Part shown: piece by piece, positions 1 to 51,549 of the stretch | How positions within the stretch are numbered: the first letter of the stretch is position 1 | Layout: every line of letters starts with the position of its first letter | Origin: Bacillota bacterium | GTDB taxonomy: Bacteria; Bacillota; Sulfobacillia; Sulfobacillales; Sulfobacillaceae | Assembly (NCBI GenBank): GCA_023511625.1 | Contig: JAIMBD010000016.1 | Coordinates: 1-51,549, forward strand | Direction of reading: 5' to 3' | Length of the DNA stretch: 51,549 nt | Translations under genes and position numbers: made by a program | The notes under the pieces: model-generated | What the model was told of the DNA's origin: nothing | What the model saw: the letters and a program-made list of their open reading frames with translations, nothing else | Databases searched by the model: none

Positions 1-77
1 TGGTCGGGGCGGGGGGATTCGAACCCCCGACCCCTAGCTCCCAAAGCTAGTGCGCTACCAAGCTGCGCCACGCCCCG
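1..77 (-). tRNA. tRNA-Pro (anticodon UGG)
   Basis: Reading the minus strand gives a full cloverleaf. The acceptor stem CGGGGCG pairs with CGCCCCG, followed by the discriminator A and an encoded CCA at positions 3-1. The anticodon stem is CTAGC/GCTAG around the loop TTTGGGA, so the anticodon is TGG (proline). The T arm carries GGTTCGAATCC. The gene touches the window edge but is complete. Confidence 0.96.
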
Positions 78-112
78 TTTGTGGTTGAGTATAGCAAGCA
101 CCGTCACCGGCG

Positions 113-610
113 TCAATCAAAGGAAGCCCCGTCCCCCAGCAGATGCCGATGCCAATCGACCCCCTGGGCTGTCACCGTCAAGCTCATCACCTGGGCCGGG
201 CGCCGCGCGCGCGGGCGCCAGACAGCGCCGGGGTTGAGGAGCCAACCCCCTTCCCACTGCGTCACGGCATCGACGTGAGTGTGCCCGTACACCACGACCT
301 TCAGGCGATGCGCCTTCGCCCATTGCCCAAGGCCCGCCAACCGCTGGGGGGCCGCCCATTGGTGCCCGTGGATGACGCCGAGGCGCACCCCCTGATCTTC
401 CCACACGGTCTCCCAGGGCGCCTTGGGGTCGCGGTCGTTGTTGCCCTGCGCCCCATAGTAGGGAACCTGAAGTGCGTCCGCCACCGTCTGGCCGTCAAGG
501 AAAAAGTCGCCGGCGTGAATGACGGCGTCGAATTGGTCTTTGCACGCGGCCAACCAGCGCCACACCGGCTCCAGCCGCCCATGGCTGTCACTCAGCACCA
601 GGTATCGCAT
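113..610 (-). CDS. MJ0936/YfcE-type metallophosphoesterase
   Basis: A 165-residue calcineurin-like phosphodiesterase. The binuclear metal-site motifs are all present: LSDSHGR (D8, H10), HAGD (D35), GNND (N57-N58), IHGH (H81, H83) and GHTH (H110, H112). Family members are cytoplasmic phosphodiesterases that hydrolyse artificial phosphodiesters in vitro; the physiological substrate is usually unknown. The open frame extends upstream to 700, but homology begins at the ATG at 610, so I chose that start. It overlaps the 3' end of rdgB by 23 bases, a pairing seen in many Bacillota (rph-rdgB-phosphodiesterase). Substrate is not inferable. Confidence 0.9.
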
Positions 611-1184
611 GCCCGCCGAATAGACGGCGTACGGCCTCGCCGCGATGGGAACAGGCGTCTTTCTCGGCATCGTCCACCTCGGCCAAAGACCGCACCCCAT
701 CGACCGAAAAAATGGGGTCTACCCCGAATCCGCGCGTGCCGCGAGGCCAAAGGAGGATCCGCCCTTCGACCCGGCCCTCGGCCCACCAGTAGCGACCATC
801 CGGAGCCGCCAGCACCACCACTGCCACCATCCGCGCCGTGCGCCGAGGCCACGGCACCTCCATCAAGCGCAAGAGGATCTCGCGCGTGTTCTCCCAGGGA
901 TCGTCGCTCACAAACCGCGCCGACTGCACTCCGGGTAAGCCCCCTAAGGCGTCGACCTCTACGCCGGAGTCGTCGGCCAAGGTCCACACCCCAAGCGTGC
1001 GCGCCATGGTGACAGCCTTCAACCGCGCGTTCTCCAAATAAGTGGAGCCGGTTTCTTCCACAAGGTCGCTGGGACTGGGCTCGGGAACAGTCAGCGTCAC
1101 GCCGAAGGGCTCCACCAACCGCATAAACTCCGCCCACTTCCCGCGATTATGGCTGGCCAAGGTCATTTGCTGCGGAATGGGCAA
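588..1184 (-). CDS. rdgB: XTP/dITP diphosphatase (RdgB/HAM1 family)
   Basis: A 198-residue house-cleaning nucleotide pyrophosphatase that hydrolyses non-canonical purine triphosphates (dITP, XTP) to monophosphates and pyrophosphate. Visible family motifs are SHNRGK near the N terminus, ENARLKA, the ADDSGVEVDAL metal/substrate segment, GVQSARF, GFGVDPIF and SHRGEA near the C terminus. I chose the TTG at 1184 because an AAGGAGG Shine-Dalgarno lies 8 bases upstream; an internal ATG lies six codons later. The start is inside the end of rph (38-base overlap), so translation is probably coupled to it. Length is usual for the family. Confidence 0.95.
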   Translation of the reverse strand: MPIPQQMTLASHNRGKWAEFMRLVEPFGVTLTVPEPSPSDLVEETGSTYLENARLKAVTMARTLGVWTLADDSGVEVDALGGLPGVQSARFVSDDPWENTREILLRLMEVPWPRRTARMVAVVVLAAPDGRYWWAEGRVEGRILLWPRGTRGFGVDPIFSVDGVRSLAEVDDAEKDACSHRGEAVRRLFGGHAIPGAE

Positions 1185-1914
1185 TCACAGCTCCTCCTTC
1201 CGGGAAGGCTTCGCGCTGCTTGGCGATCACCGTGCGGATGCCCTGCGCCGCCAGGGCCAGCATGGCATCCAGCTGTGCGCGGTCGAACACCTGCTGTTCG
1301 CCGGCCCCTTGGATTTCGGCAAACTGTCCGCGGCCGTTCATCACCACGTTGAGGTCCACAGCCATCTGGGCATCCTCGGCGTAATTGAGGTCAAGCCGCG
1401 GCCCGGTGCCGTCCCATCCCACGCTGATCGCCGCCAGCCAATCCGGCACGGGGGGGCGAGGGAAAGGCTGGGTCTGATGCATTTTCCACAACGCCTCAAC
1501 CAGGGCCAAAAAGCCTGCCGACACGGCCGCAGCGCGCGTGCCGCCGTCCGCCTGCAGCACGTCGCAGTCAACCAGAAACGTACGCTCGCCCACCGCCTTC
1601 AGATCGACCGCAGCCCTCAACGCGCGCCCAATCAGCCGCTGGATCTCCACCGTACGCCCTTGCTGGCGGCCCCGCGCCGCTTCCCGCGGTGTGCGCTCCA
1701 AAGTGGCCCGAGGGAGCATGCCGTATTCTGCCGTCACCCAACCCTGGCCGAGGCCCCGCAGAAACGGCGGCACCTTCTCCTCGACGCTGACCGTTGCCAT
1801 CACCCGGGTCCGGCCCATGGCAATCAGGCACGACCCCTCCGCCCAAGCATTGACCCCTACTTCCAAGGCGATGGGCCGCAACTCGTCCCATGCCCGTCCG
1901 TCCGGCCGCTGCAT
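1147..1914 (-). CDS. rph: Ribonuclease PH
   Basis: A 255-residue phosphate-dependent 3'-5' exoribonuclease that trims tRNA 3' ends by phosphorolysis. It starts MQRPDGRAWDELRPI, and contains GSCLIAMGRTRVMATVSVEE, the WVTAEYGMLPRAT segment, RTVEIQRLIGRALRA and the DCDVLQADGGTRAAAV phosphate-site region. The reading frame is open upstream to 2076, but that part is tmRNA and terminator sequence; the ATG at 1914 preceded by AGGAGGAGC is the credible start. It lies just past the tmRNA terminator and overlaps rdgB downstream, so rph-rdgB-phosphodiesterase form an operon. Confidence 0.95.
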   Translation of the reverse strand: MQRPDGRAWDELRPIALEVGVNAWAEGSCLIAMGRTRVMATVSVEEKVPPFLRGLGQGWVTAEYGMLPRATLERTPREAARGRQQGRTVEIQRLIGRALRAAVDLKAVGERTFLVDCDVLQADGGTRAAAVSAGFLALVEALWKMHQTQPFPRPPVPDWLAAISVGWDGTGPRLDLNYAEDAQMAVDLNVVMNGRGQFAEIQGAGEQQVFDRAQLDAMLALAAQGIRTVIAKQREAFPEGGAVIAHSAANDLGQP

Positions 1915-1944
1915 GCCCCTTGCTCCTCCTGTGGGCCAATTCGA

Positions 1945-1971
1945 CAAAAAACGCCCACCCGCATGCGGGTG
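1945..1971 (-). terminator. Intrinsic terminator of the tmRNA gene
   Basis: On the minus strand a perfect palindrome CACCCGCATGCGGGTG (1956-1971) is followed by GGCG and a run of six T residues (1951-1946). It starts 11 bases past the tmRNA CCA end and precedes the rph ribosome binding site, so it probably ends ssrA transcripts; any rph expression from upstream would need read-through. Confidence 0.85.
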
Positions 1972-1982
1972 AGTCAAACCTG

Positions 1983-2331
1983 TGGTGGAGGCGGGGACGT
2001 ACTGCCCGTCCCGTCCGAGAATGCGATCTGTCAGACCTCTACGAGCGTAGCCCTGCGTATTCCTCTCACCCGCCAAACGCGCACAGGGCGCGCTTTTGAC
2101 GGGCCAGCCCCAAGTTCTCCACCGGCTCGGGCCATCCGGAGGAAGAGCCCACGCGCTTTACGTGATCGGTCGACCGGTGGGCAGAGTCTTCCGTCACGTC
2201 AGCCGCATTAAGCAGCTAAGGCGTATTCAGTGGTGTCGTTGGCACTTATTGGCCCCGGCTGTTTTACGAGCGTCCGGAACTCGGCTCGCCATCTGACAAC
2301 CCGCCATCCCCGTCGAATCTAGTTCGCCCCC
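1983..2331 (-). ncRNA. ssrA: Transfer-messenger RNA (tmRNA)
   Basis: The 5' end GGGGGCG (2331-2325) pairs over seven base pairs, one of them G-U, with CGCCTCC before the encoded A-CCA end at 1983. Just after the 5' arm comes the GATTCGACGGGG signature of tmRNA. The tag frame starts with a GCC resume codon at 2243 and reads ANDTTEYALAA followed by TAA ending at 2208; the ALAA end is the canonical protease recognition signal. Together with SmpB it rescues stalled ribosomes and tags incomplete proteins. The gene begins one base after the smpB stop codon, so it is probably processed from a shared transcript or transcribed from a promoter inside smpB; I see no clear promoter between them. Confidence 0.96.
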
Positions 2332-2332
2332 G

Positions 2333-2794
2333 TTACCGCCCTCGCGCTTTTAAGGCCCGATCGATCTGGCGCTCGGCATCGCGGCGCGCGATCGCCTCGC
2401 GCTTGTCGTACGCCTTCTTTCCGCGCGCCAACGCGATCGCCACTTTTGCGCGCCCGTGGCGGTCGAAGTAAAGGCGCACCGGAATTAAAGTATACCCCTT
2501 CTCTCGGCTCTTGAACAAGAGCTCGCGAATCTCGGCTTTATGCAGCAACAGCTTGCGGGTGCGATAAGGGTCGTGATTCCATCGGTTGCCCTGCGCGTAG
2601 GGAGCGATGTGGCAATTCATGAGGTACGCCTCGCCCCGCTCGATGCGGGCAAAGCTGTCGCGCAGGTTGACCCGCCCCAGGCGCAGCGACTTGACCTCGG
2701 TCCCGGTTAAGACCAACCCCGCCTCCCATACCTCGTCAATGAAGTAATCGTGATAGGCCTTGCGGTTTTCCGCCACCGTCTTCTCTTCTGGCAC
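2333..2794 (-). CDS. smpB: SsrA-binding protein SmpB
   Basis: A 153-residue OB-fold protein that binds the tRNA-like domain of tmRNA and delivers it to stalled ribosomes. Typical motifs are [37 protein letters not shown], the segment ending [11 protein letters not shown], and the basic C-terminal tail [19 protein letters not shown], which acts in the ribosomal A site. Length matches the family. It lies directly upstream of ssrA and downstream of secG-rnr, the common Bacillota order, so the trans-translation pair and RNase R (which degrades tagged mRNAs) are in one cluster. Confidence 0.97.
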
Positions 2795-2827
2795 GGCCTA
2801 AATGGCCCTCCTTCGCTCGCCCCGCGC

Positions 2828-3253
2828 CTACAATCCCATCCGTTCGGGGCCAAACCTCGACGGCGGGTCCGACGGCGCCCGCACCACCCGCACACGGCAC
2901 CTGTCCGTCTTTGGCAAGGCGATAGCCAACGGGCGCCGCGGCGCCACCACCAATTCCCGCCATCGGCCCTGGGCTACCCACAAAGTCGGTCCGACTCCGT
3001 ACCCTAACAAGATCAGCTGGCGCCCACGCCGTGCCACCCACCACAGCCCTTTGGCGCCTTCAAGGCGCACCCAGCGCACGCCCCCCACCGGGCGCCACCA
3101 CGGGCCCACCTGCTTCGCCACGACCGGACGTTCGCCCCACCGGCCCAGAAAAAACCACTCCCGACCCGTCCGCCACCCCCAGCCAAACCCTTGGCGGCGA
3201 AAATACGCCCGCGCCCATCCCCAACGCCACGCCATCCGGCATCCCCCCGGCAC
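2828..3253 (-). CDS. Trp/Arg-rich protein of unknown function
   Basis: I do not recognise this 141-residue reading frame. It sits between rnr and smpB on the same strand and fills what would otherwise be a 500-base gap. The product is rich in Trp and Arg, with alternating hydrophobic stretches such as GGVRWVRLEGAKGLWWVA and RELVVAPRRPLAIALP that suggest a beta-rich fold. The first start is GTG at 3253, with AGAAGGG a few bases upstream; an ATG follows at 3235. No signal peptide or known motif is visible. High GC favours spurious open frames, so this could be a chance ORF, but the hydrophobicity pattern and context favour a real gene. Confidence 0.45.
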   Translation of the reverse strand: MPGGCRMAWRWGWARAYFRRQGFGWGWRTGREWFFLGRWGERPVVAKQVGPWWRPVGGVRWVRLEGAKGLWWVARRGRQLILLGYGVGPTLWVAQGRWRELVVAPRRPLAIALPKTDRCRVRVVRAPSDPPSRFGPERMGL

Positions 3254-3306
3254 CTACCCTTCTCACAGCGTGTAACGCCAAGAGGGTTGCACCGGTTGCG
3301 CCGCCC

Positions 3307-5607
3307 TTAAGCGCCGGACACCCGGCGCCGCGCCCGCCGCCCGGAAGTTCGCGGGGCCGCCGCCGTTTCGCTCCCTGCCGTCCCCGCTCGGCGGCGAGGC
3401 GCTCGTTGCGACTCAGGCAAGACCAGCGCCAGATCGATGCGCCGGAGCTGGCGGTCGACGCGCACCACCTCCACCTCCACCACGTCTCCCAGGCGGAAGA
3501 CCAGGCCCGTGCGCTCTCCGGAAAGCCGGTAATGGACGGCGTCGTACCGCCAGTGGTCCTGGGGCAGACTCTCGAGCCGGACCAACCCTTCGACCAAGTT
3601 GGGCAGTTCCACAAACAGCCCGAAGCCGGTGACTCCAGAGACGATGCCGGTGTACCGCGTCCCCAGTTTGTCCGCCATATAATCGATCTGCTTGATCCAC
3701 ACCGACTCTCGCTCGGCCTCCATGGCCTCGCGCTCGCGGGCCGACGCGATCTCAGCCACCTCACCTACCATGGCGGCCCACCGCTCGGCCAATTCCGGCG
3801 TCAGTCGGCCCTCGAGATAATGGGTCAGCACCCGGTGCACCCACAGGTCCGGGTATCGGCGGATGGGCGAGGTAAAATGGGTGTACTCGGCCGAAGCCAG
3901 TCCGAAGTGCCCGGTGTTGGTGGGGCTGTACCGGGCTTGGCGCATCGACCGCAACAGCACCGTGTTGACGATGCGCTCCTCCGGTTTCCCCTCCACCCGG
4001 TCCAGGAGTCGCTGTAGCGACTTCGGCGTCACCTCTCGGGGCAATCGATAGCCCAAGGCGCCGATGAGTTCGCGGAACTGGGCCATCTTCTCGGGATCCG
4101 GCGGTTCGTGAATCCGAAACAGCCCCGGCAGTTTAGCCTCCAACAATTTGTGCGCCACCGCCTCGTTGGCGGTCAGCATAAACTCTTCGATGATCGATTC
4201 GGCCACGCCTCGAGTCCGCAACAAGATGTCCACCGGCTGGCCGAGCCCGTCTAAGATGACCTTGGCCTCCGGCAGGTCGAAGTCGATGGCCCCCCGCTGC
4301 ATGCGCCGGTGCAGCAACAGCCCGCGCACGGTGGCGGCCATTTCCAGCCACGGGCGCAGATGGTGGGGGTCGGGGGCCTCACCGGCCAAGATGCCGTTGA
4401 CGCCCTCGTAGGTCAGGCGGTGGTGGGAGCGAATGATGGTGCGTTCAAATCGCGTGCCGCGCACCCGCCCGAATCGGTCCAACTCGATCCATGCCGACAC
4501 CGTCAACCGCGGCTCGTGGGGATTGAGACTGGCGATGCCGTTGGAAAGCCGTTCCGGCAGCATCGGAATGACCCGATCCACCAGATAGATGCTGGTGCCT
4601 CGCTGCCGCGCCTCCAGGTCCAGGGCGCTGCCTTCTGGCACGTAGTAGCTGACGTCGGCGATGTGCACGCCAAGGAGGTAACCGCTGCCGCGGCGTTCGA
4701 GGGAGATGGCATCGTCGAGGTCCTTGGCGTCGCTGCCGTCGATGGTCACCACCAAGCGATCGCTCAAATCCACCCGCCCCCGGCGGTCCGATGGCCGCAC
4801 GCGACGCGGCAAGGCCTCCGCCTCCTTCACCACGGCCGGCGGGAATTCGGCCGGTAGTCGGCGTTCGGCCGCCAGCACAGTGATGTCCATGCCCGGCGCC
4901 TCGGCACTGCCCAGCACCCGAATCAGCCGCCCCCGCACCGGCATTCCCGGCCGCGCCGGCCACGCCTGAATGGTGGCTACGGCCATATCGCCCGGGCGCG
5001 CCTTGACGCCTGAGGGTCCCGCTTGGGGGCGGTTCAAGGTGACCGTAGGCAGGCGGTTGTCCTGCGGCACCACCATCCACCCGCGCCGCACGCGCTCCAC
5101 CCGTCCCACCACTTCGCGCAAGGCTCGCGAGACCACCTGCATGACGCGGCCCTCCGGACCGGGACCGTCCCGCCGGCTCCGCACCCACACCTTCACCTCG
5201 TCGTCCTGCCAAGCCCCTCCGAGCCAGCGTTCGGGCACGAAGACGTCGTCTTGCGGGTGCTCGGGACTGACCACAAAGCCAAACCCCCGCGGGTTCAGGC
5301 GCACCTTCCCCTGCCGGACCGCGACCGAAAGCCGCCCCCCGGTGTCCTCGGTCACCCAGCCCTGCCCAACGAGCGTGGATAAGCCGCGCTCCAAGGCCTT
5401 CTTCCGCCGCTCGGAGCCACCGGCCAAGCGAGCCAGGACCGCTTCCCGTGCCATCGGCCCTGACTGCAACAAGCTAAACAGCGCCGTCTCCCACCGCTCG
5501 CCGGTGGCCGGCGTCCGACCGCCAGACCGGTGTCGCGCCGGAGCGCGCGCGGCCGGGGTATGTGCCCTGGCCCCTCCGCGTTTTGGCTTCATCCCTCGGG
5601 TCGGCAC
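3307..5607 (-). CDS. rnr: Ribonuclease R
   Basis: A 766-residue 3'-5' exoribonuclease that degrades structured RNA and, with tmRNA/SmpB, non-stop mRNAs. After a basic, low-complexity N-terminal 40 residues come a winged-helix-like segment, cold-shock/OB domains, the RNB catalytic domain with the Asp cluster in IDGSDAKDLDDAIS (around residue 290), and a C-terminal S1 domain (GTRYTGIVSGVTGFGLFVEL, about residues 645-730). The GTG at 5607 is chosen because AAAGGAG lies about 9 bases upstream; an ATG five codons later is the alternative. It follows secG by 13 bases and belongs to the same operon. Confidence 0.96.
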   Translation of the reverse strand: MPTRGMKPKRGGARAHTPAARAPARHRSGGRTPATGERWETALFSLLQSGPMAREAVLARLAGGSERRKKALERGLSTLVGQGWVTEDTGGRLSVAVRQGKVRLNPRGFGFVVSPEHPQDDVFVPERWLGGAWQDDEVKVWVRSRRDGPGPEGRVMQVVSRALREVVGRVERVRRGWMVVPQDNRLPTVTLNRPQAGPSGVKARPGDMAVATIQAWPARPGMPVRGRLIRVLGSAEAPGMDITVLAAERRLPAEFPPAVVKEAEALPRRVRPSDRRGRVDLSDRLVVTIDGSDAKDLDDAISLERRGSGYLLGVHIADVSYYVPEGSALDLEARQRGTSIYLVDRVIPMLPERLSNGIASLNPHEPRLTVSAWIELDRFGRVRGTRFERTIIRSHHRLTYEGVNGILAGEAPDPHHLRPWLEMAATVRGLLLHRRMQRGAIDFDLPEAKVILDGLGQPVDILLRTRGVAESIIEEFMLTANEAVAHKLLEAKLPGLFRIHEPPDPEKMAQFRELIGALGYRLPREVTPKSLQRLLDRVEGKPEERIVNTVLLRSMRQARYSPTNTGHFGLASAEYTHFTSPIRRYPDLWVHRVLTHYLEGRLTPELAERWAAMVGEVAEIASAREREAMEAERESVWIKQIDYMADKLGTRYTGIVSGVTGFGLFVELPNLVEGLVRLESLPQDHWRYDAVHYRLSGERTGLVFRLGDVVEVEVVRVDRQLRRIDLALVLPESQRAPRRRAGTAGSETAAAPRTSGRRARRRVSGA

Positions 5608-5620
5608 CGATCCCGCTCCT

Positions 5621-5848
5621 TTAATGAATTTGATGGGCTAAGATTAACGTCACCACCGCCAGCAACACGCCCAAAATAAGCGTGGCCCGCTCCAGCAACT
5701 CGTCGACCCCGCGCTTGTGTCCTCCGCCCAGGGGATAGCTGCTGGAGGTGCTGGAGGCTCCTGGCAGGGTGCCGGTCTGAAACAGCACCGCCGCCATGGT
5801 AGCCATGGCCAACACCACTTCCACGCCCGTCAACACCGCGACCCACAT
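5621..5848 (-). CDS. secG: Preprotein translocase subunit SecG
   Basis: A 75-residue membrane protein, accessory subunit of the SecYEG export channel. It shows two hydrophobic helices, VLTGVEVVLAMATMAAVLF and ATLILGVLLAVVTLILAHQ, separated by a Gly/Ser-rich loop (QTGTLPGASSTSSSYPLGGG), the usual SecG layout. The frame is open to a GTG at 5887, but the promoter at 5904-5909 would leave almost no leader for that start; the ATG at 5848, preceded by GAGGGAG, fits better. It is the first gene of secG-rnr-smpB-ssrA. Confidence 0.9.
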   Translation of the reverse strand: MWVAVLTGVEVVLAMATMAAVLFQTGTLPGASSTSSSYPLGGGHKRGVDELLERATLILGVLLAVVTLILAHQIH

Positions 5849-5903
5849 ACCCGCTGCTCCCTCTTCGTCGGTTGGCCCCACGGCCACCTGTGGATTGGCT
5901 TTT

Positions 5904-5912
5904 ATTATACCA
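5904..5912 (-). promoter_or_regulatory. Extended -10 promoter of secG operon
   Basis: The minus strand reads TGGTATAAT, a perfect TATAAT with an extended TGn motif, in GC-rich DNA between the end of the peroxiredoxin gene and secG. No good -35 lies at 17 bases, which is usual for extended -10 promoters. The predicted start site near 5897 favours the secG ATG at 5848. Confidence 0.65.
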
Positions 5913-5942
5913 CGCGTCCTTCTCTACTCTCGTACAAGCAGG

Positions 5943-5962
5943 GGGCCGGCAGTCGCCGGCCC
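5943..5962 (-). terminator. GC-rich hairpin after the peroxiredoxin gene
   Basis: GGGCCGGC and GCCGGCCC form an 8-bp stem with a four-base loop, 6 bases past the peroxiredoxin stop codon. There is no clean T run (CTGCTTGTAC follows), so termination efficiency is uncertain. It separates the peroxiredoxin gene from the secG promoter. Confidence 0.45.
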
Positions 5963-5968
5963 GAACGG

Positions 5969-6622
5969 TCAACTGGTGGTGGTCTTGTAATACCACGTGG
6001 TCTGGCCGGGGCTGCCCTGTTGGGCCAGGCGTTCCCGCAAGCCCTCCACGGTCACGGGAGCCGGGATGATGGCCGGGTCTCCCGGTCGCCAGTCCGCCGG
6101 GGTGGCCAACCCCTCACGGGCGTTTTTCTGCAGCCCATCGACGACCCGCAAGATTTCGTCGATGTTCCGCCCGAGACTCAAGGGGTAGTAGATCATGGCC
6201 CGCACGATGCCTTTGTCGTCGATAAAGAACACGGTGCGGACGGTCACGGTAGAGGTGGCTCCGGGGTGGATCATCCCGTAGAGCCGAGCGACCTTCTGGT
6301 CTAGGTCGGCGATGACGGGGAAGGGGATGCGAATGCCGAAGTTCTGTTCGATGCTGGCTTGCCAGGCCAAGTGCGAGTACACCGAGTCGACCGAGAGGCC
6401 GATCAACTGCACGTTACGCTCCTCAAACTGAGGTGCGCGCTTGGCAAAAGCGATGAACTCCGAGGTTCATACGGGCGTGAAGTCGGCCGGGTGGGAAAAC
6501 AGGACCACCCACTTCTTGCCCCGATAGTCGCTCAGGCGGATCGGGCCGAAGGTGGAGGTGGCCTCAAAGTCCGGAGCCTCTTCGTTGAGGCCCGGCATGC
6601 GCACAGGCGCCTGTTCTTCCAT
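5969..6622 (-). CDS. 1-Cys-type peroxiredoxin with in-frame TGA (putative selenoprotein)
   Basis: Read from the ATG at 6622, which has AAAGGAGGG six bases upstream, the frame gives a 217-residue Prx6-type peroxiredoxin if the TGA at 6467-6469 is read through. The sequence around it is [15 protein letters not shown], so the TGA occupies exactly the peroxidatic cysteine position (residue 52) of the family motif PxxxTPVCTxE. Downstream the frame continues intact with [35 protein letters not shown] and the Prx6-type C-terminal arm ([10 protein letters not shown]). No other cysteine is present in the protein, so residue 52 is the only possible peroxidatic residue. Selenocysteine-containing peroxiredoxins are known in clostridia. 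Role: reduction of hydroperoxides. Alternatives are a nonsense mutation or a sequence error. If UGA is not decoded, only a truncated C-terminal piece would remain. No selenocysteine machinery lies in this window. Confidence 0.8.
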
Positions 6623-6710
6623 GGTTACCCTCCTTTAGGCGGAGAATGGGTGAGCGGGGCCTTGGCCGTCGCTCCCAGTTTTGGGAGTGGCAGCGAGAGG
6701 CCTCGTGCGC

Positions 6711-6740
6711 ATCTTAGCACAGCCAACAGGCACGATACAA
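6711..6740 (-). promoter_or_regulatory. Promoter of the peroxiredoxin gene
   Basis: On the minus strand TTGTAT (6740-6735) and TAAGAT (6716-6711) are separated by 18 bases, and TGC precedes the -10, giving an extended -10. The predicted start lies near 6704, leaving a leader of about 80 bases that holds a CTCCCA/TGGGAG hairpin (6672-6687) before the ribosome binding site. Confidence 0.55.
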
Positions 6741-6741
6741 G

Positions 6742-6766
6742 TTACCCTATTACAACTATAGAATAA
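6742..6766. promoter_or_regulatory. AT-rich inverted repeat upstream of peroxiredoxin promoter
   Basis: TTAnnCTAT and ATAGnnTAA half-sites flank a seven-base centre, just upstream of the predicted -35. The block is strikingly AT-rich against its surroundings. It could be an operator for a redox regulator or an UP element; no specific regulator can be assigned. Confidence 0.35.
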
Positions 6767-6809
6767 ATAGGAGATTAGTTCCGCCGCCGCCCGCGGCCCA
6801 GCGGGGGCG

Positions 6810-10643
<3,834 letters not shown>

Positions 10644-10647
<4 letters not shown>

Positions 10648-11432
10648 TGCGTGCCCCCTCCTGGGACGAGGGGAATCCGGGCCATGGCCAAAAATCGCTC
10701 GACGGCCAACGACGCCCCGCCGACCAACGCCCCGTCCACGCCGGGCTGCCTCCAAAACTCGGGAAGATTCTGCTCGTTCACGCTGCCTCCGTAAAGAATG
10801 CGCGTGGCCTCGGCCGTGGGCCCCACGGCCGCAGCCAACCACTGCCGCAATCCCGCCGCCGCCTCTCCGATTTCCTCCGGGCTGGGCGTGCGCCCGCTGC
10901 CGATGGCCCACACCGGTTCGTAGGCCACGGCCATCGCCGCCCAGTCCGCCGGCGAGAGCCGGGCCACCACCGGCTCCAGCTGCTGCGTCAGCCGGCTCCA
11001 CGTGGCCCCGGCGGCGCGCTCGGCCTCGGTTTCGCCGACGCACAGGATAACGCCCAGCCCTGCGTGTCGGGCCGCCTTGGCCTTCTCCGCCACCAGGGCG
11101 TCGTCCTCCCCAAAGTGCTGGCGGCGTTCGGAGTGGCCCACCAACACCCACGAGGCCCCTGCCTGGCGCAAGAGGTAGGCCGACACTGCCCCCGTCAGAG
11201 CCCCCTCCACGCCCAGGTCGAGGGTCTGACCGGCAACCGCCACGCCGGAATCGGCCAACACGGTAGCCACGGCCCACAGTGCCAAATGGGTCGGGGCCAC
11301 GATGAGGTCTCGGTCGGCCCCGATCCCTTCCTCGACCACGGCCGCCTTCAGCTGCTCCGCCCAGGCCTGGCTTTCTGCCACGCTTTTGTACATCTTCCAA
11401 TTGGCGGCCAACATGGGGCGCCGAGCCCTCAC
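10644..11432 (-). CDS. tpiA: Triosephosphate isomerase
   Basis: A 262-residue TIM-barrel enzyme interconverting dihydroxyacetone phosphate and glyceraldehyde 3-phosphate. Catalytic residues are visible: N11 and K13 in AANWKMYK, H100 in VLVGHSERR, and E172 in the signature AYEPVWAIGSG. The phosphate loop GGSV and the ALVGGASL segment are present near the C terminus. The GTG at 11432 overlaps the pgk stop as GTGA, and its own stop overlaps the gpmI start in the same way. Confidence 0.97.
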
Positions 11433-12670
11433 CGGTCAGCCCTCCTGCCCTCGCGGCGCAAGGCCTCCACCCCAGGCAGGGGTTTGCCCTCCAGGTACTC
11501 CAGCGAGGCCCCGCCGCCCGTGGAGACATGGGTCAAGCGGTCGCGCACGCCCGCCCGGGTGACGGCTGCCAAGGAGTCGCCGCCGCCCACGACCACCTGG
11601 GCTCCAAGCTCGGCCAACAGGTGGGCCACGCCGAGGGTGCCTTCGGCAAAGGGCGGCCACTCGAACACCCCCATGGGACCGTTCCAAAACACCGTCGCTG
11701 CCCCCGCCAAGGCCTCGCCGATGGCCGCCACCGTCTTTGGCCCGATGTCGAGCGCCATCTCGTCCGAGCCGATGGCATCCACGGCCGTCACCCGATGCGG
11801 GGCATCGGCGGCGAAGGCCGCCGCCACCACCACGTCCACCGGCAAAAGCACGGGGATGCCGCGCCGCCGGGCCGTGTCCAACAGGTGGCGGGCCGCCTCG
11901 AAGGCGTCGACCTCGACCTTGGACCGTCCCACATCTACCCCGTCGGCGGCGAGAAAGGTGTTGGCCATGGCTCCGCCGATCACCAGGCCGTCGACCTTGC
12001 GCAACAGCTCCTCCAAGAGGACCGCCTTGTCGGAGACCTTGGCGCCGCCGATGATGGCCCAGTACGGGCGCGCGGGGTGCCCCAAGATCTCATCTAAGGC
12101 GCGCAGTTCTGCCTGCATCAAAAATCCCGCCGCCGCCGGCAGGTATCGCGGCACGCCCACGATGGAGGCGTGAGCCCGGTGGGCGGCCCCGAAGGCGTCG
12201 TCGACGTAGGCATCGGCCAACTGGGCCAGGGCCCGGGCGAGGCTGTCGTCCCCGGCGGTCTCACGGGGGTCAAAGCGCACGTTTTCCAAAAGCAACACGG
12301 CCCCCGGCGCCAACGCGCGCGCCGCGGCCTGGGCGGCCTCGCCGGCCACGTCGTCCACAAACGCGACCGGAACCGGCGCCAAGAGCTCCTGAAGCCGGCG
12401 TGCCACCGGACCGAGGCTGGCTCGCGGATCCCACCCGCGAGGCCGCCCCCAATGGCTTAACAGGATCACGGCCGCCCCGCGGTCCAAGAGATAACGAATG
12501 GTGGGTAGACTCTCCACGATGCGCGCGTCGTCCTCGATGACGCCGCGATCGCGGTCGATGGGCACATTGAAGTCGACCCGGACCAGCACCCGCTTGCCTG
12601 CTAGGGGTTCGAGGTCGGCGAGCGTCCGGTACGGAGTCGTCTCTGGCTGCGACGCAGTCGCTTCGGCCAT
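11429..12670 (-). CDS. pgk: Phosphoglycerate kinase
   Basis: A 413-residue glycolytic kinase transferring phosphate from 1,3-bisphosphoglycerate to ADP. Signature KRVLVRVDFNVPID (about residues 26-39) and the substrate loop SHWGRPRG are at the N-terminal domain; GGAKVSDK, the WNGPMGVFE nucleotide-site segment and the VGGGDSLAAV phosphate loop mark the C-terminal domain. An extra 14 residues precede the usual start (MAEATASQPETTPYRTL). It follows gap by three bases. Confidence 0.97.
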   Translation of the reverse strand: MAEATASQPETTPYRTLADLEPLAGKRVLVRVDFNVPIDRDRGVIEDDARIVESLPTIRYLLDRGAAVILLSHWGRPRGWDPRASLGPVARRLQELLAPVPVAFVDDVAGEAAQAAARALAPGAVLLLENVRFDPRETAGDDSLARALAQLADAYVDDAFGAAHRAHASIVGVPRYLPAAAGFLMQAELRALDEILGHPARPYWAIIGGAKVSDKAVLLEELLRKVDGLVIGGAMANTFLAADGVDVGRSKVEVDAFEAARHLLDTARRRGIPVLLPVDVVVAAAFAADAPHRVTAVDAIGSDEMALDIGPKTVAAIGEALAGAATVFWNGPMGVFEWPPFAEGTLGVAHLLAELGAQVVVGGGDSLAAVTRAGVRDRLTHVSTGGGASLEYLEGKPLPGVEALRREGRRADR

Positions 12671-12673
12671 GGC

Positions 12674-13696
<1,023 letters not shown>

Positions 13697-13766
13697 TTAC
13701 AACCACCGGCCTCGCCGGCTCGCCGCACCTGGCGCAGTGCGCGGCGCACGGCCGGACCCTTCTCAC

Positions 13767-13794
13767 ATTGTACCGAAAAATCGCGGGCGGTCTA
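13767..13794 (-). promoter_or_regulatory. Possible promoter upstream of gap
   Basis: TACAAT (13772-13767) lies in the 110-base gap between phoU and gap, with the weak -35 TAGACC 16 bases upstream. It would uncouple the glycolytic operon from the phosphate operon that precedes it. Evidence is the -10 match only. Confidence 0.35.
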
Positions 13795-14424
13795 TTCCAG
13801 ATGCTTGCGCTGGCGGTCTCCGGTGACCATGTAGATCACCCATTCTCCGAGGTTGGTGGCGTGGTCCCCGATGCGCTCGAGGTAGTTGGCCACGAACAGG
13901 AGGTAGGTGGCCTGGGCCACAGTGTCCGGGCGGTCGCGCATCAGTTCCAAGAGGTCGCGGAAGATCTGGGCAAAGAGGCGGTCCACGTCGTCGTCCAGCC
14001 GAATCATGGCCCACGCCTCCTCCAAGCTGCGGTGCACGTAGGCGTTCAGCGCCGCCCGCACCATCGAGCTGGCGAGACGCGCCATCTGGGGGATGTCGAC
14101 CAAGGGCTTAACGGGAGGTTGGTCGCCGAGCCGCACCGCCACCTGCGCGATGTCCGTGGCGTGGTCGGCCATGCGCTCAAGGTCGGTGATGATCTTCAGC
14201 ACGGTGGAGATGACGCGCAGATCGCCCGCCAACGGCTGTTGCAGGGCCAAAAGGGTTAGGCAACGCCGCTCGATGTCCATCTCCAAATGGTCCACCCGGT
14301 CGTCGTCGGCGATGACTTCGCGCGCCGCGCCGAGGTCGCGCTCCGTCAAAGCCCGGACTGCACGCCGGATCTGATCCTCCACCAAGGCCCCCATGCGCAA
14401 GACCTCTTGGTCGAGGTCGCGCAA
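13792..14424 (-). CDS. phoU: Phosphate uptake regulator PhoU
   Basis: PhoU is a helical metal-binding protein that connects the Pst transporter with the PhoR kinase and represses it when phosphate is plentiful. Two repeats are visible with the characteristic motifs DLERMADHATDIAQ and YLERIGDHATNLGEW. Length is 210 residues from the TTG at 14424. Homology clearly begins earlier: the upstream codons read VRQFFQRELRDLDQEV, as in PhoU families, but this frame has no ATG, GTG or TTG after the in-frame TGA at 14464-14462. An ATG at 14465 overlaps the pstB stop as ATGA, the pattern of the whole operon, but is one base out of frame across a six-G run. Start is therefore uncertain. Confidence 0.9.
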   Translation of the reverse strand: MRDLDQEVLRMGALVEDQIRRAVRALTERDLGAAREVIADDDRVDHLEMDIERRCLTLLALQQPLAGDLRVISTVLKIITDLERMADHATDIAQVAVRLGDQPPVKPLVDIPQMARLASSMVRAALNAYVHRSLEEAWAMIRLDDDVDRLFAQIFRDLLELMRDRPDTVAQATYLLFVANYLERIGDHATNLGEWVIYMVTGDRQRKHLE

Positions 14425-14461
14425 CTCGCGCTGGAAGAACTGGCGAACGGCGTCTCCCCCC

Positions 14462-15223
14462 TCATTCCAGCCGCCCGGTCAGGTACTCCTCCGTCCTGCG
14501 ATCGCGGGGGGCCGTAAACATGCTGCGGGTCTCCCCCACCTCTACCAGCTCCCCCTTCTGCAAAAAGGCGGTGAAATCGGAAATCCGGGCTGCCTGTTGT
14601 AGGTTGTGGGTGACCACCACCATCGTGTACCGTCCCTTTAACTCTACCACCAACTCCTCGATGCGCGCAGCCGCGACCGGATCCAGGGCGCTGGTGGGCT
14701 CATCCATCAACAGCACCTCGGGGTCGACCGCCAACGCCCTCGCCAAACACAGGCGCTGTTGTTGGCCGCCTGAGAGGGTGGCAGCCGGCCGGCGGAGCTT
14801 GCCCCGCACCTCATCCCACAGGGCGGCCTTTTTCAAGCTGGCCTCCACCACCTGCCGCAAGGCCTTGGGGTCGTGCACGCCGTGCAGTCGTGGACCGTAG
14901 GCCACGTTGTCGAAGATGGAGAAGGGGAAGGGGTTGGGGCGTTGGAACACCATGCCCACCCGCTGGCGCAGGCGCGTAAGGTCGGTACGTTCGCTCAACA
15001 CCGGGTCCTCGCCGATGTACACCTGCCCCTCCCAACGCACTCCCGGCACCCGGTCGATCAGGCGGTTGAGCACGCGCAGAAAGGTCGACTTGCCGCATCC
15101 CGAGGGCCCGATCACGGCCAACACGGCCCCGCCGGGCACTGTCAGCGAGATGCGGCGCAGCGCCGCCACTCCGTCGTACCATACCGAAAGCCGGTCCACC
15201 ACGATCGCCGGCGGCACCCTCAT
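14462..15223 (-). CDS. pstB: Phosphate ABC transporter ATP-binding protein
   Basis: A 253-residue ABC ATPase energising high-affinity phosphate import. Walker A is GPSGCGKST (residues 39-47), the Q-loop is VFQRPNPFPFSIFDNVAYG (typical of PstB), the signature is LSGGQQQR, and Walker B is LLMDEPTSALDP, with the switch His in VVTHN. Located 57 bases after pstA and directly before phoU. Confidence 0.97.
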   Translation of the reverse strand: MRVPPAIVVDRLSVWYDGVAALRRISLTVPGGAVLAVIGPSGCGKSTFLRVLNRLIDRVPGVRWEGQVYIGEDPVLSERTDLTRLRQRVGMVFQRPNPFPFSIFDNVAYGPRLHGVHDPKALRQVVEASLKKAALWDEVRGKLRRPAATLSGGQQQRLCLARALAVDPEVLLMDEPTSALDPVAAARIEELVVELKGRYTMVVVTHNLQQAARISDFTAFLQKGELVEVGETRSMFTAPRDRRTEEYLTGRLE

Positions 15224-15280
15224 CCCTCCTCTGCTTCTGTTCTTTGGTCTACGCTTGCGCGGCGTTCCTCCTGCGGCGCC

Positions 15281-16120
15281 TTAGAACCGCAGCGGCTCTT
15301 TGGGCGCGCCGAGCCTGCGAGCCAGCCACCGCCCACCCAAGACTCCCAAGGCCACAAGGGCCAACAGCACCGTGCCGGTCGCCGCCGCCACTGCCCCTCG
15401 GTCCGGCATCAGCCCTTCCGTGCGCACATACCACAGGTGGACCGCCAAGGTCTCGCCTGGCTCAAACCACCCCCACTGCGGGCCCACGTTGACACCGGCA
15501 GTAAAAATGAGCACGGCCGTCTCCCCCGACAGCCGGGCCAAGCTCAACCCCAACCCGGCGGCCAGGTCCGGCAAGGCCGCAGGAATGACGATGCGGGTGA
15601 GCGTCTGAAAGCGGGTCGCGCCGAGGGCCCAAGACCCTTCCCGCCACGCTTCGGGAACCCGGGCCATCGCCTCTTGACACAGCACCGCCGCCACCGGCCA
15701 GTTCAACACGGCCAACGCCACGGTGCCGGTGGCCACCGACAAGGGCCACCCCCAGTCGATCACCAACACCGAAAACAACACCAGCGCCAGGGCGATGCCG
15801 GGCAGGCTTTGGAAGGCCATGAGAAGAAGGTCGTACACCCGCACCAGCGTCGGGCGAGGGGCATACTCCACGCGCCAGATGGCCGCGGCCCATGCCAAAG
15901 GCCAACTTAAGGCCTCGGCGGCCAGAACCATCACCACCGTGTTGACCAGTTCCGGACCGATGCCGCCGCGAGGCTGGAATTCGCTCGGCGCCGCCGTGAG
16001 AAAGTGCCAGTTCAGATGCGGCACCCCCTGGGCCACGAGTTCGGCCAAGACCGCTGTCAGACCCATAAGTCCCAGTCCTGCCAGCCCCGCCGCCAGGCGG
16101 CGTACCCACCCCGCCCTCAC
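15281..16120 (-). CDS. pstA: Phosphate ABC transporter permease PstA
   Basis: A 279-residue inner-membrane permease with about six hydrophobic helices and the permease-ATPase coupling segment EAWREGSWALGATRFQTLTR, followed by IVIPAALPDLAAG. The GTG at 16120 overlaps the pstC stop as GTGA and gives the usual family length; the open frame that runs on to 16993 is the antisense-like shadow of pstC in another frame. It forms the channel with PstC. Confidence 0.93.
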   Translation of the reverse strand: MRAGWVRRLAAGLAGLGLMGLTAVLAELVAQGVPHLNWHFLTAAPSEFQPRGGIGPELVNTVVMVLAAEALSWPLAWAAAIWRVEYAPRPTLVRVYDLLLMAFQSLPGIALALVLFSVLVIDWGWPLSVATGTVALAVLNWPVAAVLCQEAMARVPEAWREGSWALGATRFQTLTRIVIPAALPDLAAGLGLSLARLSGETAVLIFTAGVNVGPQWGWFEPGETLAVHLWYVRTEGLMPDRGAVAAATGTVLLALVALGVLGGRWLARRLGAPKEPLRF

Positions 16121-16983
16121 TGCCGTCGCTCCCGCCCGGCCCATTGGGTCACCGCCGTCATCGCCACCACCAAGAGCAATGCCATCACTTCCAGGGCGCC
16201 GTGGCCTGGTGTGCCGGGCGGCAAGAGCGGCAATTCCGTCAAGATCTGCGAGGGGATGGTGGCTCCGGGGGCCCACACCCCGAAAAATCGCCCGGGGAAC
16301 CCCCCCACCACCATCTGGACGGCCACCGTCTCCCCCAGTGCGCGGGCCAGGGCCACCCATAAGGCCCGCCGGAGCCCGGCTTTGGCCGCCGGCAGCACCA
16401 ACCGCAGCAACGTCTGGTCCATCGTGGCGCCCAGCGCGAGCGACCCCTCGACCCAGGCCGCCGGCACCGCCGCCACCGCCTGCACTGCCAGCTGGGCGAA
16501 GGTCGGCAGCACCATCAGGCCCAAAACTACCCCCCCAGCGGCCAGGCTGTAGCCGGTGCCGCCTGTCAGTTGGCGCAGGGCCGGGACCACGACCACCAAC
16601 CCCCACCATCCCCACACCACCGAGGGCACTGCCGACAGCACCGTCAAGTAGACGCCGACGCGTTGGCGAAGCGCGGGGACCAGCCCCTGCCCGGCCCAGA
16701 TGCCGATACCGAGACCCAACGGCACGGCGATGGCCAGCCCCAGCGCCGCCACCACCGCCGACCCGATCCAAAACGGAGCCATGCCGAACCGGCCGCGCAC
16801 CGGGTCCCAGCTCATCCCCCCCACCACCGCCCAGGCATCGTGGCGGCTTAAAAATGCCATCGCCCCATACCCGAGATAGCCCACCACTGCGGCCAACACC
16901 GCCGCGCCCAGCGCCGCCCCAGCCCAGAACAAGGCCGTCTGCACCCGTTCTACGGCCAGGTTGAAGGCGTGCACCGACCTCAT
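16117..16983 (-). CDS. pstC: Phosphate ABC transporter permease PstC
   Basis: A 288-residue permease with about six membrane helices. It has the coupling-helix region AAWVEGSLALGATMDQTLLRLVLPAAKAG, written here only by its key GSLALGAT core, and the LGETVAVQMVVGG segment typical of PstC. The ATG at 16983 overlaps the pstS stop as ATGA; upstream in-frame sequence belongs to pstS. Works with PstA, PstB and PstS. Confidence 0.94.
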   Translation of the reverse strand: MRSVHAFNLAVERVQTALFWAGAALGAAVLAAVVGYLGYGAMAFLSRHDAWAVVGGMSWDPVRGRFGMAPFWIGSAVVAALGLAIAVPLGLGIGIWAGQGLVPALRQRVGVYLTVLSAVPSVVWGWWGLVVVVPALRQLTGGTGYSLAAGGVVLGLMVLPTFAQLAVQAVAAVPAAWVEGSLALGATMDQTLLRLVLPAAKAGLRRALWVALARALGETVAVQMVVGGFPGRFFGVWAPGATIPSQILTELPLLPPGTPGHGALEVMALLLVVAMTAVTQWAGRERRQ

Positions 16984-17786
16984 TCCCCGCCACCCCCAGG
17001 CTGAAGCGGAAACAGGCCGAAGGTCAGGCGTGCCGGGTCCGTCGCCAGCCACTGCACCAAGGAGCGGAAGGCGGGATCCCCGAGGCGGGAAGGATCCAGG
17101 TAGAGCGAGGGGATGGCCTGAAGCGGCCACGCTTGGGCTTTAGCCGGCGACCAACGCTGCCCGTCGACGCAGAGCGTGACCACCCCCGGTACCGTGCGCG
17201 GCCCTTCGACGTAGCCGATGGCCCCCGGCGTCGTGGCCACCACCGCCAACACCGCCCCGTTGGAAAGTTGGGTGACGAGCCGTGGCCCTGCCCCGCTTTC
17301 CCCCAGGTACCGGCGCACCACCTCGCGGGCCCCCGAGCCGGGCGGTCGCACCACCACCGTAACCGGCTCCGCTCGCCCCCCGAGGGTCCGCCAGTTACTC
17401 ACGGTCCCGTGGAACACGGCTTGGAGCTGGGAACGGTCAAGACACCCGACGCCGATGCCGCGATGGGCCACGAACAGGATAGGCATGGCGCCCAAGGGGA
17501 TGCGCAAGAGTGGCCGGGCCGGGCGCCAGAGCTCCGGCGGCAGGTCGGATACCCCGATGTCGGCATGTCCGCGGTCGAGAGCGGCCAGGCCGGCCCACGA
17601 TCCCCCGCCGGTTACAGCCACGGCATAGCCGGGATGGGTTTTGGCCCACGTGGCCACGGACGCCTTGACATACGGAAAGACGGAGGTCGCTCCCATCACC
17701 AACCAGTGGGTGCGAGCCGGAATCCGAGCCAAAAGCCCGCCCACCAGCCCCATCGCCCATACCACTGCCCAGCGCCAGCCGGTCAT
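16980..17786 (-). CDS. pstS: Phosphate-binding protein PstS-like
   Basis: A 268-residue PBP-like solute-binding protein. It begins with one hydrophobic N-terminal segment (WAVVWAMGLVGGLLA) and then the phosphate-site pattern GATSVFPYVKA, VTGGGSWAGLAAL and ADIGVSDLPP. Further on are VFHGTVSNWRTLGG, RPPGSGARE and GAIGYVEG, all PstS-like. No lipobox cysteine follows the hydrophobic segment, so it is either secreted or kept at the membrane by an uncleaved anchor, unlike most Gram-positive PstS lipoproteins. The ATG at 17786 overlaps the phoR stop as ATGA. Confidence 0.9.
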   Translation of the reverse strand: MTGWRWAVVWAMGLVGGLLARIPARTHWLVMGATSVFPYVKASVATWAKTHPGYAVAVTGGGSWAGLAALDRGHADIGVSDLPPELWRPARPLLRIPLGAMPILFVAHRGIGVGCLDRSQLQAVFHGTVSNWRTLGGRAEPVTVVVRPPGSGAREVVRRYLGESGAGPRLVTQLSNGAVLAVVATTPGAIGYVEGPRTVPGVVTLCVDGQRWSPAKAQAWPLQAIPSLYLDPSRLGDPAFRSLVQWLATDPARLTFGLFPLQPGGGGE

Positions 17787-19234
17787 GACCCGCCTCCTGG
17801 AGTCGAGGTCGAAGAGGCCGGCGAGCCGAAAGCGGGCTCGGCCTCTTCCCCTTTGGCAGCATATTCCGGCAGCCAAACCAGAAATTCCGTCCCCCGCCCC
17901 ACCGTGCTGTGCACCTGAATGTGCCCGCGGTGCAGCTCGATGATGTGCTTGACGATGGCCAGCCCGAGACCGGTCCCTCCCGAAGCCCGCGAGCGGGCGC
18001 GGTCGACCCGGTAAAACCGTTCAAAGATGCGGGGGATTTCGTTGGCCGGGATGCCGATGCCGGTGTCCTGCACCGAGATCGCCACCAGGCGTCGAGCTGG
18101 ATCGACCAAGGACCCCACCGTGATGGTGCCGCCTTCGGGGGTGTACTGGATGGCGTTGGTCACGAGGTTGATGAAGACCTCCGACAACAGGTCGGGGTCT
18201 CCGGACACCAGCGGCAGGTGGCGAGGCACCGTGTTGACCAGGTTCAGCCCTTGCGCCCGGGCCCGCGGTTCCAACTTGGCCAGGATGCCGTCCAACAGCA
18301 CTGGCAGGGCCACCGCCTCCATCGAGGCCGGCAGGCTGTGGTGCTCAAGGCGCGACAGAGCTAACAGGTCGTCCACCAGCCGGCTCATGCGGTTGGCCTC
18401 TTCGTTGATGAGGCCGAGGAAGTGGCGTGCGCGCTCGGGGTCGGGACTGTCTTCCAGCAGGGTCTCCGTAAACCCCTTGATCACCGTCAACGGCGTCTGC
18501 AACTCGTGGCTGACGTTGGCCACGAAATCCTGCCGCAAGCGGTCCACCTGACGTTCCGCGGAGACGTCGCGGCCCACCAACACTGCCCCCAATCCCCCCA
18601 CCGGCTCGTAGAGCGGCGCAATCGTGCACTCCACCACGCGGGTTTCGTCCTCGCCTGGACTCCAGTCCAGGGTGATCGTCTCGGCGTCGCGGGTGACCTT
18701 GAGTAAGGCATCTTCAATGGCCACATCGCGGATCACCTCGAGGAGATGGCGCCCCACCGGCTCGGGCTCTTGGATGCCGAAGAGTTGGACCGCCGCCTGG
18801 TTGATGAGGCTGATGGTCAGTCCATGGCTGAAGATAATGATGCCGTTGGCCATGCTGCTGAGGATGGTCTCGAGCCGCTTTTTGTCCTCGCGCAGGTCTT
18901 CGGTGCGCTCCTTCAGCACCTCGGCCACGCGGTTCATGCCGTGGGCCAGCGGGTCCAAGGGGTCCTCCTGGTCAAGGTAGACCCGCGCCTCGAGGTCTCC
19001 TGATGCCCAGCGATTGACCGTTTCCTGCAGCTGAATGACCGACTCCTGCAACAAGGTCTGGCGTTGGTGCTGGCGGCGAAGGTAGCTGAGCCCCCAGATC
19101 CAGGCCACGGCCAACAAAAAGCCGGCCTCCACGCCGCCGTGGGGCCCGCCCACTGTGGCGACCGCCGCAGTGGCCAGGGCCAGCATGCCGACCAGCGGGT
19201 AGGCCTCCTGCCAGCACCGCCGCCAGCGACTCAT
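17783..19234 (-). CDS. phoR: Sensor histidine kinase, PhoR/WalK type
   Basis: A 483-residue membrane kinase. Two membrane helices near the N terminus (about 13-29 and 35-50) enclose almost no external domain. A HAMP-like linker and a PAS domain (about 117-230) follow, then the HisKA box VSHELQTPLT with phospho-acceptor H243 and the ATPase motifs NLVTNAIQYT, DTGIGIP and GGTGLGLAIVKHI. The lack of an extracellular sensor fits PhoR proteins that sense phosphate through PstSCAB-PhoU. It overlaps phoP (ATGA) and pstS (ATGA), so kinase, regulator and transporter are translated as a unit. Confidence 0.93.
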   Translation of the reverse strand: MSRWRRCWQEAYPLVGMLALATAAVATVGGPHGGVEAGFLLAVAWIWGLSYLRRQHQRQTLLQESVIQLQETVNRWASGDLEARVYLDQEDPLDPLAHGMNRVAEVLKERTEDLREDKKRLETILSSMANGIIIFSHGLTISLINQAAVQLFGIQEPEPVGRHLLEVIRDVAIEDALLKVTRDAETITLDWSPGEDETRVVECTIAPLYEPVGGLGAVLVGRDVSAERQVDRLRQDFVANVSHELQTPLTVIKGFTETLLEDSPDPERARHFLGLINEEANRMSRLVDDLLALSRLEHHSLPASMEAVALPVLLDGILAKLEPRARAQGLNLVNTVPRHLPLVSGDPDLLSEVFINLVTNAIQYTPEGGTITVGSLVDPARRLVAISVQDTGIGIPANEIPRIFERFYRVDRARSRASGGTGLGLAIVKHIIELHRGHIQVHSTVGRGTEFLVWLPEYAAKGEEAEPAFGSPASSTSTPGGGS

Positions 19235-19917
19235 GACGGGCTGCGGAACCGGTATCCCACCCCGCGCACGGTCTCGATAAATCGCGGGGCGGCCGGGTCC
19301 TCCTCCAGCTTTTCGCGCAGATGGCGGATGTGCACATCCACCGTGCGCGCGTCCCCGTAAAAGTCCTGGCCCCAAATGCGCGACAACAGCTCGTCGCGGG
19401 AAAACGCGCGCCCCGGGTTTTTGGCCAAGGTGGCCAAAAGCTCAAACTCGGTGAACGTCAGGTCCAGGCGTCGGCCGTCCAGCGTCACCTGTCGCCGTTC
19501 CTCGTCCACCACGAGGCCACTCGCCGCCACGGCCTCCCCCTCGCTGGCTTGCCGTTGGCTGCGGCGAAGGATGGCCTTGACCCGCGCCACCAATTCACGG
19601 GGCGAAAACGGCTTGGTGACGTAGTCGTCGGCCCCAAGCTCCAGGCCCAATACCCGGTCGACCTCGTCCTTGCGCGCGGTAAGCAAGATGATGGGCACGT
19701 CGGTGGTCTTGCGCAATTCCCGGCAGACGTCCATGCCGGACATCCCCGGAAGCATGACATCGAGGATGATGAGGTCTGGACGCTCGGCGCGCGCCCGCTC
19801 CACGGCCTTGGGCCCCTCAGCCTCGGTGAGCACCTCAAACCCCTCGCGCTCCAGGTTGTACTCGACCAACTCGACGATGGCCGCCTCGTCGTCGACCACC
19901 AAAATGCGCTGGGCCAT
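19231..19917 (-). CDS. phoP: Phosphate response regulator, OmpR/PhoB family
   Basis: A 228-residue two-component regulator. The receiver domain has DDE at residues 9-11, phospho-acceptor D53 in ILDVMLPG, T80 and K102 in VTKPFSP. The C-terminal winged helix has FTEFELLATLAKNPGRAFSR, and ends DVHIRHLREKLEED...GVGYRF. The start ATG at 19917 has GGAAGGAG just upstream. It probably activates this operon under phosphate limitation; no convincing Pho-box repeat is seen between it and the upstream gene. Confidence 0.93.
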   Translation of the reverse strand: MAQRILVVDDEAAIVELVEYNLEREGFEVLTEAEGPKAVERARAERPDLIILDVMLPGMSGMDVCRELRKTTDVPIILLTARKDEVDRVLGLELGADDYVTKPFSPRELVARVKAILRRSQRQASEGEAVAASGLVVDEERRQVTLDGRRLDLTFTEFELLATLAKNPGRAFSRDELLSRIWGQDFYGDARTVDVHIRHLREKLEEDPAAPRFIETVRGVGYRFRSPS

Positions 19918-19939
19918 CCGCTCCTTCCCCCCCCCTGCC

Positions 19940-20776
19940 CTATCGGGAATCCGTTCCGGCCCCATCGGACCCCGCCCAGCGTCGGGCGGTGACATCAACG
20001 GCCACCACGTTCAGGGCCGTGCCCGACTCGATGGCCTGGCGCACGGCCGCCTGCACCGCGCCCAAGAGCCGAAACAGTCCCTCGTGGACGGCCACGGCCA
20101 CGTCCACCCGCACCGCCACCCCCTCGGAGGTGGCCTCCACCTTGACCTGCAGGACGCGGGCGACGCCCGGCGTCTTACCGGCGACGTGGGAGGCCATGGC
20201 CACGAGCGCCGGCTCGGCGATAAAGAACCGCCCGTAGCTGGAAAACGTCGGCCGGACGATGGATTTCTCCACCACCATGGGCCGCATCCGACCGGGAAAC
20301 ATGAACCGCAAGGGGGCCACCAGATACCCGGAAAACGATTTCTGCACCTCGAAGGTGGGGGCCGGAATGACGTGTTTCCCCTCCAGCGCCCGCACCCGCA
20401 GGGCGGTCTCGATCTCCGCAGCCGAGGCCACAGCGGCGATGTCCACCCAGGTCACTGGACAGTCCTCGAGCCCCAGCGCGTGGAGGATGCGGTCGATCAT
20501 GTTGCGGGAAGTGCCCAACACCAACACGGTCTCGATGGGCCGCGCGGCCAAGGCTTCCCGCACCTCCCGGGCGTGTTCCGGCGATTGAAAGATGGCGCGC
20601 TTGACCGCCGCCATGCGCGTCCGCTCGCGCTTGGCCGAGCGCCCGGCGACGATGCGGCCATCCACAATCAAAAGGCCGTCGTCGATGATGGCGTCCGCCT
20701 TGTGGTAATCAGCCACCATGGAGGCGCGATGGCTCTTGCCCGTTCCGCTGGGGCCGACCAGCGCCACCACCTGCAC
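19940..20776 (-). CDS. P-loop NTPase fused to an Asp23/Gls24 domain
   Basis: A 278-residue two-part protein. The N terminus has a Walker A GPSGTGKS (residues 8-15) followed by DYHKADAIIDDGLLIVDG, resembling small nucleotide-binding proteins. The C-terminal 110 residues (from VVEKSIVRPTFSSYG) match the Asp23/Gls24 (DUF322) envelope-stress fold: AEPALVAMASHVAGKTPGVARV, VRVDVAVAVHEG and VVAVDVTA. Similar fusions occur in other GC-rich Firmicutes as proteins of unknown function. It lies 22 bases before phoP and overlaps the upstream Nudix gene by 68 bases, so it may be cotranscribed with both. A membrane-associated regulatory role is possible but not shown. Confidence 0.8.
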   Translation of the reverse strand: MQVVALVGPSGTGKSHRASMVADYHKADAIIDDGLLIVDGRIVAGRSAKRERTRMAAVKRAIFQSPEHAREVREALAARPIETVLVLGTSRNMIDRILHALGLEDCPVTWVDIAAVASAAEIETALRVRALEGKHVIPAPTFEVQKSFSGYLVAPLRFMFPGRMRPMVVEKSIVRPTFSSYGRFFIAEPALVAMASHVAGKTPGVARVLQVKVEATSEGVAVRVDVAVAVHEGLFRLLGAVQAAVRQAIESGTALNVVAVDVTARRWAGSDGAGTDSR

Positions 20777-21314
20777 TGCCTTCCGCCTCCTTCGCCGGTT
20801 CTGCCGCCAACAGCTGGCGCAAGATCCGGGCCGTGGCGCCCCACACCCGGGCCCACGCCAAGGGGTACTCGGGCACCCACGTTTCCCGCCGCCACACCCA
20901 GTGTTCTACGGCGCGCAATTCCGCCAGGGGAGCCCACGCCCAATCGGCCACCTCGGCCGGTTGCGGCCGCGGTTGTGGCCGCGTCGGCCACGCCGCCACA
21001 CAGGGCAAGACGGTGTAGCCGCTGGCGGGAATGAAGATAGGGTCGAGATACCCGAGTCGTTGGTCCGGCTCGACCCGCAGGCCGACCTCTTCCTCGCTCT
21101 CGCGCACGGCCGTATGCCAGAGGTCGGGGTCGAGCGCGGGGTCGAAACGGCCCCCCGGCAGGGCCACCTGTCCGGCGTGCTCGCGCAGGTAGGACGGGCG
21201 CCGGATCAACAGCACGGCCCACCCTTCCACGCAAGGAGCCAGGTGCGCCATCACTGCCGCCGGCTTGGTCCAGCCGCGAAATGGCGGCACGCCTTGGGCC
21301 AACCCCCATCCCAC
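20709..21314 (-). CDS. Nudix hydrolase, CoA pyrophosphatase (NudL-like)
   Basis: A 201-residue Nudix protein. The segment LLIRRPSYLREHAGQVALPGG matches, by its LRxHxGQVAxPGG core, the NuCoA motif of coenzyme A diphosphatases, and the Nudix box follows directly as GGRFDPALDPDLWHTAVRES with EEEVGL. It probably cleaves CoA or CoA esters to 4'-phosphopantetheine and adenosine 3',5'-bisphosphate. The frame is open to 21866; the GTG at 21314 is preferred because GGGAGGTGG lies about 8 bases upstream. Its 3' end overlaps the next gene by 68 bases. Confidence 0.82.
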   Translation of the reverse strand: MGWGLAQGVPPFRGWTKPAAVMAHLAPCVEGWAVLLIRRPSYLREHAGQVALPGGRFDPALDPDLWHTAVRESEEEVGLRVEPDQRLGYLDPIFIPASGYTVLPCVAAWPTRPQPRPQPAEVADWAWAPLAELRAVEHWVWRRETWVPEYPLAWARVWGATARILRQLLAAEPAKEAEGSAGGGAGRPQRNGQEPSRLHGG

Positions 21315-21600
21315 GGCACCACCTCCCTGGGCCCGCTTCGCCGTTGCCCCCGCCCCCGGATCCGGTTCCGGCGGGAGCATCCCCCCACGTGAGCCCCTTT
21401 GCCATCCATCATAAGTCATCCCGCGCCCCGGAGCGAGCCCTGGCCTCCTCCCTAGATCCCGATCCATTGGATCCCCCGATTCCCCTCCTTTCAGTCCGAT
21501 GCGCCCCCTTCCTTTGGCCCTTTTGGGAATCGCCGGCCCCGGGGTACGTTCGAAGCATCTAGCGAATGCGTGCGAGAAACGTTCGAGGGAGGCGAAGGCC

Positions 21601-22230
21601 GTGGTTTCCGCAATCTCCTGTCCCAAACTCGACCCCGAGACCCTTGCCCATCTGATAGGCCGCGCGCGCACCCAAGACCAGGGGGCACTGGCCGCCCTGA
21701 TGGAAGGGTTGCGGCCGGTCCTGGGCAGCTGGGTGCGGCGGCACGCTCTGCCGGGACTAGGCTCCGAAGACCTCTGGCAGGAGGCATGGATCGGGTTGTG
21801 GACTGCAGTCCAGGCCTTTCGACCGGAGGCCGGCCCGTGGCTTCCCTTCGCCACCGTCTGCATCACCCGCCACTTGGCAACAGTGGCAAAAGCTCAGCTC
21901 GGCCCCAGCCACCGCCCGCTCAACGAGGCCGTGCCCTGGGAAGACGCCGTGGTGGAGGTGGGCGCCGACCCCCTGTGGCATGTGCAGGCTGCCGACGCCG
22001 ATCCGGCCGAGTGGGTGGCCGACCGAGACCTTGGGCGCGCCGTTGCGGAGTGGGCCAAGACGGCGTTGAGTCCGTGGGAGCGGCGATGTTGGCAAGCCTG
22101 GATGGAGGGCATGCCCCTTGCGGCCGTGGCGCGTCGGCACGGGGTCTCCTACAAGGCCGTAGACAACGCCGTCCGCCGCGCGAAACGCAAGTTGCGCCAA
22201 GCCTGGCCCGCCCTGACCGGCGCCCGGTAA
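21601..22230 (+). CDS. sigH: RNA polymerase sigma factor, SigH (Spo0H)-like
   Basis: A 209-residue sigma-70-family factor. Region 2 has SEDLWQEAWIGLWTAVQAF and FATVCITRHLATVAKAQ, very close to the SigH pattern (LCITRQIITAIKTATRQ). Region 4 has LSPWERRCWQAWMEGMPL and a helix-turn-helix AVARRHGVSYKAVDNAVRRA, again matching SigH (KSVDNALQRIKRKL). SigH drives the switch to sporulation or competence in Bacillota. The GTG at 21601 follows GAGGGAGG with about 9 bases spacing. It is divergent from the Nudix/phoP operon. A related stationary-phase sigma factor is the alternative. Confidence 0.85.
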   Translation: MVSAISCPKLDPETLAHLIGRARTQDQGALAALMEGLRPVLGSWVRRHALPGLGSEDLWQEAWIGLWTAVQAFRPEAGPWLPFATVCITRHLATVAKAQLGPSHRPLNEAVPWEDAVVEVGADPLWHVQAADADPAEWVADRDLGRAVAEWAKTALSPWERRCWQAWMEGMPLAAVARRHGVSYKAVDNAVRRAKRKLRQAWPALTGAR

Positions 22231-22347
22231 ATGCCCCATCCTTTGGCACCTATCCCAACCTCTGCATACGATGGCACGGAGTCACTCGCTCGCCCAAGCG
22301 GCGCGTGCTTCGTCGGCCATCGCATCCTACCGCAAGGAGGGAATCCT

Positions 22348-22521
22348 ATGGAACAGACCTCTCGCCCGCACCACCGCCATTCGCGCTCGCGGCACCACCG
22401 GCGGCCCATCGACCTCTTGCTCCTGTTGCTGCTCCTCAGTCGGCATCACCGCCGGCGCAGCTGCTCCTCTTCGAAGTCGCGCTCGCACCATCATCACCAC
22501 GTGGTCAGCTCCGGCCAGTAG
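22348..22521 (+). CDS. His/Arg/Ser-rich mini-protein with poly-Leu core
   Basis: A 57-residue reading frame with a very good ribosome binding site (AAGGAGGG, 7 bases from ATG) downstream of sigH on the same strand. The product has a His/Arg-rich N-terminal third (RPHHRHSRSRHHRRP), a run of eight leucines, and a Ser/His-rich tail ending HHHHHVVSSGQ. I recognise no family. Composition suggests metal or nucleic-acid binding or a spore-coat-like structural protein, with the Leu run possibly inserting in a membrane though it is short for that. A strong GC hairpin follows at 22528-22553. Confidence 0.6.
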   Translation: MEQTSRPHHRHSRSRHHRRPIDLLLLLLLLSRHHRRRSCSSSKSRSHHHHHVVSSGQ

Positions 22522-22527
22522 TCGTAT

Positions 22528-22553
22528 CCGCCCCCCACGCCGCTGGGGGGCGG
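22528..22553 (+). terminator. Strong GC hairpin after the His-rich gene
   Basis: CCGCCCCCCA and TGGGGGGCGG form a perfect 10-bp stem with a six-base loop, 6 bases past the stop codon. No T run follows, so it may stabilise the mRNA end or act as a weak terminator. Confidence 0.4.
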
Positions 22554-22588
22554 ACGCCGTCATCGAGAAGGGCCGGTCTGCCCCGGCC

Positions 22589-23431
22589 CTAGTCGCTTCC
22601 TTCGCGGCTCAGCCGTTCGATGGCCTGGGTCAGCAGGTTGTCAAAGCAAGCGGGGTCGGAATCCATCGGTAGGTGGCCGGCTCCGGGCATCACGGCAACG
22701 GCCAGGGCCGCGCCGACACGGGCGCGCACCTTCTCCAGGGGGAAGATGACGTCGCGGTCGCCCCAGATGGCCTCCACCGGCACACCGGTGGCCAAAAGGC
22801 GCTCCCAAAGCCGAGGGGCCTCATAGAACGCGCCCATCCGCGCCATTTCGCGGGCCGCGCGCCACCCGTAACGCAGGCGGGCGCGGTCCTCCGGGGCAAG
22901 CCGCGCGGGGTCGACCCCAAGTCCTCGGAGAATCCGACTCCCCACCCAGGCGGTGCTGGTCCACCAAATGCCAAGCCGATTGACCCACACCCAGGGCGTG
23001 GGCGTAAAGGTGTTCTCAGGCGCGATGAGGCCGGCCGCCGCGATGAAGATCACGCCGCGGCTGGCTTCGCGGTGAACGATGGCAAGCTCCCCGGCCACCA
23101 TGCCGCCCATGGAGTGGCCGACCCAGATCCACCGCCGACCCGGTGCTACCGTTTCGGCAAAAGCCCAGGCGGCGGCCACCAAATCGGATAGGGTCTGGCG
23201 CCGGCGCGGCAACGACGATGCGCCAAACCCAGGTAGGTCGAGGGCCCAGAGCGAGTTTTTCACCCGCGTGCGCTGCATCCACGGCCAGAAGGTCAGGCGC
23301 GAGGCGCCCATTCCGTGAAGGAGCAGAACCGGAGGGCCAGTCCCGGGTCGCTGGCAGTACGCGAGCGTCAACGATGCGTCCCCGATCTGGACCGGCAGCA
23401 TCTCCTTGGGCCATCGCTCCCGATTACTCAT
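22589..23431 (-). CDS. Alpha/beta-fold hydrolase
   Basis: A 280-residue hydrolase with the full catalytic set: oxyanion motif LLLHGMG, nucleophile elbow GHSMGG (S107), acid in AIWGDRDVIF (D225), and base in GAGHLPM (H253). A helical cap lies between residues 135 and 215. Esterases, lipases and haloalkane-type enzymes share this layout, so the substrate is not inferable. The ATG at 23431 is chosen on homology length; the ATG at 23401 is an alternative and neither has a well-spaced ribosome binding site. It is divergent from pncA. Confidence 0.85.
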   Translation of the reverse strand: MSNRERWPKEMLPVQIGDASLTLAYCQRPGTGPPVLLLHGMGASRLTFWPWMQRTRVKNSLWALDLPGFGASSLPRRRQTLSDLVAAAWAFAETVAPGRRWIWVGHSMGGMVAGELAIVHREASRGVIFIAAAGLIAPENTFTPTPWVWVNRLGIWWTSTAWVGSRILRGLGVDPARLAPEDRARLRYGWRAAREMARMGAFYEAPRLWERLLATGVPVEAIWGDRDVIFPLEKVRARVGAALAVAVMPGAGHLPMDSDPACFDNLLTQAIERLSREGSD

Positions 23432-23585
23432 GGACTGCCCCGCCGCCGGCAGCACCGGCTTTGCCGCCCAGCCCTTGAGCGGCGGTCCGCTGGATGCTAC
23501 CGTATTCGGTAAGAAACGCCGCGCGGAGTCCCCGCAATTCCCCGCCGCTCGGGGAACTCGGGCGGTCTCGCCGGCAAGGAGGGCG

Positions 23586-24206
23586 ATGGGGTTGTCTTCG
23601 CCGATTCCACCCAACGCCGTGGCGCTCGGCCACGCCGTGGTGGTGGTCGATGTCCAGCGCGATTTTTGTCCGGGCGGCAGCCTTGCGGTTCCCGATGGCG
23701 ACCGCATCTTCCCGACCGTCAACCGTTGGGTCCGGACCTTCCAGGCGGCCGGGCTGCCGGTGGTATTCACCCAAGACCATCATCCCCCCCGTCACATCTC
23801 CTTCCACGAGCGTGGAGGGCCGTGGCCGCCGCACTGCGTACAGGGCACATCCGGCGCCGCCATCCACCCCGCCATCTGGGTGCCAGTCGGGGCCGTTCGC
23901 TTCTACAAGGGAGAGGATCCCGACCGCGACGCCTACAGCGGGTTCGAAGGGCGGCTTTACGATCCCCGCGAGCCCGACCGCCGAGGACCCGACTTGGCGA
24001 GCTGGTTGCGGGAGGCGGGGATCCACCATCTGTACGTGTTAGGGCTCGCCACCGACTACTGTGTGCGGGCCACGGCCCTCGACGCCATTCGGGCCGGGTT
24101 TGCGGTTTCGGTGGTCGAGGCAGGCGTCCGCGGCGTGGATCGGAATCCCGGCGACTCCGAGCGGGCCCTGGCCGAGCTGGCGGCCGCCGGCGTCGAGCGC
24201 CTCTAG
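23586..24206 (+). CDS. pncA: Nicotinamidase
   Basis: A 206-residue isochorismatase-fold amidase that converts nicotinamide to nicotinate in NAD salvage. Catalytic triad: D22 in VVDVQRDFCPGGSLAV, K108 in RFYKGEDP, and C159 in GLATDYCVRATALDA. Metal ligands D64 and H66 (QDHHPP) and H83 (PPHCVQGT) are also present, matching E. coli PncA rather than other isochorismatases. The ATG at 23586 is preceded by AAGGAGGGCG. Its 3' end faces moaE, with 7 bases between them. Confidence 0.93.
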   Translation: MGLSSPIPPNAVALGHAVVVVDVQRDFCPGGSLAVPDGDRIFPTVNRWVRTFQAAGLPVVFTQDHHPPRHISFHERGGPWPPHCVQGTSGAAIHPAIWVPVGAVRFYKGEDPDRDAYSGFEGRLYDPREPDRRGPDLASWLREAGIHHLYVLGLATDYCVRATALDAIRAGFAVSVVEAGVRGVDRNPGDSERALAELAAAGVERL

Positions 24207-24213
24207 CGGCCGG

Positions 24214-24654
24214 TCATGTCTGCATCCCCGCCTCGGGATCGTGGTGCCACGCCTCGCTCCCGTCTTGCCAGATCTCCTTTTTCCAGATGGGGACCTCTTG
24301 CTTCAACCGGTCGATCCCTTCCCGACAGGCCGCAAAGGCCGCCTCGCGGTGGGGCGCGGCCACCCCGACCAGCACGCTGACCTCCTCCAACCCTAGCCGC
24401 CCCACGCGGTGAACCATGACCACGTGGCGAATGGGATAGGCGGCCTTCAGGGCCCGCCCGATAGCAGCCATGGCGGCCTCCGCCATGGCTGGGTAGGCCT
24501 CGTACACCAGCCCCTGGGACGGCCGCCCTTCGAACTCGTTGCGCACCGTACCCAAAAAGAGCGCGAGTCCCCCGCAACTGGGGTCAGACAGGCGCGCCAA
24601 CGCCGCCGCCACGTCGATGGGGCCGTCTACGATCTGATAGGCATCTTCGGCCAT
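24214..24654 (-). CDS. moaE: Molybdopterin synthase catalytic subunit MoaE
   Basis: A 146-residue subunit of molybdopterin synthase, which inserts two sulfurs into precursor Z. Motifs are GGLALFLGTVRNEFEG, LVYEAYPAMAEAAM, VHRVGRL and the catalytic-lysine segment VPIWKKEIWQDGSEAW. It follows moaD by 40 bases on the same strand, so the two subunits are co-expressed. No other molybdenum-cofactor gene is in the window. Confidence 0.95.
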   Translation of the reverse strand: MAEDAYQIVDGPIDVAAALARLSDPSCGGLALFLGTVRNEFEGRPSQGLVYEAYPAMAEAAMAAIGRALKAAYPIRHVVMVHRVGRLGLEEVSVLVGVAAPHREAAFAACREGIDRLKQEVPIWKKEIWQDGSEAWHHDPEAGMQT

Positions 24655-24694
24655 CTCCCGCTCCTTTCTCGTCGCTACGCCGGCGGGCCCCGGA

Positions 24695-24934
24695 CTAACC
24701 GCCGCTGACGGGGGGAATGACGGCCACTTCGTCCCCCTCGGCCAACACGCGGTCGGGTCGCGCCCACTCGCGATTGACGCTGAACATCCACTGCTCCAGG
24801 GGAGCTCTGAGGGGCTCCGCCAGGTGCTGTCGATAGAGATCGGCGACGGTGCTGCCCGGTGCGAGATCGTAGGTGCGCGTGCGCGCGTTCATACGGTCGC
24901 GCGCAAAGGCGAAGAATACCACCGAAACCTGCAT
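24695..24934 (-). CDS. moaD: Molybdopterin synthase sulfur carrier subunit MoaD
   Basis: A 79-residue ubiquitin-fold sulfur carrier ending in the essential Gly-Gly (AVIPPVSGG), which is thiocarboxylated by MoeB. The FSVNREWARPDRVLAEGDEV stretch is typical of MoaD. The ATG at 24934 follows GGGGGAGAAGGG. The frame is open much further upstream, but that region is opposite the L,D-transpeptidase gene and not homologous to anything expected. Confidence 0.93.
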   Translation of the reverse strand: MQVSVVFFAFARDRMNARTRTYDLAPGSTVADLYRQHLAEPLRAPLEQWMFSVNREWARPDRVLAEGDEVAVIPPVSGG

Positions 24935-25024
24935 CCCTTCTCCCCCTCCCCTCGAACACGGCCCTACTTTAGGGCTCAAAGCACTGGAAGTCACACCGTT
25001 GGCATGGGTCAAGGAGGGTTGCCC

Positions 25025-25816
25025 GTGTGGCCCTGGTTCTCCTGGTGGTGGACCGCTGCCGTTCCAGTGCGGCCAGTTTGGCCGCCGCGAGTGGTCGGCG
25101 TCGACTACGGCCTCCAATTGGTCGCCCGCCGCCCTCTCCCCTCCTCGGCCATAGCCCAGCGGATTACGGTCACCCCTGCCGTTCCCTGGCGGCTTTTGGC
25201 TGAGGGCCGCGACCATTGGCAGGTAGACCCCTTGGCGTTGTGGCCGGCCCACACCACCCTCCGCATCCACTACCGCGGCGATCCCCCCTGGACGGTCACG
25301 ATGCACGTGGGCGCCGATAAATGGGTCGCGGTCGACCTCACCCACCAGACTGCCACGGCCTATGTAGGCCTCGTTCCCGTGCGCACCATGCGGGTGGCGA
25401 CCGGCGTGGCCCCCGACTGGGTGACACCTACCGGCCGATTTTGGATCTTCCGCAAGGTGGCCGACGACCGCATGCGTGGCGGCGAACCCGGGCGGCCTGG
25501 CTCCTGGGACGTGGCCCACGTGCCGTACGCCCAGTACTTTTATCGCGGCGTGGCCTTTCACGGAGCCTGGTGGACCCGCCGCTTTGGGGTACCGCAAAGC
25601 CATGGCTGCGTGCAGCTGGCCACCCGCATGCACAACCCCGACCCCCGCGGAGTTCCGGAAGACGCCGGGTGGCTTTGGCACTTCACCAACCTTGGCACGC
25701 TGGTGGTCGTCACAGGGAAGACCCCGACTGCACCACCCCTGCCGCGGCGTCCGCCGGCTCCGGTCCCAGGGCCTCCGCCGTCCGGCGCCAGGTCCGCCGC
25801 ATCATCCATCCCGTGA
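25025..25816 (+). CDS. L,D-transpeptidase (YkuD domain)
   Basis: A 263-residue protein whose central part is a YkuD catalytic domain: VDLTHQTATAYVGLVPV, TPTGRFWI, and HGAWW...FGVPQSHGCVQLA with catalytic H179, H193 and C195. Such enzymes make 3-3 peptidoglycan cross-links or attach proteins to the wall, outside the membrane. The GTG at 25025 is chosen for its AAGGAGGG seven bases upstream; an ATG at 25004 is possible. The Trp-rich N terminus (WPWFSWWWTAAVPV) is not a classic signal peptide. The C-terminal 35 residues are Pro-rich and overlap lgt on the other strand. Confidence 0.87.
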   Translation: MWPWFSWWWTAAVPVRPVWPPRVVGVDYGLQLVARRPLPSSAIAQRITVTPAVPWRLLAEGRDHWQVDPLALWPAHTTLRIHYRGDPPWTVTMHVGADKWVAVDLTHQTATAYVGLVPVRTMRVATGVAPDWVTPTGRFWIFRKVADDRMRGGEPGRPGSWDVAHVPYAQYFYRGVAFHGAWWTRRFGVPQSHGCVQLATRMHNPDPRGVPEDAGWLWHFTNLGTLVVVTGKTPTAPPLPRRPPAPVPGPPPSGARSAASSIP

Positions 25817-26534
25817 AGACCAGGATGGGGGGCGTAAAGAGCTGCATCAAGGTGGTGCCGGCCAGGCCCCAGTGCGGGTTGACCCAGTGGAACAGGTACA
25901 GAGGATTGTCGCGCGTGGTCTCCTCCACCGTCCCCCGCAAGATGGCATAATAGAACATCGCCGACCAAAACTGGTAGCCCGGGGGCGGAGTCCCCCGCCG
26001 CTCGACCCAGAAGTACCGCAACAAGAGAAACACCCCAATGGACGACCCGATCAGCTGCTCCGGCCAGCGGCCAAACCCCAAGGCAGTCATGCGGCCCAAG
26101 ACTTCGTGGTTGAAGATGTTGCCGATGCGGACCATGAAGATGCCGAGCGCCACCCCCGGCACGGCCCAGTCGACCAGGTGGTTGAACACCAGGGGTTTGT
26201 CCCGCAATTGCACCCACAGGGCGAGAAGCCCCATCCCCACTGCTCCGTCGTACGCCAAGCCGCCGTCCCAAATGCGCAGGGCCTGCAGGGGATCTTGCCA
26301 CAACCACTGGGGGTCGTTGGCCAGTACAAACACCAGGCGCGCTCCCACTACGCCCCAGATCACCGTCCACAGGGTAACGTTGGCCAAGCGGTCGGGGTCT
26401 TCGCCCAACTCGCGCCCGCGCTCGAGGAGATACCAGGAGCCCAAAAGGATGGCCAGCACCATGAAGATCCCGTACCAGTGCACCCCAATGGGCCCGATCT
26501 TAAAGGCGTAGGGGCTTAACCACGGTATGTCCAT
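25710..26534 (-). CDS. lgt: Prolipoprotein diacylglyceryl transferase
   Basis: A 274-residue multi-pass membrane enzyme that transfers diacylglycerol to the lipobox cysteine of prolipoproteins. Conserved features are the N-terminal VHWYGIFMVLA, GARLVFVL, WDGGLAYDGAVGMG and the Lgt signature MVRIGNIFNHEVLGRMT. Start ATG at 26534 has AGAAGG upstream. The last 107 bases overlap the convergent L,D-transpeptidase gene on the opposite strand. Followed upstream by hemL and ychF on the same strand. Confidence 0.95.
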   Translation of the reverse strand: MDIPWLSPYAFKIGPIGVHWYGIFMVLAILLGSWYLLERGRELGEDPDRLANVTLWTVIWGVVGARLVFVLANDPQWLWQDPLQALRIWDGGLAYDGAVGMGLLALWVQLRDKPLVFNHLVDWAVPGVALGIFMVRIGNIFNHEVLGRMTALGFGRWPEQLIGSSIGVFLLLRYFWVERRGTPPPGYQFWSAMFYYAILRGTVEETTRDNPLYLFHWVNPHWGLAGTTLMQLFTPPILVFTGWMMRRTWRRTAEALGPEPADAAAGVVQSGSSL

Positions 26535-26586
26535 TGCCTGTCGCCTTCTTCCTGTTCCAAGGCGGCTTCCTGGCGGAAGCCGGTCG

Positions 26587-27855
26587 CTACAGCGCGCGAA
26601 AGACCTGATCGGCGGCGGCCAGGGTTTGCTCCACCGCCGTGGCGTCGTGGGCGAGGGAAGGAAAGGCGGTCTCAAACGGCGAGGGGGGCCAGAATACGCC
26701 GGCCTCCCGCATGCCGTGAAAGAACCGGCGAAAGCGGGACAGGTCGCTCGCCGCCACCTCGGCGAAATTCTTGGGCGGCGTGGCGCGGAAAAACAACGTC
26801 AACATCCCCGGCCGCCAGCTGGCCACGGCCTCCACGCCGTGCCGCCGCGCCCGCTCCTCGAGCCCCACCGCCAAGGCCTCGGTGACCGCCGCCAGGCGCT
26901 GGTACTGCCCAGGCTGGCTCAGCACCTCGAGTTGCGCCAAGCCGGCGGCCATGGCCAAGGGGTTCCCGCTTAAGGTGCCGGCTTGGTACACGCCGCCGAG
27001 CGGCGCCACCCGCTCCATGTAGGGCCGACGCCCCCCGTAGGCCGCAACCGGCATCCCGGCCCCGATCACCTTGCCGAGGCAGACCAGGTCGGGCTCGAGG
27101 GCGTAAAGCCGGGTCGCGCCGCCCCAGGCCACCCGAAATCCGGTCATCACCTCGTCGACCACCACCAAGGCGCCGGCCGCGCGGGCCGCGCGCGCCACCG
27201 TTTCCAAAAAGCCGGGCTCGGCCGGGACCGTCCCCATGTTGCCGGCCACCGGCTCAAAGATCACCGCTGCGATTTCCTGCCCAAAGGTGCGAAAACAGGC
27301 CGCCACGGCCTCGGCATCGTTGTAGGGCACCGTCAGGGTCAAGGCGGCCAATGCCGTCGGCACGCCTTCGGAGTCGGGCACGCCCAAGGTGGCCGCTCCC
27401 GATCCGGCCTTGATCAAGAGCGTGTCGTGGTGGCCGTGGTAACAGCCCTCAAACTTGAGCACGCGCGCGCGCCCGGTGACGGCACGCGCCACCCGCAAGG
27501 CGGTCATGGTGGCCTCGGTGCCGGAATTGACCATGCGCACGAGCTCCAGCCCCGGCACGGCCCCGGTCAGCCGCTCAGCCATCTCCACCTCCGCGCGGGT
27601 CGGCGTGCCAAAACTCAGCCCCCGGCCGGCGGCGTCCTGGACCGCCGCCACCACCGTAGGATGGGCATGGCCGAGAATCAACGGACCGTAACTCATCACG
27701 TAGTCGATGTACCGCCGCCCATCCTCATCGTACAGATACGGCCCTTCCCCCCGCTCGGCGATAAAGGGTTGGCCACCGACCCCCCGGAACGACCGGACGG
27801 GGCTGTTCACGCCGCCAGGCAGGACCTTCAAGGCCCGCTCCCACACGCTCGCCAT
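26587..27855 (-). CDS. hemL: Glutamate-1-semialdehyde 2,1-aminomutase
   Basis: A 422-residue PLP enzyme of the C5 haem pathway making 5-aminolevulinate. It has PGGVNSPVRSF, GPLILGHAHP, the NSGTEATMTALRVAR phosphate-binding segment, FEGCYHGHHD, VVDEVMTGFR (Asp contacting the PLP ring) and the lysine site CLGKVIGAGMPVAAYGG (about residue 265), followed by GGVYQAGTLSGNPLAM. It begins 11 bases after ychF. Confidence 0.97.
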   Translation of the reverse strand: MASVWERALKVLPGGVNSPVRSFRGVGGQPFIAERGEGPYLYDEDGRRYIDYVMSYGPLILGHAHPTVVAAVQDAAGRGLSFGTPTRAEVEMAERLTGAVPGLELVRMVNSGTEATMTALRVARAVTGRARVLKFEGCYHGHHDTLLIKAGSGAATLGVPDSEGVPTALAALTLTVPYNDAEAVAACFRTFGQEIAAVIFEPVAGNMGTVPAEPGFLETVARAARAAGALVVVDEVMTGFRVAWGGATRLYALEPDLVCLGKVIGAGMPVAAYGGRRPYMERVAPLGGVYQAGTLSGNPLAMAAGLAQLEVLSQPGQYQRLAAVTEALAVGLEERARRHGVEAVASWRPGMLTLFFRATPPKNFAEVAASDLSRFRRFFHGMREAGVFWPPSPFETAFPSLAHDATAVEQTLAAADQVFRAL

Positions 27856-27866
27856 GGATCCGCCCC

Positions 27867-28928
27867 CTACACGTTGAAGCGAAAGGTGATGACGTCACCG
27901 TCCTGGACCACGTAGTCGCGGCCTTCGAGCCGCACCCACCCCTGGCGTTGCGCCGCCGCCATGCTACCGGCGCGGTCGAGGTCGGCGAACGCCACCACCT
28001 CGGCGCGGATGAAGCCCCGTTCGAGGTCGGAGTGGATCTTACCGGCCGCCTTCTTGGCTACTGTGCCCTGCGCAATCGGCCAGGCCCGCACCTCGTCTTC
28101 ACCGGCGGTCAAAAACGAGATGAGCCCGATGCGCTGGTAGATGGCTCGAGCCACACGGGCCACCCCCGGCTCCTCCAGACCGAGGTCAGCCAAAAACGCT
28201 CGCCGTTCCGCGGGGTCCAGCGCCTGGATCTCGGCCTCCAAATCTCCGGCCACCGTCACGACCGGAATGGCCTTGGCCTCGGCCTCGGCCCCCACGCGCT
28301 GCTGGTCCGGCCACCGGTCGGCGCGAAATCCGGCCTCATCCAGGTTGATGACCCAGATGACGGGCTTCAGCGTCAAGAGCTGGTAGCCGCGCAAGAGTTT
28401 CTCCTCGGCCTCCGTCAGCGCCACCTGGGTCAGGCGCCGCCCCGCCTCGAGTGCAGCCACCAACCGGGGGAGCAGCTCCAGCTCCGGCTGCACCTCCTTG
28501 GGAACCTTTTTGCCCTGGCGCAACCGCTCCAACCGGCGCTGAAGCAGATCGAGGTCGGCGAGGTTGAGCTCAAGCTCCATGTCCTCGATGTCTGCCCAGG
28601 GATGGGGCGGGCCGTCGAATTCCGACGGAAAGCCGCGCACCACCTGGACCAAGGCATCCACGAGGCGCACCTCGTTAAGAAAGCGATTCGGTCCGCCGAT
28701 CTCGGTGTGGCTCAGCCCCGGTACGTCGACCACGGCGATCTGCGCCGGCGTGACCTTGCGGGGATGGTACAGTTCCGCCAAGCGGTCCAGGCGCGGATCG
28801 GGCACCTGCGCCAAGGCGCGGTGCGTTTCCGTCCGGCCGTACGCCTTGACGTCAATCCCGGCCCCCGTGAGGAGATTGAAGAGGGTGGTTTTGCCCGCGC
28901 GGGGCAACCCGATCAGTCCGACGTCCAC
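27867..28928 (-). CDS. ychF: YchF/Ola1-family nucleotide-binding protein
   Basis: A 353-residue Obg-related P-loop protein that prefers ATP in characterised members and binds ribosomes. G1 is GLPRAGKTT (residues 7-15), G3 is VDVPGLSHTEIGG and the G4 position reads NLDE. A coiled-coil insert spans about residues 125-175, and the C-terminal TGS-like domain ends GWVRLEGRDYVVQDGDVITF. Compared with E. coli YchF the protein is slightly short. It heads a ychF-hemL-lgt group. Confidence 0.93.
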   Translation of the reverse strand: MDVGLIGLPRAGKTTLFNLLTGAGIDVKAYGRTETHRALAQVPDPRLDRLAELYHPRKVTPAQIAVVDVPGLSHTEIGGPNRFLNEVRLVDALVQVVRGFPSEFDGPPHPWADIEDMELELNLADLDLLQRRLERLRQGKKVPKEVQPELELLPRLVAALEAGRRLTQVALTEAEEKLLRGYQLLTLKPVIWVINLDEAGFRADRWPDQQRVGAEAEAKAIPVVTVAGDLEAEIQALDPAERRAFLADLGLEEPGVARVARAIYQRIGLISFLTAGEDEVRAWPIAQGTVAKKAAGKIHSDLERGFIRAEVVAFADLDRAGSMAAAQRQGWVRLEGRDYVVQDGDVITFRFNV

Positions 28929-28982
28929 ATCCGTCCCCCATTTCTTCCAGCACCGCGGGCATGGACACCCGGGTTCCGCTCT

Positions 28983-28988
28983 ATTGTA
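28983..28988 (-). promoter_or_regulatory. Possible -10 of ychF-hemL-lgt
   Basis: TACAAT stands 55 bases before the ychF start in the gap after the small spore-protein-like gene. No clear -35 accompanies it. Confidence 0.3.
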
Positions 28989-29059
28989 CTATGGGGAGTC
29001 CCACGGGGGCGGATGGGAAAGTCGGCGGCGGAGAGCCCCGCCGCCGGTGTCGTCGCGCG

Positions 29060-29236
29060 TTACGCCTCGTCTTCGTCGGAATTGGCGTCCCCCGCATCGG
29101 TCAGACGATCCTGGCGCACCGCATCGCGACCCAAGGGCTGGTCGTGGTCGTCAAGGGGTATGCCGAGTTCGGAAGCCACCTCTTCTGCGAAGCGGCGCCG
29201 GGTCCAGGCTTTGTCGGTCAGCTTGGGGCGGGGCAC
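29060..29236 (-). CDS. Small acidic protein resembling minor spore proteins
   Basis: A 58-residue product from the GTG at 29236, which has AGGAGGT six bases upstream. The segment LTDKAWTRRRFAEEVASELGIPL then GRDAVRQD resembles, by its LxxxAW, EVAxELG and RDAxR positions, small acid-soluble spore proteins of Desulfotomaculum-like Firmicutes, but the second DNA-binding half and the usual Gly-Gly motifs are lacking. The tail is acidic (DANSDEDEA). A spore role is a guess from this resemblance; an unrelated small protein is possible. Confidence 0.5.
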   Translation of the reverse strand: MPRPKLTDKAWTRRRFAEEVASELGIPLDDHDQPLGRDAVRQDRLTDAGDANSDEDEA

Positions 29237-29303
29237 GGTCACACCTCCTCCCAGGGCCGGTTGGCCCAGGACGTAGGGTGCCCGCAACGCGAGGCCCCCA
29301 TGC

Positions 29304-29762
29304 TCAGGACCCGACGGCCACGGGGCCCCGAGAAAAGTGCTCCAACTCCTCGCCGTTGAGCCATACCGCCACGTCCATCCGCGCGGCCCGTTCCAACATG
29401 GCGGAGATGGAGCAATACCGCTCCTGACTTAACCGCACCGCGCGCTTGACCTGCTCAGGGGTGGCGTCGGGGGACTGGATGCGGTAGGTCAGGCGAATGG
29501 TCTGAAACACCTTGGGGTGATCGGCGGCGCGGTCTCCGTCTACCGTCATTCCAAACCGGGCGATGGTAACCCGCATCTTTTGTAAGATCGAGACCACGTC
29601 GATCCCGGTGCAGCCGGCCAAGGCCATCAGCAGCACCTCCGTGGGCCGGGCCCCCGTGTCCTGTCCGCCCACCTCGGGCGCGGCATCCATCCGCACCTCG
29701 TGTCCGGTCGGGCTGACTCCCTTAAATGCCATCGGTCCCAGAAATTCGACTTCCACCGCCAT
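29304..29762 (-). CDS. OsmC/Ohr-family protein
   Basis: A 152-residue OsmC-fold protein. The two redox cysteines typical of thiol peroxidases of this family are present: C51 in LAGCTGIDVVSILQKM and C117 in QERYCSIS. Known members reduce organic hydroperoxides; the general OsmC/YhfA subgroup is closer here than Ohr. The ATG at 29762 has GGAGGAGGG upstream; its first 41 bases overlap the preceding nuclease gene. Confidence 0.88.
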   Translation of the reverse strand: MAVEVEFLGPMAFKGVSPTGHEVRMDAAPEVGGQDTGARPTEVLLMALAGCTGIDVVSILQKMRVTIARFGMTVDGDRAADHPKVFQTIRLTYRIQSPDATPEQVKRAVRLSQERYCSISAMLERAARMDVAVWLNGEELEHFSRGPVAVGS

Positions 29763-30474
29763 CGCCAACGCCCTCCTCCCTTGCTAACCCCAGTGCGCCT
29801 CCGGCGACCGCCGGCACTCGCTGCAGCCAAAGCGGTGGCACCGGCGGCGCCGGCTCCCAACGCGGGTGGGCCGCCACAGCCTGGTCGCGCGCTGCAGTGT
29901 CGGCAAAACAGCGAGGCCAGCGGTCGCAGTGCTGACACCGCACCGACACCTCGCGCGGCGGCAGGCGGCGCGATGCCGCCCACTCCAAGGCAGCCGCCAC
30001 CCGCTGTCGCAACCACTGCCCGAAGACGGCATCTTGGGTCAGCGCAAATCCGACCCGCCGCCGGCTGTCCCGCGCCTCCACCACCAGAATGCCGCGCGGG
30101 TAGGGGCCGAATTCGAGATAGGTGGCCAGCTGGGCGACATGGGCATAGCGTGGGCCCTCGCGACAAATGCCCTCAAACCCGGACTCGTCGACGGTCTTGA
30201 ACTCCACCGCTACGGCCTCGCCGCCCCATTGGACCACGGCATCGACCCGCCCGCGGACCCCCACGGCGGGACCGCCGAACGCCACCTCGGCCGCCACCAG
30301 GACCGACGCCGTCGCCAACTCGGCCTGAAACCGGCGGTGGCCCATGGCGCCCTCGGCCATGGCCTGCCGCGCTGCGGCCTCAATCTGGCGTCCAAACCCT
30401 AGGACCTCCATCACGGCGTAGCGCAGGCATCCGCCGGCCACAGCCGCCGGGACCGCAGCGGCGCGCCGGGCCAT
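29722..30474 (-). CDS. PD-(D/E)XK nuclease with Cas4-like Fe-S cysteines
   Basis: A 250-residue RecB-type nuclease. Core residues line up: H46 in AMGHRRFQ, D78 in GRVDAVV, E91-x-K93 in VAVEFKT, and the QLATYL motif (Q115). Four cysteines have the AddB/Cas4 spacing: C16 near the N terminus (GGCLRYAVMEVLG), then C180, C183 and C189 in RCQHCDRWPRC, which in Cas4 hold a 4Fe-4S cluster. The last 50 residues after the cluster are Pro/Gly-rich and overlap osmC. It is not next to CRISPR or addAB genes. Function is probably DNA repair or end processing; that is inference. It starts one base after the stop of the UPF0173 gene. Confidence 0.8.
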   Translation of the reverse strand: MARRAAAVPAAVAGGCLRYAVMEVLGFGRQIEAAARQAMAEGAMGHRRFQAELATASVLVAAEVAFGGPAVGVRGRVDAVVQWGGEAVAVEFKTVDESGFEGICREGPRYAHVAQLATYLEFGPYPRGILVVEARDSRRRVGFALTQDAVFGQWLRQRVAAALEWAASRRLPPREVSVRCQHCDRWPRCFADTAARDQAVAAHPRWEPAPPVPPLWLQRVPAVAGGALGLAREEGVGDGGGSRISGTDGI

Positions 30475-30475
30475 C

Positions 30476-31177
30476 TTATTGGTACCGCTGACCCGGCTCG
30501 ATGGCGGCCACCTGGATGGCGGTGTCCTGCAACAAGGTCTTGAGCGCCGCCGGCGTGCCGCTTAGGACCGGGAAGGTCCCGTAGTGAATGGGGATCACCG
30601 TCTTGACTCCCAGAAGTCGCGCCGCATACGCCGCCTCCTTGGGCCCCATCGTAAAATGCCCGCCGATGGGCAGAAGGGCGATCTCCGGCCCGTAGAGCGT
30701 GGCGATCAGCTCCATGTCCCGAAAGACGTTGGTGTCCCCGGCGTGGTAGACCGTGAGGCCATCGGGCAGCGTCAAGACAAATCCAGCCGCTTCCCCGCCG
30801 TACAGGATGCCCTGGTCGGTGGAAATCCCCGAGGAGTGGTCGGCGTAGACCATCGTCGCCTGCACGCCCGCCACCTCCACGGTGCCGCCCTTGTTCATGC
30901 CGATGGTGTTGGAAACGCCGCGGCTGTTGAGGTAGTTGCCGATTTCAAAATTGGAGACCACGGCTGCACCGGTGCGCTTGGCCAACGCCTCGGCACTACC
31001 AAGGTGGTCAAAGTGGCCGTGGGTGATGAGGATGGCGTCGATGCGGTCGAGCTCATAAAATTCTGGCGGGCATTTCGGGTTTCCTTCCAGCCAGGGGTCG
31101 ATCACGAGACGTTGACCCTGGTGGGTTTCCACCAGCACCGTTGCGTGCCCGATCCAGGTGATCTTGGTCGCGCTCAT
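30476..31177 (-). CDS. UPF0173 metallo-beta-lactamase-fold hydrolase
   Basis: A 233-residue cytoplasmic MBL-fold protein. Metal motifs: WIGHATVLVE, ITHGHFDHLGSAE (the HxHxDH box), VYADHSSG, YHAGDTNVF and IPIHYGTFPVL. This matches the UPF0173/YtkL group of uncharacterised metal-dependent hydrolases, related to UlaG. Followed directly by the Fe-S nuclease gene. Confidence 0.92.
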   Translation of the reverse strand: MSATKITWIGHATVLVETHQGQRLVIDPWLEGNPKCPPEFYELDRIDAILITHGHFDHLGSAEALAKRTGAAVVSNFEIGNYLNSRGVSNTIGMNKGGTVEVAGVQATMVYADHSSGISTDQGILYGGEAAGFVLTLPDGLTVYHAGDTNVFRDMELIATLYGPEIALLPIGGHFTMGPKEAAYAARLLGVKTVIPIHYGTFPVLSGTPAALKTLLQDTAIQVAAIEPGQRYQ

Positions 31178-31257
31178 GCCTTCCCTCCTGTTCCGCTATG
31201 GGTCGCTTTGGTTAGGTTTCGGGGTCACCCTCGGCCGCGCTACGGCCGGTTGGACCC

Positions 31258-31266
31258 ATGATACCA
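31258..31266 (-). promoter_or_regulatory. Extended -10 upstream of the UPF0173 gene
   Basis: The minus strand reads TGGTATCAT, an extended -10, about 80 bases before the start at 31177, in the gap after the ROK kinase gene. A GGCCG/CGGCC hairpin lies in the implied leader. Confidence 0.4.
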
Positions 31267-31294
31267 CGTCGTCCGGGACCGAAAAGCCCTTCGT

Positions 31295-32251
31295 TCAGGG
31301 ACCGGGCTCGAGCGTCTCCGCCTGCAAGGCCACCGCCATGGCGCCGAGAAGCCCAGTGAAGGCCGAGGGCCCGGCCAATCGCCACTCCGCTGCTGCCCAC
31401 ACCGACGGCAGGGCAAACCGCTCGCAGGCGGCGCGGATCCGGTCAAAGAACGCCGGTCCGGCCTGCATCACCCCACCACCCAGGACCAGGCGATCGGGGT
31501 TGAAGAGGTCGAGCAGCCACGACAGCCCCCTTCCCAGTGCCGAGGCCGCCTCCTCCACCACTGCCGCCGCCACCGGATCGCCCCGGGCCCAGGCCGCGAA
31601 CACCGCCTCGGCCGTCACCGCCGAAAGGCCCCCGAGGTGGGGGCTTGCCGCTGCCCGCTCTGCCGCCCGGCGGGCGATGGCCGTGCCGGAGGCCACCGTC
31701 TCAAGACACCCGCGCCGTCCGCAGGCACAGAGCGCCCCCTCCGGATCCACCACCAAATGACCGAATTCGCCGGCGTTGCCGTTGGCGCCCCAAAGCGGTA
31801 CCCCCCGAACCACCATCCCGGCCCCGATCCCGGTGGAGACGGTGACGTAGACCAAGGTGTTGGCGCCGCGGCCGGCGCCGTATCGCCATTCCCCGAGGGC
31901 TGCAGCACTGGCGTCGTTCTGCCAGCGCACCGGCCGTCCCAAGCGGGCGGCCAAGGCACTACCGACGTCAAACCCCTCCCAAGCGCCGAGGTGCGGCGAA
32001 TGATACAGCCGCCCGTGCAAAAAAGGGCCCGGCGATCCCACGCCGATGGCGTCGAGGCGGGCGAGGTCGCCCACCGTAGCAGCCGCAAGCCGCCGGAGGC
32101 CTTCGGCCACCCAATCCATGGCCGCCTCGGGCCCGGCCAAAGCCGCCGTCGCCACCTCGGCCTGGGCCAAGATGTGTCCCGAAGCCTCCCCTACTCCGAT
32201 CGCGACCTTGGTCCCCCCGATGTCGACGGCGCCCACCACCGCCTCCGCCAT
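31295..32251 (-). CDS. ROK-family sugar kinase (glucokinase-like)
   Basis: A 318-residue ROK protein. ATP site VGAVDIGGTKVAIGV, substrate-site segments WQNDASAAALGEW and GANGNAGEFGHLVV, zinc motif CACGRRGCLETVASG and the C-terminal LVLGGGVMQAG are all present. No helix-turn-helix precedes it, so it is a kinase rather than a repressor; glucose is the likely substrate. The ATG at 32251 lies 5 bases after the argH stop; a GTG at 32260 overlaps the stop as GTGA. It looks like a passenger at the end of the arg operon. Confidence 0.87.
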   Translation of the reverse strand: MAEAVVGAVDIGGTKVAIGVGEASGHILAQAEVATAALAGPEAAMDWVAEGLRRLAAATVGDLARLDAIGVGSPGPFLHGRLYHSPHLGAWEGFDVGSALAARLGRPVRWQNDASAAALGEWRYGAGRGANTLVYVTVSTGIGAGMVVRGVPLWGANGNAGEFGHLVVDPEGALCACGRRGCLETVASGTAIARRAAERAAASPHLGGLSAVTAEAVFAAWARGDPVAAAVVEEAASALGRGLSWLLDLFNPDRLVLGGGVMQAGPAFFDRIRAACERFALPSVWAAAEWRLAGPSAFTGLLGAMAVALQAETLEPGP

Positions 32252-32256
32252 GGCCT

Positions 32257-33684
32257 TCACCTCGCAGTCGGTGTCTCGTTCGCCCACCGCCGGCGCGCGG
32301 TCTCGAGCGCCGCCCGAACCTGGTCGGGGGCCGTCCCCAGGGGCTGCCGGCGCGCGCCGACCACCGCTTCGGGAGCCAGACGGTCGAGGTCTTGTCGCGT
32401 CAGGGGGGAAAGCCACTGCTTAAGCTCCTCATCGCGGATCTCGCGCCATCCGCGCCCCTCCCGCTCCAACTGCGCCACCAGTTGGCCCACCCGGTGATGC
32501 GCCTCGCGGAACGGCACCCCGCGGGCCACCAAGAGGTCGGCCAGGTCGGTGGCGGCGCTGTAGTCCCGCCCGACCCGGGCCGCCAAGCGGGCGCGGTCGA
32601 CCACCAAGGTCCGCAACATCCCAGCCGTCACCGGCAGGACCGCCTCGAGCGTGTCCACCACGTCAAACACCGCCTCTTTGTCCTCCTGCATGTCGGAGTG
32701 ATAAGCCAGCGGCAGCCCTTTCATCACCGTCAAGAGTCCCATCAAATGGCCGAAGACCCGACCGCTTTTGCCTCGTACCAGCTCGGCCACGTCGGGATTC
32801 TTTTTTTGGGGCATCATCGAGGAGCCGGTGCTATAGGCGTCGTCCATGCGGAGGTAGCCAAACTCGTGGCTCGACCACAGCACCAGTTCTTCCCCCAGCC
32901 GGCTTAAGTGCACCATTACCAGCGCGGCCCAGGCCAAAAATTCGATCAAGAAGTCCCGGTCGGAGACGGCGTCAAGCGAATTGGCGTACACCCCTTGAAA
33001 CCCCAGCGTCTTGGCCGTCCAGGCGGGATCGGTGGGGTACGGCGTCCCGGACAAGGCCCCGGCCCCGAGCGGCGAATAGTCGACGCGCTTGAACCAGTCA
33101 TGAAGCCGTCCCCAATCCCGTTCCAGCATGGCCACGTACGCCAGCCAGTGATGGGAGAGGAGCACCGGTTGCGCCGCCTGCAGATGAGTGTAGCCGGGCA
33201 CGATGATCCCGAAGTCGGCCTCGGCGCGGTCCAAAAGGGCCCGAATGAGGTCGGCCAAGTGGCCCGCCAGGACTTGACCGCGGTCCTTCATGTAAAGATG
33301 CATGTCGAGGACCACTTGGTCGTTGCGGCTGCGGGCGGTGTGAAGCATGCCCGCCTCTGGACCGATAAGCTCGTGCAGGCGCCCCTCCACGTTCATGTGC
33401 ACGTCTTCCCACTCCAGCCGTGGGAGAAGTTGCCCCGCCCGGTACTCCTCCAAGATGGTCTCCAGGCCACGGATGATCCGCTCGGCGGCTTCGGTCGGAA
33501 TAATGCCCTGACGGGCCAACATGCGGGCGTGGGCGATAGAACCGGCCACGTCGTAGGGCAAAAGGCGCCAGTCGAAGCCCACCGAGGCAGTAAAGGCCTG
33601 CGTCTTCGCATCCAGCGCCTTGGCAAAGCGGGGGTTGCGGGCGCGACTCGGGGTCGTTGCGCCCTCAGGCAGCGGCGTGGTCAT
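32257..33684 (-). CDS. argH: Argininosuccinate lyase
   Basis: A 475-residue enzyme of the fumarase/aspartase superfamily that splits argininosuccinate into arginine and fumarate. Segments HMNVEGRLHELIG, HTARSRNDQV, PGYTHLQAAQPVLLSHH and the signature GSSMMPQKKNPDVAELVRGK carry the active-site residues, including the catalytic Ser loop. The ATG at 33684 overlaps the argG stop as ATGA. Confidence 0.97.
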   Translation of the reverse strand: MTTPLPEGATTPSRARNPRFAKALDAKTQAFTASVGFDWRLLPYDVAGSIAHARMLARQGIIPTEAAERIIRGLETILEEYRAGQLLPRLEWEDVHMNVEGRLHELIGPEAGMLHTARSRNDQVVLDMHLYMKDRGQVLAGHLADLIRALLDRAEADFGIIVPGYTHLQAAQPVLLSHHWLAYVAMLERDWGRLHDWFKRVDYSPLGAGALSGTPYPTDPAWTAKTLGFQGVYANSLDAVSDRDFLIEFLAWAALVMVHLSRLGEELVLWSSHEFGYLRMDDAYSTGSSMMPQKKNPDVAELVRGKSGRVFGHLMGLLTVMKGLPLAYHSDMQEDKEAVFDVVDTLEAVLPVTAGMLRTLVVDRARLAARVGRDYSAATDLADLLVARGVPFREAHHRVGQLVAQLEREGRGWREIRDEELKQWLSPLTRQDLDRLAPEAVVGARRQPLGTAPDQVRAALETARRRWANETPTAR

Positions 33685-34904
33685 ACCGGTCTCCGCTCCA
33701 ACACTTGGTGCCGCACCCTAAGCGGCAATCCCAACAGGCGGATGAAGCCCTCGGCGTCGTGGTGGTCGTAGTCCCCGCCCTCAAAGCTCGCGAGATCCTG
33801 AACGTAGAGCGAATAGGGCGAGGTCGCGGCATGGGCCGACACCGACCCCTTGTAAAGCCGCAGAGTGACCTCCCCCGTGACCCGCTTTTGGGTCTCGGCC
33901 ACAAAGGCGGCCAGGGCTTCGCGCAGGGGGGAGAACCAGAGACCGTCGTAAATCAGGCGCGCCATGCGCTCGCCCACCAGCCGCTTGAACGCCGCCGTCT
34001 CGCGGTCCAGCGTGATCTGCTCCAAGGCCTCGTGGGCGGTGTACAAGATCGTACCCCCCGGCGTCTCGTACACGCCGCGCGATTTCATGCCCACCAGGCG
34101 ATTTTCCACCATCGTCACGCGGCCCACTCCGTGGCGGGCGCCTAAGGCATTGACGGCTTCCATCAACGCCACCGGCGGCAGCCCCTTCCCGTTTACAGAC
34201 ACCGGCACGCCGCCTTCAAACCCGATCCGCACCCACTCGCCGGCTTCCGGCGCCCGTTCCGGATCTGCAGTCCAGGTGTAGACGTCTTCGGGGGTGACCA
34301 CTGCCGGATCCTCCAGCACACCGCCCTCGTGGCTGACGTGCCACAGGTTCTGGTCGCGCGAGTACGGTTTTTCCACCGTCGCCGCCACCGGAATGTCGTG
34401 AGCGGCGGCGTAGGCCATGGCCTCGGTGCGCCCCCGGATGTGCCATTCCCGCCACGGAGCGATGACCTTAAGGTCGGGCGCCAAGGCCATCACCGTCAAC
34501 TCAAAGCGCACCTGGTCATTACCCTTGCCGGTGGCACCGTGGCTGACGGCGCGAGCCCCCCAGGCCCGCGCCACTGCCACCAATTCCTGGGCGATGAGCG
34601 GGCGCGCGATGGCCGTTCCCAACAGGTACCGCCCTTCATAGACCGCCCCCGCTTGGAGCATGGGAAACGCGAACTCGGTCAGAAAGCGCTCGCGCAGGTC
34701 GCGGATCTCCACCGCCCGCGCCCCGGACCGGAGCGCCTTGGCCCGAATCGCGTCCATGTCGTCCCCTTGGCCCAAGTCGGCGCAGAACGCGACCACCTCC
34801 ACGCCGTACTGCTCCTTCAGCCAAGGGATGATGATAGAGGTGTCTAACCCTCCCGAATACGCCAGCACCACGGTGTCCTTGGGCCCGATCCCGCCCTGGG
34901 TCAT
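33681..34904 (-). CDS. argG: Argininosuccinate synthase
   Basis: A 407-residue ATP-dependent ligase joining citrulline and aspartate. The N-type ATP pyrophosphatase loop LAYSGGLDTSIIIPWL is at the N terminus, followed by CADLGQGDD, ARAVSHGATGKGNDQVRFE and the VTMVENRLVGMKSRGVYETPG region (cited by its VGMKSRGVYETPG core). The ATG at 34904 with GAGGGAG six bases upstream is preferred to the ATG at 34919. Confidence 0.97.
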   Translation of the reverse strand: MTQGGIGPKDTVVLAYSGGLDTSIIIPWLKEQYGVEVVAFCADLGQGDDMDAIRAKALRSGARAVEIRDLRERFLTEFAFPMLQAGAVYEGRYLLGTAIARPLIAQELVAVARAWGARAVSHGATGKGNDQVRFELTVMALAPDLKVIAPWREWHIRGRTEAMAYAAAHDIPVAATVEKPYSRDQNLWHVSHEGGVLEDPAVVTPEDVYTWTADPERAPEAGEWVRIGFEGGVPVSVNGKGLPPVALMEAVNALGARHGVGRVTMVENRLVGMKSRGVYETPGGTILYTAHEALEQITLDRETAAFKRLVGERMARLIYDGLWFSPLREALAAFVAETQKRVTGEVTLRLYKGSVSAHAATSPYSLYVQDLASFEGGDYDHHDAEGFIRLLGLPLRVRHQVLERRPV

Positions 34905-34938
34905 GCTCCACTCCCTCATCTCGCATAATCTCTTGCCG

Positions 34939-36102
34939 TCATAGGAGATCTTGTGCCAACACCCGATCTAAAATCTCGCCCATGGCGCCGATGGCCTCGA
35001 CATCTACCACCAACGGCGGCAACAGACGCAACACCCGCCCGCCGGCGGCGTTGATGACGAGCCCTTCTTCCAGGGCCCGCGCGGCGTAGGGCGCGCTCGG
35101 GCGATTCAACACCAGGCCCCACATCAGCCCGCGCCCCCGCACGCCTTCGACGCGCTCGGGATGCCGACGGGCAAGACCGGTCAGGGTGGCTTCGAGCTTG
35201 GGGGCCACCGCTCGCACGTGGTCGAGCCCCTCTGTTTGCAGCCAATCCACCACCGCCAGCCCGACCCGAGTGGCCAGGAAGTTGCCGCCGAAGGTGCTGC
35301 CGTGGTCGCCTGGACGCAAGGCCTCCGCCACTTCCGGCCGTGCCAGCATAGCGCCGATAGGCACTCCCCCGCCAAGTCCCTTGGCCAGCGTCATCACATC
35401 CGGCACCACGCCCTCGTGTTGCCAGCCAAACCAATACCCGGTGCGACCCATGCCGGTCTGCACCTCGTCGATGATAAGCAGGGCGCCCGCCGCCCGCGTG
35501 GCCTCGGCTACCGCAGGCAAAAAGCCGGGGCGGGGCACCACCACCCCTGCCTCGCCCTGGATGACCTCCACCAGCACCGCCGCCACCGGCTCCTCCGCCA
35601 GCACTTCCCGCAACGCCGCCAGATCGTCGTAGGGCACCTGCCGAAACCCAGCCGGCAAGGGTTCAAACGGCTCACGGTAGGCCGCCTCGCCCGTGGCCGC
35701 CAGCGCGCCCAGCGTGCGGCCGTGAAAGCCGTGATGGAAGCTGACGATGGTGGTTCGGCCTCGCTCGCGCCCCCAACGCCGGGCGAGCTTGATGGCGGCC
35801 TCGTTGGCTTCTGCCCCGCTGTTGGCGAAGAAGGCCTGCATCCCTCCCGACAGGGCCGACAAGCGGTCGGCCAACGCCTCCTGGGGGCCGATGCGGTACA
35901 GGTTAGAGGTGTGCAAGAGGCTTGCGCTTTCGGTCAGCGCCGCGCGGATGCGCGGATGATGGTGCCCTAAAGAGCTGGCCCCAATGCCCGCAAGAAAATC
36001 CCAATAGTGCTTGCCTTGGTCATCCCACAGGTGAACCCCTTCCCCGCGCACAAAGGCCACCGGATATCGACGATAGACCCCGATCAAGGCCTCTCCCGCC
36101 AC
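34939..36102 (-). CDS. argD: Acetylornithine aminotransferase
   Basis: A 387-residue class III PLP aminotransferase. It has the NSGAEANEAAIKLAR phosphate-loop, HHGFHGRTLGALAATG, LLIIDEVQTGMGRTG and the lysine site TLAKGLGGGVPIGAML, then GSTFGGNFLA. It makes N-acetylornithine from the semialdehyde. The GTG start at 36102 lies one base after the argB stop and has AGGAGGTG upstream. Confidence 0.95.
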   Translation of the reverse strand: MAGEALIGVYRRYPVAFVRGEGVHLWDDQGKHYWDFLAGIGASSLGHHHPRIRAALTESASLLHTSNLYRIGPQEALADRLSALSGGMQAFFANSGAEANEAAIKLARRWGRERGRTTIVSFHHGFHGRTLGALAATGEAAYREPFEPLPAGFRQVPYDDLAALREVLAEEPVAAVLVEVIQGEAGVVVPRPGFLPAVAEATRAAGALLIIDEVQTGMGRTGYWFGWQHEGVVPDVMTLAKGLGGGVPIGAMLARPEVAEALRPGDHGSTFGGNFLATRVGLAVVDWLQTEGLDHVRAVAPKLEATLTGLARRHPERVEGVRGRGLMWGLVLNRPSAPYAARALEEGLVINAAGGRVLRLLPPLVVDVEAIGAMGEILDRVLAQDLL

Positions 36103-36103
36103 T

Positions 36104-36868
36104 CTACTGCACCTCCTGACCGCGAAGTCCCGCCACCACTCGGGTGTGGGGCGTCCTGCGCCACGCGCCGATGCGCACCTCAGGCACGCCCCCTGCCAGC
36201 GCCCCGAGCGCCGCCTCCAACTTCGGCACCATTCCGCCCCGGGCGCGCCCTTCTGCCATCCAGGCGCGCGCCGTGGGGGCGTCCAACACCTCGACCAGCG
36301 TCGCCGGATCGTTCGGGTCGGCGCGCACGCCTCCGCTGTCGGTGTAAAACACCAAGAGGTCGGCTTTTAAGGCCGCCGCCACAGCCGCTGCCACCAGGTC
36401 GCCGTTGGCGTTCAAGGCCCCGCCTCGTCCGTCCCCGATCAGCGGAGCAATGACCGGCAACATGCCGAATGCCAAGAGCTGATGCCACAGCGCAGGATCG
36501 GCAGCCACCACCTCGCCGACGCGGCCGAGCCGCGGGTCGCGGATGGCCCCCGTAAGGCTGCCACCGTCGACACCGGAGAGGCCCACGGCGCGCACCCCGC
36601 GCGCCTGCAAGGTGGCGACGAGTTCTAGGTTCACCACCCCGCGCAGCACGGCCACCACCGTCTCCAACGCCTCAGGGCTTGTCACGCGCTGTCCGTCGAG
36701 GAACTCCACCGGCTCGCCCAGCCGTTCGAGGGCCGCGCTGACCTTGGCGCCCCCGCCGTGCACCACCACTGCGCGACGGCCCTCGCGGAGCCACGCCTCG
36801 AGCTCCTCCTGCCAAAGTTGCCCCGCTTCGGCCAGGATGCTGCCCCCGACTTTAAACACTGCCAACAT
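36104..36868 (-). CDS. argB: Acetylglutamate kinase
   Basis: A 254-residue amino-acid kinase that phosphorylates N-acetylglutamate. Visible are KVGGSIL near the N terminus, VVVHGGGAKVSAAL, FLDGQRVTSPEALETV, LSGVDGGSLTG and the ATP-site run NANGDLVAAAVAAALKAD...FYTDSGGV. Without the N-terminal helix of arginine-inhibited ArgB enzymes, so feedback inhibition is less likely; the LysZ branch is a weaker alternative, ruled against by the operon. Confidence 0.93.
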   Translation of the reverse strand: MLAVFKVGGSILAEAGQLWQEELEAWLREGRRAVVVHGGGAKVSAALERLGEPVEFLDGQRVTSPEALETVVAVLRGVVNLELVATLQARGVRAVGLSGVDGGSLTGAIRDPRLGRVGEVVAADPALWHQLLAFGMLPVIAPLIGDGRGGALNANGDLVAAAVAAALKADLLVFYTDSGGVRADPNDPATLVEVLDAPTARAWMAEGRARGGMVPKLEAALGALAGGVPEVRIGAWRRTPHTRVVAGLRGQEVQ

Positions 36869-36881
36869 GCGAGGGCTCCTT

Positions 36882-38120
36882 TCAGGTGCGATAGTGGGCG
36901 TTGATGTCGACGTACCCCTCAGTCAGGTCACAGCCCCACGCTTCCGCTTCGGCCTCGCCCTCCCCCAAGGCCACCTCGAACACCACCTCAAACGCCGCCA
37001 TGCGGGCCTTGGCCTCGGCCTCGTCGAAGGGAAGCGGCACCCCCTGATTGTACAGGCAGAGCCCGTTCATCCACAGGCTCGCTCGCGCCGGGTCCCACGG
37101 CAACCCACTGGCTCCCACTGCCGCCAAGACCCGCCCCCAGTTGGGGTCGCGACCATAGACTGCCGTCTTGACCAAGGCCGAGGCGATGATGGCCCGCGCC
37201 TTTTGCCGCGCGTCGGCCACGGTTTGGGCTCCCCTGACCCGGGCCGTAATGAGGTGGGTGGCGCCCTCGCCGTCGGCCGCGATCTGCCGCGCCGCCACTT
37301 GGGCCAGCCGGGTCAAGGCCGCGCCGAACGCCTGGACGTCTTCGGCCTGCTCTACGACCACGCCGCTTGCACCGTTGGCCCAGCAGAGCACGGTGTCGTT
37401 GGTGGACATGTCGCCATCCACAGAGAGCGCGTGAAAGGAGGCATCAACGGCCTCACCCACCAAGCGGTCGAGCACGGCCGGCGCTACTGCCGCATCGGTG
37501 GTGAGGAAGACCAGCATGGTGGCCATACCGGGATGGATCATCCCGGACCCTTTGGCCATGTACCCAATTCGCACCGTCCCCCCGGAAAGGGAGACCGTCA
37601 AGGCGCCGGTTTTGGGGCGGGTGTCGGTGGTGAGGATGGCCCGTGCCGCCTTTTCGCCCTCGCTCGGAGCGCCCATCTGGTAGCGTTCTGCAAGGTAGTG
37701 GATGCCGGCCTCGATCTCCGCCATTGGCAAGGGCACACCAATGACACCCGTAGAGGCCACGGCTACCGTTGCCGGTTCGATACCCAAGGCTTGACCGCAC
37801 AGCTGCTGCATGCGCTCGGCGTCGGCTCGACCTTGCGCGCCGGTCAAGGCGTTGGCGTTCCCGGCGTTGATGACTGCGGCCTGACTGACCCCCCCGGCCA
37901 CGAGGCGCCGACACAGCTGGACCGGCGCCGCTTGGGCGGCGTTCACGGTAAACCGCCCCGCCACTGTCGCCGGTCGGTCTGAAACCAGCAGCGCCATGCG
38001 CAACCGCGGGCCACCCTCCCAGGCGTAGGCCCAAAACCCGCGCGGGAATGTCGCGTCGCCGACTTCTATCCCGGTTTCCCAAGAGGACGAGGAGACCGGT
38101 TTGGAAGAGGAAGGTTCCAC
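36882..38120 (-). CDS. argJ: Bifunctional ornithine acetyltransferase / N-acetylglutamate synthase
   Basis: A 412-residue self-cleaving Ntn-type enzyme that recycles the acetyl group from N-acetylornithine to glutamate. The cleavage/nucleophile site HPGMATMLVFLTTDA puts T201 at the start of the beta subunit. INAGNANALTG, STGVIGVPLP and STNDTVLCWANG are conserved. It removes the need for a separate argA/argE, consistent with neither being present. Confidence 0.96.
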   Translation of the reverse strand: MEPSSSKPVSSSSWETGIEVGDATFPRGFWAYAWEGGPRLRMALLVSDRPATVAGRFTVNAAQAAPVQLCRRLVAGGVSQAAVINAGNANALTGAQGRADAERMQQLCGQALGIEPATVAVASTGVIGVPLPMAEIEAGIHYLAERYQMGAPSEGEKAARAILTTDTRPKTGALTVSLSGGTVRIGYMAKGSGMIHPGMATMLVFLTTDAAVAPAVLDRLVGEAVDASFHALSVDGDMSTNDTVLCWANGASGVVVEQAEDVQAFGAALTRLAQVAARQIAADGEGATHLITARVRGAQTVADARQKARAIIASALVKTAVYGRDPNWGRVLAAVGASGLPWDPARASLWMNGLCLYNQGVPLPFDEAEAKARMAAFEVVFEVALGEGEAEAEAWGCDLTEGYVDINAHYRT

Positions 38121-38123
38121 GTT

Positions 38124-39122
38124 TCAAAGCTCCCTTGGCAAAAGTCCTGTCGCCGCCGGCAGCCCCAGCCAGCGGTTGGCGTGCTGGATGGCGTGGCCGG
38201 CAGCCCCTTTGACCAGGTTGTCGATGGCGCTGTAGAGGACTAGCGTCCGCCGCGCGTCATCGCGCGCTGCCGCCAACCACACCTGATTGGTCTCGCGCAC
38301 GGCTTGAGTCCGGGGCTTGCGCGAGCTGATGAAGACGAAGGGGTTGTCGCGATAAAAGGCGCGCCACACCTCCACCACCGCTTCCGGCCGGTGCGGACAA
38401 TCCGGCCAGTAGATGGTCATCGAGAGTCCCTGCGCCATGGGTACCAGGTGAGGCTGAAAAAGGACCACGCCCCCACTGACCCCTTCCATCTCCGGAGTGT
38501 GGCGGTGTCGGCCCGGCTCGCTGTAGGGCTCAAAATTCTCCGCCATTTCCCCCATCAGGAGATTTACCCGCGGGCGTCGCCCGGCACCGGTGACCCCCGA
38601 TTTGCCATCGGCCACGAGATAAGCAATGGGCCCCCACGCCCGCACCAGCGGCAGCACGGCCAGGGCAAAGGCAGTCGGATAGCAACCGGGGTTCCCGAGG
38701 ATGCCGCGTTCGGGATAGGTCATAGCCGGGTCGTCGGCATAGCCAGAGAACCCGTACGCCAACAACTCCGGCGCCGGATGGGGGCCGTAATACTGGGCGA
38801 AACGGTCGGCCTCGGCAAAGCGAAAACTGGCCCCCAGGTCGATGACCCGCACCCCTGCCTCGAGCCAGCGGCGAAACCATTCCATACCTTCGCCGGTGGA
38901 CAATGCCGCGAACACCACGTCGGGAGGGTCCATGGTGGCAAAGGTCTCGTAATCGACGAGGCGATCGGGAAGACCTGGCGAGGGGATCAGATATTCGTCG
39001 AGGGGCTCGCCGCCTGCATGCCCCGATACCGCCGCTGCCAGCTTCATGACCGGATGCCGCGCCAACCAACGCAAAAGCGTCATCCCCGCGTATCCGGTGG
39101 CCCCAACCACTGCTACCCGCAC
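38124..39122 (-). CDS. argC: N-acetyl-gamma-glutamyl-phosphate reductase
   Basis: A 332-residue NADPH-dependent reductase making N-acetylglutamate semialdehyde. Rossmann motif VAVVGATGYAGMTLLRWL, DLGASFRF and the active-site cysteine C147 in GILGNPGCYPTAFAL are clear, with GVTGAGRRP following. The GTG at 39122 has GAGGTGA six bases upstream. First gene of the operon argC-J-B-D-G-H, starting just downstream of the ARG-box promoter. Confidence 0.96.
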   Translation of the reverse strand: MRVAVVGATGYAGMTLLRWLARHPVMKLAAAVSGHAGGEPLDEYLIPSPGLPDRLVDYETFATMDPPDVVFAALSTGEGMEWFRRWLEAGVRVIDLGASFRFAEADRFAQYYGPHPAPELLAYGFSGYADDPAMTYPERGILGNPGCYPTAFALAVLPLVRAWGPIAYLVADGKSGVTGAGRRPRVNLLMGEMAENFEPYSEPGRHRHTPEMEGVSGGVVLFQPHLVPMAQGLSMTIYWPDCPHRPEAVVEVWRAFYRDNPFVFISSRKPRTQAVRETNQVWLAAARDDARRTLVLYSAIDNLVKGAAGHAIQHANRWLGLPAATGLLPREL

Positions 39123-39141
39123 CAGGCGTCACCTCGACCCT

Positions 39142-39171
39142 ACTATACTTTGGATGTGCATCTTTATGCAA
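39142..39171 (-). promoter_or_regulatory. Promoter of the arg operon
   Basis: On the minus strand TTGCAT (39171-39166) and TATAGT (39147-39142) are 18 bases apart, in the 54-base gap between glnA and argC. The predicted start lies near 39135, leaving a short leader with the argC ribosome binding site. Confidence 0.6.
39157..39170 (-). promoter_or_regulatory. ARG-box-like operator
   Basis: The perfect palindrome TGCATAAAGATGCA has the layout of ArgR/AhrC sites (TGAAT-4-ATTCA; actinobacterial variants have TGCAT). It overlaps the -35 of the arg promoter, where bound ArgR would block transcription when arginine is abundant. The repressor gene is not in the window. Confidence 0.65.
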
Positions 39172-39176
39172 ACCGA

Positions 39177-40505
39177 TTAATACTCGTTGAGGTATTGCTC
39201 AATCTCCCAAGGATGGACTTGGCGGCGGTAGATGTCCCATTCAATCCGTTTGGCCTCGAGATACCATTCGGCGATCTCTGGACCCAACGCCGCCAGCACC
39301 ACGGGATCCTGCTCGAGGCACTTGAGCGCTTCTTCCAGGCTCCCCGGGAGATGCTGAATGCCGAGTTGGCGCCGTTCACTTTCGCTCATCCGATATACGT
39401 TGCCGGTGATGGGCGGCGGCGCCTCCCACCGGTGGCGCACGCCGTCCAACCCCGCCTTAATGGTGACCGCCAAGGCCAGATAGGGGTTGCAGGCCGGGTC
39501 GGGAGAGCGCAGTTCAATCCGAGTGTCGGCCCCCTGGTGCGCAGGGACGCGGATCATGGGGCTACGGTTGCCCGATGACCACGCGATGTAGACTGGGGCT
39601 TCATAGCCGGGAACCAGGCGTTTATAACTGTTGACCAGGGGGTTGGTGACCGCCGTGATGGCCGGGGCGTGGCGCATCAAGCCGGCGATAAAGTGCAGCG
39701 CCACTCGGCTCAACCCCTGAGGTTGGCGCGCGTCGTAGAACGCATTCTTGCCGTCGGCCCACAGGATGTGAAACAGGTGCAGGCCCGAGCCGTTCAGCCC
39801 ATAGATGGGTTTGGGCATGAAGGTGGCGTGCAGCCCGTGCAACCGCGCAATGGTGCGGACCACAAAACGAAAGGTGGCGATGTTATCCGCCGCCGACAGG
39901 GCATCGGTGAAGGCCAAGTCGATCTCGTGCTGACTCGGCGCCACCTCGTGATGGGTGGCATCGATGCGAAACCCCATTTGCTGTAGCGTCAGCACCATTT
40001 CGCGGCGCGCGTCTTCCCCGAGGTCGACCGGCGACAGGTCAAAATAACCGGCTTGGTCGATGGGGCGGGTGGTGGCCTGCCCGTTGGCATCTTGCTGGAA
40101 GAGGAAAAACTCCGGTTCCACTCCGATGGTCACTTCATAGCCCATCTGGCGTGCCTCATCCAAGACGCGCCGCAGGGCACTGCGCGGACACCCCGGGAAG
40201 GGACTGCCGTCTGGGTTTTTGATGTCGCACATCAGGCGGGCCGTGGTCCCTTCTTTGGGCTTCCACGGAAAGACGGCAAAGGTATCGGGGTCTGGGTCCA
40301 AAAAGAGGTCGTACTCCTCGACGCGGACAAAACCCTCGATGGAAGAGCCATCGAACATGACCTTGCCATCCAACGCGTCCGGCAAGGCGTCTACGGGGAT
40401 GGCGACGTTCTTCAAGACGCCGAGAATATCGGTAAATTGTAGCCGCACAAACCGCACGTTGAGCGCTTGGGCTCGCTCAACGATCTCGGCTTTATTCGCC
40501 CCCAA
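39177..40505 (-). CDS. glnA: Glutamine synthetase, type I
   Basis: A 442-residue GS, the length of Bacillus-type GSI-alpha enzymes, which are feedback-inhibited rather than adenylylated. Beta-grasp segment VRLQFTDILGVLKNVAIP, DGSSIEGF, the metal-ligand segments EPEFFLF, HHEVAPSQHEIDLAF, then FMPKPIYGLNGSGLH, NRSPMIRVP and RIELRSPDPACNPYLALA are present. The start is TTG at 40505 with GGAGGAGG upstream; no glnR-type repressor gene adjoins it. Confidence 0.97.
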   Translation of the reverse strand: MGANKAEIVERAQALNVRFVRLQFTDILGVLKNVAIPVDALPDALDGKVMFDGSSIEGFVRVEEYDLFLDPDPDTFAVFPWKPKEGTTARLMCDIKNPDGSPFPGCPRSALRRVLDEARQMGYEVTIGVEPEFFLFQQDANGQATTRPIDQAGYFDLSPVDLGEDARREMVLTLQQMGFRIDATHHEVAPSQHEIDLAFTDALSAADNIATFRFVVRTIARLHGLHATFMPKPIYGLNGSGLHLFHILWADGKNAFYDARQPQGLSRVALHFIAGLMRHAPAITAVTNPLVNSYKRLVPGYEAPVYIAWSSGNRSPMIRVPAHQGADTRIELRSPDPACNPYLALAVTIKAGLDGVRHRWEAPPPITGNVYRMSESERRQLGIQHLPGSLEEALKCLEQDPVVLAALGPEIAEWYLEAKRIEWDIYRRQVHPWEIEQYLNEY

Positions 40506-40547
40506 CCCGGATCCTCCTCCGCCACCGCAGTCTGGTTACTTGTCCTC

Positions 40548-40556
40548 ATCTTAGCA
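40548..40556 (-). promoter_or_regulatory. Extended -10 promoter of glnA
   Basis: The minus strand reads TGCTAAGAT, the same extended -10 as that of the peroxiredoxin gene, about 40 bases before the glnA start. No -35 match is evident. Confidence 0.45.
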
Positions 40557-40559
40557 TCC

Positions 40560-41068
40560 CCGCAGCCTTCGTGGGTATCGCGCGCCCCAAAGCGGCAGAT
40601 CCCGCTCCCAAGCCTCTAGGGGCACCATGCCGGCATCAAGACCGGGTCCTGCCATGACCTCCCCGCCGAAACCTCCCGGCCTGGAGCGCGCCGGTTTTAT
40701 GGCTTCAGACCCTACGGTATCGTCGTATGGGCCCGCGTCGCTTCTCGATGGGCCCCGTGCCCCGACCGATCGTCACCCCCGCGCGACCGGAAAATTCAGG
40801 GCGCGGAGGCCCCCTCCCGTCTGTTGACCAAGACGGTCTGGACGCGGCTGAACAGAAGGAGACCCCGCACTGCCGCCCGCCTGGGCCTGGATGGCACTCG
40901 TTCGCACCTTCTCGGCGCGGTCCTACTCCAGATAGCCAGCCGACCTCCAAGCATGACGGATCGAGCCCGTTCCTCCCAGATGCAGGAAATTCGCCTAGGT
41001 ATGTCGAAAAATTCCCTGTGCTTCAGTGAGGTGCCGGCGTCCCAAAAAATGAAAGGGGGTGGGCTTCG
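40560..41068. other. Intergenic region between glnA and the cas operon
   Basis: About 500 bases without a gene I can support. The longest open frames (for example 40824-41099 on the plus strand) have no recognisable motif, no ribosome binding site and end inside cas6. The left edge holds the glnA promoter; the cas operon promoter must lie here or upstream but I see no convincing -35/-10 pair. The 60 bases before cas6 are more AT-rich. Confidence 0.5.
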
Positions 41069-41812
41069 ATGCGTGCACTCCTGCAGTTGCGGCCCCTGAC
41101 CGGCGCCTTGCGTCTACCCATCCACCACCAGCACCTCTTACAGGCGGCCGCCTACCACCTCTTCTCCCCGGCCGTGGCCCGCTACCTTCACGACCGCGGC
41201 TTCGCTGTCAACCAGAAGACGTTTCGACTGTTTACCTTCTCGCGGCTCGAAGGTCCCTACCGCCTGGAGGCGCAGTCGGTCAGCTTTCGGGGTGCCCTGC
41301 GCTGGACCATTTCGTCTCCCCTGGATTTGGTGGTAAGTGATGTAGCCAACGTGTTGCTGCGCGAGGCCGAAGTCCGTTTGGGCTCGAACCGGCTCATGGT
41401 CGAGTCGATCACCGTCCAACGCCCTGTGGTTGAGGCAGAGCACCTCGTCGTCCGCACGCTGAGTCCCATCACCGTCCACCAGACCGTATGGCGGCCCGAT
41501 GGCCGGCCGTACCAGTTGCATTTACATCCGAAAGACCGGCACTTTCAAACGTTGGTGGCGGAAAACCTATGGCAGAAATACCAGGCTGTACATGGCTGGG
41601 CAATCCCCACCGAAAAACCGCTGACCATCGAGCCGGTGGGCACGGCGCGCGAACACATCCTGCTCTACAAAGGCGGCGTCATCAAGGGGTACACGGGGCG
41701 CTTTTACTTAACCGGTCCGCTTCCGCTTTTACAGCTGGCCATCGATGCGGGAGTGGGCTCCCGGAATGCCCAAGGCTTTGGGCTGGTCGAAATGGTGGGC
41801 GAGGGCGCCTAA
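41069..41812 (+). CDS. cas6: CRISPR endoribonuclease Cas6
   Basis: A 247-residue RAMP protein that cuts pre-crRNA within the repeat. The C-terminal glycine-rich loop GVGSRNAQGFGLVEM is diagnostic, preceded by a typical ferredoxin-like pattern (KGYTGRFYLTGPLPLLQLA). Histidines at LPIHHQHLL (19-22) and HLF (about 30) are candidates for the catalytic base. The ATG at 41069 follows GAAAGGGGGTGGG. First gene of the cas operon. Confidence 0.93.
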   Translation: MRALLQLRPLTGALRLPIHHQHLLQAAAYHLFSPAVARYLHDRGFAVNQKTFRLFTFSRLEGPYRLEAQSVSFRGALRWTISSPLDLVVSDVANVLLREAEVRLGSNRLMVESITVQRPVVEAEHLVVRTLSPITVHQTVWRPDGRPYQLHLHPKDRHFQTLVAENLWQKYQAVHGWAIPTEKPLTIEPVGTAREHILLYKGGVIKGYTGRFYLTGPLPLLQLAIDAGVGSRNAQGFGLVEMVGEGA

Positions 41813-41827
41813 GGAGGTCGAAGGCCG

Positions 41828-43831
41828 GTGTTAACAGAGGCGCTGGCACGGTTGGGATCGCTGTTGTTAGACGAGAACGACAACCTGACCACGGCGATTC
41901 GCGATTTAAGTGACATCGAGAAAAACACCGGAAAGTTCTATGCAGCGGTGTGGCTGGTTGAGGTCTTGGAAAACGGCTCGGCCTTCAGCCGGCCTTACGA
42001 AGTTTGGGGCACGTGGCAGACCACCGGCACTGGCAAGCGGGCGCGGTCCGAGTTCGTTCCCCATGTCGAAAAGGCGGTAGCGGCCCCGACCTTTTGGCCG
42101 GTCGGCGGAGACCCCAGAAAGCCCCAGGGGCGTTATGCCGTGCCGGCCTATTACTTCTACGCCAAAGACTACCAAGCCTGTCTGGAACCGCAAGATCCCA
42201 GCGCATTGCGCCATTACTTGGAACTACGCCTCCAAAGGACCTTCGGATGCCAAGACCAGGCGGGCGTGCTGGCCGAGCGGGTCTCCGCGGCATTGTGGCC
42301 GCAGCTTAGGGAAATAGAGCCGAAAGACTCCCTGATCCTGATCTGCCAGTTGGGGTCAGATAGCGTTTATCGCGTGCTTCCCGAAGAGCAACTCGGCTCG
42401 CCGGGAGAAGTAGATTTGGGGCCGAGCCTGGCCATGCCGGGGATGATGTTGGCGGCGGATCTCCGACACCTCGTCTCCCGGCTTTGGTGGGCGAGACAAG
42501 AAGAAGGCGCCGAATACGGTCGTCAGGATCACGGAGTCTGCACCTTTTGTGGCGCGCAGGGCGAGGTGGTATCCAGTTATTCCAAAGCGTGGCCGTGGTT
42601 TAACCCCACGTGGTCGGCACCCAGACCGAGCGGATGGAAAAAAACCGATCTCGTCGAAGAAATCGCCTGTTGCCCGCGCTGCTATGCGAGCTTAACGTAT
42701 GGCGGCAAGTTGTTTGGTCACTTGTCTCGCGACGTGGATCCGGTCGTCATCCGCGCCATTTTTGAAGGACAAGGAAGCAGTCGAGGCCCTCGCATTCAAG
42801 GAGCGGCATGGCTTCTCCCGTGGCACCAGACCGTCGACAGCCGACGGTTTCTCCGCGGCGTGCGGCGGATGCGTCACCGACAACAGGACAGTCCCCGCGA
42901 CATCCACCTCCAAGATCTGTTGGGGTTTGACAACCTCATTCCGGAAGAGCTGAACGCGGACGCCTATCGGCTCACTGCCGTCTACTACACCCAAGTGAAC
43001 GCCGACATCCACCTCTATGCCTTGGTCGATGACATCGAACCGGGGACAGTGGCTACCCTCGTGAATACCCTGATTCCTCTGGCGGCCGAGACGCTGGCAG
43101 AAGAGCCGTTGCCGGTCGGACGCTCCTTCCCCGCCTGGCTGGCCAAGGCTTATGGGGGCGGCTATATTTGGCAGAGCCTGGAGAAAGTCCTGCGACATCG
43201 GCCCCTGTCCACCCGACGGCTCGTTCACCGCGCCGCGTCCCGCATGCAGCATTGGGTCAAACGCTTGCCCGACCATGTGGCGTTCGCGGAACTGTCTTCA
43301 GAGGTTCGCTTCCTATACGTGTTCCGCGCATTCCTAACGCTCTATCATCGGCATTTCGGCATCGCAGAGGAGGATTCGGTACCCATGCGCAGTTTGACCG
43401 AGTTACAGCAAATGATTCAGAATCCCGAGACCATCTGGGACTTGCAGGAGCCGGCCGATGTCGGGTTCGTCGCCGGCAATGTCGTCCGCGAGTTTTCCCG
43501 CCGTTTTTGGTCCGACCAGGAAAAAGATTACCTCAAGACCCGGGTCATGACCTTCGGTAGCCGCCTCGACCCCGATACGCTATGGCGCCGGGCTTTGATT
43601 CCCATGATGGACTTGGCGGAGCGGCTCGATATCGATCTTGGTCGCCCGTTTATGCTCCGCTTGGGGCAGGTTTTGCGGTTGATGGAAACCTACCGGGAAA
43701 CCTGGAGCCGCGACCCTGATGCGTTTCTAAGCGGGTTCTGGTCCGGGTACTGCCTCGCCGACCGGACCTTTTCCGGCACCCCAAGCGCTGATCGGAACGC
43801 CGCACCCGCGATCTCGACCCCTGAGGGGTAA
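41828..43831 (+). CDS. cas8b: Cas8b/Csh1-type Cascade large subunit
   Basis: A 667-residue large subunit that recognises PAM and supports R-loop formation in subtype I-B Cascade. Assignment rests on position between cas6 and cas7, size, and the zinc-ribbon pair CTFC (C238, C241) and CPRC (C282, C285), as in TM1802/Csh1 proteins. The C-terminal half is helical. The GTG at 41828 has AAGGAGG about 10 bases upstream. Sequence similarity of this subunit is always low, so the subfamily label is less certain than the role. Confidence 0.85.
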   Translation: MLTEALARLGSLLLDENDNLTTAIRDLSDIEKNTGKFYAAVWLVEVLENGSAFSRPYEVWGTWQTTGTGKRARSEFVPHVEKAVAAPTFWPVGGDPRKPQGRYAVPAYYFYAKDYQACLEPQDPSALRHYLELRLQRTFGCQDQAGVLAERVSAALWPQLREIEPKDSLILICQLGSDSVYRVLPEEQLGSPGEVDLGPSLAMPGMMLAADLRHLVSRLWWARQEEGAEYGRQDHGVCTFCGAQGEVVSSYSKAWPWFNPTWSAPRPSGWKKTDLVEEIACCPRCYASLTYGGKLFGHLSRDVDPVVIRAIFEGQGSSRGPRIQGAAWLLPWHQTVDSRRFLRGVRRMRHRQQDSPRDIHLQDLLGFDNLIPEELNADAYRLTAVYYTQVNADIHLYALVDDIEPGTVATLVNTLIPLAAETLAEEPLPVGRSFPAWLAKAYGGGYIWQSLEKVLRHRPLSTRRLVHRAASRMQHWVKRLPDHVAFAELSSEVRFLYVFRAFLTLYHRHFGIAEEDSVPMRSLTELQQMIQNPETIWDLQEPADVGFVAGNVVREFSRRFWSDQEKDYLKTRVMTFGSRLDPDTLWRRALIPMMDLAERLDIDLGRPFMLRLGQVLRLMETYRETWSRDPDAFLSGFWSGYCLADRTFSGTPSADRNAAPAISTPEG

Positions 43832-43917
43832 CGATAGGGCCGCGAGCAGGGGTCCTCCGGCCTTGATTTAGACACCGACATCGACTCCCGGTAATTTTGT
43901 GAAAGGAGCATGGGCAC

Positions 43918-44889
43918 ATGATTCGCACTTCCGAAATCCTTTTCGTTAAATGCGTGAAGGACGGCATTCCCAACCGCGATCCGCTCGCCGACAGCGACGC
44001 TCGCCGTCTGTTTGGGGAAGACGATGGCCGGATATCGCTGTCCGATGTGAGCATCAAACGGGACGTGCGCGACTACGTCCTCGCTAAATACCCGGAAGGA
44101 GGTGAAGATCAGCGACATCACATCTACATCCAGGAACTTCGGCGCGACAAATTCCTCTTGGGTCGTAAAGAGCTGGCCCAATGGATCTTCGACCGCGCAG
44201 GCATTGCCAATGAATTGGGAGATTCGCTCGAACAGCGGCGTGCGGCGTTAGCTCGCCACGCGTATGATGTGCGCACATTCGGCGCCGTGTATTCGGTAGG
44301 CGATCAGAGTTTCCACCTCACCGGCCCGACACAGTTTGGCTGGGCGCACTCCCTACATGCGGTGGAAACCCGATACGTCCAAGGGACAGTCGTCATCCCC
44401 TCCGCAGAGTCCCAGGGGCGGAGCGCGGGATCGGGGTCTCGCGAAGGCAAACAGCAGGGAACCATCTGGTCGACCTACTATCTCCCCTTCGCCGTGTTCG
44501 CCATGCCGGGCATCGTCAATGCCACGATCGCCCAGCAAACTGGGATGGATGCATCTGACGTCGAGTTGTTGCTCGAGGCACTCTGGCGGGGAACGAAATT
44601 TCGACAGGCCCGCGGTCGCGGCTTCCAACAGCCGCTACTGTTGATTCACGTAGAGTATCAGGACCCTCTGTTTCGTTTGGGCTACCTGGAAGAAGGGATT
44701 CGGTTAGAGACGACCCAGCCCATCCCCACGGGTTTAGATCAGGTCCAGCTGGATGTACGAGCACTCTCCGATCGGTTGGCGGCCAATGCCGCCCATATCG
44801 CCCGGGTCCGGTGGTGGCAGGACCCCGAGTTAGAGGTTGTCGGCGAGCTGCCAGGTGTCGCAGGGGGACTCGAAGGGCCATCGGCATAG
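43918..44889 (+). CDS. cas7: Cas7/Csh2-type Cascade backbone subunit
   Basis: A 323-residue RAMP protein. It starts MIRTSEILFVKCVKDGIPNR and continues DP, LSDVSIKRDVRDYVL, as in Csh2 (SEILFxxxxKDxxPNxDP, SDVxLKRxIRDYL). ARHAYDVRTFGAVYS, GPTQFGWAHSLHAVE and ALWRGTKFRQARGRG follow the family order. It forms the crRNA-coating filament. RBS AAAGGAGC lies upstream; an 86-base gap separates it from cas8b. Confidence 0.93.
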   Translation: MIRTSEILFVKCVKDGIPNRDPLADSDARRLFGEDDGRISLSDVSIKRDVRDYVLAKYPEGGEDQRHHIYIQELRRDKFLLGRKELAQWIFDRAGIANELGDSLEQRRAALARHAYDVRTFGAVYSVGDQSFHLTGPTQFGWAHSLHAVETRYVQGTVVIPSAESQGRSAGSGSREGKQQGTIWSTYYLPFAVFAMPGIVNATIAQQTGMDASDVELLLEALWRGTKFRQARGRGFQQPLLLIHVEYQDPLFRLGYLEEGIRLETTQPIPTGLDQVQLDVRALSDRLAANAAHIARVRWWQDPELEVVGELPGVAGGLEGPSA

Positions 44890-44900
44890 AGGTGGGGACC

Positions 44901-45599
44901 ATGAAGCTGTTGTATTTCGAGGTAAAGAGTTCTGTGGCTCACTTTCGGCGTCCGGATACCACCAGTACCCACGCCACATACCCTTTCATTACCCGTACGG
45001 CCATCCAGGGATTGTTAGCCGCGGTCATGGGATGGGAATCCTGGTCGGGATCCTTGTGGAGCGGTGTCGAACTGTTAAGTCCGCCGGTGACCAAAGTGCA
45101 GCAACTGTCGATGTTGGGGAAGGGCTTTCTGGACAAAGATGGCGACATCTTCAATCGTCCGACTACGGTCGAACTGCTGGTCAACCCCCATTATCGGATT
45201 TTTGTAGCTGGCGACCATCTCGACGCGCTGGCCGAAAGACTCGCGTCCAATCGCAGTGTGTACCATACGTATTTGGGATCTGCCTTCGCCCTCACGGTAC
45301 CGTTTGCGGTAGGGGTGGATGACGTCGAGCCCCTGCCGCCGACGACCTCAGACAGCTGGTCCGCCCGCACCGTACTTCCGGTTCACGCCGTCCAAGCCCT
45401 TGAGGCCACGGCTGGCGCCCAATTCGCCCGCGTAGGAGGTATCCCATATGAAATACTCCCCGGCCGGCGCTTTCGAGGCTCGGTGGCGGTACTTTACGAA
45501 AAGCGAGGGAGGCCCATCGAGTTTTATCCGAGTACCGGGCCCTTTGCCCCTGAAGTCCGTTTCGTTCCCTGGCAGGGTCAGGTGGTGGCACTATGGTAG
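44901..45599 (+). CDS. cas5: Cas5 (I-B type)
   Basis: A 232-residue RAMP protein that binds the 5' handle of crRNA. N terminus KLLYFEVKSSVAHFRRPDT then TRTAIQGLLAAVMGW is the Cas5 pattern (first strand plus TPTaaxGlLgai), with a GIPYEILPGRRF segment near the end. The ATG at 44901 has GAGGTGGGG upstream. It overlaps cas3 by 7 bases. Confidence 0.9.
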   Translation: MKLLYFEVKSSVAHFRRPDTTSTHATYPFITRTAIQGLLAAVMGWESWSGSLWSGVELLSPPVTKVQQLSMLGKGFLDKDGDIFNRPTTVELLVNPHYRIFVAGDHLDALAERLASNRSVYHTYLGSAFALTVPFAVGVDDVEPLPPTTSDSWSARTVLPVHAVQALEATAGAQFARVGGIPYEILPGRRFRGSVAVLYEKRGRPIEFYPSTGPFAPEVRFVPWQGQVVALW

Positions 45600-47983
45600 T
45601 TCCCTTGGACCAATGTTGGGCCCGGCCTCCACGTGGTGACCGCGAACTGCTGTTGGTAGACCATCTGGAACAGGTCGCGGTGATGGCGTCGCGCGGCGCC
45701 ACCGGGCAAGAGGCTCAGGCATTGTATGCGGCTGGCCTTTTGCACGACATTGGCAAAGCGCGAACCAGTTGGCAAGAGTACATCCGTCGGAATACAGGGC
45801 GATCCGTTAATCACGCGTTTTTAGGAGCCGCCCTGTTTTTCTGGTGTTGGTCCCGTCCGCGCGTCGCCCGTCCGGAACAGTGGGCGACAATCCTTCAGCT
45901 GACCCGGGATATCGCCAATCATCATGGAAGCTTGGACGATCTCCGCGAAGAACCGCCGTGGCTCAATGGATGGCAAAGCGCTGCCTTTGGGGAGGTGGAT
46001 TGGCCCGCCGTAGCTACATTGCTCCGCCAACGATGCCCGTACCTCCCCCCCATCCCGACCGACCCCCAAACGCTTCAAGCGGAGTTCAGAAAATTGCCAG
46101 GCCTGTGGCAACGATGGCTTGAAGACTGTACCGACTATGACCTACCGCTGGACGAAGCCGTCGCGCGCAGCATTCGCGTTCACACCGCCTGTTTAATTCA
46201 GGCCGACCGCTTTGACGCGGCAGCGATGGCACCTGATCCAGGAATTACGGCAGCCCGTACTGGGGAGATCTTGGCGAACATCCGACAATACGTAGAACAG
46301 CAGCTGGACGACGAAGCCCAGAGGAGTCCCATGACGTGGTACCGGCAGCGCATGGCACAGGAGGTTTTATCTCGGCTTTCTGGCCTCGAGGCGCGGTCCA
46401 GTCGCCTATGGACCTTGGAATTGCCCACTGGGGCAGGCAAGACCTTATTGGCTCTTCAAGTTGCCACCACCTTACTGCAAAAGCAGGGTGGCGGGCGTAT
46501 GGTGTACGTCGCTCCGTATTTGTCGGTTTTGGCTCAAGCTGCAGATGTGGTAACCCGCGCAACCGGAATCGAGGTCTTAGAGCATCATCACATGGCCTCG
46601 TTAACCCCACAAACCGACGAGATCCTGCGAGACGAAGACGTGCTGATTCAGGAGTCGTGGCAAGCCCCCATTGTCGCCACTACATTCAACCAGTTTTTCC
46701 GCGCGCTCTTCCCCGTCCGCGCCCACGAAGCCATGCGACTCCAAGCCCTCCAGCACGCCGTAGTCATCATTGACGAACCGCAGGTAATCAATCCCTCGGC
46801 GTGGGCGGTATTCCTAAAGGGCCTCGAGCAGTCCCTTGAAATTCTCAACAGTCACGCGATTCTAACCACCGCCACGCTCCCTCCCTTACGGCCTGCCCGA
46901 TTGCGACATCCTCCGATTACCCTGGGTCCAGCTACTGCGACACCACCGCTCTCGCGGTACCAATTACACGTCGAGACCCCCGGTTGGACCACGGAAGACG
47001 TCGGGAACCAGGCGCTGGAAGAATTGCAAACGGGCACCTCCTGCGCGGTGATGTTGAATACCATCCGAGATGCCGCCGAAGTCTACCAATTCTTGCTCCA
47101 GCGAGCAGAAGGCTGCAACCTGTATTTGGTAACGGGAGCCATGAGCGGGATTCACAAGCGCTTTCGCCTTTCGGAGATTTTTCACGCGGTAAACGCCCCG
47201 ACGCATCCCCCGAAGAAAGTCCTGGTGGTGAGCACCCAGGTCCTCGAGGCTGGCGTCGATCTGAGTTTTGATGCCATTTTGAGAGCCAGGTCATGGATAC
47301 CGTCAATTGTCCAATCGGCGGGACGCGTCAATCGGCATGGAGAACGTCCTGGTCCCGGTCGTCTTCGCGTTTTTACCTATATCCGGCCGGATGGCCACGA
47401 CTCACGCCCATTCGTGTACCGAGACAGCGTTGCCCGCGAGGAGACAGACCGTTTACTCGATTCCTGCCCCGTCGTCGACGAACACGACATCCCCCGCGTG
47501 TTGGAGACATTTTACCGGGCTTACTTCCAACGACACAGCTTCGAAGGCACTCTCCAAAAATTCGTCCAAGCCGCCAACGGTCAGTGGAGCGCCGTCGGTG
47601 GGCTAGAGCCTTTTGAGGCGGACGTCCCCGCCATTCCCGTCTTCATAGGCCTCTTGGGGCCGACCCTCGGCGACCAAACCTGGGCGGATGCACCGACGCT
47701 TCAAGGTTTGCGGTACTTCCAATGTCAAACGCCTGACACAGTCTTTGAGCGCTATACGGATCCTAAATTTCTCAGTCGGTTAGACTTCGCAACTCGGAAG
47801 TACTTTATGAGCCTGCTTTTGCGATTCTGTGTCAACATGCCTATTCGCCGCATCCTGCAACAAGTCGAACGGTTTGAAAACCGAGTAGTGGTCCGGTGGG
47901 TGGATCTTGCCGCCTACCGACCAGACACCGGGTTGGCCGAAATCTTTATCAGCCACGAGGACGGAGGTGCAGTATTCCTGTGA
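45593..47983 (+). CDS. cas3: CRISPR helicase/nuclease Cas3 (HD-helicase)
   Basis: A 796-residue effector that unwinds and degrades target DNA. HD domain: H24 in LVDHLEQV and H51-D52 in LLHDIGKA. Helicase: Walker A ELPTGAGKTLLAL (about residues 277-289), DExx box VIIDEPQVI (about 393), TTATLP, the VSTQVLEAGVDLSFD motif V and QSAGRVNRHG motif VI (about 573-582). HD and helicase domains are both complete, so it should be active. Its TGA overlaps the cas4 GTG. Confidence 0.95.
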   Translation: MVVPLDQCWARPPRGDRELLLVDHLEQVAVMASRGATGQEAQALYAAGLLHDIGKARTSWQEYIRRNTGRSVNHAFLGAALFFWCWSRPRVARPEQWATILQLTRDIANHHGSLDDLREEPPWLNGWQSAAFGEVDWPAVATLLRQRCPYLPPIPTDPQTLQAEFRKLPGLWQRWLEDCTDYDLPLDEAVARSIRVHTACLIQADRFDAAAMAPDPGITAARTGEILANIRQYVEQQLDDEAQRSPMTWYRQRMAQEVLSRLSGLEARSSRLWTLELPTGAGKTLLALQVATTLLQKQGGGRMVYVAPYLSVLAQAADVVTRATGIEVLEHHHMASLTPQTDEILRDEDVLIQESWQAPIVATTFNQFFRALFPVRAHEAMRLQALQHAVVIIDEPQVINPSAWAVFLKGLEQSLEILNSHAILTTATLPPLRPARLRHPPITLGPATATPPLSRYQLHVETPGWTTEDVGNQALEELQTGTSCAVMLNTIRDAAEVYQFLLQRAEGCNLYLVTGAMSGIHKRFRLSEIFHAVNAPTHPPKKVLVVSTQVLEAGVDLSFDAILRARSWIPSIVQSAGRVNRHGERPGPGRLRVFTYIRPDGHDSRPFVYRDSVAREETDRLLDSCPVVDEHDIPRVLETFYRAYFQRHSFEGTLQKFVQAANGQWSAVGGLEPFEADVPAIPVFIGLLGPTLGDQTWADAPTLQGLRYFQCQTPDTVFERYTDPKFLSRLDFATRKYFMSLLLRFCVNMPIRRILQQVERFENRVVVRWVDLAAYRPDTGLAEIFISHEDGGAVFL

Positions 47984-48513
47984 ACGCATCCCCGAGCAGT
48001 CCTGATGCCGCTACGAGTGAACTGTCCATCGGCGGCACCCTGATTTGGTACAGCTCCATCTGCCTACGACAGTTATGGCTCATGGCGCATCAAATCAACC
48101 CAGATGAAGATGACCCGAATTTGGAGTACGGGCGTTTTCTCCATGAAACGGCGTACCTCCGCGAAAAGCGAGGATTTGAGGTGAACGGCAACCGGTTCGA
48201 TGTCGTGTCCTTTCGTAACGGCACATTGGTCGTGGCCGAAATCAAGAAAAGTTCCCGAGCGCTGGAAAGCACCCGCCTTCAACTCGGGCACTATTTGATG
48301 GTGTTAGAGGAACAGGGAATTAACGCTATCGGCGAGCTTCGGTTTCCCGAAGAACGTCGCAAACAAGAGGTAAGACTGACGGACGATCTTCGGCGCGCCG
48401 TACTACGCCAACGCCAGATCGTGCGCGAGGTTTCCGGATTACCTACTCCCCCTCCCCCGAAACGCCTCCGGTGGTGTTCGAAATGCGCCTACGCAGAGAT
48501 GTGCTGGGCCTAA
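47980..48513 (+). CDS. cas4: CRISPR-associated exonuclease Cas4
   Basis: A 177-residue PD-(D/E)XK protein that trims prespacers during adaptation. Cysteines C28 (SSICLRQLW), C166, C169 and C175 (WCSKCAYAEMCW) would hold the 4Fe-4S cluster; nuclease residues are in GRFLHE, RFDVVSF and VVAEIKKSS, followed by QLGHYLMVLEE. The GTG at 47980 overlaps the cas3 stop as GTGA and has GGAGGTG upstream. Confidence 0.93.
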   Translation: MNASPSSPDAATSELSIGGTLIWYSSICLRQLWLMAHQINPDEDDPNLEYGRFLHETAYLREKRGFEVNGNRFDVVSFRNGTLVVAEIKKSSRALESTRLQLGHYLMVLEEQGINAIGELRFPEERRKQEVRLTDDLRRAVLRQRQIVREVSGLPTPPPPKRLRWCSKCAYAEMCWA

Positions 48514-48573
48514 CGGAGCCGGATTCTCTCGCTGCGAACATGGAACGGGTCTAAAGGAGGCCACCTAACCATC

Positions 48574-49587
48574 ATGGAACGAGTGATTCATGTATTTTCT
48601 ACAGGCAAATTTGAACGCCGTAGCAACACGCTTTACTTTGAAACTGAAGCCGGGGAACCTCGGTATTTGCCGGTGGAAAATGTCCGGGAAATCTGGATTC
48701 ATGGGGAGGTAACTTTTAACAAGCGTTTCATCGAGTTTCTAGCCGATCGGGAAATTCTCCTTAACATATTCAACCGTTATGGGTATTTTGTCGGGACGTT
48801 CTATCCTCGAGAACACTACAATTCGGGTTACATGATTGTCAAGCAAGCGGAGCACTATCTAGACACAAAAAAACGGCTGCAAATCGCGCGCGCCTTTGTG
48901 TCAGGAGCGGCCACTAACATGCTCAGAGTTTTAAAATATTATGCAGGGCGTGGCAAAGACGTAACCAAGTCCATCGCGTCTATCGAGGCGTTAGTAGATC
49001 ACGTTAAGAGCATTGACGTCGAAAAGGGTCAGACTTCGATCAGCGAACTAATGGGATTGGAAGGTAACATTCGGGAGCAATATTACCGAGCTTTCGACGC
49101 CATCATTCAACAACCGGCTTTTTCTTACCTTAGACGGACTCGACGCCCACCCAGTAATGCGTTAAACGCATTAATAAGTTTTTTGAACAGCATCGTATAT
49201 ACCACCGTGCTGTCCGAAATTTACAAGACGCATCTCGATCCTCGCATTGGATACCTTCACACCACGAACTTCCGCCGGTTCACGCTCAACTTGGATGTTG
49301 CCGAGATCTTTAAACCCATTTTGGCCGATCGCACCATCTTTCGCGTCCTGGGACGAAAAATGATCACAGCCAAAGATTTCGAGGTAAACCACGGAGGGGT
49401 TTGGTTATCGGAATCCGCCCGAAAGCAGCTCGTCGCCGATTTTGATGCCAAACTCAACACCACCGTCATGCATCGGCCCCTCAAGCGCGCAGTCTCCTAC
49501 AGGCGGCTCATTCGTCTGGAGCTTTACAAGCTCGAGAAACACCTCATGGGAGAACAAGAATATACCCCATTTGAAGCGATGTGGTAA
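48574..49587 (+). CDS. cas1: CRISPR integrase Cas1
   Basis: A 337-residue integrase of the I-B type. Metal ligands are E163 (LMGLEGNIREQYY), H229 (RIGYLHTTN) and E244 (LDVAEIFKP). The N-terminal beta domain has HGEVTFNKRFIEFLADREI and the FVGTFYPRE segment. An AAAGGAGG precedes the ATG with about 12 bases. Base composition is clearly lower in GC than the genes before it (many AT-ending codons), from about here to the array. Confidence 0.97.
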   Translation: MERVIHVFSTGKFERRSNTLYFETEAGEPRYLPVENVREIWIHGEVTFNKRFIEFLADREILLNIFNRYGYFVGTFYPREHYNSGYMIVKQAEHYLDTKKRLQIARAFVSGAATNMLRVLKYYAGRGKDVTKSIASIEALVDHVKSIDVEKGQTSISELMGLEGNIREQYYRAFDAIIQQPAFSYLRRTRRPPSNALNALISFLNSIVYTTVLSEIYKTHLDPRIGYLHTTNFRRFTLNLDVAEIFKPILADRTIFRVLGRKMITAKDFEVNHGGVWLSESARKQLVADFDAKLNTTVMHRPLKRAVSYRRLIRLELYKLEKHLMGEQEYTPFEAMW

Positions 49588-49589
49588 AC

Positions 49590-49853
49590 ATGTTTGTCAT
49601 TTTGGTGTATGACGCACAGGCTATTCGTGATCCGAAAGTGCTAAGAACTTGTCGAAAATATCTAGACTGGATACAAAATTCCGTTTTCGAGGGAGAGTTA
49701 ACCGAGGTCAAGCTTAAGAAGCTGCGCACGGAACTGTCTAAAATAATTGACCCTAAACGGGACTATATTGTCTGTTACGCTGTCGAAAGTGCCGGTTCGG
49801 TTACCCGAAGCACGTTAGGAACGCCCAAGACCATGGAAGGAAATATCTTCTGA
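49590..49853 (+). CDS. cas2: CRISPR-associated protein Cas2
   Basis: An 87-residue ferredoxin-fold partner of Cas1. It starts MFVILVYDAQ, with VLRTCRKYLDWIQNSVFEGEL and KRDYIVCYAVES as in Cas2 of type I-B. A GTG at 49581, overlapping the cas1 end, would add three residues; the ATG at 49590 gives the usual start. The conserved YD aspartate is present. Confidence 0.95.
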   Translation: MFVILVYDAQAIRDPKVLRTCRKYLDWIQNSVFEGELTEVKLKKLRTELSKIIDPKRDYIVCYAVESAGSVTRSTLGTPKTMEGNIF

Positions 49854-50032
49854 GAACTGCCGTCGACCCCCGGTCGCACCGAAACCCACGCCGTTCGACA
49901 ACATCAAATGCTCCAACAGCACTACGTCGAAGCCGCACTGGTCAATGGGAAACGGCGATGCTAGAATATGACTAGGCCAATCCTTACACAATCACGACTG
50001 CGGAGAACACCCGAATTCGTGCGCCGTCAACG
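49854..50032 (+). promoter_or_regulatory. CRISPR leader
   Basis: This 179-base stretch between cas2 and the first repeat is on the side implied by repeat orientation (crRNA handle ATAGAAAC at the repeat's 3' end). TGGTCA (49939-49944) and TAGAAT (49962-49967), 17 bases apart and with TGC before the -10, form a plausible promoter, with transcription starting near 49974. The first 110 bases are GC-rich and stay open in the cas2 frame up to a TAG. Confidence 0.7.
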
Positions 50033-51440
50033 GTTTTAGCCTCCCTATGAGGGATAGAAACCGGATGCTCCGCGTTCCACAATTGGGAGCGCCAATGTTT
50101 TAGCCTCCCTATGAGGGATAGAAACGATTGTGGACCTGGTGTGCGCCGGCATGGACGTGACGTTTTAGCCTCCCTATGAGGGATAGAAACTCGAGACGCT
50201 CCTGCGCCTGGGCGTGGCCCGAGCCGTTTTAGCCTCCCTATGAGGGATAGAAACCCCTCCAAGACGCGAGCGATCACCGTCTCACTTCGCGTTTTAGCCT
50301 CCCTATGAGGGATAGAAACAAATGCCAAGCGGCCAAGTGCAGCGGCAGTCCTTCCGTTTTAGCCTCCCTATGAGGGATAGAAACGAGCTGGAGGAGAACA
50401 TCCGGCGCAAGGACCTCACGTTTTAGCCTCCCTATGAGGGATAGAAACAATGGGCGCAAGGGTCATACTCATACCACATCACCCGTTTTAGCCTCCCTAT
50501 GAGGGATAGAAACCCGGGATAGGGATCGGTTCGGCGCCTGGTTTCCGGCGGTTTTTAGCCTCCCTATGAGGGATAGAAACTACGCTCCACGAAAAGGGCG
50601 GAAAAGACCACACGGTGTTTTAGCCTCCCTATGAGGGATAGAAACCTATCCGGCTTCCAGATCGGTGTGGATCCGCCGCTCGTTTTAGCCTCCCTATGAG
50701 GGATAGAAACCTCAACCTCGGGACCAACACGATTACCGGCGTCACCTCAGTTTTAGCCTCCCTATGAGGGATAGAAACATAAATGCGTCCATTCTCCTCT
50801 TCCTTCACCAAGAGGTTTTAGCCTCCCTATGAGGGATAGAAACGCGGTAGACCTCGCGATAGACGGCCAGCGCTTCGTCGTTTTAGCCTCCCTATGAGGG
50901 ATAGAAACTCAGCTTACTCCTCCTCTTCTTCAGCAGGGAGATGGGGGTTTTAGCCTCCCTATGAGGGATAGAAACCACCGTAGGAGCCATATATGCTTTG
51001 TAGGTTCCTTTGCGTTTTAGCCTCCCTATGAGGGATAGAAACCTGTCTGGCTCGGCAATGGCGGGTTTTGACAATGTGGTTTTAGCCTCCCTATGAGGGA
51101 TAGAAACGGCCACCTTCTCAATCCGTTCAATAAATGCCTCATGGTTTTAGCCTCCCTATGAGGGATAGAAACCCAAAAGCGGTAGGGGAAGTGTGGACGT
51201 GTGGGTGCCAGAGTTTTAGCCTCCCTATGAGGGATAGAAACGAGCGCCATGCCGAGAAGTGGTTCGAGCCGGGCCAGGGTTTTAGCCTCCCTATGAGGGA
51301 TAGAAACCCCGCCAGAGGCGGCGCCGCTCCTCGGCGAGCCACGGTTTTAGCCTCCCTATGAGGGATAGAAACATCGAATTCATCAGGAAGAGGGACGGGA
51401 TGCCTATCGGTGTTTTAGCCTCCCTATGAGGGATAGAAAC
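50033..51440 (+). CRISPR. CRISPR array, 22 repeats and 21 spacers
   Basis: The 29-base repeat begins GTTTTAGCC and ends GGGATAGAAAC, with a TCCCT-ATG-AGGGA hairpin in the middle where Cas6 would bind. Repeats start at 50033, 50097, 50162, 50226, 50291, 50356, 50420, 50485, 50552, 50617, 50682, 50750, 50815, 50880, 50947, 51014, 51079, 51144, 51213, 51279, 51344 and 51412. Spacers are 35-40 bases, mostly 36. All repeats are identical except the ninth, which has an extra T (or T for the first G). No degenerate terminal repeat is seen. The last eight bases match the subtype I-B 5' handle pattern, so the array is transcribed rightwards from the cas side. Confidence 0.99.
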
Positions 51441-51510
51441 ACAAAACGAGGGCATAGGTTTAAGCGCCTATGTGTATTTGGTCAAGAGGAAATCCCGAGT
51501 TTGGTCAAAG

Positions 51511-51539
51511 AAAATTCCCCAGGGGGGTGGGGAATTTTT
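51511..51539 (+). terminator. Intrinsic terminator after the CRISPR array
   Basis: AAATTCCCC (51512-51520) and GGGGAATTT (51529-51537) form a 9-bp stem ending in TTTTT. The A run on the left arm makes it potentially bidirectional. It lies 70 bases after the last repeat and would end the pre-crRNA. Confidence 0.85.
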
Positions 51540-51549
51540 GTTCGACGAG

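Follow-up and report, generated by a model that had tools for sequence, protein, structure and literature searches.

Introduction

In type I CRISPR-Cas systems the array is generally transcribed from the cas side, the transcript is processed by Cas6, and the target is bound by the Cas8b complex and cut by Cas3. The locus described here resembles the type I-B systems in gene order (Cas6-Cas8b-Cas7-Cas5-Cas3-Cas4-Cas1-Cas2), in the position of the array downstream of cas2 and in the length of the spacers (35-40 nt). No difference of substance from them was seen; Cas7 and Cas5 score below the NCBIfam I-B cut-offs, though the PADLOC I-B models fit them best.

One of the spacers, spacer 6, has to be compared with ParB proteins. 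'Nuclease' is an older name of the ParB domain. A 2025 survey (PMC12704722) describes the domain as an NTP-binding switch with the ParB-CTPase fold; it reports that phages often fuse this fold to N6_N4 methyltransferases and that the fusions are enriched in prophages, perhaps with an anti-defence role. Spacer 6 encodes the conserved ParB_N stretch of such fusions (PF02195 + PF01555), but a spacer of 35 nt cannot separate them from stand-alone viral ParB-like proteins, of which L027, L006 and L072 are examples. The chromosomal ParB/Noc proteins (Spo0J family) have the same L-x-E-N-x-x-R-x-D-L motif at the same place of the same domain. They differ in detail: the ParB of the host reads ALVENLQREDLN, the residue before the conserved R was Q in all 12 chromosomal-type motifs read with a loose pattern (12 of 31 loci) whereas spacer 6 encodes R, and the residue after the conserved R is mostly E whereas spacer 6 encodes K. 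Literature searches on CRISPR spacers with ParB or methyltransferase, on Sulfobacillus CRISPR, on type I-B protospacers and on ParB-methylase or ParB domain fusions showed no report of this array among the papers listed.

The cas operon and the CRISPR array

The window, i.e. the whole stretch of DNA analysed (51,549 nt), carries the cas genes in the order cas6-cas8b-cas7-cas5-cas3-cas4-cas1-cas2, all on the + strand, with the array directly downstream. The product of cas6 (41069-41812) matched TIGR01877 with 107.3 bits (cut-off 58.65) and PADLOC Cas6b with an E-value of 1.3e-68. The next gene (41828-43831) codes for Cas8b, the type I-B large subunit, which had no NCBIfam match and was recognized by PADLOC Cas8b over residues 1-646 of 667 (E 5.5e-154). 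A Csh2-like Cas7 is encoded at 43918-44889 (TIGR02590, 138.4 bits, below the cut-off of 171.55; Cas7b, E 1.3e-50), and Cas5 at 44811-45599 (TIGR02592, 68.9 bits, below the cut-off of 97; Cas5b, E 1.4e-23), where the first coordinate is that of a mechanically defined open reading frame and the true start is probably near 44898. The cas3 gene (45593-47983) specifies an HD nuclease plus helicase matching TIGR01587 and TIGR01596 above cut-off and Cas3b with an E-value of 1.1e-212. It is followed by cas4 (47896-48513, start codon uncertain; TIGR00372, 71 bits, cut-off 65), by a type I-B cas1 (48574-49587; TIGR03641, 439.9 bits, cut-off 304.1) and by cas2 (49581-49853, again a mechanical start, with the true one probably at 49590; TIGR01573, 42 bits, cut-off 24.5). 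Five effector proteins were scanned with PADLOC, and for each of them the best model was of the I-B type (Cas6b, Cas8b, Cas7b, Cas5b and Cas3b). Since Cas1 also scored above the NCBIfam type I-B cut-off, the system was assigned to type I-B.

The array (50033-51440, + strand) consists of 22 repeats, 21 of them of 29 nt and one of 30 nt, and 21 spacers of 35-40 nt. The segment between cas2 and the first repeat (49854-50032, + strand) is, judged by its position, the probable leader. The repeat unit is GTTTTAGCCTCCCTATGAGGGATAGAAAC, and 21 of the 22 copies are identical; the exception, repeat 9 (50551-50580), has an additional T (GTTTTTAGCC). Spacer 6, 35 nt long, occupies 50385-50419 on the + strand, with repeat 6 (50356-50384) directly 5' and repeat 7 (50420-50448) directly 3' of it. 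Mapping of the array thus gave exactly the coordinates under which the preliminary description had listed this spacer between repeats 6 and 7.

The last repeat is followed by at most 109 bases to the contig end (51441-51549), which contain two 23-nt partial repeats. On visual inspection they also show a GC-rich hairpin with T residues behind it, which may be a terminator or the end of an element. In G001, the only other genome of the same genus in the comparison, two contigs (C134 and C252) bear long arrays whose repeat is similar; the blastn matches listed there had 66-75% identity.

Coding capacity of spacer 6

When read in frame +1, spacer 6 consists of 11 full codons, which specify ELEENIRRKDL, followed by the dinucleotide AC. 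The third base of the twelfth codon is supplied by repeat 7, and because ACN codes for Thr whatever the third base, the twelfth residue is Thr. The resemblance of this peptide to ParB was evaluated with reference motifs that were chosen independently of the spacer. They came from 31 loci, namely 30 of class-level relatives (Pfam PF02195) and a single host locus. Each locus contributed one motif, excised with a pattern requiring EN[LIVA]QR.DL; the Q found in all 31 motifs is therefore there by construction. Each of the 21 spacers was given the best score that any 11-amino-acid segment in its six frames reached against the 31 motifs. Spacer 6 scored 30.3 and the next best spacer 6.5. In a random control, none of 40,000 draws of 36 nt from positions 1-49,900 of the window (repeats allowed) reached 30.3, the highest value being 20.9. 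The resemblance of spacer 6 to the ParB motif is thus far above chance, and the earlier claim that in one frame it matches the ExENxxRxDL motif of ParB was borne out by both the peptide and the score.

Besides frame +1, four frames of spacer 6 are free of stop codons. Two of these were scanned against viral contigs. The pattern derived from one of the two frames had no match in IMG/VR. The other one matched a single viral contig, L053, as the antisense strand of another ELEENIRRKDL gene, which differs from spacer 6 at 4 of 35 bases.

ParB-like genes on viral contigs

IMG/VR was searched with a codon-degenerate pattern of the encoded peptide, which allowed synonymous codons, a few near codons and, for Ile, any NTN. 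Matches were found in 34 viral contigs, and all 34 were in frame inside open reading frames of at least 126 amino acids. The peptides were ELEENLRRKDLT (15 contigs), ELEENIRRKDLT (12), ELEENVRRKDLT (4), ELEENLRRKDFT (2) and ELEENFRRKDFT (1). The columns that are invariant in alignment A1 do not constitute independent evidence, because the pattern selected them. With the reversed codon pattern the same viral search yielded no contig. A shorter pattern, from which the Thr codon was dropped and in which Ile was fixed, also found 34 contigs, all encoding ELEENIRRKDL, 12 of which were common to the first search. The version of the pattern requiring both Ile and Thr matched 2 contigs among the GTDB 220 representatives as against 12 viral contigs.

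After five duplicates had been dropped, 31 distinct proteins remained, 29 viral and two bacterial (L038 and L039). Pfam ParB_N was matched by 28 of them and was absent in three, including L005 and L018; an N6_N4_Mtase (DNA methylase) domain, the fusion partner known from phages, was present in 18. The proposal of the preliminary description that the protospacer came from a parB-like gene of a mobile element gains support from the in-frame position of every viral match and from the prevalence of ParB_N. The ParB domain of L038, a 402-amino-acid frame with ParB_N that was the second match among the GTDB representatives, was also compared with named phages; it found 66 records, all below 60% identity, and several of the best 15 bore annotations of a ParB-like partition protein or nuclease.

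At the DNA level the 12 related genes (of the 34) that encode ELEENIRRKDLT had 4-11 mismatches to spacer 6 in the first 33 bases. Much of this agreement exists because the protein is conserved and the codons are GC-rich. A search with a plain DNA seed, the first 23 bases of spacer 6 (one seed), retrieved one viral contig, L077, with the match in frame in a ParB_N gene (31.4 bits, cut-off 26.3) that is identical to the spacer at 32 of 35 bases and reads ELEENIRRSDFT. The ParB-methylase fusion gene of L073 likewise agrees at 32 of 35 positions, with mismatches at 6, 34 and 35; its ParB_N score (26.2) lies slightly below the Pfam cut-off of 26.3. These two, both on viral contigs, are the closest DNA matches to spacer 6 that were found. 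Neither is the source itself, because the motif of L073 is followed by Glu instead of Thr and the L077 peptide differs, as given above. ParB_N was detected at E <= 0.001 in all six near genes, three scoring above the cut-off of 26.3 bits and three below it (26.2, 24.1 and 21.1). Four of five other proteins scanned on the L073 contig matched phage families (Sak4-like annealing protein, exonuclease, HNH endonuclease and DNA polymerase), and two of three scanned on L074 matched DNA polymerase and primase.

Spacer 6 is very probably a normal type I-B spacer that was taken from the ParB N-terminal stretch of a ParB-like gene on a mobile element, most probably a phage.

Searches for the protospacer

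Neither an identical protospacer nor one with a single mismatch was found in IMG/VR, the GTDB representatives, the named phages, the plasmids or 60 related genomes, the best agreement being the 32 of 35 bases mentioned above. Because there was no identical protospacer, no PAM can be read for spacer 6. Deriving a PAM from the related genes was tried and rejected: the three preceding bases occurred in 13 forms over the 34 genes and are merely the previous, variable codon.

Spacer 6 was compared by blastn with phages and plasmids, as had been proposed at the outset. Four of the best 20 of 48 plasmid records match inside ParB-family genes, those of one Euzebya, one Kitasatospora and two Nocardiopsis plasmids, with 85.3-89.7% identity over the aligned part; two of the four records, H21 and H25, were the best among the matches listed (E 0.08, tied with one match to a hypothetical protein), and both are in the same frame as spacer 6. 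None of the best 20 of 57 records of named phages is annotated as ParB at the match, three having no annotation and one being hypothetical. The best phage match, with 25 of 28 bases and a non-significant E-value of 0.1, fell in a primase/helicase gene.

The plasmid matches raise the question whether the source was a plasmid partition gene (parB) and not a phage gene, in which case spacer 6 would protect against a plasmid. The Euzebya and Kitasatospora genes agree with the spacer in the same frame at 29 and 27 of 35 bases, and the Kitasatospora gene adjoins a gene of the ParA family. However, the closest DNA matches seen, with 32 of 35 bases, sit on viral contigs, and these two plasmid genes encode QLAENIKRKDLT and SLVENIQREDLS where 12 viral contigs have ELEENIRRKDLT, the codon pattern having been run on viral contigs and bacterial genomes. 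A plasmid source is considered unlikely, and a phage is likely to have been the donor of the ParB-like gene.

The top phage match could also be taken to mean that the ParB reading is a one-frame coincidence and that the true protospacer is unrelated, such as the primase/helicase gene of a phage. It fits this explanation that nothing identical to spacer 6 was found and that only two of the four alternative stop-free frames were covered. Against it stand the motif score, which was not attained in the random control, the failure of the reversed pattern to find any match, and the plain DNA seed, which led again to ParB in the same frame. Coincidence is highly improbable. The preliminary description had named a best match in another gene or frame as the result that would speak against it; the two alternative frames scanned gave no match of their own and the seed search pointed to a ParB_N gene in the expected frame, and the best named-phage match, to the primase/helicase gene, was not significant.

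The whole array was also used as query. In blastn it found only two records among the named phages, both with an E-value of 5, and 15 among the plasmids, all with E-values of 1 or 5. An Aneurinibacillus plasmid record matched with six pieces spanning the array, which were taken as repeats. The other 20 spacers were likewise run against the 57 viral loci collected, and no spacer outscored the best among five shuffled copies of itself; this says little about them, because the loci had been chosen by spacer 6. A protein-level pattern of spacer 21 found no viral contig. In two genomes of the family, spacer 21 gave a short match (22 of 24 bases, E 0.05), which was discarded, as it amounts to fewer than 24 matching bases over the full 39-nt spacer.

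Spacer 6 and the genomes of the host and its relatives

In the host assembly (97% complete, 40 contigs) no sequence matched spacer 6 within three mismatches except the array itself, and the host array was the sole match when the host and 60 relatives were searched. Two ParB_N regions are present in the host, and one of them exceeds the Pfam cut-off; the motif of its ParB is LVENLQREDLN and that of the second protein IADNVLRRQLT. The second, weaker ParB_N-like region lies at G000:C37:129375-129566 and scored 24.6 bits (cut-off 26.3). That spacer 6 is directed at the host's own ParB or at a resident prophage, with a regulatory or autoimmune effect, is scarcely credible: the host does possess the two ParB_N regions, but its assembly, which might still lack a plasmid or prophage, has no match within three mismatches outside the array, and both host motifs differ from the peptide of spacer 6.

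Among 154 genomes of the class, the codon pattern matched the host array and one genome of the same family, G030. The same genome gave the one match over spacer 6, extended by one base on each side, when the whole array was compared by blastn with 34 genomes of the family (E 0.0025); the match is in a ParB-like frame. This frame is short (188 amino acids) and may be a remnant. The G030 locus (L040) and L039, a contig of a Bacillota MAG and the other of the two matches among the GTDB representatives, have a tested stretch of 1,000 bases in common. On L039, the short ParB-like frame (6294-6860) is located downstream of frames that by eye resemble enolase and MutS; it may be the remnant of a lost mobile element.

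Discussion

As judged from the sequence comparisons, the ParB gene family is well supported as the source of spacer 6, which identifies the target to the family and not to the element. The biology is that of an ordinary spacer in ordinary CRISPR immunity. Spacer 6 would have been acquired from the part of the gene that encodes ELEENIRRKDLT of the ParB N-terminal domain. Transcription would start from the cas side and proceed from left to right, yielding a crRNA with the sense sequence of the ParB-like gene. By analogy with other type I systems, this crRNA would be processed by Cas6 and would lead the Cas8b-Cas5-Cas7-Cas6 complex, together with Cas3, to DNA with the ParB-like gene, which they would destroy.

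A more far-reaching idea is that spacer 6 aims at the least changeable codons of a phage ParB-methylase gene, which would limit escape mainly to silent positions and allow one spacer to cover many phages, a breadth that might even have been selected; this is regarded as very doubtful.

A ParB-like target from a phage or similar mobile element is what a CRISPR memory is expected to hold. The example indicates that a spacer read as protein can name the gene family of its target when the databases searched hold no DNA protospacer. For this little-known lineage of Bacillota, spacer 6 offers a clue to what infects it, namely an element, phage or plasmid, that carries a ParB-like gene, possibly fused to a methylase.
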